A DNA stretch of 64,000 bases. Source: an uncultured Alphaproteobacteria bacterium. Lineage in GTDB: Bacteria > Pseudomonadota > Alphaproteobacteria > Micropepsales > Micropepsaceae. The stretch is taken from the NCBI GenBank assembly GCA_902826695.1, contig CADEFU010000017.1:1-64000 (forward strand), written 5' to 3'. Positions 1 to 64,000 of the stretch are shown here, one piece after another (position 1 is the first letter of the stretch; every line of letters begins with the position of its first letter). Position numbers and translations under genes: made by a program. The notes under the pieces are model-generated. The model was not told the DNA's origin. It did no database searches and saw only the letters and a program-made list of their open reading frames with translations.

Positions 1-2
1 AA

Positions 3-68
3 CGCGAAGGCGACGGCGCAGGCCGTGAACTCCTCGCCCGCGCCGGTCGCGCCTTCCTCGAAGCCTGA
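3..68 (+). CDS. hemC: Hydroxymethylbilane synthase, C-terminal end only (partial)
   Basis: Reading frame 3 is open from the window edge to a TGA at 66-68 and gives a tail ending GRELLARAGRAFLEA. This resembles the usual C-terminal tail of alphaproteobacterial porphobilinogen deaminase (LG..AG.EL..R.G..FF). The stop lies 4 bases before the ATG of hemD, the standard hemC-hemD order of tetrapyrrole synthesis. Only about 21 residues are visible, so the call rests mainly on context. Confidence 0.65.
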   Translation, partial: REGDGAGRELLARAGRAFLEA

Positions 69-72
69 CGCG

Positions 73-777
73 ATGCGCGTGCTGATTACCCGCCCGCGCG
101 CCGATGCTGAGAGCCTCGCCGCCCGCTTCCACGCCCGCGGCCACACGACGTTCATCGAGCCACTCATCGACATCGTCTACCTCGACGGCCCACCGCTCGA
201 CTTGACCGGTGTTCAGGCGCTGGCCTTCACCAGCGCGAACGGCGCGCGCGCTGCTGCCCGGCGAACATCCAGTCGTACGATCCCCGTCATCGCCGTCGGC
301 CCGACAACTGCCGCCGAAGCGCGCGCCCAAAACTTCACGACGGTCAGCGAGAGCGCCGGCGAAGGCGTTGACGGCCTGAGCCACCACATCCAAGCAACCC
401 TGAGGCCAGCCGCCGGCGCCGTGCTCCACGTCACCGGCACCGTCACCGCCGGCGACCTCAAAGGCAGCCTGGCCAAAGCCGGTTTTTCCGTCACGACCGC
501 CCGCGCCTACGAGGCGCATGCCGTGGACGCGCTGTCGGGCAGCCTCACGGCCGAACTTTCAAGCGGGTTGATTGACGCCGCCACGTTCTTCTCCCCACGC
601 ACCGCAAGCCTCTTCGCCGCCCTTGTTGCCGACAAAAACCTGGAACCCGCCTGCCGCGGCATGACAGCGCTGACCCTAAGCGAAGCGGTCGCCAAAGCCT
701 TGCATCCCTTGGAGTTTCGGGCCGTCCGCACTGCCCGCGCGCCCACTGCCGAGGGGTTGCTGGCGCTCCTCACTTGA
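73..777 (+). CDS. hemD: Uroporphyrinogen-III synthase
   Basis: Cytosolic enzyme that cyclises hydroxymethylbilane to uroporphyrinogen III, inverting ring D. The protein begins MRVLITRPRADAE, the conserved N-terminal strand of the family, and has the two-lobed HemD pattern (AFTSANGARA near residues 50-60, FFSPRTASLF near 175-185). It is 234 residues, normal for the family. A GTG at 25 would add 16 residues, but that stretch overlaps the hemC tail in another frame, so the ATG at 73 is preferred. No strong Shine-Dalgarno is visible, so translational coupling to hemC is likely. A 96-base gap separates it from the next gene. Confidence 0.9.
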   Translation: MRVLITRPRADAESLAARFHARGHTTFIEPLIDIVYLDGPPLDLTGVQALAFTSANGARAAARRTSSRTIPVIAVGPTTAAEARAQNFTTVSESAGEGVDGLSHHIQATLRPAAGAVLHVTGTVTAGDLKGSLAKAGFSVTTARAYEAHAVDALSGSLTAELSSGLIDAATFFSPRTASLFAALVADKNLEPACRGMTALTLSEAVAKALHPLEFRAVRTARAPTAEGLLALLT

Positions 778-873
778 GGCTGAGCCTAGCCCTCATTAGC
801 TTCCGCCAACTCCGCGTTTCTCCAAGCGAAACCACCTCGCAACTTCTGACGCGTATGAAAGCCTGAAAGCCCC

Positions 874-1974
874 ATGAGCATGACCGACCTTCGCCCCGCC
901 CTGCCCAAGCCCGACCGCCCTGCGCGGCACGGGTTGATCGAAGATTGGCGTGACGGACTCTGGATTCTGCTCCTTCTGTTGGTCGCGGCTTTCTCCGGCG
1001 CGCTGATCGTGCGCTATCTGCCCGACGGTGATGACACGGCAAGCCTCGCTGAAATAAACGCCCGCGTCGCAACGCTTGAGGCAACGGTTGCCAAGGATCG
1101 CCCGCGCCAGCTAACCGCCCTCAAAGATCGCGTTGCCAAGATCGAAGCCAAGCAAAAGGCAATCGAAACCGCGCTCGCCGCAGGCCAACTTGGCGCAGGC
1201 CTAGCCGCGATCGGCCCATCGCTATTACCTGGCGGCGCCGCGGTCGGAGCAACGCCGCAGCTTGGATCCACGCCCGCCGACTTCGCAGCGCGCCTTGCGG
1301 CGCTCGAAAAGGCACCCGCCGACCTTAAGGACGCGAAAGAAGCGCTCGACAAACTCACGGCCAGCGTCGGCGCGGTGGACACCCGCCTCGCCAAGCTTGA
1401 GAATTCAGACCTACTCGAACTCGCGCGTCGCGCCGCCCTCGCGAACGCAATCGCCAACCTCTCGCGCGCAGCGCAGGGCTCCGGTCCGTTCAAAACGGAA
1501 TACGACGTCGTCGCCGCGATGCTTCCGGCCGACAAGCACCTCGGCGACATCGCACCTTTCGCGGACAAAGGCTTGGCCACGGTCAGTACGCTTGCGACCA
1601 TGTTCCCGAACATCGCCGACGCGGCCCGCGACGCCGAAGAAGCCGCCAAAGGCCGCACCTGGCTCGAGCGCATCTGGGCAAACTTCACGTCGCTTGTCTC
1701 CGTCCGCTCCGTTGGCGAGACGCAAGGCCACTCGACTGACGCCCGCCTCGCCCGCGGTGAAGTGCGCTTGAAGGCCGGCGACCTTGCCGCAGCGGTAAAG
1801 GAGCTCAGCGTTATCGGCGGCCCTGCGCGCGACACGCTGGCCACATGGATGGCGCAGGCGAAGTCGCGCGTCGCCGTCGAAGCCGCGCTCGCCGACGTCA
1901 ACACCCGCGCTATCGAAGCACTCACTGGCCCCGCGGACGGCGCAGAGCCCGTCCCACAACTGCCGGAGCCATAG
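874..1974 (+). CDS. Mic60/mitofilin-like inner-membrane protein
   Basis: The 366-residue protein has a short cytoplasmic N-terminus, one membrane helix (about residues 29-47), a coiled-coil stretch (about 60-105, rich in LEATVAK/KDRVAKIEAK heptads) and an alanine-rich helical C-terminal region with a KAGDLAAAVKEL segment near the end. A mitofilin (COG4223) gene between hemD and hemY is typical of alphaproteobacteria, where the protein is the homologue of mitochondrial MICOS subunit Mic60 and is linked to membrane shaping and outer-membrane contacts. Start chosen at the first ATG. An in-frame ATG at 880 would remove two residues. hemY starts 8 bases after its stop, so co-transcription is very likely. 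Confidence 0.8.
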   Translation: MSMTDLRPALPKPDRPARHGLIEDWRDGLWILLLLLVAAFSGALIVRYLPDGDDTASLAEINARVATLEATVAKDRPRQLTALKDRVAKIEAKQKAIETALAAGQLGAGLAAIGPSLLPGGAAVGATPQLGSTPADFAARLAALEKAPADLKDAKEALDKLTASVGAVDTRLAKLENSDLLELARRAALANAIANLSRAAQGSGPFKTEYDVVAAMLPADKHLGDIAPFADKGLATVSTLATMFPNIADAARDAEEAAKGRTWLERIWANFTSLVSVRSVGETQGHSTDARLARGEVRLKAGDLAAAVKELSVIGGPARDTLATWMAQAKSRVAVEAALADVNTRAIEALTGPADGAEPVPQLPEP

Positions 1975-1982
1975 GCAACCCG

Positions 1983-3542
1983 ATGATCCGCGCCCTCGTC
2001 TTCTACGCTTTGATCGCGCTTATGGTCGCTGTCGTGACCACGATTGCCGATCTCGACGGCGTCGTGACGATTGCGATCTGGAACAAAGAGATACGCGTGC
2101 CGATCCAAGTCGCGATCGCGCTCGTTGTGGGCCTCACGTTCCTCACCATCCTCGCCTACCGGGTCTTGAGTGCCTTCATCGACGCGCCGGGCGATTTCTT
2201 TCGCTGGCGCGCACGCGGCCGCGAGCGCCGCGGCATGACCGCCATCACGCGCGGCCTCGTTGCGGTGGCAGCCGGCGACGAAGAAGAGGCCCGCCGCCAG
2301 TCGAAAAAGGCGACGTCGCTCGTCGGTGAACCGCCGCTCGCCATACTGCTCGCCGCTCAAGCCTCGCAGCTCGAAGGCGATGACGAAGGCGCACAGCGCT
2401 ACTTCACGCAGATGCTGCAATCGAAGGAGACGGAGTTCTTGGGGCTCCGCGGCCTCTACATGGCGGCCGCGCGCCGTGGCGACGTAGACCAGGCGATCCA
2501 GATCGCCGAGCGCGCCCGCACGCTTCGCCCGCGCACGCGTTGGGCGTTGAACGCGCTCTTCGACTTGCACGCAAGCAAGAGCGCTTGGGGCCCGGCAGCC
2601 GACATCGTGGATGGCCAAGTCCGTGCAAAGCTCTTGGACAGCGGCATCGCACGCCGCCGCCGCGCCGTCCTTTCCGCGGCAGCTGCGCAAGATGCGGAGC
2701 GCAAAGGCGACGCCGATCTCGCCTTCACCCGCGCCACAGACGCCCTCGCACTCGCGCCCGGCTTCGCCCCAGCAGCACTCGTCGCCGCCAAACACTTCGC
2801 CGCGCAAGGCCGTCAGTGGAAGGCTGCGAGCCTCATCGAAACCGCCTGGGCCCAAGAACCGCATCCCGATCTCGCCAAAGCCTACGGCGCTCTCAAACCC
2901 GAAGAACCACCATCGGCGCGCGCCAAGCGCCTCGCCTCTCTCGCCACGATCAACCCGGAGCACCCCGAGAGCCAGATCCTCAGCGCCGCTGTCTCGCTGT
3001 CTGCCGGGCGCTTCGAAGAAGCGCGTGAAACGCTGCGCCCGCTCGCCGAGCGCTTCCCGGTCGCCCGCGTGTGCCTGCTCATGGCCGACGTCGAACAAGG
3101 CTTCGGCAGCGAAGAAAGCCTCGCCGCCCGTGAGTGGACGACGCGCGCCCAACGCGCCCCTCGCGACGCGCACTGGAACTGCTCCGCCTGCGCTCGCACC
3201 CACGCCGACTGGTCGGCCACATGTGTCAGCTGCGGCGCCTTCGACACGTTGAGCTGGCAGTCGGGTTCCCGCGGTGCGGTCGAGACCATGTCGCCCACCG
3301 AAACCGCCGCGGCCTATCAAGGCGCCGCGGAAAACCCGAATGTGCTCTACCGCGACGCGATCAAGGCAGAGGACGTTCGCCCGCCGGTTCGCGCGGCTAG
3401 CGACACTATGCGCGATGTATCCCCCCAAGCCCGCGAGCCCATGTTTCATGGCCCGCCAGGGGCCCCGGACGACCCCGGCCCCGACGCGGACGATGATTGG
3501 CTCGGCGGCGACACAGGCCGCCGCAAAAGCGGAACCTGGTAG
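1983..3542 (+). CDS. hemY: HemY-like tetratricopeptide membrane protein
   Basis: Membrane-anchored TPR protein of the HemY family encoded with heme genes. It is proposed to act as a scaffold in porphyrin metabolism and has no known enzyme activity. It has 519 residues with two N-terminal membrane helices (about 1-20 and 40-62), the RWRARGRERRGM turn conserved in HemY, then TPR helices (about 75-400). The ATG at 1983 is preferred over an upstream GTG-type extension inside mic60 because it directly begins the hydrophobic MIRALVFYALIAL segment. After the TPRs lies a CxxC-x12-CxxC cluster (about 399-420), a zinc-ribbon-like tail. The next gene begins on the base after its stop. Confidence 0.85.
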   Translation: MIRALVFYALIALMVAVVTTIADLDGVVTIAIWNKEIRVPIQVAIALVVGLTFLTILAYRVLSAFIDAPGDFFRWRARGRERRGMTAITRGLVAVAAGDEEEARRQSKKATSLVGEPPLAILLAAQASQLEGDDEGAQRYFTQMLQSKETEFLGLRGLYMAAARRGDVDQAIQIAERARTLRPRTRWALNALFDLHASKSAWGPAADIVDGQVRAKLLDSGIARRRRAVLSAAAAQDAERKGDADLAFTRATDALALAPGFAPAALVAAKHFAAQGRQWKAASLIETAWAQEPHPDLAKAYGALKPEEPPSARAKRLASLATINPEHPESQILSAAVSLSAGRFEEARETLRPLAERFPVARVCLLMADVEQGFGSEESLAAREWTTRAQRAPRDAHWNCSACARTHADWSATCVSCGAFDTLSWQSGSRGAVETMSPTETAAAYQGAAENPNVLYRDAIKAEDVRPPVRAASDTMRDVSPQAREPMFHGPPGAPDDPGPDADDDWLGGDTGRRKSGTW

Positions 3543-4511
3543 ATGCGTTTCCTCCGTGGCTTGTTGATCCTGATCGCGCTCCTCGCGATCGCGGGTACCG
3601 CCCTCATTGCAGCCTTCCGAGATCCTGAACTTCCGCACGCAAGCCTCGCGTCGAAGTACGCCAACGGCGCCTCGCAGTTTGTCACGCTGCCGTCGGGTGC
3701 CAACGTCCACTATCGCGACGAGGGCAACCGCGCCGGTCCGGCGCTGGTGCTCCTGCACGGCTCGAACGCCTCGCTCCACACATGGGAGCCGTGGGCGGCC
3801 CAACTCGGCACCGACTTCCGCGTCATCAGCGTTGACCTGCCAAGCCATGGCCTGACGGGCGCGGTGCCCGGCGACGACTACAGCCAAGCCGGCATGGTCG
3901 CGTTCGTGAAGGAGTTCACCGCAGCTCTCAAACTCCAGCGCTTCGCGCTCGCCGGCAACTCGATGGGCGGTGGCGTCGCAGCCCGCCTCGCAATCGACTA
4001 CCCGGGACTGCTCACGCACTTGATCCTCGTTGATGCCAGCGGCATGCCGACCGCGACCCCGCAAGATCCGGGCCTGGGCTTCCGCCTCGCCCGCATCCCG
4101 GTCGTCCGCAACATCATGCTCTACGTGACGCCCAAGAACCTGTTCGAAGACGGCTTGAAGAAAGCGATCCACGACGACACGTTGGTCACACCTGGAATGG
4201 TCGATCGCTACTGGGAACTCGCCTGCCGCGAAGGCAACCGCGCGGCCACCCTCAAACGCTTCCAGACCCAGAACGACACCTACGTCCAAGACAACGTCGC
4301 CAAGATAACCGCGCCGACGCTCATCCTCTGGGGCGAAACCGACACGCTGACCCCGCGCGACATAGGCACCGCCTACGCTGCCGCCATCAAGGGCTCGAAG
4401 CTGATCGTTTACAAGAACGTCGGCCACATCCCGATGGAAGAGGTGCCTGAGCAATCGGCCCGCGCTGTGCGCGAGTTTCTGGCTCCCTCGCCCATAGCCC
4501 CGAGCAACTAA
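3543..4511 (+). CDS. Alpha/beta hydrolase, membrane-anchored
   Basis: 322-residue hydrolase with an N-terminal hydrophobic signal or anchor (residues 1-24) and a complete catalytic set: oxyanion segment LLHGSNAS (about 76), nucleophile elbow GNSMGGG with Ser about 140, Asp in GETDTLTP (about 267) and His in NVGHIP (about 293). The substrate cannot be deduced. The family includes esterases, haloperoxidase-like and C-C hydrolases. The ATG follows the hemY stop with no gap, so it is probably translated in the same operon. Its stop overlaps the stop of the convergent M28 peptidase by 4 bases. Confidence 0.85.
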   Translation: MRFLRGLLILIALLAIAGTALIAAFRDPELPHASLASKYANGASQFVTLPSGANVHYRDEGNRAGPALVLLHGSNASLHTWEPWAAQLGTDFRVISVDLPSHGLTGAVPGDDYSQAGMVAFVKEFTAALKLQRFALAGNSMGGGVAARLAIDYPGLLTHLILVDASGMPTATPQDPGLGFRLARIPVVRNIMLYVTPKNLFEDGLKKAIHDDTLVTPGMVDRYWELACREGNRAATLKRFQTQNDTYVQDNVAKITAPTLILWGETDTLTPRDIGTAYAAAIKGSKLIVYKNVGHIPMEEVPEQSARAVREFLAPSPIAPSN

Positions 4512-5848
4512 CGGTTCGCAAACGCGCGGACCACCCGCGCGTACACCTCCACGTTCTGTTCCAGCGCGACCGGATCGACCTTGTCGAGCGTGTCGTTCGC
4601 CGTGTGGTGATAGTCGAAATAGGTGGTGCCATCCTGGGTGAGCCCCACGATCGGCACGCCGGCCTTGCCCAGGACCGCGATATCCGCGCCGCCCGACGAG
4701 CTATTGTTGCCGCGCTCGACACCAAGATCGCGCAGGCCCGCCGCAACGGAATCGAAGAACGGCAAATCGGCCTCCGACGCCTTCGACGCAAACCGCCACA
4801 CGCGCCCAGTCCCAAAATCCGCCTCCGTCGCCATGACATGCTTCGAAAGCTCGCCCGCATGCGCCTTCGCATAGGGATCGCCACCGAGCACGCCGACCTC
4901 CTCCGCGCCATAGAGCACGACGCGAATCGTGCGCTTCGGTTTCATCTCCGGACCAGCCGCCTTCAGCGCCGCCGCAACCACGATCGCAACCCCCGTCGCA
5001 TCGTCGATCGCCCCGGTGCCGAGATCCCACGAGTCGAGATGCGCAGCCAGCAGCACGATCTCCTCCGGCTTCTCCACGCCCACGATGTCGGCGACCACGT
5101 TGCCCGACGGCGCGTCCGCGAACGAGCGCGTCTTGAGCACGAGCTTCAGCCGCACGGCCGCGCCCATCGCCTGAAGCCGCTCCAGCTGATCGGCATCCGC
5201 GTTCGAAATCGCGGCCGCCGGAATGGCCTTCACGGCCTTGTCGGTGTTCATGTGGCCGGTATGCGGAAAGCGCGTCTGATCCGTGCCGACCGAGCGGATC
5301 ACCAAGGCGAGCGCCCCGCGCTTGGCCGCCTCGATCGCGCCGCGCGACCGCTTGCGCACGGCAACGCCATAGCCTGAGCCGTCGCGCGCGGCCTTCATGC
5401 GATCGTGCACGAACACGATCTTGCCCGCATAGGACCCGGGCGGCGCGGCGAGCAAATCCTCATACGACGCGACGAACGCGACCGGCGCTGTGATCCCGCC
5501 CTTAGGCGTCGAGATCGAGCCGCCGAGCGCGGTCACGGCAAGCGCCTGTCCCCCATGCGAAACGATGGATGCCTCCTCGCGCTCGCGTACCCAGCCTTTG
5601 ATCGTGAACGGCTCGACGCTGACCCGCGAAAACTTGAGCTCCTTGAACCACCGGACCGCCCAGGCGCGCGCCGCCGCCTCATGCGGCGTACCCGCGAGCC
5701 GGGGCCCAACTTCCGTCGAGAGCGACTGCGTGATCCGGTACGCGAGCGTCGGCACCGGCGCACCCGACGGCCCATGAGTAGGCTCGACCCCCACGCACCC
5801 CGTAACAACCGCGAGCACGCATGCACCCGCCACCAACCCCCGAACCAT
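4508..5848 (-). CDS. M28 family metallopeptidase, lipoprotein
   Basis: Predicted zinc aminopeptidase or carboxypeptidase-like enzyme (446 residues) with a lipobox (VVTGC, Cys18), so probably anchored in the periplasm. A protease-associated domain (about 130-240) precedes the M28 core. Metal ligands are visible in order: AAHLDSWD (His, Asp), GAEEVGV (Glu pair), ATEADFG (Asp) and DYHHTANDT (His). The frame stays open upstream to 6262, but that extension runs antisense through a tRNA gene and lacks coding character. The ATG at 5848 directly precedes the lipoprotein signal and is chosen. Confidence 0.88.
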   Translation of the reverse strand: MVRGLVAGACVLAVVTGCVGVEPTHGPSGAPVPTLAYRITQSLSTEVGPRLAGTPHEAAARAWAVRWFKELKFSRVSVEPFTIKGWVREREEASIVSHGGQALAVTALGGSISTPKGGITAPVAFVASYEDLLAAPPGSYAGKIVFVHDRMKAARDGSGYGVAVRKRSRGAIEAAKRGALALVIRSVGTDQTRFPHTGHMNTDKAVKAIPAAAISNADADQLERLQAMGAAVRLKLVLKTRSFADAPSGNVVADIVGVEKPEEIVLLAAHLDSWDLGTGAIDDATGVAIVVAAALKAAGPEMKPKRTIRVVLYGAEEVGVLGGDPYAKAHAGELSKHVMATEADFGTGRVWRFASKASEADLPFFDSVAAGLRDLGVERGNNSSSGGADIAVLGKAGVPIVGLTQDGTTYFDYHHTANDTLDKVDPVALEQNVEVYARVVRAFANR

Positions 5849-5919
5849 CACCCGAAACCCCTCAATTTCCGCGATGCCAGGCCCCGACCGTAGCAAACCG
5901 CCGCGCCCCGGCGTAGAGA

Positions 5920-5948
5920 TTGCGGAAAGGTGCGTCGGTGAGTATGGT
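5920..5948 (+). promoter_or_regulatory. Sigma-70-like promoter of tRNA-Thr
   Basis: TTGCGG (5920-5925) and TATGGT (5943-5948) are separated by exactly 17 bases and stand 16 bases upstream of the tRNA 5' end, as expected for a stable-RNA promoter. Matched by eye only. Confidence 0.5.
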
Positions 5949-5964
5949 CCGCGCCACTTTTCAA

Positions 5965-6040
5965 GCCGCCTTAGCTCAGCCGGTAGAGCATCGCATTCGT
6001 AATGCGGGGGTCGCGTGTTCGAGTCACGCAGGCGGCACCA
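5965..6040 (+). tRNA. tRNA-Thr (anticodon CGT)
   Basis: 76-base cloverleaf. The acceptor arm GCCGCCT pairs with AGGCGGC, followed by discriminator A and an encoded CCA. The D-arm contains AGCTCAG..GGTAGAGC. Anticodon stem TCGCA/TGCGG encloses the loop TTCGTAA (anticodon CGT, reads ACG). The T-arm contains GTTCGAGTC. The tRNA is complete. Nearby ATCCGTT repeats suggest its 3' end may have served as an integration site. Confidence 0.96.
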
Positions 6041-6112
6041 CCAGCCCTCGTTCGCAGAAATCGGCCCATTCGGCCGCGAGCCATGCCGCGCCAGCGCGCG
6101 ATGCAAAATCGA

Positions 6113-6192
6113 ATCCGTTAGAAGCGTTAGATTGGCGGATTTCTGCGGCTTTATCCGTTTGATATCCGTTAGAAATGCGTTTGGCATCCGTT
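6113..6192 (+). repeat. Array of four ATCCGTT direct repeats
   Basis: ATCCGTT occurs at 6113, 6153, 6164 and 6186, all in the same orientation. Two copies extend to ATCCGTTAGAA and two to ATCCGTTTG. The spacings of 40, 11 and 22 bases are close to whole helical turns. It lies 73 bases downstream of tRNA-Thr. It could be integrase arm-type sites or binding sites for another protein. Function is not shown. Confidence 0.6.
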
Positions 6193-6318
6193 TGCAGCCA
6201 GCCGCCCGCCACCCCGCCAGGCAAAGCCCGCGCAGGCCGATCGAACGAACCGACAAAATCATGAGAACCGCAAAAGCAAAGGAGCCGCCCCGCTAGGCGT
6301 GGGCGTAAGATCGAGCGA

Positions 6319-6333
6319 GAACATATAGCGAAC
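6319..6333 (+). promoter_or_regulatory. Candidate LexA (SOS) box, GAAC-N7-GAAC
   Basis: GAACATATAGCGAAC matches the alphaproteobacterial LexA direct repeat (GTTC-N7-GTTC on the opposite strand). It ends 64 bases before the ATG of the secreted-protein gene at 6398. One or two chance matches are expected in 64 kb, so this is tentative. Confidence 0.4.
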
Positions 6334-6397
6334 AATAGGCCATAGATCAACGGCGGGAACTTGCTAGGCTCCGCTGTTCAAGACCCGGAGAAAGGTT

Positions 6398-7135
6398 ATG
6401 CGCCACACACCCTCCCTCGTCCGAGCCCGCCTTTTCGTCGCCGCGCTCTTGTGTGCCGTGACACTCACGCCTGCGCTCGCCGCCGAGCGGGCGCCGATCA
6501 AAACCATCGGCATCGTTTCCGACGTCGGCGACAAGGTCCACCACAAGCACATCGGCTTCATGGTGTTCTCGAACAAAGATACAGTGCACGACGTGCCCGA
6601 CTGGGCGATCGACGCGCACATCACGACGGCACTCAGTAACGGTCTGAAAGGCCGCTACGAACTGAAGCCTGTCGACTTCCCGCGCGGCACCATCGCGCCC
6701 GCGCTGGACGATCCGTTCGACGCCCCCGACCCCGAAGACACGATGCGCGCGAACGCAAAGCCCGCAGGCGGCGCGAGCGTCGATGCCTACGTCGTCGCCT
6801 GGCCGACGCTCGACAATGTCTACGGCACGAACCAACACGTTCAAGGCATCGGTCTGCTGACGCGAGGCGGCCGCGCGATGCTGTACCTGGCCGTACGCGT
6901 CACCCTGCTCGACGGCCGCACATTCGAGGAGATCGACAGCTGCGGCGCCCGCATTCGCGACCGTTCATTCTGGAACCCCGATGAGAGCACCATGAACAAA
7001 GCCCCCGAGTTCGAAGATGTCGAAAGTTTCGACGCGCTGACCCCGGAGCAAAGGCAGACGATGCAAACCGGCCTGAAGCACATGCTGACCGACGGCTTGA
7101 ACTACTGCCTGCGTGATTTGAAGCTTGTGGAATGA
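6398..7135 (+). CDS. Secreted protein of unknown function
   Basis: 245 residues. It begins with a clear Sec signal peptide (MRHTPSLVRARLFVAALLCA.., cleavage expected after ALA near residue 27). A good ribosome-binding sequence, GGAGAAAGG, ends 2-3 bases before the ATG. The mature part starts RAPIKTIGIVSDVGDKVHHK and contains a DCI-like acidic mid-part (DAPDPEDTMRANAK) and three cysteines or fewer. I recognise no domain. It stands between two GAAC-N7-GAAC motifs and before the zeta-like kinase operon. Whether it belongs functionally with that operon is unknown. Confidence 0.75.
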   Translation: MRHTPSLVRARLFVAALLCAVTLTPALAAERAPIKTIGIVSDVGDKVHHKHIGFMVFSNKDTVHDVPDWAIDAHITTALSNGLKGRYELKPVDFPRGTIAPALDDPFDAPDPEDTMRANAKPAGGASVDAYVVAWPTLDNVYGTNQHVQGIGLLTRGGRAMLYLAVRVTLLDGRTFEEIDSCGARIRDRSFWNPDESTMNKAPEFEDVESFDALTPEQRQTMQTGLKHMLTDGLNYCLRDLKLVE

Positions 7136-7138
7136 GCG

Positions 7139-7152
7139 AAGCGAACTCGCTT
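7139..7152. promoter_or_regulatory. 14-bp perfect palindrome AAGCGA-AC-TCGCTT
   Basis: The inverted repeat lies 3 bases after the stop of the secreted-protein gene and 87 bases before the kinase operon. The 2-base centre is too short for an RNA hairpin loop, so a dimeric regulator site is more likely than a terminator. Confidence 0.35.
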
Positions 7153-7160
7153 AGCTTATA

Positions 7161-7175
7161 GAACAAAAACAGAAC
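7161..7175 (+). promoter_or_regulatory. Candidate LexA (SOS) box, GAAC-N7-GAAC
   Basis: GAACAAAAACAGAAC, flanked as A-box-AC, closely resembles known alphaproteobacterial LexA sites (AGAACAAAAA.AGAACA type). It touches a TATAGA hexamer at 7157-7162 that could be a -10 element. This is a suitable position for repression of the operon starting at 7239. Confidence 0.55.
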
Positions 7176-7238
7176 ACACTTGGAAATACCCGCGCCGGTA
7201 ACCTGGAATTTGTAAGCCCGACCGCCTAATGTTCTCCC

Positions 7239-7616
7239 ATGGCAAAAATGACCATCAACGGCGGCGGCGCGAAGAAGACGAACGCCCGCAAACCGCACAA
7301 GCGCACTGTCGGTGCGTTCGGGGCCCACTACGCCAAAAAGTTCGGCCCAAAGCCCCTGAAGACAGTTCGCTTCGGTCTAGTCACGGTCACCGACGAGGCG
7401 CCTTCGGACGCCGTCGTCAAAGTCGGCATCCGCCAGGGCAACGCTGGCCTCGACCGCGCGCTAACGGCAATCGTCACGCCGGGCGTCAAACTGAAACTCA
7501 AAGCGGGCGTGCCGCTCTACGCCGCGGACCCGAAGGACCCAAATCTCCTCATCCGTCAACTCGGCGGAAAGAGTGAACGGGGCCGGTTCGAAAGCGGCAA
7601 ATTCGTCAAGCTATGA
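7239..7616 (+). CDS. Hypothetical protein, first gene of zeta-like kinase operon (possible antitoxin)
   Basis: 125 residues. The basic, glycine-rich N-terminus (MAKMTINGGGAKKTNARKPHK, about 1-30) is followed by a compact hydrophobic/charged region (LVTVTDEAPSDAVVKVGIRQ). I do not recognise the family and it does not look like the helical epsilon antitoxin. Its stop overlaps the ATG of the kinase gene by 4 bases (7613-7616), so the two proteins are probably made together, as in toxin-antitoxin pairs. A GTG or ATG start further upstream is not supported. Confidence 0.7.
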   Translation: MAKMTINGGGAKKTNARKPHKRTVGAFGAHYAKKFGPKPLKTVRFGLVTVTDEAPSDAVVKVGIRQGNAGLDRALTAIVTPGVKLKLKAGVPLYAADPKDPNLLIRQLGGKSERGRFESGKFVKL

Positions 7617-8344
7617 CGGGGCTGCTTGCCGTCGTAGACGGCGTGAAGCAAGCGCAATCCAAATCCGGCAAACCGATGGGCGTCGTGCTCGCGGGGCACA
7701 ACGGTTCCGGCAAGTCGACGCTATGGTACCAGCGGTTGGCGGACAACTTTCGTATTCCGCTCGTCAACGCCGATCGCATGATGATGTCGATTTTGCCCGA
7801 AGTTCACGCCGGGGCACTACCAGCTTGGGCAGCGGAGTTGAGGGATAACGATACGAGCTGGATGCAGGTTGCCCAGCGCGGCGTTCAAGCCTTCGTCGCA
7901 CAAGCCATGCTGCGCGGCGTACCGTTCGCGATGGAGACGGTGTTTTCCGACTGGCGCGTTCAACCGGATGGAACGATCGTCTCAAAGATCGACTTGATCC
8001 GAGAGATGCAAAAGGCCGGCTACTTTGTCGTACTCTTCTTTGTCGGCCTTTCAAACACGCAAGTCTCGATTGCGCGCGTCGCTACGCGCGTGCAGGCCGG
8101 CGGGCACGCCGTGGATGAGCAGAAACTCATTGAACGCTTCCCTCGAACGCAGAAGGCAATCGCCGCGACACTCGACGTCGCGGATGCGGCGATCCTCGTA
8201 GACAACAGCCGAACTCAACACCACGCCTTCACCGCCTGTCACGTCCGCCTCGGAACGACGACAACCTACGACCTGCGAAAAGGCAAAGCTGCACCGCCGG
8301 CGGAAATCAGCGCGTGGTTGGACAAGGTGGTCCCAAGGCAATAG
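7613..8344 (+). CDS. Zeta toxin family kinase
   Basis: 243-residue P-loop kinase. Walker A GHNGSGKST lies at 28-36, the VNAD motif of zeta toxins at 51-54, METVFSD near 105, and the lid signature RVATRVQAGGHAVDEQKL (about 155-175) matches the R..RV..GGH.V pattern of zeta/PezT-like UDP-N-acetylglucosamine kinases. Such enzymes phosphorylate UDP-GlcNAc and are often toxins, though chromosomal solo kinases of the family may act otherwise. ATGA overlap with the upstream gene argues for a two- or three-gene unit. The 69-residue gene at 8372 follows after 27 bases. Confidence 0.85.
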   Translation: MTGLLAVVDGVKQAQSKSGKPMGVVLAGHNGSGKSTLWYQRLADNFRIPLVNADRMMMSILPEVHAGALPAWAAELRDNDTSWMQVAQRGVQAFVAQAMLRGVPFAMETVFSDWRVQPDGTIVSKIDLIREMQKAGYFVVLFFVGLSNTQVSIARVATRVQAGGHAVDEQKLIERFPRTQKAIAATLDVADAAILVDNSRTQHHAFTACHVRLGTTTTYDLRKGKAAPPAEISAWLDKVVPRQ

Positions 8345-8356
8345 ACGGGTGCTCAC

Positions 8357-8365
8357 AGGAGGTGA
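8357..8365 (+). promoter_or_regulatory. Strong Shine-Dalgarno deciding a GTG start
   Basis: AGGAGGTGA, nearly the full anti-16S complement, stands 6 bases before GTG 8372. It supports translation of the 69-residue gene from a non-ATG start. Confidence 0.7.
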
Positions 8366-8371
8366 CGCGAA

Positions 8372-8581
8372 GTGCCTAAACCCTCCAAACTCGGAAGAAA
8401 AACGCACGCCACGAACCCGGCGCCCCGCAAGACGGCACCTGATCTGGCCGCGTGCATCAAGGCCTTCGCCGAAAGCGTACGCGCGAACTACGACACGAGC
8501 CCGGTTACGAAATCAGAATGGGACAAAGCGTGCGGTGACACGCGGACCGAACCGCTTAAACCGTCGAGGAGCCGTGGCTAA
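8372..8581 (+). CDS. Small hypothetical protein, third gene of zeta-like operon
   Basis: 69 residues starting at GTG with a near-perfect Shine-Dalgarno. The N-terminus is basic (MPKPSKLGRKTHATNPAPRK), the middle helical and weakly acidic (DLAACIKAFAESVRANYDTS), with a Ser/Arg tail. No family recognised. Short helical proteins are common as antitoxins, so this is an alternative antitoxin candidate for the kinase. The GTAATCGTGTC repeat begins 6 bases after its stop. Confidence 0.6.
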   Translation: MPKPSKLGRKTHATNPAPRKTAPDLAACIKAFAESVRANYDTSPVTKSEWDKACGDTRTEPLKPSRSRG

Positions 8582-8582
8582 T

Positions 8583-8603
8583 CCGGTGACAGGTAATCGT
8601 GTC
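8583..8603 (+). repeat. GTAATCGTGTC element, copy 1
   Basis: GGTGACAGGTAATCGTGTCTCC. The core GACARGTAATCGTGTC is shared with copy 2 (inverted, 8881-8901) and copy 3 (10283-10300). Together with copy 2 it brackets a duplicated gene fragment. Confidence 0.7.
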
Positions 8604-8638
8604 TCCTGCACGTGCTGTGCGTGCACGGCTTCACCTCA

Positions 8639-8876
8639 CCCCAACGTCCGCGCAAACAGCCCATCCCACACGCCAAGCGCGGGCTTCGGCCGAAGGTCGC
8701 TGTCCGTCAGCCCAATCTGCGTGAACAGCGGCAGGATCTCCGGCACCGCAATCGGGAAATTCGTGAGGTCGAGATCGGCGTAGAGCGTCTGGATCACGCC
8801 GCGCGCTCGAATGCTGTCGAGCAACATCGGCATGGCGCACGATGTAGCGCAGCGCGGGTGTGGAGTTGATCGGGAG
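8639..8876 (-). pseudogene. Duplicated 3' fragment of the TIM-barrel-like gene at 12802-13896
   Basis: About 240 bases nearly identical (roughly 95% by eye) to 12803-13045. The frame gives LLDSIRARGVIQTLYADLDL.. through to the C-terminal FARTLG, against FARRLG in the intact copy. A 6-base and other small losses near 8825-8845 break the upstream reading frame at the STPALQARY region. Only the last 80 or so codons are present, so it is not a working gene. High identity implies a recent copy. Confidence 0.85.
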
Positions 8877-8880
8877 GCCC

Positions 8881-8901
8881 GGGGACACGATTACCTGTCG
8901 C
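8881..8901 (-). repeat. GTAATCGTGTC element, copy 2 (inverted)
   Basis: Reverse complement reads GCGACAGGTAATCGTGTCCCC. It joins the gene fragment exactly where homology to the intact gene ends and faces copy 1, forming an inverted pair about 300 bases apart. Confidence 0.7.
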
Positions 8902-8917
8902 AGGCTTCGGCAGCCGC

Positions 8918-9340
8918 TTAGCGGCGCCGCAAAGCGAGCGCCAAGAACACGATTGCAAGCACGACCGCCGCGGGGCTTGCGTAGTTTTCCGGCGGCCGAT
9001 GCATCGCCTCCGCTCCTTTGCCGAGCCACGCGTCGTAACTCATCAATCCGCGCGAGACGATGATGGCAACAAGCCCGAGCGGCACCAACGTCCGGTACCG
9101 CACGCCGATCACGAGCAGCAACAACGCCATCGCGATCTGCAGCGCCCCAAACCAAGCAAAGATGCGCACGATCGTGGGGCCATGCACCGAAAGGTCGATG
9201 CCGGCGATCACGCCCGCGCCGCCGTCCGGCAGGAAAAAATGGATGCAGCCCGGCACAAGCTCGAGCAGCGCGGCCAGTATCAAGAACCACGCAGCAGCGG
9301 GCGCACCGTGGTAGTCGCTATTCGTGCTCGGCGGAAACAT
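8918..9340 (-). CDS. Small integral membrane protein
   Basis: 140 residues with four predicted membrane helices (about 17-35, 55-78, 80-98, 120-137). The ATG at 9340 has a textbook Shine-Dalgarno (GGAGGTG 3 bases upstream), which decides it over the longer frame reaching 9583 inside the neighbouring gene. No family recognised. It follows the gene ending at 9352 by 11 bases, so the two are probably co-transcribed under the palindrome at 10004. Confidence 0.75.
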   Translation of the reverse strand: MFPPSTNSDYHGAPAAAWFLILAALLELVPGCIHFFLPDGGAGVIAGIDLSVHGPTIVRIFAWFGALQIAMALLLLVIGVRYRTLVPLGLVAIIVSRGLMSYDAWLGKGAEAMHRPPENYASPAAVVLAIVFLALALRRR

Positions 9341-9351
9341 CGCCACCTCCC

Positions 9352-9996
9352 CTACTGCAAAGCCAAGATCGCAAGCTGCGCGAGCGCCGCCAAAAGTGCG
9401 AGCACAAGCGCGACCCAAACTTTCGGGCTCAAAAGCGCAAGCACCATGGGCTGCGTCGGGAACGACAGCGTGACCGGTACGGCCGCGAACTTGAATTCGT
9501 GCCCGCCGCCGAAGCGCGGATCCGAGGCAAGATCGGCCATGTCGCGCCGGCTTCGATAGCGCATGTAGCCGACGACGCTCCAACCGGGATCGGCTTCGAC
9601 GCCCCAGCTGTCGACATAGCCGCCGGCCTTGCGCGCGACCATCGCGGGATGCCCGCCGCGCGCGATGAGCGCGGGCAGGAACGCCTTCGTGTAGTCCTGC
9701 ATGACGGCGCGCGCCGAGCGCATGGCGCCCGTTTTCGGATCCTTCACCTCGCCGGGCGCAAGGCGCACCAGGTTCAGCATGAAGAACTCGCGCCCGTCGT
9801 CGCCCTCCAGGAACGTCCGCAGCACGCCGTCGGCGGTGCTGTCGGCGCTGTGCGGGTTCACGGCGCGAATGCGCGCGACGTAGCCATCAATCTCGTCCGC
9901 CCGCACGCGGCCGCGCCAATTGAAATACCACGCCGCGAACGCGGCGTACGCCGCCGCCGCCACCGCCCAAACCCACGCGCCCGCCATGACTTTCAT
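9352..9996 (-). CDS. Membrane-anchored protein with dimeric alpha-beta barrel (DUF1330/EthD-like) domain
   Basis: 214 residues: N-terminal membrane helix (about 8-26), a soluble domain (about 55-175) with FFMLNLVRLAPG, ALIARGGHPAM and VVGYMRYRSRRDMADL segments, typical of antibiotic-monooxygenase/DUF1330-type dimeric alpha-beta barrels, then a C-terminal membrane helix (about 188-210). Such domains bind small ligands or act as cofactor-free monooxygenases. The precise role is unknown. An alternative start at 9987 (MAGAW) is possible. A perfect inverted repeat immediately upstream suggests control by a dedicated repressor. Confidence 0.7.
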   Translation of the reverse strand: MKVMAGAWVWAVAAAAYAAFAAWYFNWRGRVRADEIDGYVARIRAVNPHSADSTADGVLRTFLEGDDGREFFMLNLVRLAPGEVKDPKTGAMRSARAVMQDYTKAFLPALIARGGHPAMVARKAGGYVDSWGVEADPGWSVVGYMRYRSRRDMADLASDPRFGGGHEFKFAAVPVTLSFPTQPMVLALLSPKVWVALVLALLAALAQLAILALQ

Positions 9997-10003
9997 CCAT
10001 ATT

Positions 10004-10022
10004 GTGACACAAGAAGTGTCAC
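10004..10022. promoter_or_regulatory. Perfect palindrome GTGACAC-N5-GTGTCAC, probable operator
   Basis: Seven-base arms with a 5-base centre. It begins 8 bases upstream of the ATG at 9996 and abuts TATAGT (on the minus strand) that could be its -10 element. The position over the start region fits repression of the 9996-8918 gene pair. Alternatively an mRNA 5' hairpin, since a 5-base loop is possible. Confidence 0.55.
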
Positions 10023-10062
10023 TATATGGCGAAGCCGCCCGAGGCTCAAGCAGGCTCGCTTA

Positions 10063-10280
10063 CGTGAGCGCGTCCGCAGCCTTGCCGTTCGGCACGAACA
10101 AAATCGCGTCGAAAGCCCAATCGATCGCCGTGTTTCTTCCGGCAAGTGCTTCCACCGCGATGGCCGGTCCCTCCAAGTCTTGAGAGCGAACAGCGTCATC
10201 GACTTCGCCTCGACTTGGGGCGCGAGGTCGAGGGGCGGCTTTGCCCTCGCTCAGCGCAAACTCCAAAACGCTGATGCCGC
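10063..10280 (-). pseudogene. Decayed 3' end of a paralogue of the EreA/ChaN-like gene at 28493-29716
   Basis: In one frame the minus strand reads MTLFALKTWRDRPSRWKHLP, in another IDWAFDAILFVPNGKAADAL, and further upstream LEFALSEGK. The intact protein has MTLFDLKPWKDRPGRWKHLP, IWAFDAVLFVPNGKPAAPL and FELAVSEGK in that order. Frameshifts separate the pieces and about 100 bases are missing between the SEGK segment and the rest. Identity is about 70% by eye, so this is probably an old paralogue rather than a recent copy. Confidence 0.75.
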
Positions 10281-10282
10281 GA

Positions 10283-10300
10283 CAAGTAATCGTGTCCCCA
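10283..10300 (+). repeat. GTAATCGTGTC element, copy 3
   Basis: GCGACAAGTAATCGTGTCCCC spans about 10281-10301. It sits exactly between the remnants of two different genes, as copy 2 sits at a fragment junction. Confidence 0.65.
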
Positions 10301-10301
10301 C

Positions 10302-10400
10302 ACACCAAGCGCCAGCCTTTGGCCGCATGTCGCCATCCGTGTGTCCAAGCTGCGTGAACAGCGGCAGGATTCGCCGCGCCGCAATCGTGACGGCCGTCAC
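10302..10400 (-). pseudogene. Decayed 3' fragment of a TIM-barrel-like gene (paralogue of 12802-13896)
   Basis: The minus strand reads ILPLFTQLGHTDGDMRPKAG, against ILPLFTQIGLTDSDLRPKPA in the intact protein, followed by a damaged GVWDG segment. It is more diverged than the copy at 8639-8876. No open gene remains. Confidence 0.7.
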
Positions 10401-10559
10401 AATCGAATTTCTCCCCGCACGCGAATTCTCCGAACATCTAAGAAACAAAGCGCGGGTACCACGCATACGGGAGCCGTTCGCGAAAGATACAATTGCTTCT
10501 GTCGTTAACTGCATTGGACTTAGCCTCGGCGCCTGCCAATCCAACGAGACGTCGCGACT

Positions 10560-12791
10560 ATGCTCTTCGACACCAACGAGCTGAGAACCACTGCAAGTCC
10601 CGTCGCCGCAGTCCGTCTTGCCTATCGAACCTTTAGAGCAGAACTGTTTCCGCGGACCGACGCGGAGCTGTTTCTGACCCTGCTCAAGGCCCGCATGGTC
10701 GCCATGAATCTGGCGCCTGGCATGTACGCGCTGCCCGTGATGGTCGCGGGCCTTGCTGCCCTCCACCTCGCCTGGTCGCCCTGGATTCCGGTTGCCGTCT
10801 GGGCCGGCGTGGTGGGCGCGGTTTGGATGGCGTGGCAGCCTTTCGCCAACGCGTTCGATCGCGACATCCCGCTCGCCAAAGCACGGCACGTCCTCATGGC
10901 CTGGAGTGTTCGGGTGCTCGCCTTCATCGCCGTCTTCGGCGCGCAAGCCGTGTTGTTTTGGGTCCCCGGCGATCCGACGAGCCACATCGCTATCGTCATG
11001 GTCCTGCTCGCGGCGTCGGTCGCGGCGGCGATGTCGGCCGCGTGGCTTCCGCTGAGCCTCGTCCAGATCGTGTGGTATGTCGGCCTGATCGTGACGCTGC
11101 TCGCCGCCGAAGGCAGCCCCACCTACCTGACGCTGGCGGGTCTCGCGCTCGTTTATGCGCTCTATCTCGCGGGCACCGTCATAAGCCTGCACAGCTACAG
11201 CGTACGGCTTCTTACGCTCGAAACGCAGAAGGGTGCCGAGACGCGCGCCCGCGAAGCGGCCGAGCAGGCGAACCGCGCGAAGTCCGAATTCCTCGCCATG
11301 ATGAGCCATGAGATCCGCACGCCGATGAACGGCGTTCTGGGAATGGTCGGCCTTTTGCTCGACAGCGATCTGAAGGGCGAGCATCGCAAGCACGCCGAAT
11401 CCATTCGCAAGTCGGGCGAAGATCTGATGCGGATCATCAACGATGTGCTCGACTTCTCGAAGCTTGAGGCGGGCAAGATCTCGATGGAGAACGCCGCTTT
11501 CGACTTGCCGGCGCTGCTTGCCTATGCGGCGGAAATCTGCGAGCCGCGCGCGAAAGCAAAGGGGCTCGTCTTGCAAGCCGACCTCGCCCGCGACCTGCCG
11601 CAGCACGTAACGGCGGACTCGGGCCGGTTGCGCCAAGTCGTACTGAACCTCCTCGCCAACGCCAGCAAATTCACCGAACAGGGGCGCATTTGCCTGCGCG
11701 CATCGAGCATACCTTTAGGACCCGACCGAGCGGTCCTGCGAGTCGACGTCACGGACACCGGCATCGGCATTGCCGCCGAGCAGCTCGCCAACCTCTTCCA
11801 GAGCTTCAGCCAAGCCGACGCCTCGATCTCGCGCCGCTTCGGCGGCACCGGCTTGGGTCTTGCGATCTGCCAGAAGATCGTGACGGCCATGGGCGGCCAA
11901 ATCGGGGTCGAGAGCAAACTCGGCTCGGGCTCGACCTTCTGGTTCGAAGTCCCGCTGCAACTCGCGCACGCCAACGACGTCGCCAAGCGTGCGCGCGCCG
12001 CCACTGCCGCAGAGTTCGACGCTGCCTTGGCCAAGATTCGCGGACGCCAACGCCCGCTCCGCGTTCTGCTCGTCGAAGACAACGCAACCAACCAGGTCGT
12101 CGCCACCGCGGTCTTGGCCAAATTCGATTTGAAGCCGGACCTGGCCGGCAACGGCCTGGAAGCGATCGAAGCCGTCCGCAAGCGCGACTACGACATCGTC
12201 CTCATGGATGTTCATATGCCCGAACTCGACGGGCTTGAGGCGACGCGTGCGATCCGCTCGATGCCGGAACCGAAACGCGCTGTCCCTATCGTGGCACTGA
12301 CGGCCAATGCGCTTGAAAGCGACATAGAGGATTGCCGCGCCGCCGGCATGAACGGCCACGTCGCCAAACCCTTCCAACGCGAAGAATTGATCGTCGCAAT
12401 GGCGAACGCTCTAGAAAGAGGCTCCACTTTGAAGCTCCCAAGCGAGCTCATCGACACAGATCGCCTCGCTCGGTTTCGCGACGAGAATGGCGAGGACACG
12501 TTCCGCCTATTGATCGACACCTATCTATCGGATGGCGCTCAAAAGCTGTCGCGCCTGTGCGAGCTCCTCCACGACGGTCAAACGGGCGAGGAGGCTATCC
12601 GGCTCGCCCATTCGCTCAAGAGTTCGAGCGCTATGGTCGGCGCGCCCGCACTGTCCGGCACGGCCGCAGACATCGAAAGACGGCTTCGGACGAATGAAGC
12701 CGTGACAAGCGCCGCTGCTGACGAGATGCAGCGGCTATTCACGGCCTTCCGCGACGAGCTCGCACGGCACAACTACGTCACGGCGGCGTGA
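10560..12791 (+). CDS. Orphan hybrid sensor histidine kinase with receiver and HPt domains
   Basis: 743 residues. About six membrane helices (about 55-215) form the sensor region with no periplasmic domain of note. They are followed by a HisKA domain with His250 in [11 protein letters not shown], a HATPase domain (N-box [21 protein letters not shown]; about 350-470), a receiver domain with Asp550 in VLMDVHMPE (about 500-615), and a C-terminal HPt domain with His684 in AHSLKSSS. This is a complete His-Asp-His relay of the BarA/ArcB architecture. It needs a further response regulator that is not encoded nearby. The ATG at 10560 has a weak GAGACG upstream. Its stop faces the stop of the next gene across 10 bases. 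Confidence 0.92.
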
Positions 12792-12793
12792 CG
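12776..12793. terminator. Hairpin between convergent genes
   Basis: CGTCAC and GTGACG pair around GGCGGC at the end of the kinase gene, immediately before the convergent stop at 12802. There is no T-tract, so it is only a weak terminator candidate. Confidence 0.25.
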
Positions 12794-12801
12794 CCCCGGC
12801 C

Positions 12802-13896
12802 TTACCCCAACCGCCGCGCAAACAACCCATCCCACACGCCAAGCGCGGGCTTCGGCCGAAGGTCGCTGTCCGTCAGCCCAATCTGCGTGAACAGCGGCAG
12901 GATCTCCGGCACCGCAATCGGGAAATTCGTGAGGTCGAGATCCGCATAGAGCGTCTGGATCACGCCGCGCGCGCGAATGCTGTCGAGCAGCTCGGCGTGG
13001 CGCGCGATGTAGCGGGCCTGCAGCGCGGGTGTGGAGTTGACCGGACCGACGCTAGCGCTGGTCCAGCCGCCTTCGACCACCATCGCGGGCATGCGGCGCA
13101 CGCCCGCAAGGCGCGTGTAATAGTCGCCCGGCATAGCCTCGGGCTCGGCGTAACCGAAATACGGATAGCTCGACAGGCCAAGCATCCGCGCGAACGGAAA
13201 GTCCTTGATGTCGGCAGCGATGCCCTGAAAGCGCGTTTTGTTGACAAGCACGCCCCACGCCGCCTCGACCTGCACGCTGATCATCGGCGGCGTGCGCAAA
13301 CCCGCTGCCGCAAGATCGGCCGCCGTCGCATTGGCGGCGGCAACCACAGCGGCATAGAGCTTGGGCGGCGCCGCTTGGCGAACGAGATTCGTTTCCGAGG
13401 CGAGCCCGACATAGTCGGGCTTAAACCGCCGCACGAACGCGCGCACATAGGCGCTGTACACGCGCTGCACGTCGACCTCCGCGATCGACCGGCCGAGCGC
13501 GCGCAATTGCGGCGCCTCCTCGCCACGCGACAGACCGTCGTTGAGATCGCCCATAAAGCCGATGCGCAATCCTCGCGCCCGGCAATAGGCGATGAGCTTT
13601 TCCTTGTCGCGCGTGAGAATGTCGTCCGCGCTCATGCCGCCGAGCAGATCCTTCCACGGCAATTCCTCGTGGATGTGCAGACACTCCGCGCGCTGGCTGA
13701 AGCTGTTGATGCCCGCGATAACAGCCTCGACCGTGAAACGCCCGCCGGTCGGAAAGAACCCCATCCGCCAGCTGCGCGTAGCGCAAGCGCCGCGAAGGCT
13801 GGCGCCGGGCGCGCAAAACGGCACCGCGGCAGCAAGCCCAAGAACATCCCGTCGATTCAGCGGGGGCAGCCCCCGGCGCGCGCGATCATCGTCCAT
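12802..13896 (-). CDS. Exported TIM-barrel-like protein (possible glycoside hydrolase fold), intact source of duplicated fragments
   Basis: 364 residues. The N-terminus MDDDRARRGLPPLNRRDVLG.. carries an RR motif and hydrophobic core like a Tat signal. The rest has the alternating pattern of a TIM barrel with segments IGFMGDLNDGL, PDYVGLASETNL (a Glu at the end of a strand, as in clan GH-A acid/base residues), LGLSSYPYFGY and MVVEGGWTSAS (second Glu). The fold and the paired glutamates suggest a glycosidase, but I cannot name a family. Its 3' end is copied at 8639-8876, and a more distant relative's end lies at 10302-10400. Confidence 0.7.
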   Translation of the reverse strand: MDDDRARRGLPPLNRRDVLGLAAAVPFCAPGASLRGACATRSWRMGFFPTGGRFTVEAVIAGINSFSQRAECLHIHEELPWKDLLGGMSADDILTRDKEKLIAYCRARGLRIGFMGDLNDGLSRGEEAPQLRALGRSIAEVDVQRVYSAYVRAFVRRFKPDYVGLASETNLVRQAAPPKLYAAVVAAANATAADLAAAGLRTPPMISVQVEAAWGVLVNKTRFQGIAADIKDFPFARMLGLSSYPYFGYAEPEAMPGDYYTRLAGVRRMPAMVVEGGWTSASVGPVNSTPALQARYIARHAELLDSIRARGVIQTLYADLDLTNFPIAVPEILPLFTQIGLTDSDLRPKPALGVWDGLFARRLG

Positions 13897-13959
13897 GCAC
13901 CGATCTTGGCGCCCCCAACGGCCGCGTCAACTCACCAGTGCGAGAGTAGGCTCAAATTG

Positions 13960-14733
13960 CTAACTAGCACTGTCGCCGCGTCGTGCGCTGAGCGCCACCG
14001 GTAGCTCGGCTGCAGAGCGCGGCGCCGGCACGACGCCGACGCTCTCCCCGTTCGCCCGCCGAACGAAGCGAGACAACTCGGACACGTTGTGAATAACAAA
14101 CTCACGGCGCGTTTGAGTGATCACCCCGCGGCGCGCGAGATCCCGCAGCTCGCGTGTGACCGCCTCGCGATGCGTGCCGATCCTGTTGGCAAGCTCGTGA
14201 TGCGTGGGACCTTCGACAATTCGCGCCTCGTTCCCATTGACGCCGGCCATAAGGCCAAGCCGCAAAAGTTCACAGTGCAACCGGCTGCGCACGTCCAGTG
14301 CGCTGAGCTCGAAAATGCGCTCAGTCAGGCTTCGCACCTGCGCGGCCAGCCGCTGCACCAACCAAATTGCGGCAGCCGGCGAGGTCTCCAAGAGGCGTCG
14401 GAAGTCTGCGCCGTCGATCTGAAGCAGCTGTCCGCTCGTCAACGCGACGACATTTGCGGTTCTGCGCCCGCCGTCGAGTGCCGCCAGCTCCCCGAACAAA
14501 TCGCCCGCCCCAAGGGTGCGGATCGAAACTTCTTTCCCGTCCTTAGAGTAGATGAGGACTTGAAACTGTCCCGAGACGACGAAAAACACGTCCGCGGCGC
14601 GCGCGCCTTGCCCCACGATGATATGCCCCTTGCGCACGCGAACTTCATTCGCAAGGCGTTCGAATTGCTTCTTCTGTTCTGCACCGAGGCGCGAAACGAA
14701 CTCAAAAGGATGCACCAGCAACATCGAAATCAA
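13960..14733 (-). CDS. Crp/Fnr family transcriptional regulator
   Basis: 257 residues. Cyclic-nucleotide-binding-type beta-roll (about 20-135, with GAGDLFGELAALDGGRRTANV where the cAMP pocket lies), a dimerisation helix (about 125-160) and a winged helix (about 165-235) with recognition helix region HHELANRIGTHREAVTRELR. The N-terminus lacks the FNR cysteine cluster, so it is not an FNR-type oxygen sensor. The AATCM-like pocket cannot be assigned to a ligand. It is transcribed in the same direction as the Atu-like operon, but a 226-base gap separates them. Confidence 0.88.
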   Translation of the reverse strand: MISMLLVHPFEFVSRLGAEQKKQFERLANEVRVRKGHIIVGQGARAADVFFVVSGQFQVLIYSKDGKEVSIRTLGAGDLFGELAALDGGRRTANVVALTSGQLLQIDGADFRRLLETSPAAAIWLVQRLAAQVRSLTERIFELSALDVRSRLHCELLRLGLMAGVNGNEARIVEGPTHHELANRIGTHREAVTRELRDLARRGVITQTRREFVIHNVSELSRFVRRANGESVGVVPAPRSAAELPVALSARRGDSAS

Positions 14734-14959
14734 CTGTCAGGCGAACACCGCCAACAACGGTATCAAGCGGTCGACGTGCGGTTCAAGGCGGTGCCAACGC
14801 ACCTCTGTCTGCTTTCGCCACATTAGCGTGACACCTCCGGGCAACACCCACCCCCTTTTGAACGTTGATAACCCTTTGCTGCCATCGCATCGAGCGGCGC
14901 CGCTTCGGCGACTTCCGGCGACACAATAAGAGCGCGCAGAATATGAACCGGCCTACCGG

Positions 14960-16045
14960 TCAGACCCAGCCCTGCAGACGGGCAGCCTCTTCGCGCACGC
15001 GTTCCGGGCTGCCGAGAAGCTGCCGGTTGGCGCCAATGCGCTTGAACCAGTAGTGAAGCCCGACCAGGTCCGTGAAGCCCATGCCGCCGTGCACTTCCGT
15101 GGAAGTGCGCGCGACGAATGTACCGACATCCGCGAGAAGGGATTTGGCGAGGCAGACCATCACATCCGCATCTTCCATGTCCTCGTCGATCGCATGCGCG
15201 GCGTGCCACACGAGCGCGCGGGCGGGTTCGATGTTGGCAGCCATCTCCGCGCACAGGTGCTTGATCGCTTGAAAACTGCCGATCACGCGGTTGAACTGTT
15301 TGCGTTCGAGCGCATAGGCCACGGCCTTATCGAGCATGGCCTGCGCCGCGCCCAGCGTATCGGCGGCCAACAGAAGGCGTCCGGCACGGATCATCCGGTC
15401 CACGCCCGCACCGGGCGCGTTCTCGCCACTCATCTTGGTTGAGGCGACGCCGTTGAACGTCAGCTCTGCGAAGTCGCGGGTGCGATCGATCGTGCCGAGA
15501 GCGGCGCGTGCCAGCCCCGGCGCCCCGGCCGCAACGATGTGCAGATGCCCTTGGTCGTCAGCGACCATGATGTGCGTCGCCTGCGCGGTCTCCAGCGCAA
15601 ACAAGCTCTTTCCCGTGAGGCCATCGCGCGGGGCCGAAACGCCGGCCCCGTGACGCGCACCGACGCGCTCGGCGATGGCAATGCCCATGCGCACCTCGCC
15701 GGATGCAATCCTGGGCAGCCACTCGGCTTGCTGGGCCTCGGTGCCGGCCTTTCGGATGCCGATGCTGGCCATCGCATTGGCCATGAAGGCGCCAGGCGAC
15801 ACCGTGGAGCCTAGCGCTTCCTGCACAAGCACGGCATCGAGAAATCCGAGCCCAAGCCCGCCATGCTGCGGCGGCACGAGAATCTGCGCCGCGCCCAGTT
15901 CCGTCAGACCCTCCGAGATCGCACGCGCCGCAGCCGCGTCGCCATCCGCGACCTTCCTGACCTGATCGAGGGGCGATGCCGTCTTGAGGAACCCTTTGAC
16001 GGAGTCCTGCAACATTCGCTGATCGTCCGAGAGCGCAAATTCCAT
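14960..16045 (-). CDS. Acyl-CoA dehydrogenase, second of a pair (beta-type)
   Basis: 361-residue acyl-CoA dehydrogenase. N-terminal helical domain begins MEFALSDDQRML. The C-terminal domain has EVHGGMGFTDLVGLHYWFKR. It is shorter than the usual 380-400 residues and lacks the GG-T-x-IQ-N-I segment that its neighbour has. Pairs with these complementary signatures occur as alpha2-beta2 heterotetramers acting on bulky acyl-CoAs, such as sterol side chains. It lies 14 bases after the first dehydrogenase gene. It is the last gene of the operon, with no terminator seen. Confidence 0.88.
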   Translation of the reverse strand: MEFALSDDQRMLQDSVKGFLKTASPLDQVRKVADGDAAAARAISEGLTELGAAQILVPPQHGGLGLGFLDAVLVQEALGSTVSPGAFMANAMASIGIRKAGTEAQQAEWLPRIASGEVRMGIAIAERVGARHGAGVSAPRDGLTGKSLFALETAQATHIMVADDQGHLHIVAAGAPGLARAALGTIDRTRDFAELTFNGVASTKMSGENAPGAGVDRMIRAGRLLLAADTLGAAQAMLDKAVAYALERKQFNRVIGSFQAIKHLCAEMAANIEPARALVWHAAHAIDEDMEDADVMVCLAKSLLADVGTFVARTSTEVHGGMGFTDLVGLHYWFKRIGANRQLLGSPERVREEAARLQGWV

Positions 16046-16059
16046 GTGTAGCGTTTCCC

Positions 16060-17256
16060 TTATGCCGAGCCGGCGCGCGGCTCGCGCGGCATCCCGAGGC
16101 CATGTTCCGAAATGATGTTCTTCTGGATCTGCGCGGTACCCCCGCCGATGATCAGACCCAGGTCATACATGTAGCGCGACTGCCACTCGCCGAAGTCGCG
16201 CAGGTAAGGCGAGCCCTCACCGTAGAGCAGCCCGAACTCGCCCATGGCATCGATCGCCAATCGCGCAAGCTCATGGTTGAGCTCGCAGCCCTGAAGCTTC
16301 ACCACCAGCCCGGCGAGTCCCGCGCTTTCACCCTTGATGCGACTGGTCGTAACCCGCAGCCCATTGGCCTGCATCGCATAGACGCGAGCCTGCAACGCCA
16401 CCAAGCGATCCCTGAAGACGGGATTGTCGATCAGCCTCTCGCCGTTGATCGTCTCGGTCTTCATCAGTTCGGCAATCGCCAGCAACCGCGTCTTGGCCGC
16501 ATTGGGATCGCCCAGCATGCCGCGCTCATGCGTCAGTGTTGCATTCGCGACCTGCCAGCCCTGCCCAGGCGCGCCGACGATCTGGCTGCGTGGGACACGC
16601 ACGTCCGTGAAGAAGACTTCATTGAAGTTCGCGGTCATCGTCATGTCGACGAGCGGGCGCACCTCGATACCGGGCGTCGCCATCGAGAAGATGAGGTAGG
16701 AGATCCCGTGGTGTTTCTTCGCGTCGGGTTCAGTGCGCACGAGGCAGAAGATCATGTCGGCCTGCTTGGCCGTCGAAGTCCAAATCTTTTGGCCGTTGAT
16801 GACATAGTCGTCGCCGTCGATATGCGCCTTCGTCGACAGACTGGCGAGATCCGAGCCGGAACCTGGTTCGGAATAGCCCTGGCACCAGATGATTTCGCCG
16901 TGCAGGGTTGGCCGGATGTAGGTCTGCTTCTGCGCCTCGGTGCCCAGTTCCAGCAACGTTGGCACCAGCATCGAGACGCCCTGGTTGGTGGCACCTTGCG
17001 GCAGGCCCGTGCGCGCGAACTCTTCGGCAATGATACGCGACTTGAGAACATCGGGTGCCGCACCGTATCCGCCATACGCCTTAGGGATCGTACGAGCCGT
17101 CAGGCCGTTCTCAATCAGCCACTTCTGCCACGCCAAGCGCTTGGGGTGTTTCAGGCCACGGTCGTCCTGCGAAGGCGCGTTGTGGCGGTTCGATTCGAGG
17201 AGTCTTGCGACCTCAGCTCGAAAGGCCTGGTACTCTGCATCCAGTGTAAGCTTCAT
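16060..17256 (-). CDS. Acyl-CoA dehydrogenase, first of a pair (alpha-type)
   Basis: 398 residues, full length, beginning MKLTLDAEYQAFRAEVARLL. It contains WCQGYSEPGSGSDLASL (FAD/substrate loop), QKIWTSTAKQADM and the C-terminal IGGGTAQIQKNIISEHGLG, where a glycine replaces the glutamate of MCAD-type enzymes, as in FadE26-like subunits. The ATG at 17256 overlaps the previous stop as ATGA, deciding the start over a longer open frame. In the Atu pathway a dehydrogenase (AtuD) oxidises citronellyl-CoA. This one could take that step or a later one. Confidence 0.9.
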   Translation of the reverse strand: MKLTLDAEYQAFRAEVARLLESNRHNAPSQDDRGLKHPKRLAWQKWLIENGLTARTIPKAYGGYGAAPDVLKSRIIAEEFARTGLPQGATNQGVSMLVPTLLELGTEAQKQTYIRPTLHGEIIWCQGYSEPGSGSDLASLSTKAHIDGDDYVINGQKIWTSTAKQADMIFCLVRTEPDAKKHHGISYLIFSMATPGIEVRPLVDMTMTANFNEVFFTDVRVPRSQIVGAPGQGWQVANATLTHERGMLGDPNAAKTRLLAIAELMKTETINGERLIDNPVFRDRLVALQARVYAMQANGLRVTTSRIKGESAGLAGLVVKLQGCELNHELARLAIDAMGEFGLLYGEGSPYLRDFGEWQSRYMYDLGLIIGGGTAQIQKNIISEHGLGMPREPRAGSA

Positions 17257-18059
17257 GTCTTGACCTTCGTCTGTGATGCGGTTCGCCGCGTACCGGGCGC
17301 AGGCGGCGTTTCGGGTGGTCCGGCAAAACACTGCGCCTTGCTCATCCAATCCCTCGCAACCGGGCCTGTCACGCGCAGCGCCGTGTCGGCAACGTTGCGT
17401 GTCTGTGTCACCACTTGGCAGAATTCCTCCGCCCACCCCTCGATGCATTCCGCTTCGCTGGGCTCGCCGTAGGTCCAGACCTGGCCGGACGGCGCGGTCA
17501 GCACGAGATGGGGCAACGGACCCGGCGGCGTTTCCTTGCGCGTCGCGTAGGTCCAGGCGAAGGTGTTCACGCCAAGAACGACGATGTTTTGCACCCGGTC
17601 AGCATTCTTACGCACCACGCCGAGATGGTCGTAAACCTCTTGCCCGTGCGCCCATGTCTCCATGAGCCGTGCGGTGATTGACGAGCGGGCGCTCATGTCG
17701 GGCCCCGGCCATTTGAGCCGAGCCTTCGGATCGGCGGCTGAGAAAGCGTCGGCGGTTTTCTCGAACGTGTCGCGCCACGTCTCCAACAGCGCGCGTCCGC
17801 TGAGCCCGGCAAGGTGAGTATTCTCGAAATCGCGCATCCCGCCCTTGTGAGACATGACCCGTCCAATGCGATCGACGAGAAGGGCTTCATTCGCCAACTG
17901 CAGGCCCGCCATTTCATTCCAGAAGTGGAGATGCTGGAGCACCGCATTGATCGTCCACGCCTTGAACTGCGTGGGCTGCGCAAATGTGCTTTCATCGCCC
18001 GGGGCCAGCAGGGCGAAGAGTGCCCGGCTCTCGGCCCTGAAGTCATCTGCCTGCTGCAT
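17253..18059 (-). CDS. TIGR03084 family protein (DinB/maleylpyruvate isomerase-like)
   Basis: 268 residues. The N-terminal four-helix bundle of the DinB/MDMPI type has a metal-site histidine in NAVLQHLHFWNE (about 45) and a later ARLMETWAHGQEVYDHL segment with the second and third histidines (about 135-150). The C-terminal part (about 160-250) carries GPLPHLVLTAPSGQVWTYG, as in TIGR03084 proteins. The biochemical role is not established. The family is often found with acyl-CoA metabolism genes, as here. Linked by ATGA to the dehydrogenase and 3 bases from the upstream gene. Confidence 0.8.
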   Translation of the reverse strand: MQQADDFRAESRALFALLAPGDESTFAQPTQFKAWTINAVLQHLHFWNEMAGLQLANEALLVDRIGRVMSHKGGMRDFENTHLAGLSGRALLETWRDTFEKTADAFSAADPKARLKWPGPDMSARSSITARLMETWAHGQEVYDHLGVVRKNADRVQNIVVLGVNTFAWTYATRKETPPGPLPHLVLTAPSGQVWTYGEPSEAECIEGWAEEFCQVVTQTRNVADTALRVTGPVARDWMSKAQCFAGPPETPPAPGTRRTASQTKVKT

Positions 18060-18062
18060 CGT

Positions 18063-19208
18063 TTAGTCCCCAACCGTACCCGTGAGGCGCTCGACGGCGC
18101 GCAGATAGTCTTCCTTGAACTCCTGCACGACCTGCCCGGCCGACAGAGATTGGTTCATCAGCCCGACGCCCTGGCCAACCCAGTAGGTTGCAAGTGTTTT
18201 TGCGCCGGGATGCCCGCCCTGGCTTAGCTTATCGACGTGCCTGAGCGCCGGCTCCGAAACCAGCGACTGCAGCGGCATGGGTAAAGGCACGGGCGCGTCT
18301 TCGCTCTCCCAGGCGTCGGTCCACGGCGAGCGCAACTGGCGCGAATGCTTGCCGGTTCGAGAGCGCGACCGCACGGTGTCACGGGATGATGCTGCCAGCA
18401 TCTTTTCCTTCACAACGGGATTCGTTTCCGCCTCGGCGGTGGTCAACCACACCGAACCGCACCACGCGCCATCGGCACCCATCGACATCGCAGCCGCCAT
18501 CTGTGCGCCGGTGGCAATCCCGCCGGCAGCGAGGATCGGTGTCTTCGCGCCGATCGCCTGCAGGGCCCGATAGACTTCGGGGATCAGCACCATGGTTGAA
18601 ACGTCGCCACAGTGGCCGCCAGCCTCGCCGCCCGCGACGATCAGCACATCCACCCCGGCACTGACCTGATTGATGGCGTGCTCCTTTGCACCGACCAGCG
18701 CGCCGGTCGCCACGCCGTGCTTGCGGGCCATTTCAAGCATGATCTTCGGGGGCACACCCAACGCATTCACGATGAGCTTGATCGGATAGCGGAACGCCAC
18801 TTCCATCGACGATGCGGCGCCTTCGTCGCGCAAGTTCTGGGCAAAGCTCAGCGAGTTGCTGCGCGCAGCTTCGAGGTCCGTCGCTTCCATGCCGTGCTTG
18901 CGCAGGATCGAGGCGGCAAAGTCCTTGTGCTCTTGGGGCACCGCATCGAGCAGCTTCTTGCCGTCGAACGCATCGCTCTTGCCTTCGAACTTATTGGGCA
19001 CAATCAGATCGACGCCAAAGGGCTTTCCATCGATGTGCGCGACAATCCAGTCCAGCTCTTCTTTCAGACGATCGGGCGGCAAGTTTACGGCACCGAACAC
19101 GCCCATCCCGCCTGCCTTCGAAACCGCCACCACGACGTCGCGACAGTGTGTGAACGCAAGCAGGGGAAATTCGATTCCCAACATCTTGCATACCGGAGAG
19201 TTCATCAT
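18063..19208 (-). CDS. Nitronate monooxygenase / 2-nitropropane dioxygenase-like FMN protein
   Basis: 381 residues, an FMN-dependent TIM barrel. It begins with PVCKMLGIEFPLLAF and shows SKAGGMGVFGAV (about 30), IVAGGEAGGHCGDVSTMVL (about 185-205, FMN phosphate loop) and PILAAGGIATGAQMAAAMSMGADG (about 220-245). In this catabolic operon it may act as an enoyl-CoA reductase-like or oxygenase flavoprotein rather than on nitronates, since family members in fatty-acid clusters are poorly characterised. ATGA overlap with the carboxylase alpha gene. Confidence 0.85.
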   Translation of the reverse strand: MMNSPVCKMLGIEFPLLAFTHCRDVVVAVSKAGGMGVFGAVNLPPDRLKEELDWIVAHIDGKPFGVDLIVPNKFEGKSDAFDGKKLLDAVPQEHKDFAASILRKHGMEATDLEAARSNSLSFAQNLRDEGAASSMEVAFRYPIKLIVNALGVPPKIMLEMARKHGVATGALVGAKEHAINQVSAGVDVLIVAGGEAGGHCGDVSTMVLIPEVYRALQAIGAKTPILAAGGIATGAQMAAAMSMGADGAWCGSVWLTTAEAETNPVVKEKMLAASSRDTVRSRSRTGKHSRQLRSPWTDAWESEDAPVPLPMPLQSLVSEPALRHVDKLSQGGHPGAKTLATYWVGQGVGLMNQSLSAGQVVQEFKEDYLRAVERLTGTVGD

Positions 19209-21202
19209 GTCTTCGCTCCATCCACGGGTTCAATTTCAAGTATGACGTCATTCGCCGCGATCTGGGTGTTCGCGGCCGCAAAGACGCTGCAGACCGTGCC
19301 ATCGACCGCGGCGACAATCTCATGCTGCATCTTCATCGCTTCGAGCACCGCAAGCTTGTCGCCCTTCTTCACCACCGTCCCCACGGACACGATCACCTCA
19401 AGGAGCCGGCCATGCATCGGGGCGGTGACTGTACGCCCACCCGCCTCGTCGTGCACCGGCTGGATGCTGCTCGACAGGTTGCGGATGCTGAGGGTCGTCC
19501 CGCCAGCCATTGTGTGGATCGTCCCCGAACCCTCTTCATGGAAAAGGACGGCGACACGTTTGTCACCCACCTTGAGCACGGCAGAGGAGCCCTCAAGCGA
19601 GAGCACGCGCGCCACAACCGTGTCCTTACCACTGGTCAGTTCGAAACCGGCCGGAGTCGGACGCACGGTCACGGCCAACTTTTGGTCGCCCAGAGCATAG
19701 ACCGCAGACGATCTAAGATCTTGCGTGCTCGACCACCCGAGAAGTTCCGGGGAAACGGTTACGGCCGCATCCAGCGCCCGCTGGCGCGACCGGACATAGC
19801 CAATCACAATCGCCGGCGCCCAGTCTTCAAGACGCGCAGGTCGCGCGGTAAAACCACCCTCGCCGTAGGTTTCGGCAATGAAGGCGGTGGTCGCCTCGCC
19901 TTTGGCAAACACCGGACGCGACAGAGCGTCGATCAGGAAATCGCGGTTCGTGCTCAATCCGAACAACGCGGTGTTGTTGAGCGCCGCAATCAACCGGCGG
20001 CGCGCCTCGTCGCGCGTTGCGCCCCGCGCGACGATCTTGGCAACCATTGCGTCGTAGAACGGTGAAACCGCGCCGCCCGTGGCGATACCGGCGTCCACGC
20101 GTATGCCCTCGCCTTCCGGCGGAATCCACTTCAGGATTGGCCCGGTGCTGGGTAGAAAATCCTTGGCCGGGTCTTCAGCGTAAAGACGCACCTCAATGGC
20201 GTGCCCGCTGAGCACAACTTGATCCTGCGTCACCGGAAGTGGTTCGCCGCGTGCAACGGCGATCTGCAGCGCGACGAGGTCCAGTCCCGTGATCTCCTCG
20301 GTCACCGGATGCTCGACTTGCAGGCGGGTATTCATCTCCAGGAAATAGAACTGTCCATCGCTGCCGAGCAGAAATTCAACAGTACCGGCGCCGCGATAGT
20401 CGACCGCCCGCGCCGCCTCGACGGCCGCAGCACCCATCTTGCGTCGCAAGTCCGGCGTCATCACGGGACAGGGCGCTTCCTCAATCACTTTCTGATGCCG
20501 CCGCTGTACCGAACAGTCACGTTCGCCAAGATGAATCACGTTGCCATGCGCGTCCGCAAAGACCTGTATCTCGACATGACGCGGCCGCAGGATGGCCTTC
20601 TCGAGGATGAGATTGCCCGAACCAAACGCATTCTCGGCCTCCGAGCGTGCAAGCCGGATGGCGCCGGCCAGGTCGGCGGCAGCGTTCACCAGGCGCATGC
20701 CGCGGCCGCCGCCGCCCGCCGCTGCTTTCACCATAATCGGAAAACCGATATCGCCGGCGACGGCGAGCAAATCGCCTTCGGCTTGGTTCTCGCCCTGGTA
20801 GCCCGGCACGCAGGGAACGCCCGCCTTGATCATCTCCCGCTTAGCCAGCGCCTTGTCGCCCATCACACGAATGGCGTGCTCCGGCGGACCTATGAACACG
20901 ATGCCCGCATCCTTGCAGGCGCGCGCAAAGGCCGCGTTCTCTGAGAGGAAGCCATAGCCGGGATGGATCGCGTCCGCGCCCGACATCTTCGCGGCCGCTA
21001 TCAGCTTATCGATGACGAGATAGGACTCGCCGACGGGTGACGGCCCGATGTGAACGGCGTCGTCCGCAAAGGCCACGTGCGGACTATGTGCGTCGGCATC
21101 GGAATAAACGGCGATCGTGCGCAAGCCCATCGCCTTTGCCGTGCGCATCACACGCAGGGCGATTTCGCCGCGGTTGGCAACGAGGATTGACGAGATTTCC
21201 AT
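19205..21202 (-). CDS. atuF: Acyl-CoA carboxylase, biotin carboxylase/BCCP (alpha) subunit
   Basis: 665 residues. Biotin carboxylase domain (1-450: ILVANRGEIALRV, ATP-grasp MVKAAAGGGGRGMR, EMNTRLQVEHPVTE), a linker domain, and a C-terminal biotinyl domain with VLEAMKMQHE, where the lysine carries biotin. It carboxylates a 3-methyl-branched enoyl-CoA together with the beta subunit encoded two genes upstream. AtuF (geranyl-CoA carboxylase) is preferred to methylcrotonyl- or propionyl-CoA carboxylase because AtuA is in the operon, but sequence alone does not settle the substrate. ATG 21202 shares one base with the previous TGA. A GTG 3 bases earlier is possible. Confidence 0.85.
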   Translation of the reverse strand: MEISSILVANRGEIALRVMRTAKAMGLRTIAVYSDADAHSPHVAFADDAVHIGPSPVGESYLVIDKLIAAAKMSGADAIHPGYGFLSENAAFARACKDAGIVFIGPPEHAIRVMGDKALAKREMIKAGVPCVPGYQGENQAEGDLLAVAGDIGFPIMVKAAAGGGGRGMRLVNAAADLAGAIRLARSEAENAFGSGNLILEKAILRPRHVEIQVFADAHGNVIHLGERDCSVQRRHQKVIEEAPCPVMTPDLRRKMGAAAVEAARAVDYRGAGTVEFLLGSDGQFYFLEMNTRLQVEHPVTEEITGLDLVALQIAVARGEPLPVTQDQVVLSGHAIEVRLYAEDPAKDFLPSTGPILKWIPPEGEGIRVDAGIATGGAVSPFYDAMVAKIVARGATRDEARRRLIAALNNTALFGLSTNRDFLIDALSRPVFAKGEATTAFIAETYGEGGFTARPARLEDWAPAIVIGYVRSRQRALDAAVTVSPELLGWSSTQDLRSSAVYALGDQKLAVTVRPTPAGFELTSGKDTVVARVLSLEGSSAVLKVGDKRVAVLFHEEGSGTIHTMAGGTTLSIRNLSSSIQPVHDEAGGRTVTAPMHGRLLEVIVSVGTVVKKGDKLAVLEAMKMQHEIVAAVDGTVCSVFAAANTQIAANDVILEIEPVDGAKT

Positions 21203-22011
21203 CACGGTTCAGCCACCCAGCTCGGCGCACGCTTTTCGACGAACGAAGCAACGCCCTCTTTTCCCTCATCGCTGAGCATGCGAGTGGCGAAGTTCTCGGC
21301 CGCGAGTCGAACGGTCTCCGCGCGGCTCAGTCCCGGCAGCGCCAATATCAGCGCCTTCATATCCGCCACCGCGCCCGGCGCGCATTTCAGCACTTGCGCA
21401 CGGATTTGCTTCTCATGAACTTCCAGGGCTTCGACCGTGTCACCTACAAAGTCGGCGAAGCCGAGTTCGCCAGCCTGCCGCCCGTCGAAGCGTGCAGCCG
21501 TCAGCATCAGGCGGCGAGCTGTCGCGTAGCCCAATTTCTGCAACACGAAGGGTGAGATTTGAGCGGGCGAAAGTCCGATCATGGTCTCGGTCATGGCAAA
21601 GCGGGCCTTGGCCTCGCAGATGACGACATCCGCGCAACACGCCAACCCGAAGCCGCCGGCCATGGCCGCGCCTTCCACGATAGCGACGACGACCTGCGGC
21701 ATCGTGTTGACGAGGTCGAACATGCGCGCCCCGTTCTTTGACAAGGCAATGATGTCGTCGCGGCTCTGCCCACCCTTTTGTCCGGAATTGAAGGCTTTGA
21801 GGTCGCCGCCAGCACAGAACACACCGCCGCGCCCGCGCAGCGTAATGCCGCGCACGGAGCGGTCGTCTCGCACCGCCTCCAGCATGGCAATAAGATCTGC
21901 GGTCAATTCTCGTGTCAGGGCATTGCGGCTTTCGGGCTGGTTGAACCAGATCGTCAGCCAGCCATTCCTGAGTTGAGGTTCCACGGCGGACACGTTTGGA
22001 AGTATTGTCAT
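21202..22011 (-). CDS. Enoyl-CoA hydratase (AtuE / methylglutaconyl-CoA hydratase-like)
   Basis: 269-residue crotonase-fold protein. Oxyanion-hole segments are CAGGDLKAF (about 66-74) and AMAGGFGLACCADVVI (about 108-123). The usual catalytic glutamates are partly replaced (ETMIGLSPAQISPF), as in hydratases of isohexenylglutaconyl- and methylglutaconyl-CoA, which lie between carboxylase subunits in liu/atu operons exactly as here. It would hydrate the carboxylation product. Start at ATG 22011, 11 bases after the carboxylase beta stop. Confidence 0.87.
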   Translation of the reverse strand: MTILPNVSAVEPQLRNGWLTIWFNQPESRNALTRELTADLIAMLEAVRDDRSVRGITLRGRGGVFCAGGDLKAFNSGQKGGQSRDDIIALSKNGARMFDLVNTMPQVVVAIVEGAAMAGGFGLACCADVVICEAKARFAMTETMIGLSPAQISPFVLQKLGYATARRLMLTAARFDGRQAGELGFADFVGDTVEALEVHEKQIRAQVLKCAPGAVADMKALILALPGLSRAETVRLAAENFATRMLSDEGKEGVASFVEKRAPSWVAEP

Positions 22012-22022
22012 TGTCGTTCTGC

Positions 22023-23645
22023 CTATAGCCGCGCGATGCCAAAACTGTTCGGTCGCACCGTTCGATTGCGCCCCTCCCACACCGTCGCGAGCAGGAAACC
22101 CAGCGTGCGACGCGTATCGCGGGGATCGATCATGCCGTCATCCATGTCGTGTCCGGAGGTATAGAAACCGCTCGACTGGCTGTCGAAGAGCTTGATGAGG
22201 TGCGCTTCCTGTTTCGCAAGCGCCTGCCGGTCCGGCTCTCGCCCCGCAGCCTTCGCCGCACCCTCGGCGACAATGGACATCACCGTCGCCGCCTGCTCCC
22301 CACCCATCACACCGGTTGCCGCATTCGGCCAGGAATAGAGGAAGTCGGGTTCGAAGGCGCGGCCGCACATTCCATAATTGCCGGCACCGAAACTTGCGCC
22401 GATCTGGAACGTGATCCGCGGGACCTCGATGTTCGTGACGGCCTGGATCATTTTGGAGCCATGCTTGATCATGCCGGCGCGCTCGTAGTCGATGCCCACC
22501 ATGTAGCCCGTGGTATTCTGAAGAAAAATGACAGGCGTGTTCGCCTGGTCCATCAACTGCATGAACTGGGTGGCCTTGGTGGCGCCCGCCGGATCGATCG
22601 GGCCGTTGTTGCCGATCAGACCGCAGCGAAAACCCATCACACTAGCCTGAACGCAAACCGTCGAGACGCCATAGCGCGGCTTGAAGTCACTGAAGTCCGA
22701 ACCGTCGACAACCCGGCAGATGACTTCACGCACGTCATAGGGCTTGCGATAGTCGATCGGCACGACACCGGCGATCTCGTCCGGATCGTAGAGCGGCGGC
22801 GTCGCTGAATCGATGAGCGGCCGAGGGCAGCCTGTATTCCATCCAAGCCGCGCCACCACCTCGCGGGCCATGATGATCGCGTCGGCGTCGTTTTCGGCAA
22901 GATACTCGACAAGGCCGGAAACACTGGCGTGCATCTCGGCGCCGCCCAGCTCTTCCTCCGTTGCGATCTCTCCGGTCGCGGCCTTGAGAAGTGGGGGCCC
23001 GGCCAGAAACGCCCTTCCGTTGCCTTTGACGGCGACCACATAGTCGCTCATCCCCGGCATGTAGGCACCGCCTGCCGTCGAGGAACCGTGCAGGATCGAG
23101 ATGATGGGAATGCCGGCCGCGGACAACTTGGCCTGGCCTGAGAAGAGGGCGCCACCGCGCGAGAAGCCCTCGACCCGGTAATTGATGAGATCTCCGCCCG
23201 CGCTCTCGACCAGGTGGATGTAGGGCAATTTCTGCTCGAGCGCGATCTGCTCGGAGCGGATGATCTTGTAGCCCGTCGAGCCGGTCATGGCGCCCGCCAT
23301 GATCCCGCTGTCGTCCACCACCACCACACAACGCACACCGGCGATGAACCCAATGCCGGAGATTAGGGTTGACCCTGGAAGGGTCTGCTCTTCCGGGCGA
23401 CCGTCTGAAAGATAGCCCGACAGGTTGCCGATCGCGAGCCATGGCATGCCCGGGTCAAGCAAGCGGGCAAGCCGTTCGCGCGGTGTAAGCTGACCCCGCG
23501 CCTCGAACCGCGACTTGCGCTGCTCGGACAGGATTCGGGTTCGCCCGTTCAGTTCGTTCAATCGGCCGATCAGGCCCAGCATGTCGGAACGGTTACGCTT
23601 GAAGCCATCGGACCCCGTCACGATGCGGGATTTGAAAGCGGCCAT
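22023..23645 (-). CDS. atuC: Acyl-CoA carboxylase, carboxyltransferase (beta) subunit
   Basis: 540 residues, the normal length. Crotonase-type carboxyltransferase halves are visible: ESAGGDLINYRVEGFSRGG and GSSTAGGAYMPGMSDYVV in the N-half, ATKATQFMQLMDQANTPVIFLQNTTGYMVG and GASFGAGNYGMCGRAFEPDF in the C-half. It transfers CO2 from biotin to the branched enoyl-CoA. Assigned to geranyl-CoA carboxylase by operon context. Methylcrotonyl-CoA carboxylase is the main alternative. It lies 1 base after the AtuA stop. Confidence 0.86.
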   Translation of the reverse strand: MAAFKSRIVTGSDGFKRNRSDMLGLIGRLNELNGRTRILSEQRKSRFEARGQLTPRERLARLLDPGMPWLAIGNLSGYLSDGRPEEQTLPGSTLISGIGFIAGVRCVVVVDDSGIMAGAMTGSTGYKIIRSEQIALEQKLPYIHLVESAGGDLINYRVEGFSRGGALFSGQAKLSAAGIPIISILHGSSTAGGAYMPGMSDYVVAVKGNGRAFLAGPPLLKAATGEIATEEELGGAEMHASVSGLVEYLAENDADAIIMAREVVARLGWNTGCPRPLIDSATPPLYDPDEIAGVVPIDYRKPYDVREVICRVVDGSDFSDFKPRYGVSTVCVQASVMGFRCGLIGNNGPIDPAGATKATQFMQLMDQANTPVIFLQNTTGYMVGIDYERAGMIKHGSKMIQAVTNIEVPRITFQIGASFGAGNYGMCGRAFEPDFLYSWPNAATGVMGGEQAATVMSIVAEGAAKAAGREPDRQALAKQEAHLIKLFDSQSSGFYTSGHDMDDGMIDPRDTRRTLGFLLATVWEGRNRTVRPNSFGIARL

Positions 23646-23646
23646 A

Positions 23647-25449
23647 TCAGAGACTCTCAGCCAGTTTGCGTGGAATTTTCACGGGCGTCTGAAGCAACAG
23701 TTGCGAATAGCCCTTGCCCTGCGGATCGTTGCGCAGAGAGGCAACGCCACCGCCACTCAATATCCCATCCATCAGAAAATTGATGGCGCCGGTTCCCGGC
23801 AGGTAATGGCGCTGAACGCTGCCCTTGAGATAGTGGCTAAAGCGAGCCGCGACTGCGCTCTCGCTTAGCGCTGCCCAGATCCATGGCGCGTACTCAAGGC
23901 GGCGCGGAAGGACACCAACGTTTGCCTTATCGCCTTTGTCGCCGGAGCGCGCCCAGGCAAGCCGGATCAAGGGCACCTCAACAAGGTCGGCTAGCTTGTG
24001 CTCGGGCAATTCCGGTGGGGCGGGCCGCGCAAGAGACGCGGGCACGAACGGCGCTCCGGTTTCTGTTCCGAGCGCCGTCTCATGACCGGCAACCACAAGC
24101 GAAACGGGCACCTCGGCCTTGGGAATGAGGAAGGAAAAGAGCTTTAGAACCGGCGATGGCTTCGATCGCCCGCCCGAAAACCCCGACAGTCCAGGCGGGG
24201 CAGCAAGGCCGTGACCGGCGATTTCCTTGAGCAAGAGGCCGACCGCGCGCTGGTCCGCGTGCTTGGCTGCGATTTTGACCGCGACGGACCGCGAACTCGA
24301 TGGCCGGGCAAAGTCACCATAGACACTCTCATCGCCGATGAGTTCGACCATCGTCTCGGTAAAGTCGGGCGCGTTGACGGCGCGCAGCTTCTTGCGAGCC
24401 CTCAGGATTGCACTGTCAGCGAACGCCCGCGCCTTCGCAACGGCATCCTCTCCATAAAAGAACATCACGGTTCCGGCGCGCCAGCCATCCGACCAGGTCG
24501 CGCAGACCTTGTAGGTTTCTGGCGCCGCTAGGCCGCGCGCGCCCGTGACCCGGACCCGATCGACCGCAACCTGCTCCAGACGCACGCCGGAAAAATCGCA
24601 AACCACATCGGGCAGCATATAGGCCTGCGGGTCGCCGATTTCGTAGAGCATTTGTTCGCCAACGGTGCCGATGGTGACGGCACCACCGGTCCCGGCCGGC
24701 TTCGTGCAGACAAAGGAGCCATCCGCACTGACCTCTGCCACCGGATAGCCGACATCGTGCAGCGTGTCGGCAACGTCCTGCCAGTCGGTGAAGTTTCCAC
24801 CCGTCGCTTGCGGTCCGCATTCGAGGATGTGCCCGGCGAGGCTTCCGCCTGCCAGCTGGTCCCACGCATCGCGTTTCCAGCCAAAGGCGTGGATGCACGC
24901 GCCCAGCGTAACCGCGCTGTCGACGCTGCGGCCGGTTATGACGATGTCGGCGCCCTGATCGAGGGCACGCGCGATAGGAAAGGCGCCCAGATAGGCATTG
25001 ATGCTGGCCAGCTTGTCGGGCTCAGGAAATCGCTCGCCGCTGAACATCTCCCGATATCCGGTTGCCGCAAGCTCGCCCGCGCGGCCAAGCAGATCGTCAC
25101 CGGTGACAACCGCAACCTTCAGATCGAGACCCGCTTGCGCAACCAGCGCGCGGACGGCCTCGCCACAAGCGACCGGATTGACGCCGCCCGCATTGGACAG
25201 AATTTTCACGCCCTGGCGTGCGATCTCTTTCAGATTTGGCTTTAGCACCGCCGTCACGAAATCACTCGCATAGCCCGCAGCCGGATCTTGGGCGCGAGCG
25301 CGCGCCATGATCGACATCGTGATTTCCGCCAGGTAGTCGAAGACGATGTAGTCAAGCCCGCCAGCTTTCAGGAGCTGCGGCAGGGCCATGTCGCTCTCGC
25401 CCCAATAGCCGCTTGCGCCGCCGATCCGAACGGTCTTCGCACTGCTCAT
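23647..25449 (-). CDS. atuA: AtuA family (DUF1446) protein of acyclic terpene utilisation
   Basis: 600 residues. It begins MSSAKTVRIGGASGYWGESD and has the DUF1446 hallmarks KILSNAGGVNP and FPIARALDQGADIVITGRSVDSA. A C-terminal AtuA-like domain (about 490-600) contains RLAWARSGDKGDKANVG and GVASLRNDPQGKGYSQLLL. AtuA is required for growth on citronellol/geraniol in Pseudomonas, but its reaction is unknown. The ATG at 25449 is preceded by GGGAGA at good spacing. The longer frame from 25509 would start inside the palindrome and is rejected. First gene of the eight-gene operon. Confidence 0.87.
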   Translation of the reverse strand: MSSAKTVRIGGASGYWGESDMALPQLLKAGGLDYIVFDYLAEITMSIMARARAQDPAAGYASDFVTAVLKPNLKEIARQGVKILSNAGGVNPVACGEAVRALVAQAGLDLKVAVVTGDDLLGRAGELAATGYREMFSGERFPEPDKLASINAYLGAFPIARALDQGADIVITGRSVDSAVTLGACIHAFGWKRDAWDQLAGGSLAGHILECGPQATGGNFTDWQDVADTLHDVGYPVAEVSADGSFVCTKPAGTGGAVTIGTVGEQMLYEIGDPQAYMLPDVVCDFSGVRLEQVAVDRVRVTGARGLAAPETYKVCATWSDGWRAGTVMFFYGEDAVAKARAFADSAILRARKKLRAVNAPDFTETMVELIGDESVYGDFARPSSSRSVAVKIAAKHADQRAVGLLLKEIAGHGLAAPPGLSGFSGGRSKPSPVLKLFSFLIPKAEVPVSLVVAGHETALGTETGAPFVPASLARPAPPELPEHKLADLVEVPLIRLAWARSGDKGDKANVGVLPRRLEYAPWIWAALSESAVAARFSHYLKGSVQRHYLPGTGAINFLMDGILSGGGVASLRNDPQGKGYSQLLLQTPVKIPRKLAESL

Positions 25450-25503
25450 GCGCGTCTCCCACGCCGTTGGCCACAGCGCATCATTGCCGCTTGAATGATT
25501 ATC

Positions 25504-25520
25504 ACTCATAAATTATGAGT
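25504..25520. promoter_or_regulatory. Perfect 17-bp palindrome, probable TetR operator
   Basis: ACTCATAAATTATGAGT has 8-base arms around a central A. It lies in the 168-base divergent region between the AtuA-type operon and the TetR gene and is much more AT-rich than its surroundings. Size and position fit a TetR-family operator that controls the operon and the regulator itself. Confidence 0.75.
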
Positions 25521-25617
25521 CAAGTTCATTGAGGCGGACGTCCGGGATGCGCAATTCGCTCGAGACTGAAAATCAAAGCATCGGCGACGCCCCCAACGAC
25601 AGCAAGGCCCTCGTCAA

Positions 25618-26304
25618 ATGAGCAAGCCAACACGCCGCCAGAAAGTCGAGCAGCGCGAGCAGGCGATCCTCGACACCGCGCGCGCAGCCTTCAAACAGCA
25701 CGGATATGAAGGCGCCCGCATGGCGGACATCGCACGCCGCGCCGGGATCGCCGAAGGCACCATCTACATCTACTACAAGACCAAAGTGGACCTGATGAAC
25801 GCGATCGTTGCCGCTTTCTGGAACGATCTCACGCGCGGCGCGGAGGCCGCGGCGCGCAGCCGCGAGAACGTCTTCGAGTCGCTGAAGGCCCTGGCTGAGT
25901 TCCACGTCTCGGCCGTGATCGATCGGTTCGACATCATCGAGTTGACCCAGACACTTCGCACCGTTCGGCCCGATGAATCCCGGTCGCGAAGAGACATGAA
26001 GGCCTATGTGGCCGTATTTGACAGCCTCTTTCGTCGCGGCATTGACCGAGGCTTTTTCCGCGGCGACACGCCGGTCTGGGTCGCGCGAGACTTGTTCTAC
26101 GGAACACTGGAGTATTCGGCGCGTACGATCCTCTTGCACAAAGACCGGCGCCCGGCCGCCGTCGTCCAGAACCTCGTCGACGTGTTCCGCGCACGTTGGG
26201 GAACCGAGCCTGTCGCGGATGCGGACACCAGCCCATCAGCCGCGGTGCTAACGCGCCGCCTAGAGCGCGCCGTCAAGCGCCTTGAGACAATCACAGAGAA
26301 ATGA
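25618..26304 (+). CDS. TetR/AcrR family transcriptional regulator
   Basis: 228 residues. N-terminal TetR HTH (about 12-58): AILDTARAAFKQHGYEGARMADIARRAG followed by recognition helix EGTIYIYYKTK. The C-terminal ligand domain resembles acyl-CoA-responsive regulators in length only. Divergent from the AtuA operon and facing the 17-bp palindrome, so it is the probable repressor, the counterpart of AtuR, released by an acyl-CoA intermediate. No strong ribosome-binding site is visible before the ATG. Confidence 0.88.
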   Translation: MSKPTRRQKVEQREQAILDTARAAFKQHGYEGARMADIARRAGIAEGTIYIYYKTKVDLMNAIVAAFWNDLTRGAEAAARSRENVFESLKALAEFHVSAVIDRFDIIELTQTLRTVRPDESRSRRDMKAYVAVFDSLFRRGIDRGFFRGDTPVWVARDLFYGTLEYSARTILLHKDRRPAAVVQNLVDVFRARWGTEPVADADTSPSAAVLTRRLERAVKRLETITEK

Positions 26305-26435
26305 GACCCGCGCGCGCCGCACTAGAACCAAAATTGCATCCGAGCGTCGGCCCCACCCCGCTCGCGACTTGGTGAGTTGACCCTCACCGCAACTCCCGCT
26401 GTATGCGTGAAATCAGTCGACAGGGGCCTCACCGC

Positions 26436-27680
26436 ATGTACCGCGCAGTCATCATTCCGGCCTTGTTGCTGGCCACCGCGGCCGCAAGCTTCGCCGCTCC
26501 CGCCCTGCGCTTCGAAGACGCGACCGCTTCCCTCCCCGCCCCCGCCGCCGAAGGCATGGCGACGATGGACGCGGTCGCGGCCGATCTCGACGGCGACGGC
26601 GACCTCGATCTCGTGGCCCCGCAGGAATGGCGCCTAAACCGCGTGCTAGTGAATGACGGCCGCGCGCGCTTCGCACTGGCGCCGGACGCTCTGCCGGTGC
26701 CGCCCGCCGAAGAACTGCGCCTGCCGCCGCAGCACGCAGGCAAGCCGCTGAAGAAGGACTCCGAAGACGTCTCAATCGCCGACTTCGACGGTGACGGCGC
26801 GCTCGACTTCATTATCGTCACCGAAGACGATCAGCGTTTGGGCCGCGCCAACGTGCATCAGTACTTCCGTGGCCTCGGCCGCCTCCGTTACGCGCGCGTC
26901 ACCAACCAAATCCCCGACAGCGTCGCCAACGCCGTCGCCCACGCCGACATCACCGGCGACGGCAAGGCCGACGCGCTCGTAGCAGGCGACGGCCAAGACC
27001 GCCTGCTCATCAACAACGGCAAGGGCGGCTTCGTCGACGAAACCGAAAAGCGCCTGCCCCGCGAAACGTCAATCGCGCAAGACGTCGAGTTCTTCGACGC
27101 CGACAAGGACAGCGACCTCGACATCGTGCTCGGCCTCGAAGGCGGCCACGCGCTGTGGATCAACGACGGCAAAGGCGTGTTCGTCGACGAAACCGCGCGC
27201 CGCTTGCCACCCGCCGGCAACGTAGAGGCACGCAAAGTCGCGATCGCCGACGTGGACCGCGACGGCGACCTCGACCTCTACTTCGCGCACGTTTCGTGGC
27301 AAGGCCGCGAGCCGCAGGACAAGCTGCTGATCAACACCGGCAAAGGCGTGTTCGCCGACGAAAGCCCGACACGCATTCCGCAAGATGCCGACCTCACGCT
27401 CGACGCGGCCTTCGCAGACTTCGACGACGACGGTGACGCCGACCTTGCCGTTGGCAACGCGGGCTCGCTCAAGATCCTCGCAAACGACGGCACCGGGCGC
27501 TTCACGGACGCAACCGCGGCCGCGCTGCCCGCACCCATCGACGGTGTCAACATCACGGTCGAGATCGCCGACTTCGACGGCGACAAGCGCCCTGACATTT
27601 TCGTCGGTCAGATCGGCATGCCGGGTGCCCCCGCAGCGCACGATCGGCTAATGCTGAACCGCACGCTTAAATCGAAATGA
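26436..27680 (+). CDS. Secreted FG-GAP/VCBS repeat beta-propeller protein
   Basis: 414 residues. Signal peptide MYRAVIIPALLLATAAASFA (start chosen there rather than at ATG 26403, which would add 11 non-hydrophobic residues). At least seven calcium-binding D-x-D-x-D-G loops recur about every 50 residues: DLDGDGDLDL, DFDGDGALDF, DITGDGKADA, DADKDSDLDI, DVDRDGDLDL, DFDDDGDADL and DFDGDKRPDI. This is a seven-bladed integrin-alpha-like propeller without an attached enzyme domain. The 3' end overlaps the convergent luxR-type gene by 14 bases. Confidence 0.87.
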   Translation: MYRAVIIPALLLATAAASFAAPALRFEDATASLPAPAAEGMATMDAVAADLDGDGDLDLVAPQEWRLNRVLVNDGRARFALAPDALPVPPAEELRLPPQHAGKPLKKDSEDVSIADFDGDGALDFIIVTEDDQRLGRANVHQYFRGLGRLRYARVTNQIPDSVANAVAHADITGDGKADALVAGDGQDRLLINNGKGGFVDETEKRLPRETSIAQDVEFFDADKDSDLDIVLGLEGGHALWINDGKGVFVDETARRLPPAGNVEARKVAIADVDRDGDLDLYFAHVSWQGREPQDKLLINTGKGVFADESPTRIPQDADLTLDAAFADFDDDGDADLAVGNAGSLKILANDGTGRFTDATAAALPAPIDGVNITVEIADFDGDKRPDIFVGQIGMPGAPAAHDRLMLNRTLKSK

Positions 27681-28380
27681 TTTTTTCCTGCAGCGCCTTC
27701 GCGATGGCCTGCACACGGTTGTTGACTTTCAGCTTTGCCTTCGCGCCATCGATGTGAAAGCGCACGGTACGCGAACTGATCCCGAACTCAGTGCCGACTT
27801 CCGCGTCCGTCTTGCCGTCCGCCGCCGCGCGCAGACATTGAATCTCACGCACGGTCAACGCATGCGGGACCGCAAACTTGCCCCGCGACAGCGCCCGGTA
27901 GCGCACGAATGCCGCGTGCGCCAACACCTGCAGCATGGCCCGTGTCAACGGCGACGTATCGACCTTCTCACCGCCGAACAAGAAGCCGGCGAGCGGTTCC
28001 TCACCGTCATAAACGGGCACGATCAAGGCTTCACCGTGCTTGACGACATCGGCGAGCACATCAACCCAAGGACCCCGCGTCTTCGGGTCGTCGCGCAACG
28101 CCGACATCAAAAAAGTTTCGGGCGAGCTCAACGCCCGCTTCACGAACGGCGCCTCGGCGTAAGCGTAGGTACGGTCGATCGCAGCCGCGACCGCTGGCGC
28201 ATCGGTATAAAACCCTGCGTCCTGCGCCCCACCCGCGACCCGCGCCGCATCGACGCCAACAAGATGCGAGTAGCCGAAATGCGCCGCAAACGCTTTCATC
28301 GTCGCCCAAATTTGGGCAGCCGAAGTCACGTGGCGGACCTGATCCAGCGCATGTGCAAAGCTTAGACTGATGTCGGTCAT
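27667..28380 (-). CDS. LuxR family regulator with autoinducer-binding-like domain (LuxR solo)
   Basis: 237 residues. N-terminal autoinducer-binding-type domain (about 10-155: FGYSHLVGVD, GPWVDVL, GEALIVPVYDGEEPLAGFLFGG) and C-terminal GerE HTH (about 170-232: LTVREIQCLRAAADGKTDAEV with ISSRTVRFHIDGAKAKLKV). No luxI-type synthase is present in the window, so it may answer to signals made elsewhere or to another ligand. Some canonical acyl-HSL pocket residues (W57, Y61, D70 region) are not clearly conserved. Antiparallel 14-base overlap with the propeller gene. Confidence 0.85.
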   Translation of the reverse strand: MTDISLSFAHALDQVRHVTSAAQIWATMKAFAAHFGYSHLVGVDAARVAGGAQDAGFYTDAPAVAAAIDRTYAYAEAPFVKRALSSPETFLMSALRDDPKTRGPWVDVLADVVKHGEALIVPVYDGEEPLAGFLFGGEKVDTSPLTRAMLQVLAHAAFVRYRALSRGKFAVPHALTVREIQCLRAAADGKTDAEVGTEFGISSRTVRFHIDGAKAKLKVNNRVQAIAKALQEKIISI

Positions 28381-28492
28381 GGGCTTTTCGCCTCACCGCG
28401 TACAGCGACAAGATACGCTCAACCGACAGGGGAGTCACGCGCCCGTACTGCCGTTTGGTCAACGGCCCACCCCAGCAGCCCCGCCGGCGCGG

Positions 28493-29716
28493 CTATTTCA
28501 GCGGTGCTGCCGGCTTGCCGTTCGGCACGAACAGCACTGCATCGAAGGCCCAGATCATGTCACGCGTCGCGTCCGGCAGGTGCTTCCAACGTCCTGGCCG
28601 GTCCTTCCAGGGTTTGAGGTCGAACAACGTCATCTGCTTCGTATCGACTTGGCCGACGAGGTCGGGCCAGTCTTTACCAAGGTCCATGCTGCACGCGGCC
28701 TCATTACCCATAAGATCGCCCGCCCTCGTACCAGGGCCGCACAGGATAAGGATGTTGAAGGCGTTCTTGCCCTCGCTCACGGCAAGCTCAAAGGCAAAGC
28801 TCGCGAGCGACGGGACCCGCGTGCTCGACAGGCCCCGCATCATGTGGCTCCCGCCGAACTTGAAGACAACTTTCGGCTTGCCCGCGGCACGATAAAGATC
28901 GTGGAACGTGCGCTTCATCAGCGTCTCGCGCTCGAGGTTGGCCGCATAGACGCTAAGTCCCGTCGTAACCCCCACGAACGGTTGATAGATGCGCGCCGAG
29001 AGGATCATGTCACCGACAAGCTGTCCGAGCGCCCGATCCTGCGCTGCGCCGAGCGCGTCGCGCAGCTTCTGCAGTTCGCCAAGATCGACCTTGCCCAGGA
29101 ATTCGAGGTTGCCCTTGGCTTGACCCGCCAATGCAGCGGCAAGCGCTCGCGCCTCCGCGCTTGAGGCTTGCGTCGCGACGTCGTTGAGCAGCGCCGCGCT
29201 CGCGCCGATAAACACTTGGTCGAGACCCCACAGCGCGGGCTTCGAACTCGCATTTGCCTTCACGGCGGCGTCCGCCAGCGATGCCTCGGCCGACCAATTG
29301 TAAAACGGTATCGCAAACTGGTTGCCTTCGACGGCCAGAAACTTCGCGACCTCCTTCGTACCGCCCGCCCGCAGCATCGCCTCTAGCTTCGCCGCGATGT
29401 AAGGGTCGGTTTCGATCGCCAAATGCCGGTACCCGGATTGGGTAAGGTCGGGCAGCATGGCCCGCACGGTATCGGCGATGGTCGCAACTCCGTGCTCCTC
29501 GCCAATCAGCACAAACTGCGAAGCCGCCGCCCGCGCGCGCAAGACATCCGCACCCGGTCCCACGAGCTTGCCACCCTTGATCTCAAGCATCGTGCGGGTC
29601 GCGGTCAGCGTCTCTTGAAACTTTGCCTTCAGCTCATCCAGCGTCGGCTCGGCTGCAAACGCTGTCGACGCCACGAGCGCGATCGACCCAACGGCCGCCG
29701 CAACAGCAATTCTCAT
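28493..29716 (-). CDS. Exported protein resembling erythromycin esterase/ChaN-type fold
   Basis: 407 residues with a Sec signal (MRIAVAAAVGSIALVASTAFA). Histidine/glutamate motifs occur in the order known for EreA/ChaN/TIKI-like proteins: VLIGEEHGVATI (about 70-80), LAIETDPY (about 100) and KFGGSHMMRG (about 290). These residues could bind metal or act in hydrolysis. The substrate is unknown and resistance should not be assumed. A decayed relative of its 3' end lies at 10063-10280, so the genome has carried more than one paralogue. Stands alone between short gaps. Confidence 0.7.
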   Translation of the reverse strand: MRIAVAAAVGSIALVASTAFAAEPTLDELKAKFQETLTATRTMLEIKGGKLVGPGADVLRARAAASQFVLIGEEHGVATIADTVRAMLPDLTQSGYRHLAIETDPYIAAKLEAMLRAGGTKEVAKFLAVEGNQFAIPFYNWSAEASLADAAVKANASSKPALWGLDQVFIGASAALLNDVATQASSAEARALAAALAGQAKGNLEFLGKVDLGELQKLRDALGAAQDRALGQLVGDMILSARIYQPFVGVTTGLSVYAANLERETLMKRTFHDLYRAAGKPKVVFKFGGSHMMRGLSSTRVPSLASFAFELAVSEGKNAFNILILCGPGTRAGDLMGNEAACSMDLGKDWPDLVGQVDTKQMTLFDLKPWKDRPGRWKHLPDATRDMIWAFDAVLFVPNGKPAAPLK

Positions 29717-29822
29717 GAAATCCCCCTCAAGCCCGTGAACAGCCTAGTGACGAACGCAGTGCTCGTCCACGCGCCGGCTGGGGTGAATCGCGCTCACGAT
29801 TTCGTGTCTCGTAAGAAGGGCC

Positions 29823-31922
29823 TCAGTCGCCGGCTTCGTCGCGATCCGGATGCTCTTTGATCCAACCCCTCACGCGCGCGGCGTGGGCAAGCAGTGCGAC
29901 GGACGCGAGCGCAAGCCCCGCCGCGTCGAACCACGGGTCGGCATAGAACAGCGCAAGACCGGCCGCGCCGACCACGACGCGCTCACTCAGATTCGCCTTC
30001 GCGAGGATCCATCCGCCGGCCGCTGCCGCCAGTGCCGTCACGGCCAGCGACGCTGTTGCGAAGGTCCAGGCGATCGACGTCCACTCGCCCATCATCAACA
30101 GCCCAACGCCGTCCGGTGAAAGGCAGAACATGAACGGCACCAGGAACGCAGGCAGACAATACTTCCACGCCTGCATCATGGTCGCGAACGCCTCACCGCG
30201 CGTGACGGCCGCTGCCGCAAACGGCGCCAGCGCGGTCGGCGGCGACACGTCGGCAAGCACCGCATAGTAAAAGAGGAACATATGCGCCGCCGGCGCCGCG
30301 ACACCCGCTTCCGTCAACGCCGGCACCAGCATCACCGCCGCAATGATGTACGACGCCGTCACCGGCACGGCAGTACCGAGCACCCACATCGCAAGCGCCG
30401 CCATGAGAATCGTCACGAACAGGTTCCCGTCGCCGAACGCGACGATGAGGCCCGAGATATTGAGACCCAGCCCCGTCAACGTGATCACCGAGACGATGAT
30501 CCCTGCGCACGCGCAGGTCGCGGCAACGCCAACCACATTCTTCGCCCCATCGATCAGCGCGTCGATCATCGCCGTCGCGCCCGCCCCAACGGCAAGACCC
30601 TCGCGCCGCGCACCGATCCACATCGCCGTCGAATAGAGCGTCGCAATACCCATACCGATGAACACAGCCGCCGAAAGGCGCTCGCCAACAGCCCAAGCAA
30701 GCAGTCCGAACACGACACCGATCGCGGCACCTTCGAGCAACGAAAGCCGCGTACCCTCCCGCAACAGGCTCAAAGCGAACGCAAGCGCGATTGACCAGAA
30801 CACGGCCATGAACGCGCTCATGCCGGTGACAAGCAGCACCGCGATCGCGCCCAACGAGATGAAGTGATAGCCCTGTGCCTTCGCGAGCGCCCACGCGCTC
30901 GCCTCGCTCGTGCGCACCGGCGTCACGCCGAGCCGCCGCGCATCCGCCTCCACCATCAACCAGCACGACAGGTAGTAGAGCAGCGTCGGCAGCGCCGCCA
31001 TCACCAGCACGTCGAGATACGTGACCTCAAGATACTCCGCGATGATGAACGCGGCCGCCCCGAGTGTCGGCGGCGACAGCAGCGCCCCGATCCCAGCCGC
31101 CGACAACAGCCCACCCGCAACATTCGGCGGATAGCCGGAGCGCTTCAACATCGGCCACGCAAGCGTCGCCAGCGTCACGGTGGTGGCGACACCGCTGCCC
31201 GACACGGTGCCCAAAAGAAACCCAGACGCCACCGTCGCCCGCCCTGGCGCCGAGGCGCTCGGCCGTTTCCCGAACAGCGCGAACGCCCACTCGATAAAGA
31301 ACGTGCCCGCCCCGCTCCGCGCGAGCACCGCGCCGTAGACCGTGAAAAGAACGATAAACGTCGCTGCCACGTCGAGCGGCGTCGAGAAGATGCCCTCAAG
31401 CGTCAGATAGTTTTGTCCGACGATCCGCGCGACCTTGTAGCCGCGATGATCGAACGGCTCCGGCATATAGGGCCCGGCAAAAGCATAGACCAGAAACGCA
31501 ACGGTGATCAGCGGCAGCGCCCAACCCGTCGTACGCCGCGTCGCTTCGAGAATACAAACGATAAGGCCGATCCCGAGCCACAACTCGATCTCCTCCGGCC
31601 GCGTGGCGCGCGTCTTCACCTCTTCGATGTGGGTCGCAAGATAGACGAGCGCCGCCGTGCCCACCGCAATCAACAGCCAATCGACGAGCCAAACCTTATC
31701 GCGATGAGCACCCTTCTGCCAGGCCGGATAAAGCAGGAATGAAAGCGCCAGAACGAGTCCCAAGAACATCGCCCGGTAGGCGGTCGTCCCGATCGAATAC
31801 TGCGTCCAGTAGAGCGCAAGCGCCGAGAGCCCAAACGCAAGCACGCCCACGACCCACGCCATCGGCGCGGACAGTCGGCGCGTTGGTTGCTCGTCGGTGA
31901 CGCTCTCGCTCTCAGACCTCAC
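29823..31922 (-). CDS. TRAP transporter fused permease subunit (TAXI type)
   Basis: 699 residues with about 18 membrane helices. It is a fused DctQ/DctM-type permease (TIGR02123) with the conserved GFLLGTVSGSGVATTVTLATLAWPM (about 235-260) and LLSAAGIGALLSPPTLGAAAF (about 275-295) of the large subunit. It drives sodium- or proton-coupled uptake of a small organic acid or amino acid delivered by the TAXI binding protein. The start overlaps the stop of the binding-protein gene by 4 bases, so the two are one operon. Ligand not deducible. Confidence 0.92.
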   Translation of the reverse strand: MRSESESVTDEQPTRRLSAPMAWVVGVLAFGLSALALYWTQYSIGTTAYRAMFLGLVLALSFLLYPAWQKGAHRDKVWLVDWLLIAVGTAALVYLATHIEEVKTRATRPEEIELWLGIGLIVCILEATRRTTGWALPLITVAFLVYAFAGPYMPEPFDHRGYKVARIVGQNYLTLEGIFSTPLDVAATFIVLFTVYGAVLARSGAGTFFIEWAFALFGKRPSASAPGRATVASGFLLGTVSGSGVATTVTLATLAWPMLKRSGYPPNVAGGLLSAAGIGALLSPPTLGAAAFIIAEYLEVTYLDVLVMAALPTLLYYLSCWLMVEADARRLGVTPVRTSEASAWALAKAQGYHFISLGAIAVLLVTGMSAFMAVFWSIALAFALSLLREGTRLSLLEGAAIGVVFGLLAWAVGERLSAAVFIGMGIATLYSTAMWIGARREGLAVGAGATAMIDALIDGAKNVVGVAATCACAGIIVSVITLTGLGLNISGLIVAFGDGNLFVTILMAALAMWVLGTAVPVTASYIIAAVMLVPALTEAGVAAPAAHMFLFYYAVLADVSPPTALAPFAAAAVTRGEAFATMMQAWKYCLPAFLVPFMFCLSPDGVGLLMMGEWTSIAWTFATASLAVTALAAAAGGWILAKANLSERVVVGAAGLALFYADPWFDAAGLALASVALLAHAARVRGWIKEHPDRDEAGD

Positions 31923-32878
31923 TTCACGCCGCGCGCTTTATAGAACGCCGCCGCCGCCGGATGGAACGGCACCGCCGTCTTCGCCGCTGCGCCGGCAATC
32001 GTCAGCGCCTTCGCTTCGGGGTGAACCTTCTGCACCTCGGCGAGGTTGTCGAACACGCCCTTCAAAATCTTTTCGACCGTCGCCGTCGGCATGTCCGCGC
32101 TCACGAACATGATGTTCGCAACACCCACACCCGGCACGTCCGCAGGCACGCCCGCATAAACCGTCTTCGGCATCGCGAACGAACGATAGAGCCCCGGATA
32201 CTTCACGTTCAGCTTGGCGAGCACGTCAGCCGCCGGCACGAACACAATCTTCACGTTGCCCGTCGTCACCAGATCGGTGATCGCAGAGGTTGGCAGTCCG
32301 CCGATCCAAAACATCGCATGAATCTTGCCGTCCTTGAGCGCGCCTACCGACTCCGCCACGCTCAAGTTCTCCCGCGTGACGTCCTTCATCGGCTTCAGCC
32401 CGCCCGCCTCGAGCAGCCGGTCGGCAATCGCCTCCGTGCTCGACCCCGCCGAGCCGACCGACACGCGCTTGCCCTTCATGTCGGCGACCTTGGCGATCTT
32501 CGCATCCGCGCGCGCGACGATGTGCACGAAGCTGTCGTAGAGCACCGCGATCGTCGCGATCTTCTGCGGCCCGGTGTCCTTATAGGCGCCGGCCCCCTTC
32601 ACCCCGTCGACCGCCGAGTCGATCGTCGACAAGCCGATGTCAGCGTCGCCCGCGCCGACCAGCTTGATGTTGTCCACAGAACCGCCGGTCACCTCGGCGG
32701 TCACTTGAAAGCCCGGCACCTTTTGCGTCAGCACGCGCGCAAGCCCGCCGCCATAGGGGTAGTAAACGCCCCCCGTGCCGCCGGTCGCGATCGACAGCCT
32801 GAGCTTCGACGCGGCGAACGCGCCCCCGGCAGCAAGCACGGCGACAAAAGCCGCAACCGCGGCAAACCGGAATTTCAT
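31919..32878 (-). CDS. TAXI family TRAP transporter solute-binding protein
   Basis: 319 residues, signal peptide MKFRFAAVAAFVAVLAAGGAFA. The mature protein begins KLRLSIATGGTGGVYYPYGG, the TAXI-family N-terminal ligand loop, and has KVADMKGKRVSVGSAGSSTEAIADRLL near the middle. Periplasmic receptor for the fused permease. TAXI proteins bind glutamate, glutamine or other carboxylates. First gene of the operon. Confidence 0.93.
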   Translation of the reverse strand: MKFRFAAVAAFVAVLAAGGAFAASKLRLSIATGGTGGVYYPYGGGLARVLTQKVPGFQVTAEVTGGSVDNIKLVGAGDADIGLSTIDSAVDGVKGAGAYKDTGPQKIATIAVLYDSFVHIVARADAKIAKVADMKGKRVSVGSAGSSTEAIADRLLEAGGLKPMKDVTRENLSVAESVGALKDGKIHAMFWIGGLPTSAITDLVTTGNVKIVFVPAADVLAKLNVKYPGLYRSFAMPKTVYAGVPADVPGVGVANIMFVSADMPTATVEKILKGVFDNLAEVQKVHPEAKALTIAGAAAKTAVPFHPAAAAFYKARGVK

Positions 32879-32957
32879 GATTCAGACGTCCTCGAATTGC
32901 GGGCGGAATGTGCCAAGCCTTTGCGCCGCGCGCAATCGGCGCTATTCGTGGGCGGAA

Positions 32958-33380
32958 ATGATCAAAATCACCGACCAAATTTCGATCGACGAAGACGAAA
33001 TCAAAGAGACCTTCGTTCGCGCCTCGGGCCCCGGCGGCCAAAACGTCAACAAGCTGTCGACGGCAGTGGAGCTGCGCTTCGACGCCCGCTACTCGCCGAA
33101 CCTGCCGAACGACGTATCGATCCGTCTCCAAAAACTGGCGGGCCGCCGCCTAACCAAGGACGGCGTCATCGTCATAGATGCCCAAAGCCACCGCACCCAA
33201 GACCGCAACCGCGCCGACGCGCGCGAACGCCTGATCGCTCTTATTAAAGAGGCGACCTACGTTCCCAAACCACGCAAGAAGACGAAGCCGAGCCGAGCCG
33301 CCAAAGCCGAACGCGTTGACACGAAGAAGCGGCGCGGCAACGTCAAACGCATGCGCTCCGGCCGCCCCGACCACGACTAG
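32958..33380 (+). CDS. arfB: Alternative ribosome-rescue peptidyl-tRNA hydrolase ArfB
   Basis: 140 residues. Release-factor-like catalytic domain with GPGGQNVNK (GGQ at 26-28) and a lysine/arginine-rich C-terminal tail (about 105-140) that in ArfB inserts into the empty mRNA channel of stalled ribosomes. The family lacks codon-recognition domains, as here. Start at ATG 32958, where MIKITDQISI matches the family N-terminus. The longer frame lies antisense over the TAXI gene. Confidence 0.93.
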   Translation: MIKITDQISIDEDEIKETFVRASGPGGQNVNKLSTAVELRFDARYSPNLPNDVSIRLQKLAGRRLTKDGVIVIDAQSHRTQDRNRADARERLIALIKEATYVPKPRKKTKPSRAAKAERVDTKKRRGNVKRMRSGRPDHD

Positions 33381-33391
33381 CCGATCGTCCG

Positions 33392-34354
33392 CTACTGCTG
33401 TTGCTGATGCTGCTCGTCCGCCGCGTTCTCAGGAGCCCGCGAAACGGGCTTCATCATCGGCCTCACGACGCGCAAGAAATCGTCGCGCCGGCGCGGCGCC
33501 TTGGCAGGCGACACGCGCACTGCAACCGCCAATTCGCTGTTGGCAGGTCCTTTGAACACACCTCTGACCGGGGGCACGTCGCTGTAGTCGCGCCCGATCG
33601 CGACTCGAATGTGGCGCTCTCCGGCGAGCACATTGTTTGTCGGATCGAATCCGACCCAGCCGCAATTGGGGACGAATGCCTCGACCCACGCATGCGTCGC
33701 ATCGGGGGCTGACCGGTCGCCGCCGTCACGCCGGGTATAGAGATAACCCGACACATAGCGGGCAGGGACGCCCCAGCCGCGCGCTATGGCGATCATGATA
33801 TGCGCGAAGTCTTGGCAGACGCCCTTGCGCTTTGACAGCGCAACATCGATTGGCGAGTCCACGTCGGTCTCCTCCGGCGCGTAAGCGAACGCCGCAAAGA
33901 GTGCTTGGTTCAGACGTCGAAGCGACGACATTGGATCGGCGACCTTGCCGATGCCCCGCTCCGTCAGGAAGTCCTGCAGAAGCGGCGTTGCCCGCGTGAG
34001 ACCGTGGTTCTCGAGCATATCGTAGTGCTCGCCGCGGGTGCGCGGATCGGACAGGATCGCCCAAGCGCTATCGTCCACCCATTCGGGCGGCGCCGCGGAC
34101 GCTTGCATCTCGACCTCGGCCTCGGCCTCGACGCTTAGTTCTTGATGCGAGCCGGGCACGTCGAAATGATAGACCGCATTGCCGAAATGGTCGGTATAGG
34201 CCTGCAGCGCCGCGCGCGGCTGCGTGCTGACTTGAAACGACTGAAGGCGCTGCACGCCTTCACTTTTCGGTTGGACATAAAGCTGCATCACGCTTTCGCG
34301 GACGGGAGCATCGTACCGGTAGCGCGTCAAATGCCTGATCGAATAGAACATCAA
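33392..34354 (-). CDS. Transglutaminase-like protease-fold protein
   Basis: 320 residues. N-terminal bacterial transglutaminase-like domain beginning FYSIRHLTRYRYDAPV, then the papain-like core with Cys180 (KRKGVCQDFAH), His221 (DATHAWVEA) and Asp237 (GFDPTNN), a complete triad. A Pro/Gln-rich tail ends QHQQQQ-like. Third gene behind the ATP-grasp and alpha-E genes, 9 bases after alpha-E. The three-gene set is widespread and predicted to make and process a peptide or amide product. No product is known for it. Confidence 0.88.
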   Translation of the reverse strand: MMFYSIRHLTRYRYDAPVRESVMQLYVQPKSEGVQRLQSFQVSTQPRAALQAYTDHFGNAVYHFDVPGSHQELSVEAEAEVEMQASAAPPEWVDDSAWAILSDPRTRGEHYDMLENHGLTRATPLLQDFLTERGIGKVADPMSSLRRLNQALFAAFAYAPEETDVDSPIDVALSKRKGVCQDFAHIMIAIARGWGVPARYVSGYLYTRRDGGDRSAPDATHAWVEAFVPNCGWVGFDPTNNVLAGERHIRVAIGRDYSDVPPVRGVFKGPANSELAVAVRVSPAKAPRRRDDFLRVVRPMMKPVSRAPENAADEQHQQQQ

Positions 34355-34363
34355 GTCCTCCGT

Positions 34364-35341
34364 TCAGCTCGGCAACAACTCATCGACGCTATAGCCGATG
34401 AACGCGTCGAAGACGGATTGGTGGATTTGCTTGCAAGACGCCTGCACCGAACGCAAGAATCCGTCGATGTCGCCCGCCATCAACTCGTCGACCTGCCCAT
34501 AGTCGAGACTGGCTTTGAGACGGCCCGCCAACCGCTCGGCTTGAACGCGCCGCCCGGCCGCAGCGCCAGGCCCCAGAAACCCAAGCTCCTCTTGAATGCG
34601 ATCGACCGCGAAGCGAATCGAATGCGGAAACTCCGGATCGAAGATCAAGAACTCTGCGATCTGCGATGGCCCGATATCTGCAGTATAGACCTTGCAATAG
34701 GCTTCGAACGCCGTCGCTTGCTTGAGAAGTGTGATCCACTCGAAATACCGTGGCGCTCGCACGTGCTGTGGCACGTCGGGCGGCAAAGCTCCGAAATGCA
34801 AATCGAGCAGGCGCGCAATCAACTGCGCCCGCTCGATATAGCGGCCGAGTTGGATGAAGTGCCACCCCTCGCCGTGACGCATCGTCGAATCCGTGATGCC
34901 GGCAAACAGCAACAAATCGTCCGCGACCCGCCTTAAGAACGGAACGGGCTGAGCGGCCCAGATAAGCGACGTATCGCTTGCATTGAGCCGCAGATACTGA
35001 CGATTGATCTGCCCCCACATCTCCGTCGAGATAAGCTCGCGCACCTGTCGCGCATTGTCGCGCGCCAGTCGCACCGACGTCATGATCGACGAGGCGTGCG
35101 CTTTGTCGAGAGTCAATTGCTGCGCAATGTCGATCGGAGACCCTTTGACGTCTTCGCTCATCGGCCAAGCCAGCGCGCCCGTGACGCGAATCCAAGCCTC
35201 GGCCGCGTCGTCCGGTGTTTGGTCGAGCATCGCCTCGAGCTTAACCGCAAGCACGCGGGCGCTGTGCTCGGCACGCTCCAGATAGCGCGCCATCCAATAG
35301 AGCGCGTCCGCGACGCGCGAAAGCATGGCGGCCTCTCTCAT
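34364..35341 (-). CDS. Alpha-E domain-containing protein
   Basis: 325 residues, almost all helical. N-terminal [21 protein letters not shown] is the signature of the alpha-E family. Other conserved pieces are [20 protein letters not shown] and [24 protein letters not shown]. The function is unknown, but it always accompanies circularly permuted ATP-grasp enzymes. ATG 35341 overlaps the ATP-grasp stop as ATGA, which decides the start. ATG 35326 would also keep the domain. Confidence 0.88.
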
Positions 35342-36831
35342 CCGACCACCCAGGTGTCCTTCGAGCCGCCGCCCTGACTCGAATTGACGACAAGCGACCC
35401 GCGTTTGAGCGCAACACGCGTTAGCGCGCCCGGAACCAACCGCGTCTGACGTCCGGTCAGGAGATAGGGCCGCAAATCCACATGCCTCGCCTCGACGCCG
35501 GAGCCGACGAAGCACGGCGCCGTCGACAACTGTATCGTGGGCTGCGCGATGTAGTTGTCCGGATCGGCCTTGACCTTCTCCGCGAATGCCGTGCGCTGCG
35601 CCGCGGTTGCATGGGGGCCGACCAACATCCCATAGCCCCCGCTTTCGCCGACGGCCTTGACAACCAGCGTATCGAGGTTGGCAAGAACGTGAGACAGCGC
35701 GTTGGGCTCGCGGCAGCGGAATGTTTCCACGCTGCCGAGCAAGGGCTCTTCGTCCAGGTAATAGCGGATGATATCCGGCACATAGGAATAGACGGCCTTG
35801 TCGTCCGCGACCCCCGTCCCGATTGTGTTTGCGATGACGACGTTGCCGGCCCGATAAGCGTTCATCAACCCGGCAACACCGAGCGCCGAGTCGTGACGAA
35901 AGGCCAGCGGGTCAATGAAGTCGTCATCGACGCGCCGATAAATCACATCGACCCGCTTCACGCCCGACGTCGTTCGCATATAGACGACGTTGTCGTGCAC
36001 CAGCAAGTCGCGGCCCTCGACGAGATCGATCCCCATCTGGCGCGCCAGAAAGGCGTGCTCGTAGTAAGCGGAATTGAATATCCCCGGCGTCAGGAGCACG
36101 ATCCGCGGATCGTCGCGAAATCCGACCGCAAGCTCTTTCAAGGTTGCAAGCAAGTCCTGACCGTAGGACTCGATAGGCCGCACGCCGCACGCGCGATAGA
36201 GGTCGCCGAACGCCCGCCGCACGACTTCCCGGTTCGCAAGCATGTACGATACGCCCGAAGGAACGCGCAGATTGTCCTCAAGCACGACCATCGAACCGTC
36301 TTCGCGCCGGATGATGTCGGTGCCGCAAACGTTGACGTAGGCATCGAGCGGAACTTGCACGCCCCGCATCTGCCGCAAATAGTGCTTTGAGCCGAAGACG
36401 AGATCGCGCGGAACGATTCCATCGTTCAAGATCTTGCCGTCGTTGTAGACGTCTTTCAGGAAGAGGTTGAGCGCACTGATCCGCTGCCGCAGGCCTTGCT
36501 CCAGCTTGTCCCACTCCGCACCCGGGATGATGCGCGGCAAAAGATCGGTCGGTATGATCTTCTCGGTGGCTTCTTCATTGCCGTAGACCGTGAAAGTGAT
36601 CCCCTGGTGCAGAAACGACTGCTCGCAGGCCTGCTGCCGCCGCGCGAGCTCGTCGCCGGGCAACGTCGTCAGCGCTTGGTAGAGGGCGGCAGCGTGCGGC
36701 CGCGGCGTGCCGTCGGGCAAGAACATCTCGTCATGCGCCGCACCCAAGCCATAATCGGCGAACGGCCGATCGACGCCGGGCCGCGCACGATTGCTGACGA
36801 TAACGGGTCTGGGATGGGCGGCTTCGGCCAT
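35338..36831 (-). CDS. Circularly permuted ATP-grasp protein (type 2)
   Basis: 497 residues. Contains [41 protein letters not shown], a Lys/Glu pair in [17 protein letters not shown] (glycine-rich ATP loop, about 385-400) and C-terminal GGGSKDTWV. Members are predicted to form amide bonds between a carboxylate and an amine using ATP, probably a small peptide-like product. First gene of the triad with alpha-E and transglutaminase. The start [10 protein letters not shown] at 36831 was preferred to an upstream ATG in the intergenic region. Confidence 0.88.
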
Positions 36832-36943
36832 TAATCCGTCGACGATTGAAGGTTTCACAATTGAACGCGCACGAACCACGCACAAGGCCCTATACGCGTC
36901 AGCTTTGCCCAAATATTGTGCACCTCATCTCAGCGGAGCCCCC

Positions 36944-38023
36944 ATGACCACCTCCACAGACTTCCTCATCAGCCGCAAAGACCTCAACGACGCGAAGTTC
37001 GTCGAAACGCCGCTGGCCGTAAAGCCCGGTCAAGCGCTCCTCAAGGTTGGACACTTCGCGTTCACCGCGAACAACGTGACCTACGGCGCCTTCGGGGACG
37101 CGATGATGTACTGGAACTTCTTCCCGGCAGCCGAAGGTTGGGGCCGCATTCCGGTCTGGGGCTTCGCTGACGTTGTCGAGTCGCAAGCCGATGGCGTGAA
37201 GGTTGGCGAGCGCGTCTACGGCTATTTCCCGATGTCGACGCATGTCGTCGTCGAGCCTGCGCGCGCAACGCCAATGGGCTTCTTCGACGGCGCAGCGCAC
37301 CGCCAGAAAATGGCGGCCGTCTATAACCACTACACCCGCGTTGCCGCCGACCCCGGCTACAACAAGGCCCGCGAAGCGCAGCAAGCGCTGCTCCGTCCGC
37401 TGTTTACGACGTCGTTCCTGATCGACGACTTCCTGGCCGACAACGACTTCTTCGGCGCCCGCGACGTCGTGCTATCGAGCGCCTCGAGCAAGACGTCGCT
37501 CGGCCTCGCTTTCCTGCTGCACCAGAGCCGCCGCGGCCAAGTGACGGTGACGGGCCTCACGTCGAAGTCGAACGCAGGCTTCGTTGAGAAGACCGGTTAC
37601 TACGACCGCGTCGTCGCCTACAGCGCCGTTCCAGAGAGCAATCACGACAAGCCCGCCGTCTTCGTCGATATGGCAGGAAGCGGCGAGGTGCGGATGACCG
37701 TGCACAAACACTGGGCCGGTAATCTGAAATACAGCTGCGCCGTCGGCGCCACGCATTGGGACCATTTGGGACAGGCGGGGGAATTGCCCGGTCCGAAGCC
37801 GCAAATGTTCTTCGCCCCCGATCGCGTCAAAAAGCGCAACCAGGACTGGGGCCCCGGCGGCCTGGACAAACACCTCGCCTCGGCCTGGGCCACCTTCAAC
37901 ACCTCTGTCGACAGCTGGATGACGGTCGTCGAAGGTCGCGGCCGCGCCGATGTGGAGCGCGTCTACCGTGATATGGTGGCCGGAAAAGCGAAGCCCGAAG
38001 AGGGGCACATGCTGGCGCTCTAG
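36944..38023 (+). CDS. DUF2855 family protein (MDR/quinone-reductase-like)
   Basis: 359 residues. GroES-like N-terminal part (GFADVVESQADGVKVGERVYGYFP, about 65-95) and a Rossmann-like middle part (VVLSSASSKTSLGLAFLLHQ, about 178-197). This is the layout of medium-chain dehydrogenases, with the usual glycine motif altered to SSASSKTS. DUF2855 proteins have no established reaction. ATG 36944 follows a GCGGAGCC ribosome-binding-like stretch. Separated by 23 bases from the next gene. Confidence 0.8.
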   Translation: MTTSTDFLISRKDLNDAKFVETPLAVKPGQALLKVGHFAFTANNVTYGAFGDAMMYWNFFPAAEGWGRIPVWGFADVVESQADGVKVGERVYGYFPMSTHVVVEPARATPMGFFDGAAHRQKMAAVYNHYTRVAADPGYNKAREAQQALLRPLFTTSFLIDDFLADNDFFGARDVVLSSASSKTSLGLAFLLHQSRRGQVTVTGLTSKSNAGFVEKTGYYDRVVAYSAVPESNHDKPAVFVDMAGSGEVRMTVHKHWAGNLKYSCAVGATHWDHLGQAGELPGPKPQMFFAPDRVKKRNQDWGPGGLDKHLASAWATFNTSVDSWMTVVEGRGRADVERVYRDMVAGKAKPEEGHMLAL

Positions 38024-38046
38024 GCGAGCGAATGGGGAGAGGACGA

Positions 38047-40242
38047 ATGCGTTGGACCATCGCACTGGCAGCGGCACTCCTCGCGCGAGCGGTGGCGGCC
38101 GAGCCTGTCACCGTCAACGTCCTCGATGTGCCGACCCTACATGCGCTGGAAGAAAACGGCTTCAGCCTGGGCGAGCAACTCGGCGGCGCGCACACCTCGA
38201 CGACCAGCGACCTCTACGCCGGTAACGCGCTCTACAAGTCGCTGGCCGACACGATCGGCAAGCCGCTCGCTCACGACGCGCGGACCGATCAATTGCCGCA
38301 AGCGATCCCGCAGGGCTTGGGCGACATCCCGGACATGGTGCGCCTCATCCGCAACTTCGAGGACAAGGGCAAGCGCTCGGCAAACGACACGAAGGGCGGC
38401 TACTTCATTCGCCATCTGTCGAATAACTCCCAATACCCTTACGCGGTCGAATACGACGGCGACGAGCCGCGCCACTTCGACTCGCGCTGGCTGAACTCGC
38501 GCTTCGGCGAGATGAAGCTGGTCGCCGTCGTCAACCGCATGGACCGCGCCGACCAAGACCCGGCGACCTGCGGCGAAGTTCGCTTCATCTATCGCCTTTC
38601 ATACCGCACCCAGAAGTCGAGCTCGTCGCTGCCGTTCTTCTTCAATCTCGTCCGCGCCTATCCAAAGCAGCCCGATTGCAGGCCGTTCGCCCGCCGCTGG
38701 CTCGGCGCCCAAACGGCGGCAACGCTGAAGAACACCGTGCTGCGCGACCTCGCTTTCAAGCAGATCGAGGTGAACTTCCAATCCCTGCGCTTCACGTCTG
38801 GCTACATGCACGACTTCGGTGGCCAGGCGATGTACATGCAGCGCATTTTCCGCGTCGATGCAGGCCGGCTTGTCCCGATCACACTCGAGAACACGCCCGA
38901 CGTCCTTGCCGTCGAACGCAACCCCTCGCTCCTCAGCCGCTTCGTCGAATTCCTAAAGCTGGGCGACAACCTTGCGAAGCTCGACAATGGCACGCTCATC
39001 GTCGATTTCGATCCGGCCTTCCTGGCGAAGTTCGCGGTCTCCTGGTCGACGCTCGGCCGCGCCCGCACGGCAAACAAGCCCTACTCGCGCCTCTTCCAAG
39101 GCAAGGAAGGGCTTCTGCAATCGCTGGACATTTCGCGCCTCAAATACATCAAGTCGCACGAAGCCCTGGTCGAACGCCTGAACAACCTCACCTGCATGGG
39201 CTGCCACCAGATGAGCGGCACGGCAGGATTTCACATGCTGGGCTACGCCGACCAGCAATTCTCCCACCACTTCAACCGCCAACAGCTGCCGCTTTCACCG
39301 CACGCCTACGCCGAGATCGCGCGCCGCGAAGCCTACGTCGCCGCGCTCGCCGCCGGTCGCAAGCCGAACACGTTCCGCCCCCACTCGGCCTTCCCCGCCG
39401 CCGCTTGGCCGGCCGCAAACCTCCCCACCTTCAAAAAGGCGACCGTCGGCGAAATGTGCACGACCCAAGGCGTCTTTGCCGGCGCCCCATCCTGCGTCGC
39501 GGGTTCGGTCTGCCAGCGCACGGTCACCTCGCGCGCGCAGAACGTACTCTTCGGCGAATGCACCGTCCGCGGCGGCCGCGCCTCCGCAGGCGGTGTGTGC
39601 TGGAAAGGCGAAGTCAACGAAGTAGCCAGCCTGCCCGCCGGCCGCGGTCCGATCCCCGCCTACAATCTGTTCGCCTTCCAAGACAAATGGAAGTTCGGCG
39701 GCTCCGCCTACACCGGCGCCGAGATGAGCGGCCTCAGATGCGTACTGCCGCAATCGGGCGCCCCCTTGGGCCGCTCGAGCCGCGACTGCACGGCGGCAGA
39801 GGAGAACTTCGCAGGCGTCGATGCCCTCTCGCCCCCGCCGCATCTGTGCGCCAACCAAGGCGGCAACGGCTTCGATTTGTGCGCGGCGAGCGGCAACTCC
39901 GGCGCCTGTCTTGAAACGCGTGTCGTGCGCGGCATGCTCGACACGTGTTCGCCCACGCGCACCTGCCGCGAAGACTACATCTGCCAGAAGTTTCCCGATT
40001 ACGACAAAATCAGCGCGCGCGACTACGGCAACACGAAGAACGGCGTGCGCGTAAACCTCTCGAGCCCCGACAAGATCAACGGCGCGACCATCCGCGCCCT
40101 ACACCAAAGGGAGGTCGGCTTCTGCGTGCCGACCTACTTCCTGTTCAACATGCGCCTCGACGGCCACGTCAGCCCCGTCACGGGCCAACCGCCAGGCGCG
40201 CCGCGCATCGACCGCACACAGCCGGTGCGCGGATATCGTTAG
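38047..40242 (+). CDS. Exported cysteine-rich protein with a single CxxCH motif
   Basis: 731 residues. Signal peptide MRWTIALAAALLARAVAAEP. The first half has LVAVVNRMDRADQDPATCGEVRFIYRLSY, a phrase seen in uncharacterised exported proteins. CMGCH at 383-387 is a c-type heme attachment motif. The C-terminal 240 residues hold about 16 cysteines (MCTTQGVFAGAPSCVAGSVCQ and similar), suggesting disulfide-bonded modules. If heme is attached it would be a periplasmic cytochrome, but no distal methionine site is obvious. I do not recognise the family as a whole. Confidence 0.75.
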   Translation: MRWTIALAAALLARAVAAEPVTVNVLDVPTLHALEENGFSLGEQLGGAHTSTTSDLYAGNALYKSLADTIGKPLAHDARTDQLPQAIPQGLGDIPDMVRLIRNFEDKGKRSANDTKGGYFIRHLSNNSQYPYAVEYDGDEPRHFDSRWLNSRFGEMKLVAVVNRMDRADQDPATCGEVRFIYRLSYRTQKSSSSLPFFFNLVRAYPKQPDCRPFARRWLGAQTAATLKNTVLRDLAFKQIEVNFQSLRFTSGYMHDFGGQAMYMQRIFRVDAGRLVPITLENTPDVLAVERNPSLLSRFVEFLKLGDNLAKLDNGTLIVDFDPAFLAKFAVSWSTLGRARTANKPYSRLFQGKEGLLQSLDISRLKYIKSHEALVERLNNLTCMGCHQMSGTAGFHMLGYADQQFSHHFNRQQLPLSPHAYAEIARREAYVAALAAGRKPNTFRPHSAFPAAAWPAANLPTFKKATVGEMCTTQGVFAGAPSCVAGSVCQRTVTSRAQNVLFGECTVRGGRASAGGVCWKGEVNEVASLPAGRGPIPAYNLFAFQDKWKFGGSAYTGAEMSGLRCVLPQSGAPLGRSSRDCTAAEENFAGVDALSPPPHLCANQGGNGFDLCAASGNSGACLETRVVRGMLDTCSPTRTCREDYICQKFPDYDKISARDYGNTKNGVRVNLSSPDKINGATIRALHQREVGFCVPTYFLFNMRLDGHVSPVTGQPPGAPRIDRTQPVRGYR

Positions 40243-40248
40243 ACAGCC

Positions 40249-40347
40249 TTAGCCGAACTGAAGCGCAAGACCCGCGCCAAGCGCGAGCAGCGACATCGAA
40301 GCGAGCAGCAGCTTGGTCTTCAGATCAAGACGCATGAAATTGTGCAT
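40249..40347 (-). CDS. Putative 32-residue single-span membrane micropeptide
   Basis: Minus-strand ATG at 40347 is preceded by GGAGGTGTTCC (Shine-Dalgarno 4-5 bases away) and gives MHNFMRLDLKTKLLLASMSL followed by a hydrophobic stretch to ALQFG and TAA. The positive N-terminus then about 20 hydrophobic residues make a plausible inner-membrane peptide. It sits in the 190-base gap between the convergent cysteine-rich and M20 genes. No homologue is known to me. Confidence 0.5.
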   Translation of the reverse strand: MHNFMRLDLKTKLLLASMSLLALGAGLALQFG

Positions 40348-40435
40348 GGAACACCTCCGTTCGCGACGCTGAGACTACGAGCCCACCCATCGCAAGGTCA
40401 ACGATTGAGCAGCGCAGCTTGGCGTCCTTGGCGTT

Positions 40436-41908
40436 TCAACCTTTTTTCTTTTTCCGGGCACCGGCTTTCGCCTTCCCACCCGCCTTCTTTTCGTTCCGCA
40501 CGAAGTGATCCGCCACGATCTGTGCAATCGCCATGGTCACCTTCTTGCCGGTCGGAATGTGCAGAAACTCGTTCGGCCCATGCGCGTTCGAATGCGGCCC
40601 AAGCACGCCGGTGATCACGAACTGCGTCTCCGGGAACTTCTCGCCGAGCATCCCCATGAACGGGATCGTGCCACCTTCGCCCATATAGACGGCAGGTTTG
40701 CCGAACGCCATCTGCGACGCGCGCTCGACAGACTTCTCAAGCCACGGCGCCAGCGCCGGCGCGTTCCACCCGGAGGATCCGCGGTCGAAATCGACCTTCA
40801 CCTCGGCGTTGTAAGGCGGCTTCTTCGTGAGTATCTCCGTAACGCGGTCGATTGCTTTCTTGGCGTCGAGTGTCGGCGGCCAGCGGAACGACAACTTCAG
40901 CGTCGTGAACGGAAGCAACACATTGCCCGCGTTCGCCGACGGCGTAAGCCCATCCGCCCCGATCACCGACAGCGTCGGCCGCCAAGTGCGATTGAGCACG
41001 AGCTCCGACAACTGCTTGGCCATCGGCAATGTGCCACCTGCGAATGGAAGTTTCGAATAGACCTCGGGGCCCAAAACCTTCGCCGCCTTCTTCGCTTGCG
41101 CGATCCGCTGCGCTGGGATCTTGGCGTGGAACTCCTTCTGCAGCAGCTTGCCCGTCGCCTCGTCTTCGATGCGCGACAGCAGTTGCCGTGCAATCCGGAA
41201 ACTCGACGGCACAACCCCCGACGCATCGCCCGAATGCACGCCTTCGTCCAAAACCTTGATCGTCATCGTCCCGACGCCGTTGCCGCGCAACGACGTGGTG
41301 AGCCACAGCTGATCGTAGTTCCCGCAACCCGAATCCAAACACACCACGAGCGACGGCTTACCGATGCGCTCCGCCAGATGATCGATGTAGAACGGCAGAT
41401 CGTAGGACCCGGATTCCTCGCACGCCTCGATCAGGATCACGCAACGCGCATGCGGAATGCCTTGGTCCTTCAGCGCCTGCAAAGCAGCGAGCGATCCATA
41501 CATCGCATAGCCGTCGTCGGCGCCGCCGCGCCCATAAAGCTTGTTGTCCTTGATCACCGGCGTCCACGGACCGAACCCGTCCCACCAGCCCTTCATCTCC
41601 GGCTGCTTGTCGAGATGCCCGTAGAGCAGAACCGTATCGTCGCCTTCGCCGGGGATCTCGAAGAACAAGACCGGCGTCCGGCCCTTCAGCTTCACGACTT
41701 CCATCGTCGCGCCCGGCCACGTCGAAAGCCGCGCCCGCGCCCAAGCCTCCATCAGCTTGACCGCGTCGTCCATATAGCCGTGCTTTTCCCACTCCGCGTC
41801 GTAAGCCGGCGACTTGTTTGGAATCTTGATGTACTCGACGAGCGACGGAACGATCGCATCGTCCCAATTGCCGTCGATGTGCTTCTTCAGTCGTTGCGGA
41901 TCAAACAT
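40436..41908 (-). CDS. M20 family metallopeptidase / dipeptidase
   Basis: 490 residues. Catalytic zinc-site motifs in order: VLLYGHLDKQPE (His, Asp), GRGGADDGYAMYG (bridging Asp), LIEACEESGSYD (Glu pair), CLDSGCGNYD (Asp) and a late GEGGTIPFMGML with a following HSNAHGPNE (His). A dimerisation lid occupies about 215-330. The family hydrolyses dipeptides and acylated amino acids. A lysine-rich tail (KKKKG) ends the protein. The start MFDPQRLKKHI at 41908 fits the family. Cytoplasmic (no signal). Confidence 0.9.
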   Translation of the reverse strand: MFDPQRLKKHIDGNWDDAIVPSLVEYIKIPNKSPAYDAEWEKHGYMDDAVKLMEAWARARLSTWPGATMEVVKLKGRTPVLFFEIPGEGDDTVLLYGHLDKQPEMKGWWDGFGPWTPVIKDNKLYGRGGADDGYAMYGSLAALQALKDQGIPHARCVILIEACEESGSYDLPFYIDHLAERIGKPSLVVCLDSGCGNYDQLWLTTSLRGNGVGTMTIKVLDEGVHSGDASGVVPSSFRIARQLLSRIEDEATGKLLQKEFHAKIPAQRIAQAKKAAKVLGPEVYSKLPFAGGTLPMAKQLSELVLNRTWRPTLSVIGADGLTPSANAGNVLLPFTTLKLSFRWPPTLDAKKAIDRVTEILTKKPPYNAEVKVDFDRGSSGWNAPALAPWLEKSVERASQMAFGKPAVYMGEGGTIPFMGMLGEKFPETQFVITGVLGPHSNAHGPNEFLHIPTGKKVTMAIAQIVADHFVRNEKKAGGKAKAGARKKKKG

Positions 41909-41936
41909 TTCGAGGTCACCATCCAATAGTACGCGT

Positions 41937-41957
41937 TGGCCGAGCTTGACACGGCCA
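41937..41957. other. Hairpin upstream of the M20 gene
   Basis: TGGCCG and CGGCCA pair around 9 bases. It lies in a 203-base gap between the small membrane gene and the peptidase start. Without a T-tract it is a weak terminator candidate for the korA-korB operon. Confidence 0.25.
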
Positions 41958-42111
41958 CCCTGGGACCACGCAACGGCGCGTCCGGGGCGACGATAAAAGC
42001 GCCGATTTCAAAAGCGGTTCAAGCCAGTCTAGCGCAAATTTGTTGGGGTGCTTCCGGGTCCTGGTTCAAACCCGGCAACGCCTTGGAACTGGGCCAACTG
42101 CATTGGTTGAA

Positions 42112-42429
42112 CTATCGGCCACTTCGATCGAGCTTTCCGACCCACGCGTCAATCAAGAGCTCAACGCGCCCGCGCTCTTTGGCACTTTTGCTATTGCTCA
42201 CCCAGGCAACAACCCCGACAAAGGTCGTCATGATGGTCGCAAGCGCAACACTCACTAGAAAGAACGCAGCGAATTCGTATCGGCCCAAAAACGTAAGAAG
42301 ACTCGTCTCCGGAGACGCAGCGACAAGCCAAGCCGCTAGGTAACCACCCAAAAAAACCATCGCCCAACCGGACTGGGTGATCGCAAAGACAACAATCAGA
42401 GCAAGCCCCATGTTGTCGTAGCCGCGCAT
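42112..42429 (-). CDS. Small membrane protein coupled to SDR gene
   Basis: 105 residues with three likely membrane helices (about 6-22, 24-40, 52-78), then a charged cytoplasmic tail (SNSKSAKERGRVELLIDAW). ATG 42429 shares a base with the TGA of the SDR gene (TGATG), implying coupled translation. No family recognised. Last gene of the five-gene ferredoxin-oxidoreductase operon. Confidence 0.6.
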   Translation of the reverse strand: MRGYDNMGLALIVVFAITQSGWAMVFLGGYLAAWLVAASPETSLLTFLGRYEFAAFFLVSVALATIMTTFVGVVAWVSNSKSAKERGRVELLIDAWVGKLDRSGR

Positions 42430-43211
42430 CAGCGCCGCGCTACAAACGGCAGTGTCGAGGTGAGCCCGCCATCGACCGGAAACGCCTGCCCGTTCACGTA
42501 GGATGCCTCGTCGGACGCGAGGAACAACGCCATCGCCGCAATCTCCTCCGGATGCCCATAGCGCGCCGTCGGATTGAGCTGGCCGATCTTGCCTTCGCTG
42601 CCGCGCGCACGCGCGCCGTCGAAAATCGGCTTCGTCATGCCGGTCTCGATCAAGCCCGGGCAGATCGCGTTCACCCGCACGCCCGTGCCATAGAGCTCGT
42701 TCGCGGTCACCTGCACGAGCGAAATCACGCCCGCCTTCGACGCCGAGTAGGGCGTGGGTCCGGCGTTGGCGCGAATGCCCGCGACCGACGCCGTACAGAT
42801 GATCGAGCCCTTTTTCTGCGCGACCATCAACGGCACCACGCGCTTGATCGCGAGGAACGGCCCAATCAGGTTCACGCGCAAGATTTCCTGCCACTGCTCG
42901 ACCGTCTGATCGACGATCGGCACATAGCCGCCCGAAATGCCCGCATTGGCGTAAAGCACATCGACGCCGCCGAACGCACTGATCGCGCGCCCGATATAGC
43001 CCTGCACCTGATCCTCGACGCCGACATCGGCCGTCAGGGCAAGCGCTTTGCCGCCGGCCTTCGTGATCGCCTCAGCCGTTTCGTGCACGGCCTCCGTCTT
43101 GTCCACGCACAGCACCGCGGCGCCTTCGCGCGCAAATAGCTTCGACGTCGCCCGCCCGATGCCGGACCCGGCACCGGTCACAATCGCGCGCTTACCCTGC
43201 AAACGGCTCAT
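42429..43211 (-). CDS. Short-chain dehydrogenase/reductase
   Basis: 260 residues, classical SDR: TGAGSGIGRA nucleotide loop (about 11-20), Asp in VDKTEA that suggests NAD over NADP, NAGISGG, the catalytic Ser-Tyr-Lys (Ser about 144, YSASK about 157-161) and the C-terminal PVDGGLTST. Substrate unknown. Linked by TGATG to korB and to the small membrane gene, so probably made together with the oxidoreductase. Confidence 0.92.
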   Translation of the reverse strand: MSRLQGKRAIVTGAGSGIGRATSKLFAREGAAVLCVDKTEAVHETAEAITKAGGKALALTADVGVEDQVQGYIGRAISAFGGVDVLYANAGISGGYVPIVDQTVEQWQEILRVNLIGPFLAIKRVVPLMVAQKKGSIICTASVAGIRANAGPTPYSASKAGVISLVQVTANELYGTGVRVNAICPGLIETGMTKPIFDGARARGSEGKIGQLNPTARYGHPEEIAAMALFLASDEASYVNGQAFPVDGGLTSTLPFVARR

Positions 43212-44266
43212 CAGCGGTACTCGTCGTTGATCGTATCGAGCGCCTTCGCGCCCGGACACAGCTCCTTCACGCCCAGCCGGTTCAACGGCACGTCGACCGT
43301 GCGCAGCAACTGGTGCATGTCCTTCGGATTCGGGTCGAGATAGAGAAGGCCCGTCACCACCTCGCCCTTCTCGTGATGCGTGGCGAGATAGTTCATCGTG
43401 GCGACCTTGTTCGTCGGGTCGTAGCTGTCGGCAATCTTGTGCAGGCGGATGATCGAGCCGTCGTGCTGCTCCACATCCTGCACCGTACCCGGCTCGTAAT
43501 CGGTCACGATTTCGGCGCGGCCCTCGAAGAAATCGAGCCGGTTCACCGCGTCGTTATGATCGCGCACGAAGTCGAAGCTCTTTGTCGAACCCGCGTGGTT
43601 GTTGAACGCGACGCACGGGCTGATCACGTCGATGAACGCGGGCCCGTTGTGCGACAGCGCCGCCTTGATGAGCGGCACCAGCTGCGGCTTGTCGCCCGAG
43701 AACGACCGCCCCACGAACGTCGCGCCCGCGAGCAGCGCCATGCTGACAAGGTCGATCGGCGAGTCCGTGTTCGTGCCGCCGGCCTTCGATTTCGACCCGC
43801 GATCGGCCGTTGCCGAGAACTGCCCTTTCGTAAGGCCATACACGCCGTTGTTCTCGGTGATGTAGGTCATGTTCACGCCGCGCCGGACGCAGTGCACGAA
43901 CTGCCCCAGCCCGATCGAAGCCGAGTCGCCGTCACCGGAAACGCCCAGGTAGATCAGGTTCTTGTTCGCGAGATTGGCGCCCGTCAGCACCGACGGCATG
44001 CGCCCGTGCACACTGTTGAAGCCGTGGCTTTGGCCCAAGAAATAGTCCGGCGTCTTCGACGAGCAGCCGATGCCCGACATTTTCGCAATGCGATGCGGCT
44101 CGATGTTGAGTTCGAAGCAGGCCTGAATGATGGCGGCCGAGATCGAATCGTGCCCGCAGCCCGCGCACAGCGTCGAAATCGAACCTTCATAGTCGCGCCG
44201 GGTAAATCCGCGTTCGTTCTTCTCGAGCGACGGATGGCGGAACTTGGGTTTAGCGAGGTAGGTCAT
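43211..44266 (-). CDS. korB: 2-oxoacid:ferredoxin oxidoreductase, beta subunit
   Basis: 351 residues. TPP-binding beta subunit with LCAGCGHDSIS (cluster cysteine ligands and TPP region), SGIGCSS, GVSGDGDSASIGLGQFVH (Mg-TPP GDG motif) and ENNGVYGLTKGQ. The enzyme oxidises 2-oxoglutarate or a related 2-oxoacid to the acyl-CoA and reduces ferredoxin. The start overlaps korA by 4 bases. The GltD-like protein upstream would exchange electrons with NAD(P). Confidence 0.93.
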   Translation of the reverse strand: MTYLAKPKFRHPSLEKNERGFTRRDYEGSISTLCAGCGHDSISAAIIQACFELNIEPHRIAKMSGIGCSSKTPDYFLGQSHGFNSVHGRMPSVLTGANLANKNLIYLGVSGDGDSASIGLGQFVHCVRRGVNMTYITENNGVYGLTKGQFSATADRGSKSKAGGTNTDSPIDLVSMALLAGATFVGRSFSGDKPQLVPLIKAALSHNGPAFIDVISPCVAFNNHAGSTKSFDFVRDHNDAVNRLDFFEGRAEIVTDYEPGTVQDVEQHDGSIIRLHKIADSYDPTNKVATMNYLATHHEKGEVVTGLLYLDPNPKDMHQLLRTVDVPLNRLGVKELCPGAKALDTINDEYR

Positions 44267-46104
44267 GACGCAACCTTCGTGCGGGCGGGCTTGCCGAAGG
44301 CCTTCAGCCGCTCCGCGATTTCTTTGGTGATGAAGCGCGCCGTGATCGGCGTGCCGTCGTAGTGCAGGATCGAAATGAAGCGCGCAGGGTCGATCGCGCC
44401 TTCGTTCACCAGCAACGCCCGCATCTGCGCATCGCGGTTCTGCTCGACCACGAACACCTGATCGTGCGCATTGATGAAGTCGATGACGCTGTCCGCAAAC
44501 GGAAACGCCCGGACGCGCAACGTATCGATGTGAATGCCCTGTTTCTCAAGGGCGTCGAGCCCCTCGTCCATCGCCGCCGACGTCGATCCGAAATAGATGA
44601 CGCCATGGCGCGTCGGCTGCTTTGCCTGGCGGATCACCGGGCCTGGCACATACTTCTTCGCCGTCTCGAACTTGCGCAACAGCCGCGTCATGTTCTCGAC
44701 GTAGTCGGAACCTTCCTCCGAGTACTTCGCATACTTGTTGCGCGACGAGCCGCGGGTGAAATAGGCCCCCTTCGTCGGGTGCACGCCCGGGATCGTGCGG
44801 TAGCAGATCGCGTCGCCGTCCACGTCCATATAGCGCCAGAACTCCTTCCCGGCCTCCAGCTCCTCGTAGGAAACGAGCTTGCCACGATCGTATGCCTTGG
44901 CGTCGTCCCACTTGAACGGCTTCACCAGCCAGTCGTTCATCCCGATGTCGAGATCGAGCATGACGAAGATCGGTGTCTGTAGCCGATCGGCCAAATCGAA
45001 CGACAGCGCCCCGAATTCGAACGCCTCATGCGGATCTTGCGGGAAGATCATCACATGCTTCGTGTCGCCATGGCTTGAATACGCGCAAAGCGTTAGGTCC
45101 GACTGCTGCGTGCGCGTCGGCATGCCTGTCGAAGGCCCGCCGCGCTGAATATCGAAGATCACCGCCGGAATTTCCGCGGAGTAAGCAAGCCCGAGGAACT
45201 CTTGCATCAACGAGATGCCTGGCCCCGACGTCGCCGTAAAGGCGCGCGCCCCGTTCCAGCTCGCCCCGATCACCGAGCCGATCGCCGACAGCTCGTCTTC
45301 CGACTGGATGATCGCGTAGAGGTTCTTCTTCGTCTCCGGATCGACGCGCAGCCGCTTGCAGTGCGCCGCGAACGCCTCCGCGACCGACGTGGACGGCGTG
45401 ATCGGATACCAGGCGGCAACCGTGGCGCCGCCGTAGACCGCACCCAAAGCCGCCGCATCGTTTCCGGCAACAAAAATGCGGTCGCCCACTTTGTCCGACC
45501 GCTTAACGCTAAGCCCGCACTTGCCCTTCAGGTGCTCGAGCACATAGTCGCGGCCCAGGCCCAACGCTTCGACGTTCGGCTTGATCAGCCGGTCCTTGCC
45601 CGCGTATTGCTCGCCGACGAGCTTCACCATCTCCTCGTGATCCATGCCGAGCAGCGCACCGACCGCGCCGATATAGATCATGTTCTTCAAGAGCTGCCGG
45701 TCGCGGGGAATGTCGTACCGGCTGTTCGCCATCTCCGTCAGCGGCACGCCGATGACATTGATGTCGGGCCTGAACTTCGACTGCGGCATCGGCTTCGTCG
45801 AGTCGTAGAGCAGATAGCCGCCAGGCTCGAGTTCCTTGACGTCCTTGTCCCAAGTCTGCCCGTTCATCGCGACCACGAAATCGACGCCGCCACGCCGCCC
45901 GATCCAGCCCTCGCCCGAAACCCGCACTTCGTACCACGTGGGCAGGCCCTGGATGTTCGACGGAAAGATATTGCGCACCGCGATGGGCACGCCCATGCGC
46001 AGGATCGCGCGCGCGAACAGCTCGTTCGCGCTCGCCGATCCCGAGCCGTTGGTATTCGCGAATTTGACGACGAAGTCGTTCGTCGCCTCTAGCGGCTTTG
46101 GCAT
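44263..46104 (-). CDS. korA: 2-oxoacid:ferredoxin oxidoreductase, fused gamma-alpha subunit
   Basis: 613 residues. The gamma domain (1-190; VKFANTNGSGSASANELFARAI, MGVPIAVRNIFPSN) is joined to the alpha domain (about 215-600; GNDAAALGAVYGGATVAAWYPITPSTSVAE, TATSGPGISLMQEF and RGGPSTGMPTRTQQSDL, where the threonines and arginine contact the 2-oxoacid). This fused form is typical of 2-oxoglutarate:ferredoxin oxidoreductases. It overlaps the upstream flavoprotein gene by 16 bases. Confidence 0.93.
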   Translation of the reverse strand: MPKPLEATNDFVVKFANTNGSGSASANELFARAILRMGVPIAVRNIFPSNIQGLPTWYEVRVSGEGWIGRRGGVDFVVAMNGQTWDKDVKELEPGGYLLYDSTKPMPQSKFRPDINVIGVPLTEMANSRYDIPRDRQLLKNMIYIGAVGALLGMDHEEMVKLVGEQYAGKDRLIKPNVEALGLGRDYVLEHLKGKCGLSVKRSDKVGDRIFVAGNDAAALGAVYGGATVAAWYPITPSTSVAEAFAAHCKRLRVDPETKKNLYAIIQSEDELSAIGSVIGASWNGARAFTATSGPGISLMQEFLGLAYSAEIPAVIFDIQRGGPSTGMPTRTQQSDLTLCAYSSHGDTKHVMIFPQDPHEAFEFGALSFDLADRLQTPIFVMLDLDIGMNDWLVKPFKWDDAKAYDRGKLVSYEELEAGKEFWRYMDVDGDAICYRTIPGVHPTKGAYFTRGSSRNKYAKYSEEGSDYVENMTRLLRKFETAKKYVPGPVIRQAKQPTRHGVIYFGSTSAAMDEGLDALEKQGIHIDTLRVRAFPFADSVIDFINAHDQVFVVEQNRDAQMRALLVNEGAIDPARFISILHYDGTPITARFITKEIAERLKAFGKPARTKVAS

Positions 46105-47924
46105 TTCTCGCCTGCCTGTGCAGTTTCAAGAAGGAATTTTTGCATGTCCCACGCGCCGGTGGGGCAGCGCTCGGCGCAGAACCCGCAATGCAGGCAAAGA
46201 TCTTCGTCCTTCGCCATGATGCGGCCTGTCTTCAGTCCGTCGCCGACATAGATGTCCTGCGTCGTGTTCTTCGCGGGCGCGGTTAGACGCGTGCGCAAAT
46301 CTTTCTCGTCGCCGTTTTCCGTGAACGTGATGCAATCCGTCGGGCAGATATCGACGCACGCGTCGCACTCGATGCAGAGCTTGGCCGAGAACACAGTCTG
46401 CACGTCGCAATTCAGACAGCGCTGCGTTTCCTTGTAGCCGAGCTCGCGGTCGAACCCGAGCTCCACTTCGGCCTTCACGTCCTTCAGCGCCACCTCGTTC
46501 GGCAGATGCGGCACCTTGTAGCGAAGGTCGTTCGCGATGTCGTTGTCGTACGACCACTCGTGAATGCCCATCTTCTGGCTGGCGAGTGTCACGAACGGCG
46601 GCGGCCGGTCTGCCACACTCAGCCCGTTCACGAACTTGTCGATCGAAACAGCGGCGCCATGCCCGTGCGCGACCGCCCAGATAATGTTCTTCGGCCCGAA
46701 CGCCGCGTCGCCGCCGAAAAACACTTTCGGGTTTGACGATTGGTAGGTGACCTCGTCGACCTTGGGCATGCCCCATTTGTCGAACTCGATCCCCGCATCG
46801 CGCTCGATCCAGGGGAACGCATTCTCCTGACCGACCGCGACCAGCACGTCATCGCACTCGAAATGCACATCCGGCTCGCCCGAAGGCACCAAGCTGCGCT
46901 TGCCCTTCGCGTCGAACTCCGCCTTCACCTTCTCGAACAGCACACCGGTGAGCTTCCCGGCCTTGTGCGTGAACTCCTTCGGGACAAGGAAGTTGTGGAT
47001 CGGGATACCCTCCCGCATCGAGTCTTCCTTCTCCCAAGGGCTGGCCTTCATCTCCTCGAAGCCCGAGCGAACGACGACCTTCACGTCCTCGCCGCCCAAA
47101 CGCCGCGACGTCCGGCAGCAGTCCATGGCCGTATTGCCGCCGCCAAGCACGATCACGCGCTTGCCGATCTTGTCGACGTGTTCGAACGAGACCGACGACA
47201 GCCAATCGATGCCGATATGGATGTTCGCCTTCGCTTCCTCGCGACCGGGTATCTCGAGATTGCGCCCGCGCGGCGCCCCGCAGCCGACGAAGACGGCATC
47301 GAACCCTTCGGCGAGCACGGCCTTCAAACTATCGACGCGCTTGCCCATCCGAAGCTCGGGCTGCAGATCGGTGATGAACCCGACCTCTTCGTCGAGCACC
47401 TTCTCCGGCAACCGGAACTTCGGAATCTGCGTCCGCATCATACCGCCGGCCGCCGGATCCTGATCGTAGATCACGACGTGATAGCCAAGCGGCAGCAGGT
47501 CGCGCGCGACGGTCAGCGACGCGGGCCCCGCGCCGATGAGCGCAATGCGCTTCCCGTTCTTGGTCGTGGCCGGCTTTGGCAACCGATCGCGAATCTCGCC
47601 CTTGTTGTCGGCCGCAACGCGCTTCAAGCGGCAGATCGCAACTGGCTCCGCCTCGACACGGCCGCGACGGCAAGCCGGTTCGCACGGCCGGTCGCACGTA
47701 CGCCCGAGCACGCCCGGAAACACGTTCGACTTCCAATTGACCATATAGGCGTCGGCATAACGGCCGGCCGCGATAAGGCGGATGTATTCCGGCACCGGCG
47801 TATGCGCCGGACACGCCCATTGGCAGTCGACGACTTTATGGAAATAGTCCGGGTTCGAGATGTCCGTCGGCTTCATACCCGGCCGCGAACGCTTCGCCGG
47901 TGCGTCAAGGGCGTCGATACTCAT
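46089..47924 (-). CDS. GltD-like FAD/NAD(P) oxidoreductase with ferredoxin domains
   Basis: 611 residues. N-terminal Fer4_20 domain (CQWACPAHTPVPEYI, RTCDRPCEPACRRG, about 30-95) binds two [4Fe-4S] clusters. Tandem Rossmann domains follow (ALIGAGPASLTVARDLL for FAD; VIVLGGGNTAMDCCRTSRRLG for NAD(P); FFGGDAAFGP). The C-terminal double ferredoxin has CIECDACVDICPTDCI and CLHCGFCAERCPTGAW. It is the likely electron shuttle between the KorAB reaction and the NAD(P) pool. ATG 47924 (MSIDALDAPAKR) is favoured over upstream extension. First gene of the operon. Confidence 0.9.
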   Translation of the reverse strand: MSIDALDAPAKRSRPGMKPTDISNPDYFHKVVDCQWACPAHTPVPEYIRLIAAGRYADAYMVNWKSNVFPGVLGRTCDRPCEPACRRGRVEAEPVAICRLKRVAADNKGEIRDRLPKPATTKNGKRIALIGAGPASLTVARDLLPLGYHVVIYDQDPAAGGMMRTQIPKFRLPEKVLDEEVGFITDLQPELRMGKRVDSLKAVLAEGFDAVFVGCGAPRGRNLEIPGREEAKANIHIGIDWLSSVSFEHVDKIGKRVIVLGGGNTAMDCCRTSRRLGGEDVKVVVRSGFEEMKASPWEKEDSMREGIPIHNFLVPKEFTHKAGKLTGVLFEKVKAEFDAKGKRSLVPSGEPDVHFECDDVLVAVGQENAFPWIERDAGIEFDKWGMPKVDEVTYQSSNPKVFFGGDAAFGPKNIIWAVAHGHGAAVSIDKFVNGLSVADRPPPFVTLASQKMGIHEWSYDNDIANDLRYKVPHLPNEVALKDVKAEVELGFDRELGYKETQRCLNCDVQTVFSAKLCIECDACVDICPTDCITFTENGDEKDLRTRLTAPAKNTTQDIYVGDGLKTGRIMAKDEDLCLHCGFCAERCPTGAWDMQKFLLETAQAGEKCQSR

Positions 47925-48135
47925 CGCGCGAAAGTGTCTCCCTCCATCGGAGGCCGCGCCTTGTGTTCTTGCTGCATACGAAGCGATCCCCGGGGCCGCC
48001 ACTATAGTCGCCGCCGCCCCTAGCGCCAGTGCCCTTTCTCCCCACAACGCAGGTGGAATTCCGGCCTACGTTGCACTGCGAAACCCGGTATGGCTATTCA
48101 CCTTACGACTTGAAGGACATGGGGAGCTCGTACGC

Positions 48136-50583
48136 ATGCCGGACAAGACCGCCGACCTCGCCACGCACAAGCTGCGCTTGAGCCCGGCAAAACTACGCCG
48201 CATCTGCGACCCGAAGCAGTTCAAGTTCACGACGACCGCCGACGTGGCCCCGTTCGACGGCCTCATCGGCCAAAGCCGCGCCCTCGAAGCACTCGACCTG
48301 GGCGCCCGCATCGACAAACCGGGGTTCAACCTGTTCGTGCTGGGCGAGCGCGGCACAGCCCGCCACGGCACCGTGCGCGGTATGATCGACTCCTACGCGA
48401 AGAAGCTGCCCGTCCCAACCGACTGGATCTACGTCGCCAACATCGAACAGCCCGACCGCCCCCGCGCGCTCTCGCTCCCACCCGGCCGCGCCGCAAAGTT
48501 CAAGACGGCCATGGACGACGCAATGGACGAACTCTTCGCGCTCGTCCCCTCCGTCTTTGAGAGTGCGGAGTACCAATCGCGACGCCGCACCGCCCTCGAA
48601 GCCGTCAACAACGAGCAAGAACAAGCGTTCGAAGCGCTCAACGAAAAAGCGCGCACTCAGGGCATCACATTGATGCGCACGCAAGCGGGCTTCACGTTCG
48701 CGCCACTCGTCAAGGACGGCGTGATGCCGCCCGAGGCGTTCAACGTCCTGCCCGAACCCGAGCGCAAGGCAATCATCGAAAAGATCGAGGCGCTCCAGCA
48801 AGAACTCGCCGCGCTGATCGAGCGCTTGCCCGGGTGGGAGCGCGAACGGCGCCAGCGCGTAACCGACCTCGACCGCGAACACGCTAGCCTTGCCGTCACC
48901 GGTGTCATGAAAGATGTGGCCGCTAGCGTCGCCGACTTGCCCGACATCCATGCCCATGTCGAAACCACAACGGCCGAGCTCATCAAGCATGCAGCTCTAT
49001 TCCGCGCCGCAGGCCCGATGAAACGCGAAGAAGGCCCGCCGTTGATGCAGCCGTCCGAGGCCATCACCGAGAACGACCCCCGCTTCCGCCGCTTCCGCGT
49101 AAATCTCTTCGTCGGCGACGGAGCCAAGGCCTGCGCTCCCGTCGTTGTCGAGGACAATCCGTCGATCGGTAACCTCGTCGGCCGCATCGAACAGCAAGCA
49201 CACATGGGCGCGCTGTTCACCGACTTCACGCTGATCCGCCCCGGTAGCCTCCATCTCGCGAACGGCGGCTATCTCCTGATCGATGCCCGTCGCCTGCTGC
49301 TCGAACCCTACGCCTGGGAGATGCTGAAGCGCTGTCTGCGTGCGCGCACCATCACGATCGAGTCGCCGATGGACCGCATGTCGATCATGTCGACCGCAGG
49401 CCTCAAACCCGACGCGATCCCGCTCTCAACCAAGGTGATCCTGTTCGGCGACCGCCAGCTCTACTACGCGCTGTTTGAAGGCGACCCCGACTTCGCCGAA
49501 CTGTTCAAGATCGCCGTGGACTTCGAAGACACCGTCGACTGGACCGACGCCACCGCCAATGACTATGCAGGCCTCATCGGCTCGATCGCGCGACGCGAGA
49601 ACCTTCGCCCCTTGTCGCCCGCAGCCGTCGCCCTCGTCATCGAAGAACTCGCCCGCGAAGCCGAGGACGCGAAGAAGCTGTCGCTGCGCATCGGCAACCT
49701 CGCCGACCATCTGCGCGAGGCCGACTTCTGGGCCGCCGAGGCCGGTCACAAAGTCATCGACGCCGTCGACGTCGATCGCGCCAGCGAGGCCTGGGAGCGC
49801 CGCCACGACCGCATCAGCCTGCGCGGCCAAGAGATGATCGAGCGCGAGATCATGCTGGTCGACACGGCCGGCGCCAAAGTCGGCCAAATCAACGGCCTCG
49901 CCGTCATGTCGCTGGGCGGCTACGCCTTCGGCAAGCCCAGCCGCGTCACCGCGCGCGTACGCGTCGGGACGGGCGAAGTCATCGACGTCGAACGCGAAGC
50001 ATCGATGGGCGGCCCGACCCACACGAAGGGCGTCCTGATCCTAAGCTCGTTCCTCTCGACCCGCTACGCGCTGAACCGCCCGACCTCGCTGCACGCCAGC
50101 CTCGTCTTCGAGCAAAACTACGGCGGCATCGACGGCGACAGCGCCTCATCGACCGAACTCTACGCCCTTCTCTCGGCCCTCTCCGACGTGCCCATCCGCC
50201 AAGGCATCGCCGTCACCGGCTCGGTGAACCAGCGCGGCGAAGTCCAAGCGATCGGCGGCGTCAATCAAAAGATCGAAGGATTCTTCGCGCTCTGCAAAGC
50301 CCGCGGTCTTGACGGCAGCCAAGGCGTGATGATCCCGAAAGCGAACGAACAGCATCTGATGCTCGACCGCGAAGTCGTCGAAGCCTGCGCCACCGGCAAG
50401 TTCCACGTCTTCGCCGTCGCCACGATCGACGAAGGCATCACGCTCTTGACCGGAGTCCCGGCAGGCGAACGCGGAGCCGACGGCCTCTACCCCAAGGACA
50501 CGACCAACCGCCGCGTCGAAGACAAGCTGATCGCCTTCGCCGAAATGCGCCGCGACTTCGCCGCCGCAAAACCGATCGCGTAG
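48136..50583 (+). CDS. Lon-like ATP-dependent protease (LonH/YcbZ type)
   Basis: 815 residues. N-terminal AAA_32 ATPase region with a degenerate Walker A (LGERGTARHG, about 70-79, lacking the usual lysine) and a long coiled-coil insert (about 145-270). The C-terminal Lon protease domain (about 590-790) carries Ser669 in DGDSASSTEL and Lys712 in VNQKIEGF, the Ser-Lys dyad. LonH/YcbZ relatives are heat-shock or quality-control proteases whose ATPase activity is doubtful. Divergent from the ferredoxin-oxidoreductase operon across 211 bases. ATG 48136 follows a GGGGAG sequence 11 bases upstream. Confidence 0.88.
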   Translation: MPDKTADLATHKLRLSPAKLRRICDPKQFKFTTTADVAPFDGLIGQSRALEALDLGARIDKPGFNLFVLGERGTARHGTVRGMIDSYAKKLPVPTDWIYVANIEQPDRPRALSLPPGRAAKFKTAMDDAMDELFALVPSVFESAEYQSRRRTALEAVNNEQEQAFEALNEKARTQGITLMRTQAGFTFAPLVKDGVMPPEAFNVLPEPERKAIIEKIEALQQELAALIERLPGWERERRQRVTDLDREHASLAVTGVMKDVAASVADLPDIHAHVETTTAELIKHAALFRAAGPMKREEGPPLMQPSEAITENDPRFRRFRVNLFVGDGAKACAPVVVEDNPSIGNLVGRIEQQAHMGALFTDFTLIRPGSLHLANGGYLLIDARRLLLEPYAWEMLKRCLRARTITIESPMDRMSIMSTAGLKPDAIPLSTKVILFGDRQLYYALFEGDPDFAELFKIAVDFEDTVDWTDATANDYAGLIGSIARRENLRPLSPAAVALVIEELAREAEDAKKLSLRIGNLADHLREADFWAAEAGHKVIDAVDVDRASEAWERRHDRISLRGQEMIEREIMLVDTAGAKVGQINGLAVMSLGGYAFGKPSRVTARVRVGTGEVIDVEREASMGGPTHTKGVLILSSFLSTRYALNRPTSLHASLVFEQNYGGIDGDSASSTELYALLSALSDVPIRQGIAVTGSVNQRGEVQAIGGVNQKIEGFFALCKARGLDGSQGVMIPKANEQHLMLDREVVEACATGKFHVFAVATIDEGITLLTGVPAGERGADGLYPKDTTNRRVEDKLIAFAEMRRDFAAAKPIA

Positions 50584-50593
50584 GAAGCAAGAG

Positions 50594-50730
50594 TCTCACG
50601 CGAAGACGCGAAGAAGTAAGGCGCGAAAGTGCCCGCGCCGAAGGCGCATTGAGAATCTGTCGGTGGCGCTTCGCGCCAAAAAGGGCTTCGCGTTCTTACT
50701 TCTTTGCGTTCTTCGCGTCTTCGCGTGAAA
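50594..50730. repeat. Long inverted repeat of ACGCGAAGACGCGAAGAA type
   Basis: The left arm 50594-50620 (TCTCACGCGAAGACGCGAAG..) is repeated inverted at 50695-50730. Between them lie short GGCGCGAAAG / CTTCGCGCC-like complements. The whole 137-base unit could fold into one long hairpin. Similar CACGCGAAG-rich elements are dispersed in many bacterial genomes as REP/MITE-like repeats. Confidence 0.65.
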
Positions 50731-50748
50731 CCACTTTCTTCCAGCCGC

Positions 50749-51900
50749 CTACCCCTCGACCACCGACGCGTCGATGTCGGCAATGCGCGACTTGCCGACG
50801 AGCGCCATCGAGGTGCGCAGCTCGCGCTTCATCGTCTCAAGCACGGCGGTGACGCCCTTCTCGCCGTTGGCGGCGACACCGTAAACCCACGCCCGCCCGA
50901 TCATGCAGGCTTTGGCGCCGAGCGCGAGCGCCCGCGTCAAATCCTGACCGGAACGAATTCCACCGTCCATGAGCACCGTCGTCTTCGAGCCCACCGCCTC
51001 GACGATTTTCGGCAACACCGAAATCGACGACCGCGCCGCATCAAGCTGCCGCCCGCCATGGTTCGACACCACAAGCCCGTCCGCACCCGTCGCGACAGCT
51101 TCCTTCGCGTCTTCCGCGTCAAGCACGCCCTTCAAGATCAGCGGCCCCTTCCAGAGCCCGCGCACCCACTCGAGGTCCTTCCAGGTGACGGACGGATCGA
51201 GCGCGGTCGTTGTCCAGTGCAACAGCGCACCCAGCGACTTCGCATCCTTCACCACGCCCGCCAGATTGCCGAACGTCAGCGGCTGTCCCTTGACGCCCAC
51301 GTCGTAGATCCACGACGGCCGCGCCGCGAAACTCGCTGCCATCCGAAGCTTTGAGAGCAGCGGCAACTGCACGCCCATCCCGTTGCGAATATCGCGATAG
51401 CGCGTGCCCAACACCGGCAGGTCGACCGTAAACACAAGCGCCCCGCAATTCGCAGCCGCCGCCCGTGCCAAAATCTCCTTCACAACCCCACGATCGCGCA
51501 TCATGTAGAGCTGAAACCAGAACGGCTGCGTCGTCGCACGCCGCACTTCCTCGATCGGACAAATCCCGACCGTGGACAGCGTGTACGGCACGCCGGCCTT
51601 CTCGGCCGCTCGCGCCGCCTGAGCTTCGGCCCGCCGCGCCATCATCCCGGCAAAGCCGATCGGCGCCAGGATCAACGGCAACTCCAACCGCTGCCCGAAC
51701 AAGGTTGTCGACGTATCGAGCGACGACACATCGCGCAGCACCTTCTGTTTCAGCGAAAGCTTGCCCAGATCGTCCCGGTTGGCCCGCAGCGTCGCCTCAT
51801 CAAACGCCCCGCCGTCCACATAGTCGAACATCAACCGCGGCAACCGCCGCCGGGCGAGTTCGCGATAGTCGGAGACAGAGGCTGGTGCCAGCATTTTCAT
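50749..51900 (-). CDS. FMN-dependent alpha-hydroxy acid oxidase / L-lactate dehydrogenase-like
   Basis: 383 residues. FMN alpha/beta barrel with LPRLMFDYVDGGAFDE, PLILAPIGFAGM, the catalytic histidine-arginine in VVSNHGGRQLD (His about 265) and MDGGIRSGQDLTRALALGAKACMIGR (FMN phosphate site). It oxidises L-lactate, glycolate or mandelate-type 2-hydroxyacids. Lactate is the commonest substrate. No lactate permease or regulator lies nearby. ATG 51900 overlaps the previous stop as ATGA. MLAP at 51894 is an alternative. Confidence 0.9.
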   Translation of the reverse strand: MKMLAPASVSDYRELARRRLPRLMFDYVDGGAFDEATLRANRDDLGKLSLKQKVLRDVSSLDTSTTLFGQRLELPLILAPIGFAGMMARRAEAQAARAAEKAGVPYTLSTVGICPIEEVRRATTQPFWFQLYMMRDRGVVKEILARAAAANCGALVFTVDLPVLGTRYRDIRNGMGVQLPLLSKLRMAASFAARPSWIYDVGVKGQPLTFGNLAGVVKDAKSLGALLHWTTTALDPSVTWKDLEWVRGLWKGPLILKGVLDAEDAKEAVATGADGLVVSNHGGRQLDAARSSISVLPKIVEAVGSKTTVLMDGGIRSGQDLTRALALGAKACMIGRAWVYGVAANGEKGVTAVLETMKRELRTSMALVGKSRIADIDASVVEG

Positions 51901-52292
51901 ACCGTTGGATATCCAAAGCCGCTTGCGCGAACCAGGAAGCTCGCGATCCAACGTTTTACCAGGTGGATGAGGCCCGACAAGATCAAGAACACAAAGCACC
52001 CAGTTGCGAACTTCGAACCAAATACAGTCAGAGTCGATATTCCCCATCGCGCCGTTGGGTCGCTCAGATACATCAGTGCGGCGCTAGCCGACGTTGCGGC
52101 AGCGCTCGCCACGAAAGCCACCAGTAACAAATCTCGCCACCTCGTGACGACTAGTGCACCGACTATGGCAATGAGAATGGGCGCCCCATGCTCAAGGAGC
52201 CAGCCCTCAAAGCCCCAACAACCCCAGGCGTTAAAGCAGACGACGGGGACAATCTCTTCGATCAGCGGTTCGTTGGGGACGACAGAGACCAT
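51897..52292 (-). CDS. Small integral membrane protein
   Basis: 131 residues, with three or four membrane helices (about 35-60, 65-85, 95-118). No family recognised. It is wedged between the nitronate monooxygenase and the hydroxyacid oxidase genes and overlaps the latter by 4 bases. The start at 52292 has GGAAA upstream. An ATG at 52325 would overlap the preceding gene by 20 bases and is less likely. Confidence 0.55.
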   Translation of the reverse strand: MVSVVPNEPLIEEIVPVVCFNAWGCWGFEGWLLEHGAPILIAIVGALVVTRWRDLLLVAFVASAAATSASAALMYLSDPTARWGISTLTVFGSKFATGCFVFLILSGLIHLVKRWIASFLVRASGFGYPTV

Positions 52293-52305
52293 CTCAGTAT
52301 TTCCG

Positions 52306-53268
52306 TCAGCGATACTGCCGCCCAAGAGCGCCGGTGGTTTCGAAGAACTCCGCCACCGTCTCGTCGATGATCTGCTTGACCGGTTTCACGCTGTCGATGC
52401 GCCCGGCGACCTGGCCACAGAGCGCGATCGAGGCCTCCATATCGCCCCCGAAATAAAGGTCTTTCGAGCGGCCGAATTCCACCATGACCGGCGGGCCCTG
52501 ATAGGTGGGCGTCAGCTCACGCTCAAGCCGCGTCGTCTTCTCCGTCCTCAGCGCCCGCAACGCCGGCCGCGAAAACTGGTTGAGGAAAACCGTGCCAGTG
52601 TCTTCGGCATCGATGATCGCCTGCTTCCAATTCTGGTGCACCGGCGACTCCGCCGCCGAGACCATTCGCGTCCCCATCTGCACGCCTTCTGCGCCCAGCG
52701 CAAACGCCGCCGCCATCGTCCGCCCGCAGGTGATGCCGCCCGCGGCGATGATCGGCACGTCGACCTTCTCGCGCACCAGCGGCAGCAGCACCATCGACAT
52801 CACCGACTGCGGATTCTTGAAGCCGCCGCCCTCGCCGCCCTCGACCACAAGCCCGTCGACACCGGCCTCCACCGCCTTCAAAGCAGCTTTCAGCGTCGGC
52901 ACGACGTGAAACACCGTCAGCCCCAGCGCCTTCAACTCGCGGCAGAACTTCGTCGGATCGCCCGCCGACGTGGTGACGAACTTCACCCCTTCCTTGGCGA
53001 CCGCGTCTTCCACGAACTTGACGATGTTCGGGTCGCGCACAAAGGCGAGCGCGATGTTCACGCCGAACGGCTTCGCCGTCAGTTGCTTCATCTTCTTGAT
53101 CTCAGCCCGCACGGCGTCGAGCTCGCCTGACGACGTCTCGATGATCCCGAGCCCACCGGCATTCGAGACGGCGGAAGCCAGCTGCGAGCGCGCAATCCAC
53201 CCCATTGGCGCCTGTACGATCGGATAGTCGACGCCCAAGAGCTTCGAAAGACGATTCTCGATCCGCAT
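52306..53268 (-). CDS. Nitronate monooxygenase
   Basis: 320 residues, FMN TIM barrel: MGWIARSQLASAVSNAGGLGIIE, VDGLVVEGGEGGGFKN (about 128-143), PIIAAGGITCGRTMAAAFALGAEGVQMGTRM. This class I-like enzyme oxidises alkyl nitronates (for example propionate-3-nitronate) and is often a detoxification or flavin-dependent reductase gene. Second member of the family in the window, only moderately like the one at 18063. Start at ATG 53268, where MRIENRLSKLL matches the family N-terminus. Confidence 0.9.
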   Translation of the reverse strand: MRIENRLSKLLGVDYPIVQAPMGWIARSQLASAVSNAGGLGIIETSSGELDAVRAEIKKMKQLTAKPFGVNIALAFVRDPNIVKFVEDAVAKEGVKFVTTSAGDPTKFCRELKALGLTVFHVVPTLKAALKAVEAGVDGLVVEGGEGGGFKNPQSVMSMVLLPLVREKVDVPIIAAGGITCGRTMAAAFALGAEGVQMGTRMVSAAESPVHQNWKQAIIDAEDTGTVFLNQFSRPALRALRTEKTTRLERELTPTYQGPPVMVEFGRSKDLYFGGDMEASIALCGQVAGRIDSVKPVKQIIDETVAEFFETTGALGRQYR

Positions 53269-53273
53269 GGAAC

Positions 53274-53633
53274 CTACTCCGCGCTCAACGTCCGTTTGAC
53301 CTTGACCACCAAGACCTGTGCGTTGTTCCGGAGCAAGATCAGCTCCGCCACGCTGTCCTTCGGCCCCTCTAGCCCGCGCGCGAAGAAATAGTATGGCGCA
53401 GGCGAGTTCGAATACGTGCCGTCGATCGCCAAAACCTGATCCCCAGCCTTCACCCCAGCCAACGCCGCAGGTCCGCCCTTTTCCACCTGCGAAATTTTCG
53501 GATAGGGCGTGGCGTCGATCATCTTCACGCCGATCCCATAAAGATCGTACGGCGGCGGCACATCGGCGGACGCCTGGAACACACCGGCAAAGGAAGCCGC
53601 GGCAAACGCCACCAGGAACGCAAACAAACGCAT
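53274..53633 (-). CDS. Secreted PDZ-domain protein
   Basis: 119 residues. Signal peptide MRLFAFLVAFAAASFAGVFQASA, then a single PDZ-like domain (about 35-110: GIGVKMIDATPYPKISQVEKGGPAALAGVKAGDQVLAIDG). No protease domain. Possibly an adaptor. The GGAGAG ribosome-binding site has correct spacing for ATG 53633 and is too close to ATG 53639, which decides the start. It is 5 bases before the nitronate monooxygenase gene on the same strand. Confidence 0.75.
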   Translation of the reverse strand: MRLFAFLVAFAAASFAGVFQASADVPPPYDLYGIGVKMIDATPYPKISQVEKGGPAALAGVKAGDQVLAIDGTYSNSPAPYYFFARGLEGPKDSVAELILLRNNAQVLVVKVKRTLSAE

Positions 53634-53742
53634 CGTCATCTCTCTCCAAAGTCGAAATTGCGCGCGGCACAATACCCGATCGCCACCTATTTGATACCCG
53701 CCCAGCATTGGCACCGCCCCGGCGCACGTGCAATCTTCGGGC

Positions 53743-53967
53743 ATGGGGAACATCGAGAGCACCGCCGCCGCCCTGAACCTCGTCGCGCTTTACGCAGCGG
53801 CAGGGGTGATCTTCGCGATCCTCTTCCTGCTCTTCGGCATCACCCGCATCGACAACGGCGCAAAAGGCGCAGGCCTTGGTTTCCGCCTGCTCATCCTCCC
53901 CGGCCTCATCGCGCTCTGGCCGCTCATGCTGATCCGCTGGCTGTCCGGCGGACAACCTCACGGCTGA
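53743..53967 (+). CDS. Small membrane protein, first gene of Rieske operon
   Basis: 74 residues with two hydrophobic helices (about 8-30 and 48-68), separated by GITRIDNGAKGAGL. The ATG at 53743 (MGNIESTAAAL) follows TTCGGGC. No known family. Located 4 bases before the 38-residue gene. Confidence 0.6.
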   Translation: MGNIESTAAALNLVALYAAAGVIFAILFLLFGITRIDNGAKGAGLGFRLLILPGLIALWPLMLIRWLSGGQPHG

Positions 53968-53971
53968 TCAC

Positions 53972-54088
53972 ATGCGCCTCTGGCAACGCCGCACGCACCC
54001 TTGGATCTGGCTCATCGTCGCCGCAGCCGTGGCCTTCGTGCTGATCGCGCTCGTGCAAGATCAGCCCGGCCTCCTGAGCCTGAGATAG
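53972..54088 (+). CDS. 38-residue single-span membrane peptide
   Basis: ATG 53972 to TAG 54088 gives MRLWQRRTHPWIWLIVAAAV.. ending in GLLSLR. The basic N-terminus and one membrane helix (about 10-30) give an inside-N topology. It fills the gap between its neighbours exactly (4 bases on each side), in the same direction. This suggests a genuine small subunit. Confidence 0.6.
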   Translation: MRLWQRRTHPWIWLIVAAAVAFVLIALVQDQPGLLSLR

Positions 54089-54092
54089 AGCG

Positions 54093-55139
54093 ATGGCCGC
54101 GACCTACAAACCCGTCCTCTGGAACGCGCACAAGCGCATATACGACACGATACTGATCGCCGGGATCGTGGCCTATCTCGCGATCTTCATCGCCGTCGGC
54201 TACGCGACCGCCGACAGCGCCAACACCTCGCTCGAAATACTGACGATCAGCGCGCTCGGCGCCTGCGCGTTCTTCATGCTGCACATCGTGCTCGCCATCG
54301 GCCCGCTCGCGCGTCTCTCGCCGAAGTTCCTGCCGCTGCTCTACAACCGGCGCCACTTGGGTGTGGCCCTCTTCGTCGTCGCCGCGAGCCACGCCATCTT
54401 TGGTACGATCTGGTACCACGGCTATGGCGTGATCAATCCGATCGTCTCACTTTTCGTCTCGAACCCGCGCTACGACGCCATCGGCGCGTTTCCATTCGAA
54501 AGCCTCGGCGTCATCGCGCTCGTGATCCTGTTCCTCATGGCCGCGACCAGCCACGACTTCTGGCTGAACAACCTCTCGCCAGCTGTCTGGAAGACGCTGC
54601 ACATGCTGATCTACCCGGCCTATGGCAGCGTGGTTCTGCATGTGTTGCTCGGCGCCGCTAGCGGCCACGGCGGCAGTCCGCTCTACGTCTGGGCGGTCGC
54701 CGCGGGCTTTGCGATCATCGTCGGCCTGCACATCACGGCGGGCATCGCGCAAAGCGGCCGCGACGCCGCCACACGACGAAACCTTGATGGCGACTGGATC
54801 GACGCGGGCACGGTCGCCGACATCCCGGAAAAGCGCGCCCGCCGCATCACGACGCCGTCGGGCCACCAAATCGCGATCTTCAAATATGACGGCAAAGTCG
54901 CCGCGATCTCGAACGTCTGCGCCCACCAGATGGGCCCACTCGCCGAAGGCTGCATCAAGGACGGCCTCGTCACCTGCCCGTGGCACGGCTGGCAGTACGA
55001 TCCCGCAACGGGCCGCTCGCCCGCGCCCTACACCGAAAAAGTGGAAACCTTCGCCGTGCGCGTGAAAGACGGTCGCGTCTTCGTCGCCGCAAAACCGAAC
55101 CCGAAAGGCGCGGCCGCAACCCCGGCCGCGATCGGCTAA
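54093..55139 (+). CDS. Rieske iron-sulfur protein fused to ferric-reductase-like membrane domain
   Basis: 348 residues. About six membrane helices (about 20-225) with a histidine pattern (NRRHLGVALFVVAASHAIFG, KTLHMLIYPAYGSVVLHVLL) like ferric reductase/MsrQ-type heme b proteins. A C-terminal Rieske domain follows with Cys276-x-His278 (CAHQMGP) and Cys295-x2-His298 (CPWHGW). It probably transfers electrons between a membrane heme and a 2Fe-2S centre. The partner is unknown. Confidence 0.85.
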   Translation: MAATYKPVLWNAHKRIYDTILIAGIVAYLAIFIAVGYATADSANTSLEILTISALGACAFFMLHIVLAIGPLARLSPKFLPLLYNRRHLGVALFVVAASHAIFGTIWYHGYGVINPIVSLFVSNPRYDAIGAFPFESLGVIALVILFLMAATSHDFWLNNLSPAVWKTLHMLIYPAYGSVVLHVLLGAASGHGGSPLYVWAVAAGFAIIVGLHITAGIAQSGRDAATRRNLDGDWIDAGTVADIPEKRARRITTPSGHQIAIFKYDGKVAAISNVCAHQMGPLAEGCIKDGLVTCPWHGWQYDPATGRSPAPYTEKVETFAVRVKDGRVFVAAKPNPKGAAATPAAIG

Positions 55140-55142
55140 ACC

Positions 55143-55886
55143 ATGGCGGACAACAACGACAATTTCTACGTCGGCTACTTGGCCCTCCCGAAGGGGCTTC
55201 GCGGCACCATCGCGGCCCTCGTCATCGTCCTCGTCGCACTCATCGCGTTCGACGCCTGGCTCGTGGCAACGCTTCAACCCGAAGCGGGCGACGGGCACTG
55301 GGCCGACACGCCAAGCGAATTCGTCGGCACGCTGACGCGCGATCCCTACCCGATGCTGCGCGTCGACAAGGGCGGCGTGACAAAAACCTACGTGATCGTC
55401 TCCGACGAAAAGCGCGGCGCAGAGACGGCCCTCGCAAAATTCCCTGACGGCGCCTCAATCAAACTTACAGGATTTGAGGTCGAACGCGCCGCCGTCGGCA
55501 TGATCCAGCTCGCAGCAACCGAAATGACCGTAGCCGACGCCCCGTCCGTCGCCGACGCGCCTCGCGAGATCCATGGCCGCGTCACGGTGACGGGCGAAAT
55601 CGTCGATTCCAAATGTTGGCTGGGCGTCATGCGCCCCGGCGACGGCCATATCCACAAAGCCTGCGCCAGCGTCTGCATCCTGGGCGGCATACCCCCGATG
55701 TTCGTGACCCGCACCGGGGGCGCCCCATCCGTGATGCTGCTGACCCTGGCCGACGGCCGCGCCGTGCCGCCGGAGCGCATCGTCGAATACGCCGCTGATT
55801 CCGTTCAACTGTCGGGAATCGTGGAAAAGCGGGGCGATCTCACTGTCTTTAAGGCCGATCTCGACAGCCTCAGACGCACCGAATAA
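55143..55886 (+). CDS. Membrane-anchored protein with conserved cysteine motif
   Basis: 247 residues. One membrane helix (about 22-42), then an extracytoplasmic part with two OB-like strands-rich segments. The motif DSKCWLGVMRPG..HKACASVCILGGIPP (about 155-185) has three cysteines and a histidine and is conserved in related uncharacterised proteins. It might bind metal. 3 bases after the Rieske gene. Confidence 0.7.
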   Translation: MADNNDNFYVGYLALPKGLRGTIAALVIVLVALIAFDAWLVATLQPEAGDGHWADTPSEFVGTLTRDPYPMLRVDKGGVTKTYVIVSDEKRGAETALAKFPDGASIKLTGFEVERAAVGMIQLAATEMTVADAPSVADAPREIHGRVTVTGEIVDSKCWLGVMRPGDGHIHKACASVCILGGIPPMFVTRTGGAPSVMLLTLADGRAVPPERIVEYAADSVQLSGIVEKRGDLTVFKADLDSLRRTE

Positions 55887-55896
55887 AACGCACCCC

Positions 55897-56217
55897 ATGG
55901 TGCGTCATTTTCTTTCTCTCCTAGTCATGGGGCTCGCGCTCGCGGCCTGCGGCGATTCCGGCAAGCCGAAGCAATCGGCTGGCGACTCAAAGCCCGTTCG
56001 AATGGCCTGCCGCACGATCGACGAGGCCGCAATGAAGGCGCAGGACGTCACGCGCAAACTCGCCGAAGGCCGCAAAGCCGGCACGCTCACCCAAGACGAA
56101 TACATCGCCTACACCAATGCGGTGAGCGACGGTTTGAGCGCCTGGGCCGAACGCCAAGACCTTCGCGCCTATTGCGCCGCGCTTCAACGCGTCGTGACCG
56201 ACGCCAGCCTGCAATAG
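55897..56217 (+). CDS. Small lipoprotein of unknown function
   Basis: 106 residues. Lipobox LAAC at Cys18 after a hydrophobic signal (MVRHFLSLLVMGLALAAC). The mature helical domain is rich in charged residues. Lies 10 bases after the preceding gene, so it likely belongs to the same operon. Family not recognised. Confidence 0.7.
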   Translation: MVRHFLSLLVMGLALAACGDSGKPKQSAGDSKPVRMACRTIDEAAMKAQDVTRKLAEGRKAGTLTQDEYIAYTNAVSDGLSAWAERQDLRAYCAALQRVVTDASLQ

Positions 56218-56294
56218 GATTTGACGTCAGTTTGCGGAGTGCCGCGAATGCCGCGAGCGCCCATGTTGGTTCCTCCCAATCAGGCACCAGCCCT

Positions 56295-56557
56295 ATGTCA
56301 TTCCGCATCACCGGCCTGGACGCCGCGCCGTTCGCCCACCTCTTCGGCTTGAGCGACGACGCGCTCGCCGGCCACAACGCCAAGCGCTACGTCGCCGACA
56401 CGAAGCCGGGATTCCCCTGCCGCATCACGCTTGAAGACGCCGAACCGGGTGAAACGCTGCTGCTCGTCCCGCACGCGAAAGCGCCAGCTACCTCCACGCC
56501 CACTTCGCCCGCCGCGGCTGCTACGCGGCTTTGATCGAACGTAGCCCTACTACCTGA
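56295..56557 (+). pseudogene. DUF1203 gene with internal deletion and frameshift
   Basis: The first 55 codons (MSFRITGLDAAPFAHLFGLS.. to ETLLLVPH) match the N-terminus of DUF1203 proteins, usually about 150 residues. The matching C-terminus, ESASYLHAHFARRGCYAAL, occurs immediately downstream but in another frame. About 80-90 central codons are missing. The open frame stops at 56534 and the displaced C-terminal frame ends with TGA at 56555-56557. Confidence 0.75.
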
Positions 56558-57353
56558 AGTGTTCTTCCATCCACGCCGCGCCGAAAGCCACGAAGTCGGC
56601 CGCGTCGATCAGCTCGCTCGCGGCAAGGCCGACGCGCCCATGTCGCGCTTTGCCCGCCAACAGATAGGCATTGGTGATGAGCGTGAAGTAATCGTCGTCC
56701 CAATCGGCGATCCCTTCCGCATCGTCCAAGCAATCGATCCAAACGTGACGCGCTCCGCCCTCGCCCGCGATCAGATAGTCCCACCGCGTCCGCCGCTTGC
56801 TCGCAACACGCGCGACGTACTCCGCATAGTGCAGCACCGTCACCGTGTTTGGATCCGCCCCAAGCCGCAACACCTTCCCGCCGCGCGCACACAGTGTCTC
56901 GAGCGGCGACCCCGGCCCGTAATAGTCGTTCCACGGCTGATCGCTGAGCAGAGCTTGCGCATCGCGCCCGCGCGCCGCAAATCGCCCACTCGGATTGGGG
57001 CTCAGCAAAGTGCCCGCGCGCAACCGGAACACTTCCGCAAACCACCCGACCTCCGGCAACACGGAAGCCGTTTGCGCATCGAACGGCGGCGTGCCCGCAA
57101 GCAGCTTCGCACGCTCCTCAACCGGCCGCTGGTTCACCCAGTCATACGCATAGTCCGAGCCTAAGATCATCACGAGCGTGCCCGACGGTCCGACGGCCGC
57201 CTCCAGCGCATCAAGCAGCATCTCCGGTCCGCCGTCGCCGACCTGGCTACGCGCCAAACCCAGCTTGCGCAGTGACGCATGCACCATCACGCGGTCACCC
57301 GCCTGAACGCCAAGCGCCGTCAAATCCCTGCAAAGGCTCTCACGATCCAACAT
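56550..57353 (-). CDS. Aminoglycoside N(3)-acetyltransferase-like protein
   Basis: 267 residues, AAC(3) family: DRVMVHASLRKLG (acetyl-CoA region), GTLVMILGSDYAYDW, the family's conserved ALLSDQPWNDYYGPGSPLETLC and VLRLGADPNTVTVLHYAEYVA. Enzymes of the family acetylate aminoglycosides at N3. Chromosomal members may have other amine substrates, so resistance is only possible. Third gene behind ada, joined by TGATG. Its 3' end runs over the DUF1203 remnant. Confidence 0.85.
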   Translation of the reverse strand: MLDRESLCRDLTALGVQAGDRVMVHASLRKLGLARSQVGDGGPEMLLDALEAAVGPSGTLVMILGSDYAYDWVNQRPVEERAKLLAGTPPFDAQTASVLPEVGWFAEVFRLRAGTLLSPNPSGRFAARGRDAQALLSDQPWNDYYGPGSPLETLCARGGKVLRLGADPNTVTVLHYAEYVARVASKRRTRWDYLIAGEGGARHVWIDCLDDAEGIADWDDDYFTLITNAYLLAGKARHGRVGLAASELIDAADFVAFGAAWMEEHFR

Positions 57354-58093
57354 CACACCGCATCATGGAAGATAACACCAAGCGTCATCCGGCTCCCGCG
57401 CCGGATCGTGCTCACCCCATGACGCATCGCAACCCGCGAAAAGCCCTTCGCTGATGCCACCGGCCGGTGATTGACCGCAAAGACAACCATGTCGCCTTGG
57501 CCGAGCGATACCACCTCGGCGCGCGTCTGCTTGCGCGGCGCGGTCTCCGTCAGCACGAATTCGCCACCGTCGAAGTCCGCGCCCGGCGCATTCAACAGCA
57601 CCGCCGCCTGCAAAGGGAACTGCACGCCGCCGTAGAGATCCTGATGCAGACGGTTGTAGTCACCGGCCCCATACTTGAGCAGCAACGGCGTCGGCCGCCT
57701 CTGCCCGCTCGCGTGACAGTGCTTCAGAAACGCATCCAACGACGCCGGATAGCGCTCGTCGCGCCCCAGCGCGTCCGCCCACGCATTGGCAACCGGCGCC
57801 AGCCGCGCATAGAGCACATGCCGCAGCGCCTCAACCGGCTGCGGCATCGGATAGGCAAAATACTGATACTCGCCCTGCCCGAACCCGTGGCGTGCCATCA
57901 CAACACGGCTCCGGAACATAGCCTCATGCTCATAGAGCGTCCGCATCTCCGCACACTCAGGAGCCGTCATCACGCCCGGCACGACGGCAAACCCGCGCGC
58001 GTGTAACGCCTCGACGATCGGCGCCCAATCAATCCGATCAAGCCGCGCCGCGGGTTCGACCGCACGCTCCGCCACTTTGCGGACCGCGCTCAT
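57353..58093 (-). CDS. 2-oxoglutarate/Fe(II) oxygenase (Oxygenase-NA family)
   Basis: 246 residues. The double-stranded beta-helix carries the iron triad HQD (NRLHQDLYGG, about 152-154) and a distal His in MRHGVST, with Arg for 2-oxoglutarate. The phrase FDGGEFVLTE..Q.RAEVV.L.QGD is diagnostic of this family (PF09859), which typically follows ada and is thought to repair alkylated DNA like AlkB. ATGA overlap with the ada stop. Confidence 0.9.
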   Translation of the reverse strand: MSAVRKVAERAVEPAARLDRIDWAPIVEALHARGFAVVPGVMTAPECAEMRTLYEHEAMFRSRVVMARHGFGQGEYQYFAYPMPQPVEALRHVLYARLAPVANAWADALGRDERYPASLDAFLKHCHASGQRRPTPLLLKYGAGDYNRLHQDLYGGVQFPLQAAVLLNAPGADFDGGEFVLTETAPRKQTRAEVVSLGQGDMVVFAVNHRPVASAKGFSRVAMRHGVSTIRRGSRMTLGVIFHDAV

Positions 58094-59157
58094 TCGGCCG
58101 CTTCCTTCGCGAGCAACGCCTTCTTGCGTTTGACCCCAAACGCGTACCCGCCGATCCCGCCGCCGCTCGCCACCACGCGATGACACGGAATAGCGACCGC
58201 AATCTTGTTGGCGCCGCAAGCATTCGCGACCGCACGATGCGCCGAAGGCTCGCCGATCGCCTTCGCGATCGCGCCATAGCTGCGCGTTTCGCCCGCCGGA
58301 ATTTTCCGCAGCGCCTGCCACACCCGCTCCTGAAAAGCGGTCCCGCGAATATCGAGCGGCAAATCGAGCGCACCCGTCGGCTCCTCGACCAGATCGACCA
58401 CCCGCTTAACCGAAGCAGACAGCTCGCCGTCGGCCTCGATCAGCTTCGCCTTCGGGAAGCGCGCCTGCACCGCATCGCGCGCCGCCTTCGCGCCGTCGCC
58501 GAACGCGAGCGCACAAAGTCCCCGCTCGCTCATCGCGATGCCGACGAACCCCAGCGAACACCGCGCCACCGACGCCTTAAGCACCAGCGCCGCCCCGCCC
58601 GACTTCACGTCGCGCGGTCGCGCGCCAAGCCGCCGGCTCGCCTCATAAGCGCGGCTCGACGCGTTGAACCCGGCGTCGTAGAGCGCCGCCGTCACCGTCT
58701 CGCCACCCTTCAACCGGTCGCGAAACTTCTCGACCCGTTTGGCGAGCGCGTACTGCTTCGGCGAGAGGCCCGTCGCCTGCTTGAAGAGCTTGTGAAACCG
58801 CCCCTCGCTGAACCCCGCCGCCTTGGCGAGCGACGCCACGCTCGGCACATGCTCGTCACGCTCGAGCTTGCGGCAAGCCTCCGTCACGACCTTGGCGATC
58901 CGCACGCCCTGTGCCGGCTCATCCGGCTTGCACCGCAGACATGCGCGATAGCCGGCCTTCCGCGCGTCACCGATCGTCTCGAAGAACTCGACGTTCTCCC
59001 GCTTCGGCGGCCGCGCCGGACACCCGGGCCTGCAGTAGATCCCGGTCGTCTTCACCGCGATGATGAAGTGCCCCTCAGCCGCCGCGTCGCGCGTCTCAAA
59101 CGCGCGATACCGCGCCGCGTCGGTGGCATAGGTCTTGGTTCCGTTCATAAGCAACAT
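58090..59157 (-). CDS. ada: Ada: methylphosphotriester/O6-methylguanine-DNA methyltransferase and regulator
   Basis: 355 residues. N-terminal zinc domain with Cys42, Cys46, Cys73 and Cys76 (YCRPGCP, CLRCKPD). The methyl-acceptor is one of these cysteines. AraC-type HTH (about 90-180) and a C-terminal methyltransferase with PCHRVV active-site cysteine (about 322) follow. On methylation it activates the alkylation-response genes, here probably its own operon. GAGGA stands 8 bases before ATG 59157. ATG 59148 is the alternative. Confidence 0.95.
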   Translation of the reverse strand: MLLMNGTKTYATDAARYRAFETRDAAAEGHFIIAVKTTGIYCRPGCPARPPKRENVEFFETIGDARKAGYRACLRCKPDEPAQGVRIAKVVTEACRKLERDEHVPSVASLAKAAGFSEGRFHKLFKQATGLSPKQYALAKRVEKFRDRLKGGETVTAALYDAGFNASSRAYEASRRLGARPRDVKSGGAALVLKASVARCSLGFVGIAMSERGLCALAFGDGAKAARDAVQARFPKAKLIEADGELSASVKRVVDLVEEPTGALDLPLDIRGTAFQERVWQALRKIPAGETRSYGAIAKAIGEPSAHRAVANACGANKIAVAIPCHRVVASGGGIGGYAFGVKRKKALLAKEAAE

Positions 59158-59225
59158 CTGATGCGTCCTCGTTCATAGACGCAAGATGATGGTTTGAGCC
59201 CCCGCTCACACCCCGGTTTCTGCCC

Positions 59226-59813
59226 TCAAACCTCCCGGTCGAACCCGTCCCGAAGGCGCTCCAGCTTTACGAGCGTTTCCTTGCGCTGGCCCCAGTAAAC
59301 GATTGCACCGGCCAAAACGACCGCGAGCCAAAGCAGCGCCACGCCCACGGCAATCAGCAGCCCCCGTGTATCCGACGCATCAAGTGAGCTACCCCAAACA
59401 CGCGCAGCCGCAATTGCGGCAAGGAACACAAGCCCGAGACAAACCGTCCACATCGTCGCAACGGCAAGCCGCACACCGACACGCGCATTCGCCACCGCAA
59501 GGTTCAGCGCATCGTGCACCGAAGCGCCCGCACCTTGCGCCCCACCCGATCGCGCCCAAAACGTGAGTGCTGCAGCCGCCCCGGTGAAGACGATCGTGGC
59601 CGTCCCAAACAGAAACGAGAAGGCACCGCCGCGCGCGAGAAGCCAAATGCCGATGCCGAAACCAAGAAGCGTCATGATCCCGTCACCGACGACAAAAGCG
59701 CGCGAAACCCAACGCCAACGGCGCATCCGCTCAAGTTCCGCCACGGCTGGCGCCGCCTTCTCCGGCAGCTCGCGCCAAAGAGCTTCAAGCTCGTTCCAAT
59801 CGGTTCCGCTCAT
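59226..59813 (-). CDS. Membrane protein paired with ECF sigma factor (putative anti-sigma)
   Basis: 195 residues. Short cytoplasmic N-terminal helix (about 1-35), then four membrane helices. It lacks the zinc HxxxCxxC anti-sigma motif. Stop-start overlap of 4 bases with the sigma gene is the usual place for an anti-sigma factor. It may instead be an unrelated sensor component. Confidence 0.65.
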   Translation of the reverse strand: MSGTDWNELEALWRELPEKAAPAVAELERMRRWRWVSRAFVVGDGIMTLLGFGIGIWLLARGGAFSFLFGTATIVFTGAAAALTFWARSGGAQGAGASVHDALNLAVANARVGVRLAVATMWTVCLGLVFLAAIAAARVWGSSLDASDTRGLLIAVGVALLWLAVVLAGAIVYWGQRKETLVKLERLRDGFDREV

Positions 59814-60301
59814 GTGACCGATCCTTTCAACATCTCTTTCAACTGTTCCTTAGCCCGGTGCAGCCTGACCGATGCCGCCGAGACGCCGATACCCAAAACC
59901 TCGGCGGCTTCCTCCGGCGTAAATCCTTCCAGCGCGAGCGTGGCCGCGACCTTCAAACTCACCGGCAGCCGCTGCACGGCAGCTTCAAGCTTCAAGCGCA
60001 AGTCGTTACGCGCAGCATGTTCTTCAGGCGTGCTGCCGAGCGCAGGCAGAGCGACATCGAGTTCGACCGCACGTGGCTCACGGGCCTCCCGGGCGACATG
60101 GCTGATCGACCGGTTGTGCGCGACCCGCGCGACGAACGTCTTCACCGACGCCTCTCCGCGAAAGCGCGGCAGCGCCTGCCACAGCGCCAGGTGAATGTCC
60201 TGCGCCAGCTCCTCGGCGCGCGCACCGTTCGCCTCGTACGAACGCGCGATGCGGCGGATCAAGGGTCCGTGTGTGCGCGCGATCTCGTCATAGCTCGTCA
60301 T
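59810..60301 (-). CDS. ECF sigma-70 family RNA polymerase sigma factor
   Basis: 163 residues. Region 2 (HGPLIRRIARSYEANGARAEELAQDIHLALWQALPRFRGEASVKTFVARVAHN) and region 4 (LEAAVQRLPVSLKVAATLALEGFTPEEAAEVLGIGVSAASVRLHRAKEQLKEML) are complete. ATG 60301 shares a base with the TGA of the ABC permease gene, so the sigma factor is translated with the exporter. Confidence 0.9.
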   Translation of the reverse strand: MTSYDEIARTHGPLIRRIARSYEANGARAEELAQDIHLALWQALPRFRGEASVKTFVARVAHNRSISHVAREAREPRAVELDVALPALGSTPEEHAARNDLRLKLEAAVQRLPVSLKVAATLALEGFTPEEAAEVLGIGVSAASVRLHRAKEQLKEMLKGSVT

Positions 60302-61407
60302 CAGCGCGACAATATCGCTTCGCTCCGAAGCCGGAAGGCGCAAACGGCAAGCACGGTGAACGTGAGCGCAAGCTCAAGCGCGGCCACCGTCGCAAACGGC
60401 GCGGTCGGCGTTGTTGACTTGAGCAACGGCCCCGAAAGCGCCGCCAACTCCCACCCCAGCGGCCACAAGCCGGCTTGCGCCAAACGCTCGCCCGTCATGA
60501 CAAAGCCAAGCACCGCCGGCGCAAACGACATCAGCATCAGATAGCTCTGCGCATCCTTGAAGTTCTTCGACCACAACCCGACCGCAATCTGCAGCGCCGT
60601 CACAAGCAACGTCAGCGGCACAAGATAGAGTGTCACCATCAACCCAGCCTCCAGTCCGGTTTCGAGCCGGATACCCAGCTCCGCCAGCGCCGAGTACTGC
60701 AGCAACACCAGCCCGCCGATCACACACGCCGCCGTCCCCAGCACGCCGAGCAAAGCCGCTGCAAGCCACTTGCCCACGACGATGCTGAAGGCTCCGACCG
60801 GATGCACGAGCAACGGCTCAAGCGACCGCCGCTCGCGCTCGCCCGCCGTCATGTCGGCGGCAGCCGCCACCGCAACGAAGAACGGTGCCATCACGAACAA
60901 GATAATGAGCACCCGCGCGATGACATCGGCCTGGCGCGAAAAGCTGTTCGTCGTCTGCGTGTCGATACTGAGCGGGCTCGTCAGCGACATCGAGACGCCG
61001 CGCGCCAGCAACCTCTGGCCGCCCAACGTCGATGAAAACTGCGCAAGCGTGCTCTCGACCTTGCGGATGGTGGATGACAGCGCCGTTAAGTCACCCCGCA
61101 CATGCACCCGCACGCTCTTGCCCTCTGCAAGCCGCGCCTCCAAGTCGGCCGGCACGTTGACGCAAATCGACGCCTTAGGATCGAACGAGAGCCCCGCAGC
61201 GGTCAGCTGTCCCGCCAGCAATGCGGACTCGGCGTCGCAAAACTTGATCGGCGCGTACTTGCCCTCGCTCGTCTGCGCCGCAAGCATGTTCACCGTCAGC
61301 AACACGGCCACCGGTCCGAACGCGACATAAGCGAGCCCTGAAAAGAGCGCCCGCCGGTCGCGCAGCAGATCGACAAACTCTTTCAAGAAGATAGTGAGCG
61401 CGTTCAT
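60301..61407 (-). CDS. ABC exporter permease (NatB/ABC-2 type)
   Basis: 368 residues. N-terminal helix, a large extracytoplasmic domain (about 50-165) with LLARGVSMSLTSPL, then five membrane helices. The set resembles NatB sodium/antibiotic-efflux permeases. GERERRSLEPLLVHPVG is the ABC-2 signature loop. Overlaps the ATPase gene by 4 bases. Confidence 0.88.
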   Translation of the reverse strand: MNALTIFLKEFVDLLRDRRALFSGLAYVAFGPVAVLLTVNMLAAQTSEGKYAPIKFCDAESALLAGQLTAAGLSFDPKASICVNVPADLEARLAEGKSVRVHVRGDLTALSSTIRKVESTLAQFSSTLGGQRLLARGVSMSLTSPLSIDTQTTNSFSRQADVIARVLIILFVMAPFFVAVAAAADMTAGERERRSLEPLLVHPVGAFSIVVGKWLAAALLGVLGTAACVIGGLVLLQYSALAELGIRLETGLEAGLMVTLYLVPLTLLVTALQIAVGLWSKNFKDAQSYLMLMSFAPAVLGFVMTGERLAQAGLWPLGWELAALSGPLLKSTTPTAPFATVAALELALTFTVLAVCAFRLRSEAILSR

Positions 61408-62126
61408 GCCGCAAATCCCGTGAGTTTGAGAAACGCTGCTTCAAGGTCGCCACCGCCGCCCCGGGCAATGATCTCACCGGGCGTTCCCTCCGCGACCAAG
61501 CGTCCGGCATCGATCACGATCAGACGGTCGGAAAGCTCCATCACTTCGGCCATTGCATGGCTGGACATCAGGATGCACACGCCGTCGGCCCTCAGCCGCT
61601 TCAGCAACTCGCGCAGCACGCGCACCGAGAACACATCAAGCCCGCGCGTCGGCTCGTCGAGTACCAGATTGCGCGGCCCATGCACGATCGTCCGCGCCAG
61701 CGCCGTCTTCATGCGTTGCCCGTGGCTCAACCCCGCCGCAAAGCGATTGCGAATGTCGGCAAGCCCCAGCGCATCGATCGCATTCTCGACCGCGCCCGAC
61801 AGTCTGCGCCCGCTCAACCCGTAAAGTTGTCCGGCAAAGCGCACATGCTCGACCACCGTCAAACGGGGATAGAGCCCGAATTCGTCGTGCAGCATCCCAA
61901 GCCGCGACAGCGCTTTGACGCGCGAGCGGGCGACATCGGCGCCGTCGATCGCAACATGCCCATGATCGGGCTTGATCAACCCGCCGATCATGCGGAGCGT
62001 CGTCGTCTTCCCCGACCCGTTACCGCCCAGAAGCGTCGTGATCGCCCCGTCTTGTGACGCAAACGAGAATCCGTCCACCGCCGTCACCGCGCCGAACCGT
62101 TTCCGCAAACCTTCGCCCGAAATCAT
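61404..62126 (-). CDS. ABC exporter ATPase (NatA-like)
   Basis: 240 residues. Walker A GGNGSGKTT (about 34-42), Q-loop, signature LSHGQRMKTALA (unusual H in LSGGQ), Walker B NLVLDEP and H-switch SSHAM. Couples ATP hydrolysis to the permease. GAGGGGGT precedes ATG 62126. First gene of the exporter-sigma operon. Confidence 0.92.
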   Translation of the reverse strand: MISGEGLRKRFGAVTAVDGFSFASQDGAITTLLGGNGSGKTTTLRMIGGLIKPDHGHVAIDGADVARSRVKALSRLGMLHDEFGLYPRLTVVEHVRFAGQLYGLSGRRLSGAVENAIDALGLADIRNRFAAGLSHGQRMKTALARTIVHGPRNLVLDEPTRGLDVFSVRVLRELLKRLRADGVCILMSSHAMAEVMELSDRLIVIDAGRLVAEGTPGEIIARGGGGDLEAAFLKLTGFAA

Positions 62127-62137
62127 GGCAACCCCCT

Positions 62138-63559
62138 CTAAAGCGTCGGCGAAACGATGAACCGCGGCATCGGTATCTTCGCGACGCACGCATGATCGCG
62201 CCCGCCCTTTGCCGGATCGGCAAGGAAAGACCCGATCAAATCCGCGATGCACTTCGTCGAGCTGTTCGTGTGAAACCCGTTCGGAATGACGACATGCACG
62301 CGCGCGCCGAACATTTTCAGTGCCCCCTCGCCCCCTTGAGGCGGCGTCACCGGATCGGCCGCCCCCGAGATCGCCATGGCCGGCACGTCCGAACGAAACG
62401 CCTGCGTCATCTCAGCCGGCAGCGGCCGATGCGGCCAAACCGAGCACCCGGCCGCGAAGATGCGGATGTAGCTGTCCCGCGTGAAGCCGAACGCCATGTC
62501 GGCCGACTTCTCGCGTGATGCCCGCGTCTGATCCTCGCCGCACAAGATGCCCAGCATCGAGCCGAGCGACATTGTCTCGACCGACCACTCGCTGGTGGCG
62601 GCACCGAGCGCCACCAGCGGACCAAAGTTGTCCTGCGCAGCCTGCGCAATGGCATACGGCACGACGCTTCGGGTAAACCCAGCATAGAGCGCACCACGAA
62701 CGAACCCGGCCGCGCCGTCACGGTCGATAAAGGTGCTCTGCGTGCGACCCGTTCGGGGCTCAATGATGTCCTTCGAGAACGGCGCCCGCTCTGCACGTTT
62801 CAGAATTGCATCAAAGTCCGCCCGCAGGGTCGGGAACGCCGCGGCGCAAGCCTTGTCCTTCGCGCAATCGTCGAACATGCGCTCAAGCGCCGCCTGCCCG
62901 TAGCGCGGCGCACTCACGAAGATGGAGTCGTCCACCGGCGTCGCGCCATCAAGCACGACGGCGCGAACGCGCGCCCCGTAACGGCGCGTGTAGTGCTGCG
63001 CCACACGCGTCCCGAACGATCCGCCCCACATGTTGATCTTCGCGTATCCCATGGCGGCACGGAACCGCTCGATGTCCTCAACGATTTCGCGTGAAGAGTA
63101 GAACGCACCCTTGGGGCCGACTTTCGCCGCACACGCCGCCGCATCGCGTTTAAGCGCGCCCGCACCGTCTCGCTCAGGCGTCAGGGTGAACGCACAATCG
63201 AGCGCGCCCGACATGCCCGTGCCGCGAACGTCGAACAGCACGATGTCCCGCTCGCGCCTCGCCGGCGCAAAAGCCGAGTTGAGCCACGGCCCCATGCCCG
63301 TCGCCGCCTGTCCCGGCCCGCCCGCGAACACGAACAAGGGATCGGGCGCCGGTCGCGCCGTTGTCGCCGGCACGATCGCCGCGGTCACCTTGATTGTCTC
63401 GCTCGCGGGCGCCGCGTAGTCGAGCGGCACGCTGATCGAAACACACCGAACCGGCGTCTCGAACCCGTCGAGATGGCAGCGCGTTTCGGCGACGGGCGCC
63501 GCCTGCGCCGCCCCGGTAAACCCCACCACTGCAAGAAAGACCGTGCTGAATCGCAGCAT
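62138..63559 (-). CDS. Exported alpha/beta hydrolase (tripeptidyl aminopeptidase-like)
   Basis: 473 residues. Signal peptide MLRFSTVFLAVVGFTGAAQA. N-terminal hydrolase segment with FVFAGGPGQAATG, nucleophile WGGSFGTRVAQHY (Ser about 175) and C-terminal TAP-like domain (AISGAADPVTPP, catalytic Asp; NGFHTNSS, catalytic His). Likely a periplasmic proline/tripeptidyl aminopeptidase. 11 bases before the ATPase gene. Confidence 0.88.
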   Translation of the reverse strand: MLRFSTVFLAVVGFTGAAQAAPVAETRCHLDGFETPVRCVSISVPLDYAAPASETIKVTAAIVPATTARPAPDPLFVFAGGPGQAATGMGPWLNSAFAPARRERDIVLFDVRGTGMSGALDCAFTLTPERDGAGALKRDAAACAAKVGPKGAFYSSREIVEDIERFRAAMGYAKINMWGGSFGTRVAQHYTRRYGARVRAVVLDGATPVDDSIFVSAPRYGQAALERMFDDCAKDKACAAAFPTLRADFDAILKRAERAPFSKDIIEPRTGRTQSTFIDRDGAAGFVRGALYAGFTRSVVPYAIAQAAQDNFGPLVALGAATSEWSVETMSLGSMLGILCGEDQTRASREKSADMAFGFTRDSYIRIFAAGCSVWPHRPLPAEMTQAFRSDVPAMAISGAADPVTPPQGGEGALKMFGARVHVVIPNGFHTNSSTKCIADLIGSFLADPAKGGRDHACVAKIPMPRFIVSPTL

Positions 63560-63625
63560 CCCAACCCCACAAGAAAGCTCTCGTGGGTGAATAGTCTCAG
63601 CTGCCCGAAATCTCTTACACCGGCC

Positions 63626-64000
63626 TCAGAACTTGCTGACCAGGTTCACGAAAACGCCGCGGCTTGAGTAGCTTTGGTCCGTCAAATCGTCTGAGAAGTC
63701 TGTGAAACTGTAGCCGACGCCGACCTTCACATTGTCGTTGATGTGCCGGTAGACGGCGACCAGTGCGCCCGCACGGCTGTCGCCGGCGATATCGTTGGTA
63801 AGGTACCGCCCTTCGGCCACGACATCCCATGCGCGCACGGGACGCCAGTCGGCGCGCAGCACGCCCAGATGAGTGTTGCTCGAGACGAACGTATCGCTTT
63901 CGCGCGTTATCGACACACGCCCCTGGCGGTAGCCATACTTCGCGCCGATCGTGAACGCTTGCGTGAGGTCGTAGTTCGCGTCGATCGAGACGATCTGGCT
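63626..64000 (-). CDS. Outer-membrane beta-barrel protein, C-terminal part (partial)
   Basis: The frame is open to the window edge and ends with a stop at 63626-63628. About 124 residues alternate hydrophobic and polar as amphipathic beta strands (SIDANYDLTQAFTIGAKYGY, ALVAVYRHINDNVKVGVGYS), finishing with VNLVSKF, a C-terminal aromatic that is the signature of outer-membrane proteins. The N-terminal part is outside the window, so the protein cannot be named. Confidence 0.75.
   Translation of the reverse strand, partial: SQIVSIDANYDLTQAFTIGAKYGYRQGRVSITRESDTFVSSNTHLGVLRADWRPVRAWDVVAEGRYLTNDIAGDSRAGALVAVYRHINDNVKVGVGYSFTDFSDDLTDQSYSSRGVFVNLVSKF

Follow-up and report, generated by a model that had tools for sequence, protein, structure and literature searches.

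Zeta-type kinase toxins have so far been described with several kinds of antitoxin. In the zeta and PezT toxins of the epsilon-zeta and PezAT systems, a GTxR motif that follows a conserved Glu binds UDP-GlcNAc, according to PMC6362051. The same paper describes Rv0366c (PezT-Mtb), which lacks GTxR yet inhibits growth, with growth restored by the antitoxin Rv0367c (PezA-Mtb), for which a ParD-like Pfam match is reported. AvrRxo1-ORF1/ORF2 follows a two-gene toxin-antitoxin logic (PMC4938570). With respect to regulation, PMC13384398 presents Caulobacter higBA as a LexA-repressed toxin-antitoxin operon that was acquired locally by one lineage, and the Caulobacter LexA consensus appears as GTTC-N7-GTTC in PMC12700426.

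The locus described here lies in the window, a 64,000-nt stretch of DNA from an uncultured bacterium of the Micropepsaceae (Alphaproteobacteria). The original prediction had placed a zeta-toxin-like kinase in a three-gene unit with a 125-residue basic protein (here p125) and a 69-residue protein, furnished with its own palindrome and a LexA-like box. The relevant features are as follows.

7161..7175, no strand assigned: LexA-type box, GAACAAAAACAGAAC (GTTCTGTTTTTGTTC on the minus strand), 63 nt 5' of the p125 start
7191..8344, plus strand: block common to the window and the same-genus genome G087, 87% DNA identity, comprising a short leader and both genes
7239..7616, plus strand: p125 gene, 125 aa, candidate antitoxin, with a core at about residues 43-125 and a basic, low-confidence N-terminal tail (1-39)
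7613..7616, plus strand: ATGA stop/start overlap of p125 and kinase, read from the sequence and suggestive of translational coupling
7613..8344, plus strand: kinase gene, zeta-superfamily, 243 aa, candidate toxin
8372-8581, same strand as the kinase: 69-aa ORF with a GTG start and the Shine-Dalgarno sequence AGGAGGTG at 8357-8364, 27 nt behind the kinase stop

The two small genes are present as predicted: the p125 frame is basic (net charge +17) and overlaps the kinase by ATGA, and the 69-residue frame has its near-perfect Shine-Dalgarno and GTG start. The pair and the 69-aa ORF are flanked by a 245-aa gene (6398-7135) and by repeated non-coding DNA. The extent of the unit, on the other hand, had to be revised. 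The DNA match to G087 ends exactly at the kinase stop codon and the 69-aa gene is absent there, so that, as judged from this comparison, the unit is p125 plus kinase, two genes and not three. Both genes are under purifying selection (dN/dS between the window genome and G087 of 0.12 for p125 and 0.15 for the kinase). In a third genome of the genus, G091, the upstream gene is present (88%) but the pair is not, and thus the site is variable within the genus.

The 69-aa protein had been proposed as a kinase partner, and its strong Shine-Dalgarno, its strand and its position 27 nt behind the kinase stop would suit an antitoxin or third component of a three-gene unit. Its relatives point elsewhere. 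Of the order's 96 genomes, 9 contain matches, some of them with a marginal E value, and the better ones are the C-termini of VapB proteins; identity to the VapB of G045 is 59% over 29 residues (E 3e-12 in a one-sequence comparison, 1e-8 by tblastn with the window). That VapB has a PF07704 match at 6e-20, and the gene after it encodes a PIN-domain VapC, a layout repeated in translations of G086 and G027. The 69-aa protein has no PF07704 match, nor any other Pfam match above a cut-off, and is without the DNA-binding half, and the window contains no VapC match below E 7. From these similarities, the protein is best described as a detached VapB C-terminal tail, akin to vapBC loci elsewhere in the family and unrelated to the pair. 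Together with its absence behind the kinase in G087, this leaves the three-gene reading with hardly any chance of being right. A similar lone VapB tail occurs in G091 (L167, about 1501-1662); the lone tails of these two genomes of the genus could be solitary antitoxin fragments (anti-addiction) or relics.

The assignment of the kinase itself was borne out. Pfam Zeta_toxin (PF06414) scores 34.8 bits against a cut-off of 22.3, while nothing lies above the NCBIfam cut-offs and PADLOC gives weak P-loop matches only. The sequence contains a complete Walker A (AGHNGSGKST, 27-36), Asp54, Glu108-Thr109 (within ETVFS, 108-112), the lid arginines Arg155 and Arg159, and Gly164-His165; these residues were equated to those of zeta through the motif spacing that PMC6362051 describes for Rv0366c, and not by superposition. 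All 50 aligned kinases share residues 28-35 (GHNGSGKS), 54, 108-112, 155, 159, 164 and 165 without variation, and 48 of them keep Thr36 (the alignment comprises 49 of 52 rows plus L033, with plasmid loci left out; redundant and fragmentary rows had been removed earlier from the lists for this alignment and for that of p125). The AF2 model is confident (pLDDT 95, pTM 0.91), with PezT (2e-7) and zeta (6e-7) as the top Foldseek matches and with Z scores of 15.2 for bacterial Pnkp (rmsd 3.1, 166 aligned), 14.4 for zeta (rmsd 3.8, 185) and 14.0 for PezT (rmsd 3.5, 175). By its Pfam match and modelled structure, the protein is a zeta-superfamily phosphotransferase whose predicted fold lies nearest to bacterial Pnkp, zeta and PezT.

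The kinase shares its fold and catalytic layout with epsilon-zeta and PezAT (the Foldseek values above) but lacks the GTxR UNAG motif: TVFS follows the conserved Glu in all 50 aligned sequences. Because GTxR is replaced by an invariant ETVFS, the substrate is probably one other than UDP-GlcNAc. In this respect the kinase resembles Rv0366c, as PMC6362051 describes it, and zeta kinases with ParD_like partners, which likewise have no GTxR, retain equivalents of the Walker A, Asp, Glu, Arg and Gly-His positions, and are closely preceded by a small partner arranged in the same way. Plasmid-borne kinases of the latter group differ in being only 34-37% identical to the window kinase, which has an extra stretch at about 60-76 and a longer C-terminus. 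The AvrRxo1-ORF1 kinase is also related in fold (Z 13.7), although the comparison concerns the kinase only, against a longer crystal chain (331 residues) with 12-14% identity.

The adjacency of p125 and kinase is strongly conserved. A kinase profile run against 84,980 species genomes produced 453 pattern matches; 85 of them were confirmed, and 80 loci were kept. These belong to Alpha-, Beta- and Gammaproteobacteria, along with some records that are labelled Acidobacteria and others. With a profile that had been iterated on the very loci being counted, a p125 homologue is found immediately before the kinase and co-oriented with it in 79 of these 80 kinase-chosen loci; with the un-iterated profile of eight members, the count is 65 of 80 at E 0.01. 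The one exception among the 80, L100, has its kinase spread over three frames. In every one of the 89 loci that hold both genes, p125 is upstream and co-oriented. A -4 (ATGA) overlap is available in 55 of the 79 loci, the remaining junctions being at -1 (5), at another nearby start (14) or without one (5). Thus the original expectation of conserved adjacency held for p125 and failed for the 69-aa gene.

As a control, 15 loci of more distant zeta kinases were inspected, six of them on plasmids and nine of them short stretches, in part close to contig ends, in genomes of the same order. No p125 homologue was found in any of the 15 (best E 0.73). The gene upstream of the kinase in five of the six plasmid loci is instead ParD_like (PF11903), in the same layout, and that of the sixth is without a family; the partner type therefore follows the kinase clade. 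Kinase and partner distances are correlated over 47 loci (r 0.79; the largest value in 999 permutations was 0.18), to which shared ancestry contributes. Two small, adjacent, co-oriented genes with a conserved association are the layout of a type II toxin-antitoxin system, and we assign a probability of about 0.75 to the reading that the pair is such a module, built on a zeta-type kinase and an antitoxin family that has not been described.

The partner family has no counterpart in the resources searched. Nothing matches it in Pfam, NCBIfam, PADLOC, PHROGs or the PDB, no DNA-binding or antitoxin domain can be recognised in it, and phages yielded no match. Sequence searches of 62 members (61 of 69 alignment rows plus L033, with L094 and plasmid loci left out) against Pfam and NCBIfam at E 0.1 returned no antitoxin family, whether of the epsilon or PezA type or any other, in agreement with the prediction that the kinase partner is neither. 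PF11903 also matched none of the 62, and hhalign of p125 with five ParD_like partners gave a probability of 0.2%, so no homology to those partners is detectable. The best PDB sequence match was at E 0.45 with an eight-row profile and at E 0.055 with a 62-row profile (a designed repeat protein; 11 rows at E 5). Annotated plasmid members carry the name 'hypothetical protein', and a p125-like partner is absent from the titles and abstract openings of the open-licence PMC literature searched. We regard p125 as a conserved kinase partner of an undescribed family that probably keeps the kinase in check.

In its AF2 model (pLDDT 78, pTM 0.38, a poor monomer model), p125 comprises a beta hairpin, a helix at 57-78 and a C-terminal beta meander, each with good local confidence. 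Foldseek gave 120 weak matches to this model, none at E 0.001 or better, and the best VIA-align Z was 2.2 over 36 residues; because of the pTM of 0.38, these searches indicate neither a new nor a known fold. Our guess is that p125 folds fully only when on its kinase.

The pair is rare and patchily distributed. Its carriers are scattered soil and water bacteria, which have it on plasmids or on the chromosome. Within the class, one of 385 surveyed genomes (the window's own) holds either gene; of 96 genomes of the order, two contain p125, and these are also the two with the close kinase. Plasmids carry the pair in Sphingomonas, Rhizorhabdus, Sphingobium, Rhizobium and Agrobacterium; L017 and L022 represent the pair on two Ti plasmids of Agrobacterium larrymoorei. 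A phage origin was considered and set aside, given that none of 45 pattern matches in viral_contigs was confirmed and that p125 matches nothing in phages.

The way in which the pair decays bears on the role of p125. When a kinase is counted as intact if a single reading frame covers 215 or more profile positions, 92 loci divide into 80 with intact kinase and p125, 11 with p125 and a broken or absent kinase, and one with neither; an intact kinase without p125 was found in none of the 92. Since two of the 11 (L020 and L021) were found by p125, the fair count is that among the 90 kinase-chosen loci, namely nine with a p125 frame and a broken kinase against none with an intact kinase alone. The kinase is twice as long as p125, and on that basis we estimate that 9 to 0 would arise by chance with a probability of about 0.03; L016 is a near-copy of L023, and a frameshift in a draft genome can reflect a sequencing error. 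The one-sided decay thus leans modestly towards toxin-antitoxin, short of proof. Strict co-occurrence cannot separate an inhibitor from an activator, and p125 might accompany its kinase as a chaperone, folding partner or activator; we see only a slender chance of this, since p125 frames outlast a lost or broken kinase (L020, L021, L016, L019) and sister kinases have antitoxin-family partners at the same place. The p125 homologues at L020 (3944-4252) and L021 (4001-4255) are without a working kinase: in Sphingomonas AAP5 the homologue is followed by an apparent kinase relic, and in Sphingobium yanoikuyae pF2 it adjoins a ParDE pair.

A different function for the same two genes would be DNA- or RNA-end repair, carried out by a polynucleotide-type kinase under SOS regulation and a basic partner that binds nucleic acid. 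The best structural Z score belongs to bacterial Pnkp kinases, tied with zeta, which would be compatible with a repair role; p125 is strongly basic across the family (mean net charge +10.8 over the 62 members, range -9 to +23); and a LexA-type box is present in this genus. We nevertheless consider such a repair pair quite unlikely: it is at odds with the rare, patchy and plasmid-carried distribution, with the Pfam call of Zeta_toxin and the antitoxin-family partner of the sister clade, and with the fact that the box is not a family feature.

The LexA-like box of the original prediction is real, in that GAAC-N7-GAAC at 7161-7175 fits the LexA box GTTC-N7-GTTC in the promoter region. Genome-wide, the loose motif is not enriched (177 sites versus 207 for the control), whereas the strict T-rich pattern GTTCNNNNTTTGTTC, chosen after the loose-pattern list had been seen, has 22 sites against 4 for its reversed-pattern control, 7161-7175 being among the 22. 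In the window genome, loose-pattern boxes lie upstream of lexA (two) and recA (one), and a strict-pattern site lies next to a RecQ-type helicase gene. A strict-class box is retained in G087, where it reads GAACAAATACGGAAC (GTTCCGTATTTGTTC on the opposite strand) amid upstream DNA that has otherwise diverged. Among the loci scanned, GTTC-N7-GTTC or GAAC-N7-GAAC was found upstream of p125 in the window, G087 (L024 and L025, the same place), L036 and L059 only, and the single boxes of L036 and L059 have spacers that are not T-rich; enterobacterial-type CTG-N10-CAG matches are scattered among the loci. An SOS module as a trait of the whole family was therefore rejected, and any SOS control is a local feature, because the box is essentially absent elsewhere. 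The predicted SOS link accordingly survives in narrowed form, plausible in this genus and not family-wide.

For this genus, it is fairly likely that the pair is under SOS control. It is doubtful, though by no means far-fetched, that the toxin-antitoxin pair instead lacks such control, the box being coincidental or not bound by LexA; this fits the unenriched loose motif, the post hoc definition of the strict pattern and the near-absence of the box from other loci, and sits less well with the 22-to-4 excess, with the survival of the box in G087 amid diverged flanks and with the boxes upstream of recA and lexA. If SOS control applies, the closest parallel is Caulobacter higBA (PMC13384398), also an alphaproteobacterial toxin-antitoxin pair with a LexA promoter in one lineage, although its toxin and antitoxin are unrelated and LexA control is demonstrated there and inferred for the p125-kinase pair.

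Under the type II toxin-antitoxin reading, p125 would be translated first, with the ATGA overlap setting kinase translation, and would bind the kinase and block its active site. A shortage of p125, following loss of a plasmid or island, proteolysis or stress, would free the kinase, which could then phosphorylate a small-molecule or nucleic-acid substrate and so stop growth. In this genus, the LexA box before p125 may raise transcription of the pair after DNA damage. A fuller version, in which p125 is a new antitoxin family with a fold unseen in solved structures and basic enough for nucleic acid, the zeta-fold kinase has a new target (perhaps nucleic-acid ends or a nucleotide cofactor) and LexA makes the pair a damage-triggered growth arrest in this genus, is unlikely to hold in all its parts.

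Should the main reading be correct, zeta-type kinases would have swapped antitoxins on at least one occasion beyond those already described (epsilon/PezA, ParD_like, AvrRxo1-ORF2 and now p125), and the swap would have kept the kinase chemistry and lost the UNAG site. The p125 clade would then be a compact system for learning what zeta-like kinases phosphorylate when UDP-GlcNAc is unusable, and a chance to catch antitoxin replacement; Pfam, NCBIfam and PADLOC contain no profile of its partner family.

Several observations concern the surroundings of the pair. The palindrome attributed to the unit exists as a hairpin at 7133-7158 (z -3.3), yet part of it coincides with the stop codon that ends the upstream gene, and the equivalent stretch of G087 lacks it; as an unconserved element, it was discarded as part of the unit. 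A promoter scan of 6900-8700 gave no sigma-70-like site, a result that is not informative for this organism. The 245-aa protein of the upstream gene (6398-7135) has no match in Pfam or NCBIfam; it is matched in 6 of 11 genomes of the genus, its gene lies near a tRNA-Thr (5965-6040), and the DNA behind it varies between genomes. A second GAAC-N7-GAAC, GAACATATAGCGAAC, lies at 6319-6333, 64 nt before this gene, and is not of the T-rich class. Downstream, GACACGATTACCTGT occurs three times (8575-8606, 8881-8912 and 10270-10299), in inverted and direct order, where 0.04 occurrences are expected with two mismatches allowed; together with a 74-nt direct repeat (8684-8757 and 10317-10390), these copies form a small dispersed element.

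What the first reader, a model, noticed from the sequence alone, without database searches (positions are those of the whole stretch)
53743..56217. Membrane electron-transfer operon with two tiny membrane proteins
Five tightly packed genes: a 74-residue and a 38-residue membrane peptide, a Rieske protein fused to a ferric-reductase-like domain, a membrane-anchored cysteine-motif protein and a lipoprotein. No such complex is familiar to me. The minimal spacing suggests a multi-subunit complex with small subunits usually missed by annotation.
Basis: partly seen in the sequence, partly recalled or inferred. Interest (0 to 1): 0.6.

Follow-up and report, generated by a model that had tools for sequence, protein, structure and literature searches.

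The report
Four-gene membrane electron conduit, widespread
Four neighbouring genes, two of them tiny and with no known family, stay together in many distant groups of bacteria and probably build a membrane device that carries electrons from inside the cell to the outer face of its inner membrane.

Summary
Four form a conserved unit: p74 (two membrane helices), p38 (one), FRR (an MsrQ/ferric-reductase-like heme protein with a cytosolic Rieske domain) and CysM (a membrane-anchored periplasmic protein with an invariant Cys/His/Met motif). Among the 80 best FRR relatives from named genomes of many phyla, p74 was found in 78, CysM in 78 and p38 in 76 (0 of 80 on the reversed strand). The 38-residue frame is under purifying selection. 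It has an R-x2-H motif whose His was present in 76 of 76 named loci, exists elsewhere as a 120-241-residue subunit, and is fused to p74 in at least two separate lineages. The fifth gene, the lipoprotein, was found only in the window's genus and moves away in two species, so I leave it out. Most likely this is an inner-membrane electron conduit of the ferric-reductase superfamily, with a Rieske domain instead of a flavin/NADPH domain, delivering electrons to CysM. Donor and final acceptor are unknown. The Rieske fusion was catalogued in 2013; I found no description of the four-gene system.

The parts
53743..53967 (+). p74: two-helix membrane protein of 74 aa, core subunit, no Pfam/NCBIfam family above cut-off
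   Evidence: homologue in 78 of 80 named loci and in 15 credible of 16 hits among 289 class genomes
53972..54088 (+). p38: single-helix membrane peptide of 38 aa with an N-terminal R-x2-H motif (R6, H9); short form of a subunit that is 120-241 aa elsewhere
   Evidence: purifying selection; profile hits 76 of 80 loci, 0 of 80 reversed; motif His in 76 of 76
54093..55139 (+). FRR: six-helix ferric-reductase/MsrQ-like heme domain with a C-terminal, predicted cytosolic Rieske [2Fe-2S] domain
   Evidence: invariant H88, H100, H154, H170, H183 (81 of 81) and C276, H278, C295, H298 (80 of 80 with letters); alignment to E. coli MsrQ
54354..54643 (+). heme-binding stretch of FRR (about H88 to H183 of the protein)
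54795..55052 (+). Rieske [2Fe-2S] domain of FRR, ferredoxin type
55143..55886 (+). CysM: one N-terminal membrane helix, then two OB-like barrels; Cys/His/Met motif in the second
   Evidence: homologue in 78 of 80 named loci
55605..55694 (+). CysM motif D-x-K-C-x2-G-x-M-x-P-G-x4-H-x2-C-A-x2-C-x2-G-G-x-P (residues 155-184), proposed metal or redox site
   Evidence: D, K, C158, M163, H171 and C174 in 64 of 64 rows with letters, C178 in 63 of 64
55888..55905 (+). terminator-like stem between CysM and the lipoprotein gene (not above chance in number)
55897..56217 (+). small lipoprotein of 106 aa; neighbour, probably not a subunit
53274..53639 (-). single-PDZ-domain secreted protein, divergent neighbour, probably not a subunit

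Best explanation
p74, p38, FRR and CysM are subunits of one inner-membrane electron-transfer unit. [quoted passage not shown] Its Rieske domain, on the cytosolic side, takes the place that the FAD/NADPH module has in NADPH oxidases: it accepts electrons one at a time from a cytosolic donor. They pass through the heme or hemes held by H100/H183 (periplasmic side), and possibly H88/H170 (cytosolic side), to the periplasmic face. There the second OB-like domain of CysM, with its Cys-His-Cys-Cys(-Met) motif, is the first periplasmic acceptor, as a metal or redox site, and hands electrons to an unknown final acceptor. p74 and p38 are small membrane subunits that hold the cytochrome and CysM together, much as p22phox or CydX do in other oxidases (recalled analogies). 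In some lineages p38 carries a periplasmic beta-sandwich of its own. SHOWN: gene set, order, selection on p38, conserved ligands, fusions. INFERRED: a physical complex, the side of the Rieske domain (positive-inside rule), heme number, direction of flow, metal in CysM. UNKNOWN: the donor in this organism and the final acceptor.
For: Gene set: of 80 named FRR loci, p74 in 78 and CysM in 78; the two CysM misses are cut at or near locus ends. p38 in 76 of 80, reversed strand 0 of 80; 46 of the 50 loci not used as seeds were hit. Searching from p74 instead of FRR gives the same unit: FRR in 16 of 16 alphaproteobacterial loci, CysM in 15 of 16, p38 in 11 of 16; by reading, the other 5 have p38 fused to p74. 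p74-p38 fusions lie in two separate clades of the FRR tree. One locus (L137, a MAG, at a contig end) has FRR and CysM in one 601-aa frame. Ligands: five membrane His and all four Rieske ligands invariant. FRR aligns with E. coli MsrQ (hhalign E 5e-7), H100/H170/H183 falling on MsrQ H91/H151/H164. Loop charges put both FRR termini, hence the Rieske domain, in the cytosol. CysM motif invariant. Cytosolic Rieske enzymes recur as neighbours: Rieske + Glu_synthase in 26 of 100 loci, a TPP enzyme (Rieske-fused in the representative) in 21 of 100.
Against: No experiment. The Rieske + Glu_synthase enzyme was not found in the window's genus (0 of 11 genomes, E <= 1e-60), so the window's donor is different or unknown. 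FRR has Arg (R86, matching the YedZ/STEAP signature described in PMC3591440) where NADPH oxidases have the first canonical His, so a second heme is uncertain. CysM has no fold match at E <= 0.001 and no solved relative by sequence, so 'metal site' rests on conservation alone. L080 has p74, p38 and FRR but no CysM. In L101, L148 and L161 p74 lies 2-3 kb from FRR. The R-x2-H motif of p38 is lost or shifted in some divergent fused forms (L073, L077).
Confidence: 0.6

Rival explanations
1. Electrons run inward: CysM collects electrons from a periplasmic donor (metal, thiol or reduced substrate) and FRR feeds them through its Rieske domain to cytosolic Rieske enzymes (Glu_synthase-like FMN enzyme, TPP enzyme), for assimilation or redox balance.
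For: Cytosolic Rieske enzymes recur next to the unit, and glutamate-synthase-type enzymes consume electrons (established knowledge of the family).
Against: Characterised FRD proteins move electrons outward (PMC3591440, passages; PMC5676040, passages). The Glu_synthase-type enzyme is not in the window's genus.
Confidence: 0.2
2. A metal (iron or copper) reductase or metal-handling unit: FRR reduces metal ions at the periplasmic face, and CysM and the long p38 domain bind the metal.
For: The FRD superfamily includes ferric and cupric reductases (PMC3591440). The conserved Cys/His/Met set of CysM suits copper or iron. The long p38 model has weak matches to periplasmic copper proteins (PmoD, FetP, CrdA, P19; Z 5.4-6.6). 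Imelysin-type genes lie upstream in one relative (read by eye).
Against: Those Z scores are below the level the tool calls trustworthy. No metal-uptake family recurs among the neighbour families seen in 4 or more of 100 loci, as read from representatives.
Confidence: 0.25
3. A periplasmic repair or stress system like MsrPQ: FRR supplies electrons through CysM for reductive repair of oxidised periplasmic proteins.
For: FRR's closest characterised relative found here is MsrQ. YHS, DoxX-like, TANGO2 and sigma-factor genes recur nearby. A Rhizobium plasmid copy lies near a sigma-70 family factor and an NrsF-family gene.
Against: No MsrP-like gene was noticed beside the unit in the loci read; I did not search for it specifically. 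The neighbours are not constant.
Confidence: 0.25
4. An ordinary collection of packed genes with no shared function.
For: Dense packing is common in bacterial genomes; the lipoprotein is indeed only a neighbour.
Against: The same four genes stay together across many phyla and fuse.
Confidence: 0.03

Closest known systems
MsrQ (YedZ) of the MsrPQ methionine sulfoxide reductase system
   Same: FRD-type membrane heme protein. H100/H170/H183 and the RR pair of FRR align with E. coli MsrQ H91/H151/H164 and its RR pair.
   Different: FRR has a fused Rieske domain, extra invariant His (H88, H154), partners p74, p38 and CysM, and scores 32 bits against the MsrQ model cut-off of 130.
NADPH oxidases / bacterial NOX (SpNOX) and ferric reductases
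   Same: Same membrane domain family (Ferric_reduct, above cut-off); proposed outward electron transfer from a cytosolic redox domain.
   Different: A Rieske domain instead of FAD/NADPH domains; Arg in place of the first canonical heme His by the YedZ/STEAP criterion.
Rieske-containing FRD architecture 'M4' of Zhang et al. 2013 (PMC3591440)
   Same: A bacterial FRD architecture with a Rieske domain, listed in the legend of Figure 3.
   Different: The sections and passages I read do not mention the partner genes. M4 is also listed with an FMN domain, which the window protein lacks; the supplementary data were not seen.
Small subunits of membrane oxidases (CydX of cytochrome bd, p22phox of NOX2)
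   Same: Tiny or small membrane proteins beside a membrane heme protein (analogy, recalled).
   Different: No sequence relation tested or claimed.
DUF5818 (PF19135)
   Same: 2 of 61 CysM members match weakly (best E 0.003).
   Different: The window CysM does not match at E <= 0.01 (E 0.074, below cut-off).

Membership tests
FRD superfamily (PF01794 Ferric_reduct) | membrane domain above Pfam cut-off | tested here: met
   46.7 bits, cut-off 28, residues 56-177
FRD superfamily (PF01794 Ferric_reduct) | heme-ligand His in TM3 and TM5 | tested here: met
   H100, H170 and H183 invariant in 81 of 81 and aligned with MsrQ His
FRD superfamily (PF01794 Ferric_reduct) | heme bound | not testable with these tools
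   needs purified protein
MsrPQ | MsrQ model cut-off (NF003831) | tested here: not met
   32 bits against a cut-off of 130
MsrPQ | msrP gene beside it | not tested
   none noticed in the loci read; no specific search was made
NOX / FRE long form | FAD- and NADPH-binding domains on the same chain | tested here: not met
   only Rieske domains found after the membrane domain
NOX / FRE long form | four canonical heme His | tested here: inconclusive
   three align; R86 stands 14 residues before H100, where NOX2 has His-101, with an extra invariant H88 two residues on
cytochrome bc1 / b6f complex | cytochrome b subunit plus bc1-type Rieske protein | tested here: not met
   no cytochrome b family match in the operon; best Rieske relatives are dioxygenase ferredoxins
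TatA/B/E (for p74) | Pfam cut-off | tested here: not met
   13.8 bits against 21
DM13 (for the long p38 domain) | profile similarity to DM13 | tested here: inconclusive
   hhalign probability 0.4%, small DM13 set of 4
four-gene conduit described here | p74, p38, FRR and CysM in this order on one strand | tested here: met
   window; named loci

The most novel reading that the evidence does not exclude
A so far undescribed class of transmembrane electron-export complex spread over many bacterial phyla. A Rieske domain replaces the flavin module of NADPH oxidases and collects electrons from several cytosolic Rieske-bearing enzymes; an invariant His at the membrane end of a 38-residue subunit takes part in heme or cofactor binding; and CysM is a new kind of periplasmic metal redox domain.
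Probability: 0.25. Interest if true: 0.85.

Novelty: new variant of a known kind. Interest (0 to 1): 0.6.

Why it matters
The unit was found in Alphaproteobacteria, Chromatiaceae, Cyanobacteria, Planctomycetota, Verrucomicrobiota, Acidobacteriota, Bacteroidota and several smaller phyla. Three of its four proteins match no Pfam or NCBIfam family above cut-off, so genome annotation shows only a 'Rieske domain protein' beside hypotheticals. If it works as proposed, it adds a third way of feeding an FRD-type membrane cytochrome, after fused FAD/NADPH domains and separate flavin reductases, and gives a clean case of a conserved protein under 40 residues. The R-x2-H motif of p38 and the Cys/His motif of CysM are point-testable.

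Tried and rejected
Lipoprotein as subunit: rejected, because in G001 and G003 it lies about 1.8 kb beyond CysM beside the PDZ gene, and tblastn found no credible relative in L043-L046. DM13 kinship of the long p38 domain, suggested by eye: not supported. Chance frames: rejected. TatA kinship of p74: below cut-off.

Fold searches. CysM: no Foldseek match at E <= 0.001; best VIA Z 7.3 to NlpE, then SSB/PriB-type OB folds, mostly for the first domain. Long p38 of L117: no match at E <= 0.001, best Z 6.6. Neither excludes a known fold. The TM part of FRR alone found no solved structure by sequence. FRR found nothing in phages.

Conserved donor: the Rieske + Glu_synthase enzyme was tested and is not found in the window's genus. 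Crude picking of p38 by score failed for many loci and was replaced by a profile.

Papers: nine searches. PMC3591440: passages and section 10 in full. PMC5676040 and PMC10715153: passages only. Others: listings only.

Full report
THE OBSERVATION. The five frames are present at the stated coordinates on the + strand, separated by 4, 4, 3 and 10 bases. p74 has two predicted membrane spans, p38 one, FRR six, CysM one at its N-terminus, and the fifth gene a lipoprotein-type leader (the second hydrophobic window of CysM falls on its Cys region, which the model shows as a helix and strand). FRR carries Ferric_reduct and Rieske domains, both above Pfam cut-offs. p74, p38, CysM and the lipoprotein match no Pfam or NCBIfam family above cut-off.

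IS THE 38-RESIDUE FRAME REAL? Within the genus, orthologous frames at the same place show pN 0.15-0.29 against pS 0.51-0.85 in 6 of 6 comparisons. Read in shifted frames, the sign reversed in 7 of 8 tests; the exception is one shifted frame against G005. Across phyla, I built a profile from 34 peptides (30 of them from the 80 named loci) and searched the kilobase before FRR. It hit 76 of 80 loci on the coding strand and 0 of 80 on the reversed strand. Of the 50 loci not used as seeds, 46 were hit. The misses are L101, L148, L151 and L161; in three of these p74 is displaced by 2-3 kb. The His of the N-terminal R-x2-H motif was present in 76 of 76 loci and the Arg in 75 of 76. The subunit comes in sizes: 28-72 residues in 35 loci, 84-103 in 3, 120-241 in 38. 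So the window's p38 is the small version of a larger subunit. AlphaFold2 gives the long version (L117) a helix followed by a beta-sandwich (mean pLDDT 86).

THE FOUR-GENE UNIT. They come from Alphaproteobacteria, Chromatiaceae, Cyanobacteria, Planctomycetota, Verrucomicrobiota, Kiritimatiellota, Acidobacteriota, Bacteroidota, Balneolota, Rhodothermota, Calditrichota, Krumholzibacteriota and candidate division KSB1. p74 was found on the same strand in 78 of 80 (misses L124, L134; displaced in L101, L148, L161) and CysM in 78 of 80 (misses L088 and L150, both at or near locus ends). The converse search, seeded with p74, hit 16 of 289 class genomes (one, G294, is a marginal hit inside a large frame and I discount it) and 7 of 299 phylum genomes, all of the same class. 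Of the 16 p74-seeded loci outside the genus examined (L068-L083), FRR was present in 16, CysM in 15 (not L080) and p38 in 11, with 0 of 16 on the reversed strand. Reading the other five, L073, L077, L081, L082 and L083, shows a diverged p38 fused to the C-terminus of p74; L075 and L076 also read as fused. Fused forms also occur in L130 and L140. On a FastTree tree of 93 FRR rows the fused rows need two changes; my short/long/fused labels in that tree were set by hand, and 6 rows had no label. In L137 FRR and CysM share one frame at a contig end; a single MAG case may be an assembly artefact. Near the window, an FRR orthologue (full length or split over contigs) is in 11 of 41 genomes searched: 8 of 11 genus genomes, 2 further family members and G032.

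WHAT IS NOT PART OF IT. The lipoprotein has relatives in five of ten orthologue loci, all of the genus. It lies directly after CysM in three and about 1.8 kb away, beside the PDZ gene, in G001 and G003. A terminator-like stem lies between CysM and the lipoprotein, but the number of such stems is not above chance.

HOW IT PROBABLY WORKS. FRR aligns with E. coli MsrQ (hhalign E 5e-7); H100, H170 and H183 fall on MsrQ H91, H151 and H164, and R86-R87 on the MsrQ RR pair. Zhang et al. (PMC3591440, passages) describe Arg in place of the first canonical His as the YedZ/STEAP signature; R86, 14 residues before H100 as in NOX2, fits that. FRR has further invariant His, H88 and H154 (81 of 81), and H213 (78 of 81). 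One periplasm-side heme (H100/H183) is therefore likely and a second possible. Loop charges (3, 4 and 17 basic residues on the N-terminal, second and C-terminal segments, none on the first and third outer loops; the remaining two loops are neutral) place both ends in the cytosol, so the Rieske domain would sit where NADPH oxidases carry their FAD/NADPH module. Its closest solved relatives by sequence are dioxygenase ferredoxins. CysM would be periplasmic; its second OB-like domain holds Cys158, Met163, His171, Cys174 and Cys178, present in 64 of 64 aligned rows with letters except Cys178 (63 of 64) (65 rows aligned, 13 of the 78 left out because my start-site pattern did not fit them). I infer a metal or redox site there. 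Direction of flow is inferred from the superfamily, not shown.

DONORS AND ACCEPTORS. Over 100 loci (80 named, 19 from unnamed relatives, and the window), the most frequent neighbours of interest were a Rieske + Glu_synthase protein (26 loci), a TPP enzyme whose representative carries a Rieske domain (21), SDR (19), YHS (18), a TANGO2-type protein (12), a DoxX-like protein (8) and DM13 (4) (clusters by BLAST, families assigned on one representative each). The recurrence of cytosolic Rieske enzymes suggests a shared Rieske circuit. The Glu_synthase type was not found in the window's genus (0 of 11), so the donor here is open.

WHAT IS KNOWN. PMC3591440 lists a Rieske-bearing FRD architecture (M4) in a figure legend. 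My nine paper searches of the held open-access library found no account of the four-gene unit or of p74, p38 or CysM; subscription papers and preprints were not searched. Two Rhizobium plasmid records carry the unit with FRR named 'Rieske 2Fe-2S domain-containing protein' and the other three 'hypothetical protein'. I therefore call it a new variant of a known kind: an FRD-type electron conduit with a different cytosolic input and three unnamed partners.

Noticed in passing
L081, L082, L083, L073 (around FRR): Operon-like order in several Alphaproteobacteria: Rieske + Glu_synthase protein, fused p74-p38, FRR, CysM, a membrane protein of about 90 aa (frame seen in L073, L081, L082), Rieske + TPP enzyme. 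Three different Rieske proteins in one gene string.
   Followed up: partly
L043 (G018), 9116-16383: Upstream of the unit on the same strand: proteins read by eye as imelysin-like (two), a diheme oxidoreductase, a multicopper oxidase and a porin-like protein; possibly iron-linked.
   Followed up: no
L137:3038-4840: FRR and CysM in one 601-aa frame running to the contig end; a natural fusion or an assembly artefact.
   Followed up: no
L080:6257-8361: p74, p38 and FRR without CysM; a separate frame with a Rieske-like motif follows FRR instead.
   Followed up: no
L044 (G007): A genus member whose FRR (49% identical) groups with Hyphomonadaceae sequences rather than with the genus, suggesting replacement or transfer.
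   Followed up: partly
L166:10191-13385 (Rhizobium plasmid NZ_CP007050.1): Beside the unit: TetR regulator, sigma-70 family factor, DUF1109, chlorite dismutase family and NrsF family genes; possible stress regulation.
   Followed up: no
window 55888-55905: Perfect short stem followed by T-rich sequence spans the start codon of the lipoprotein gene.
   Followed up: no
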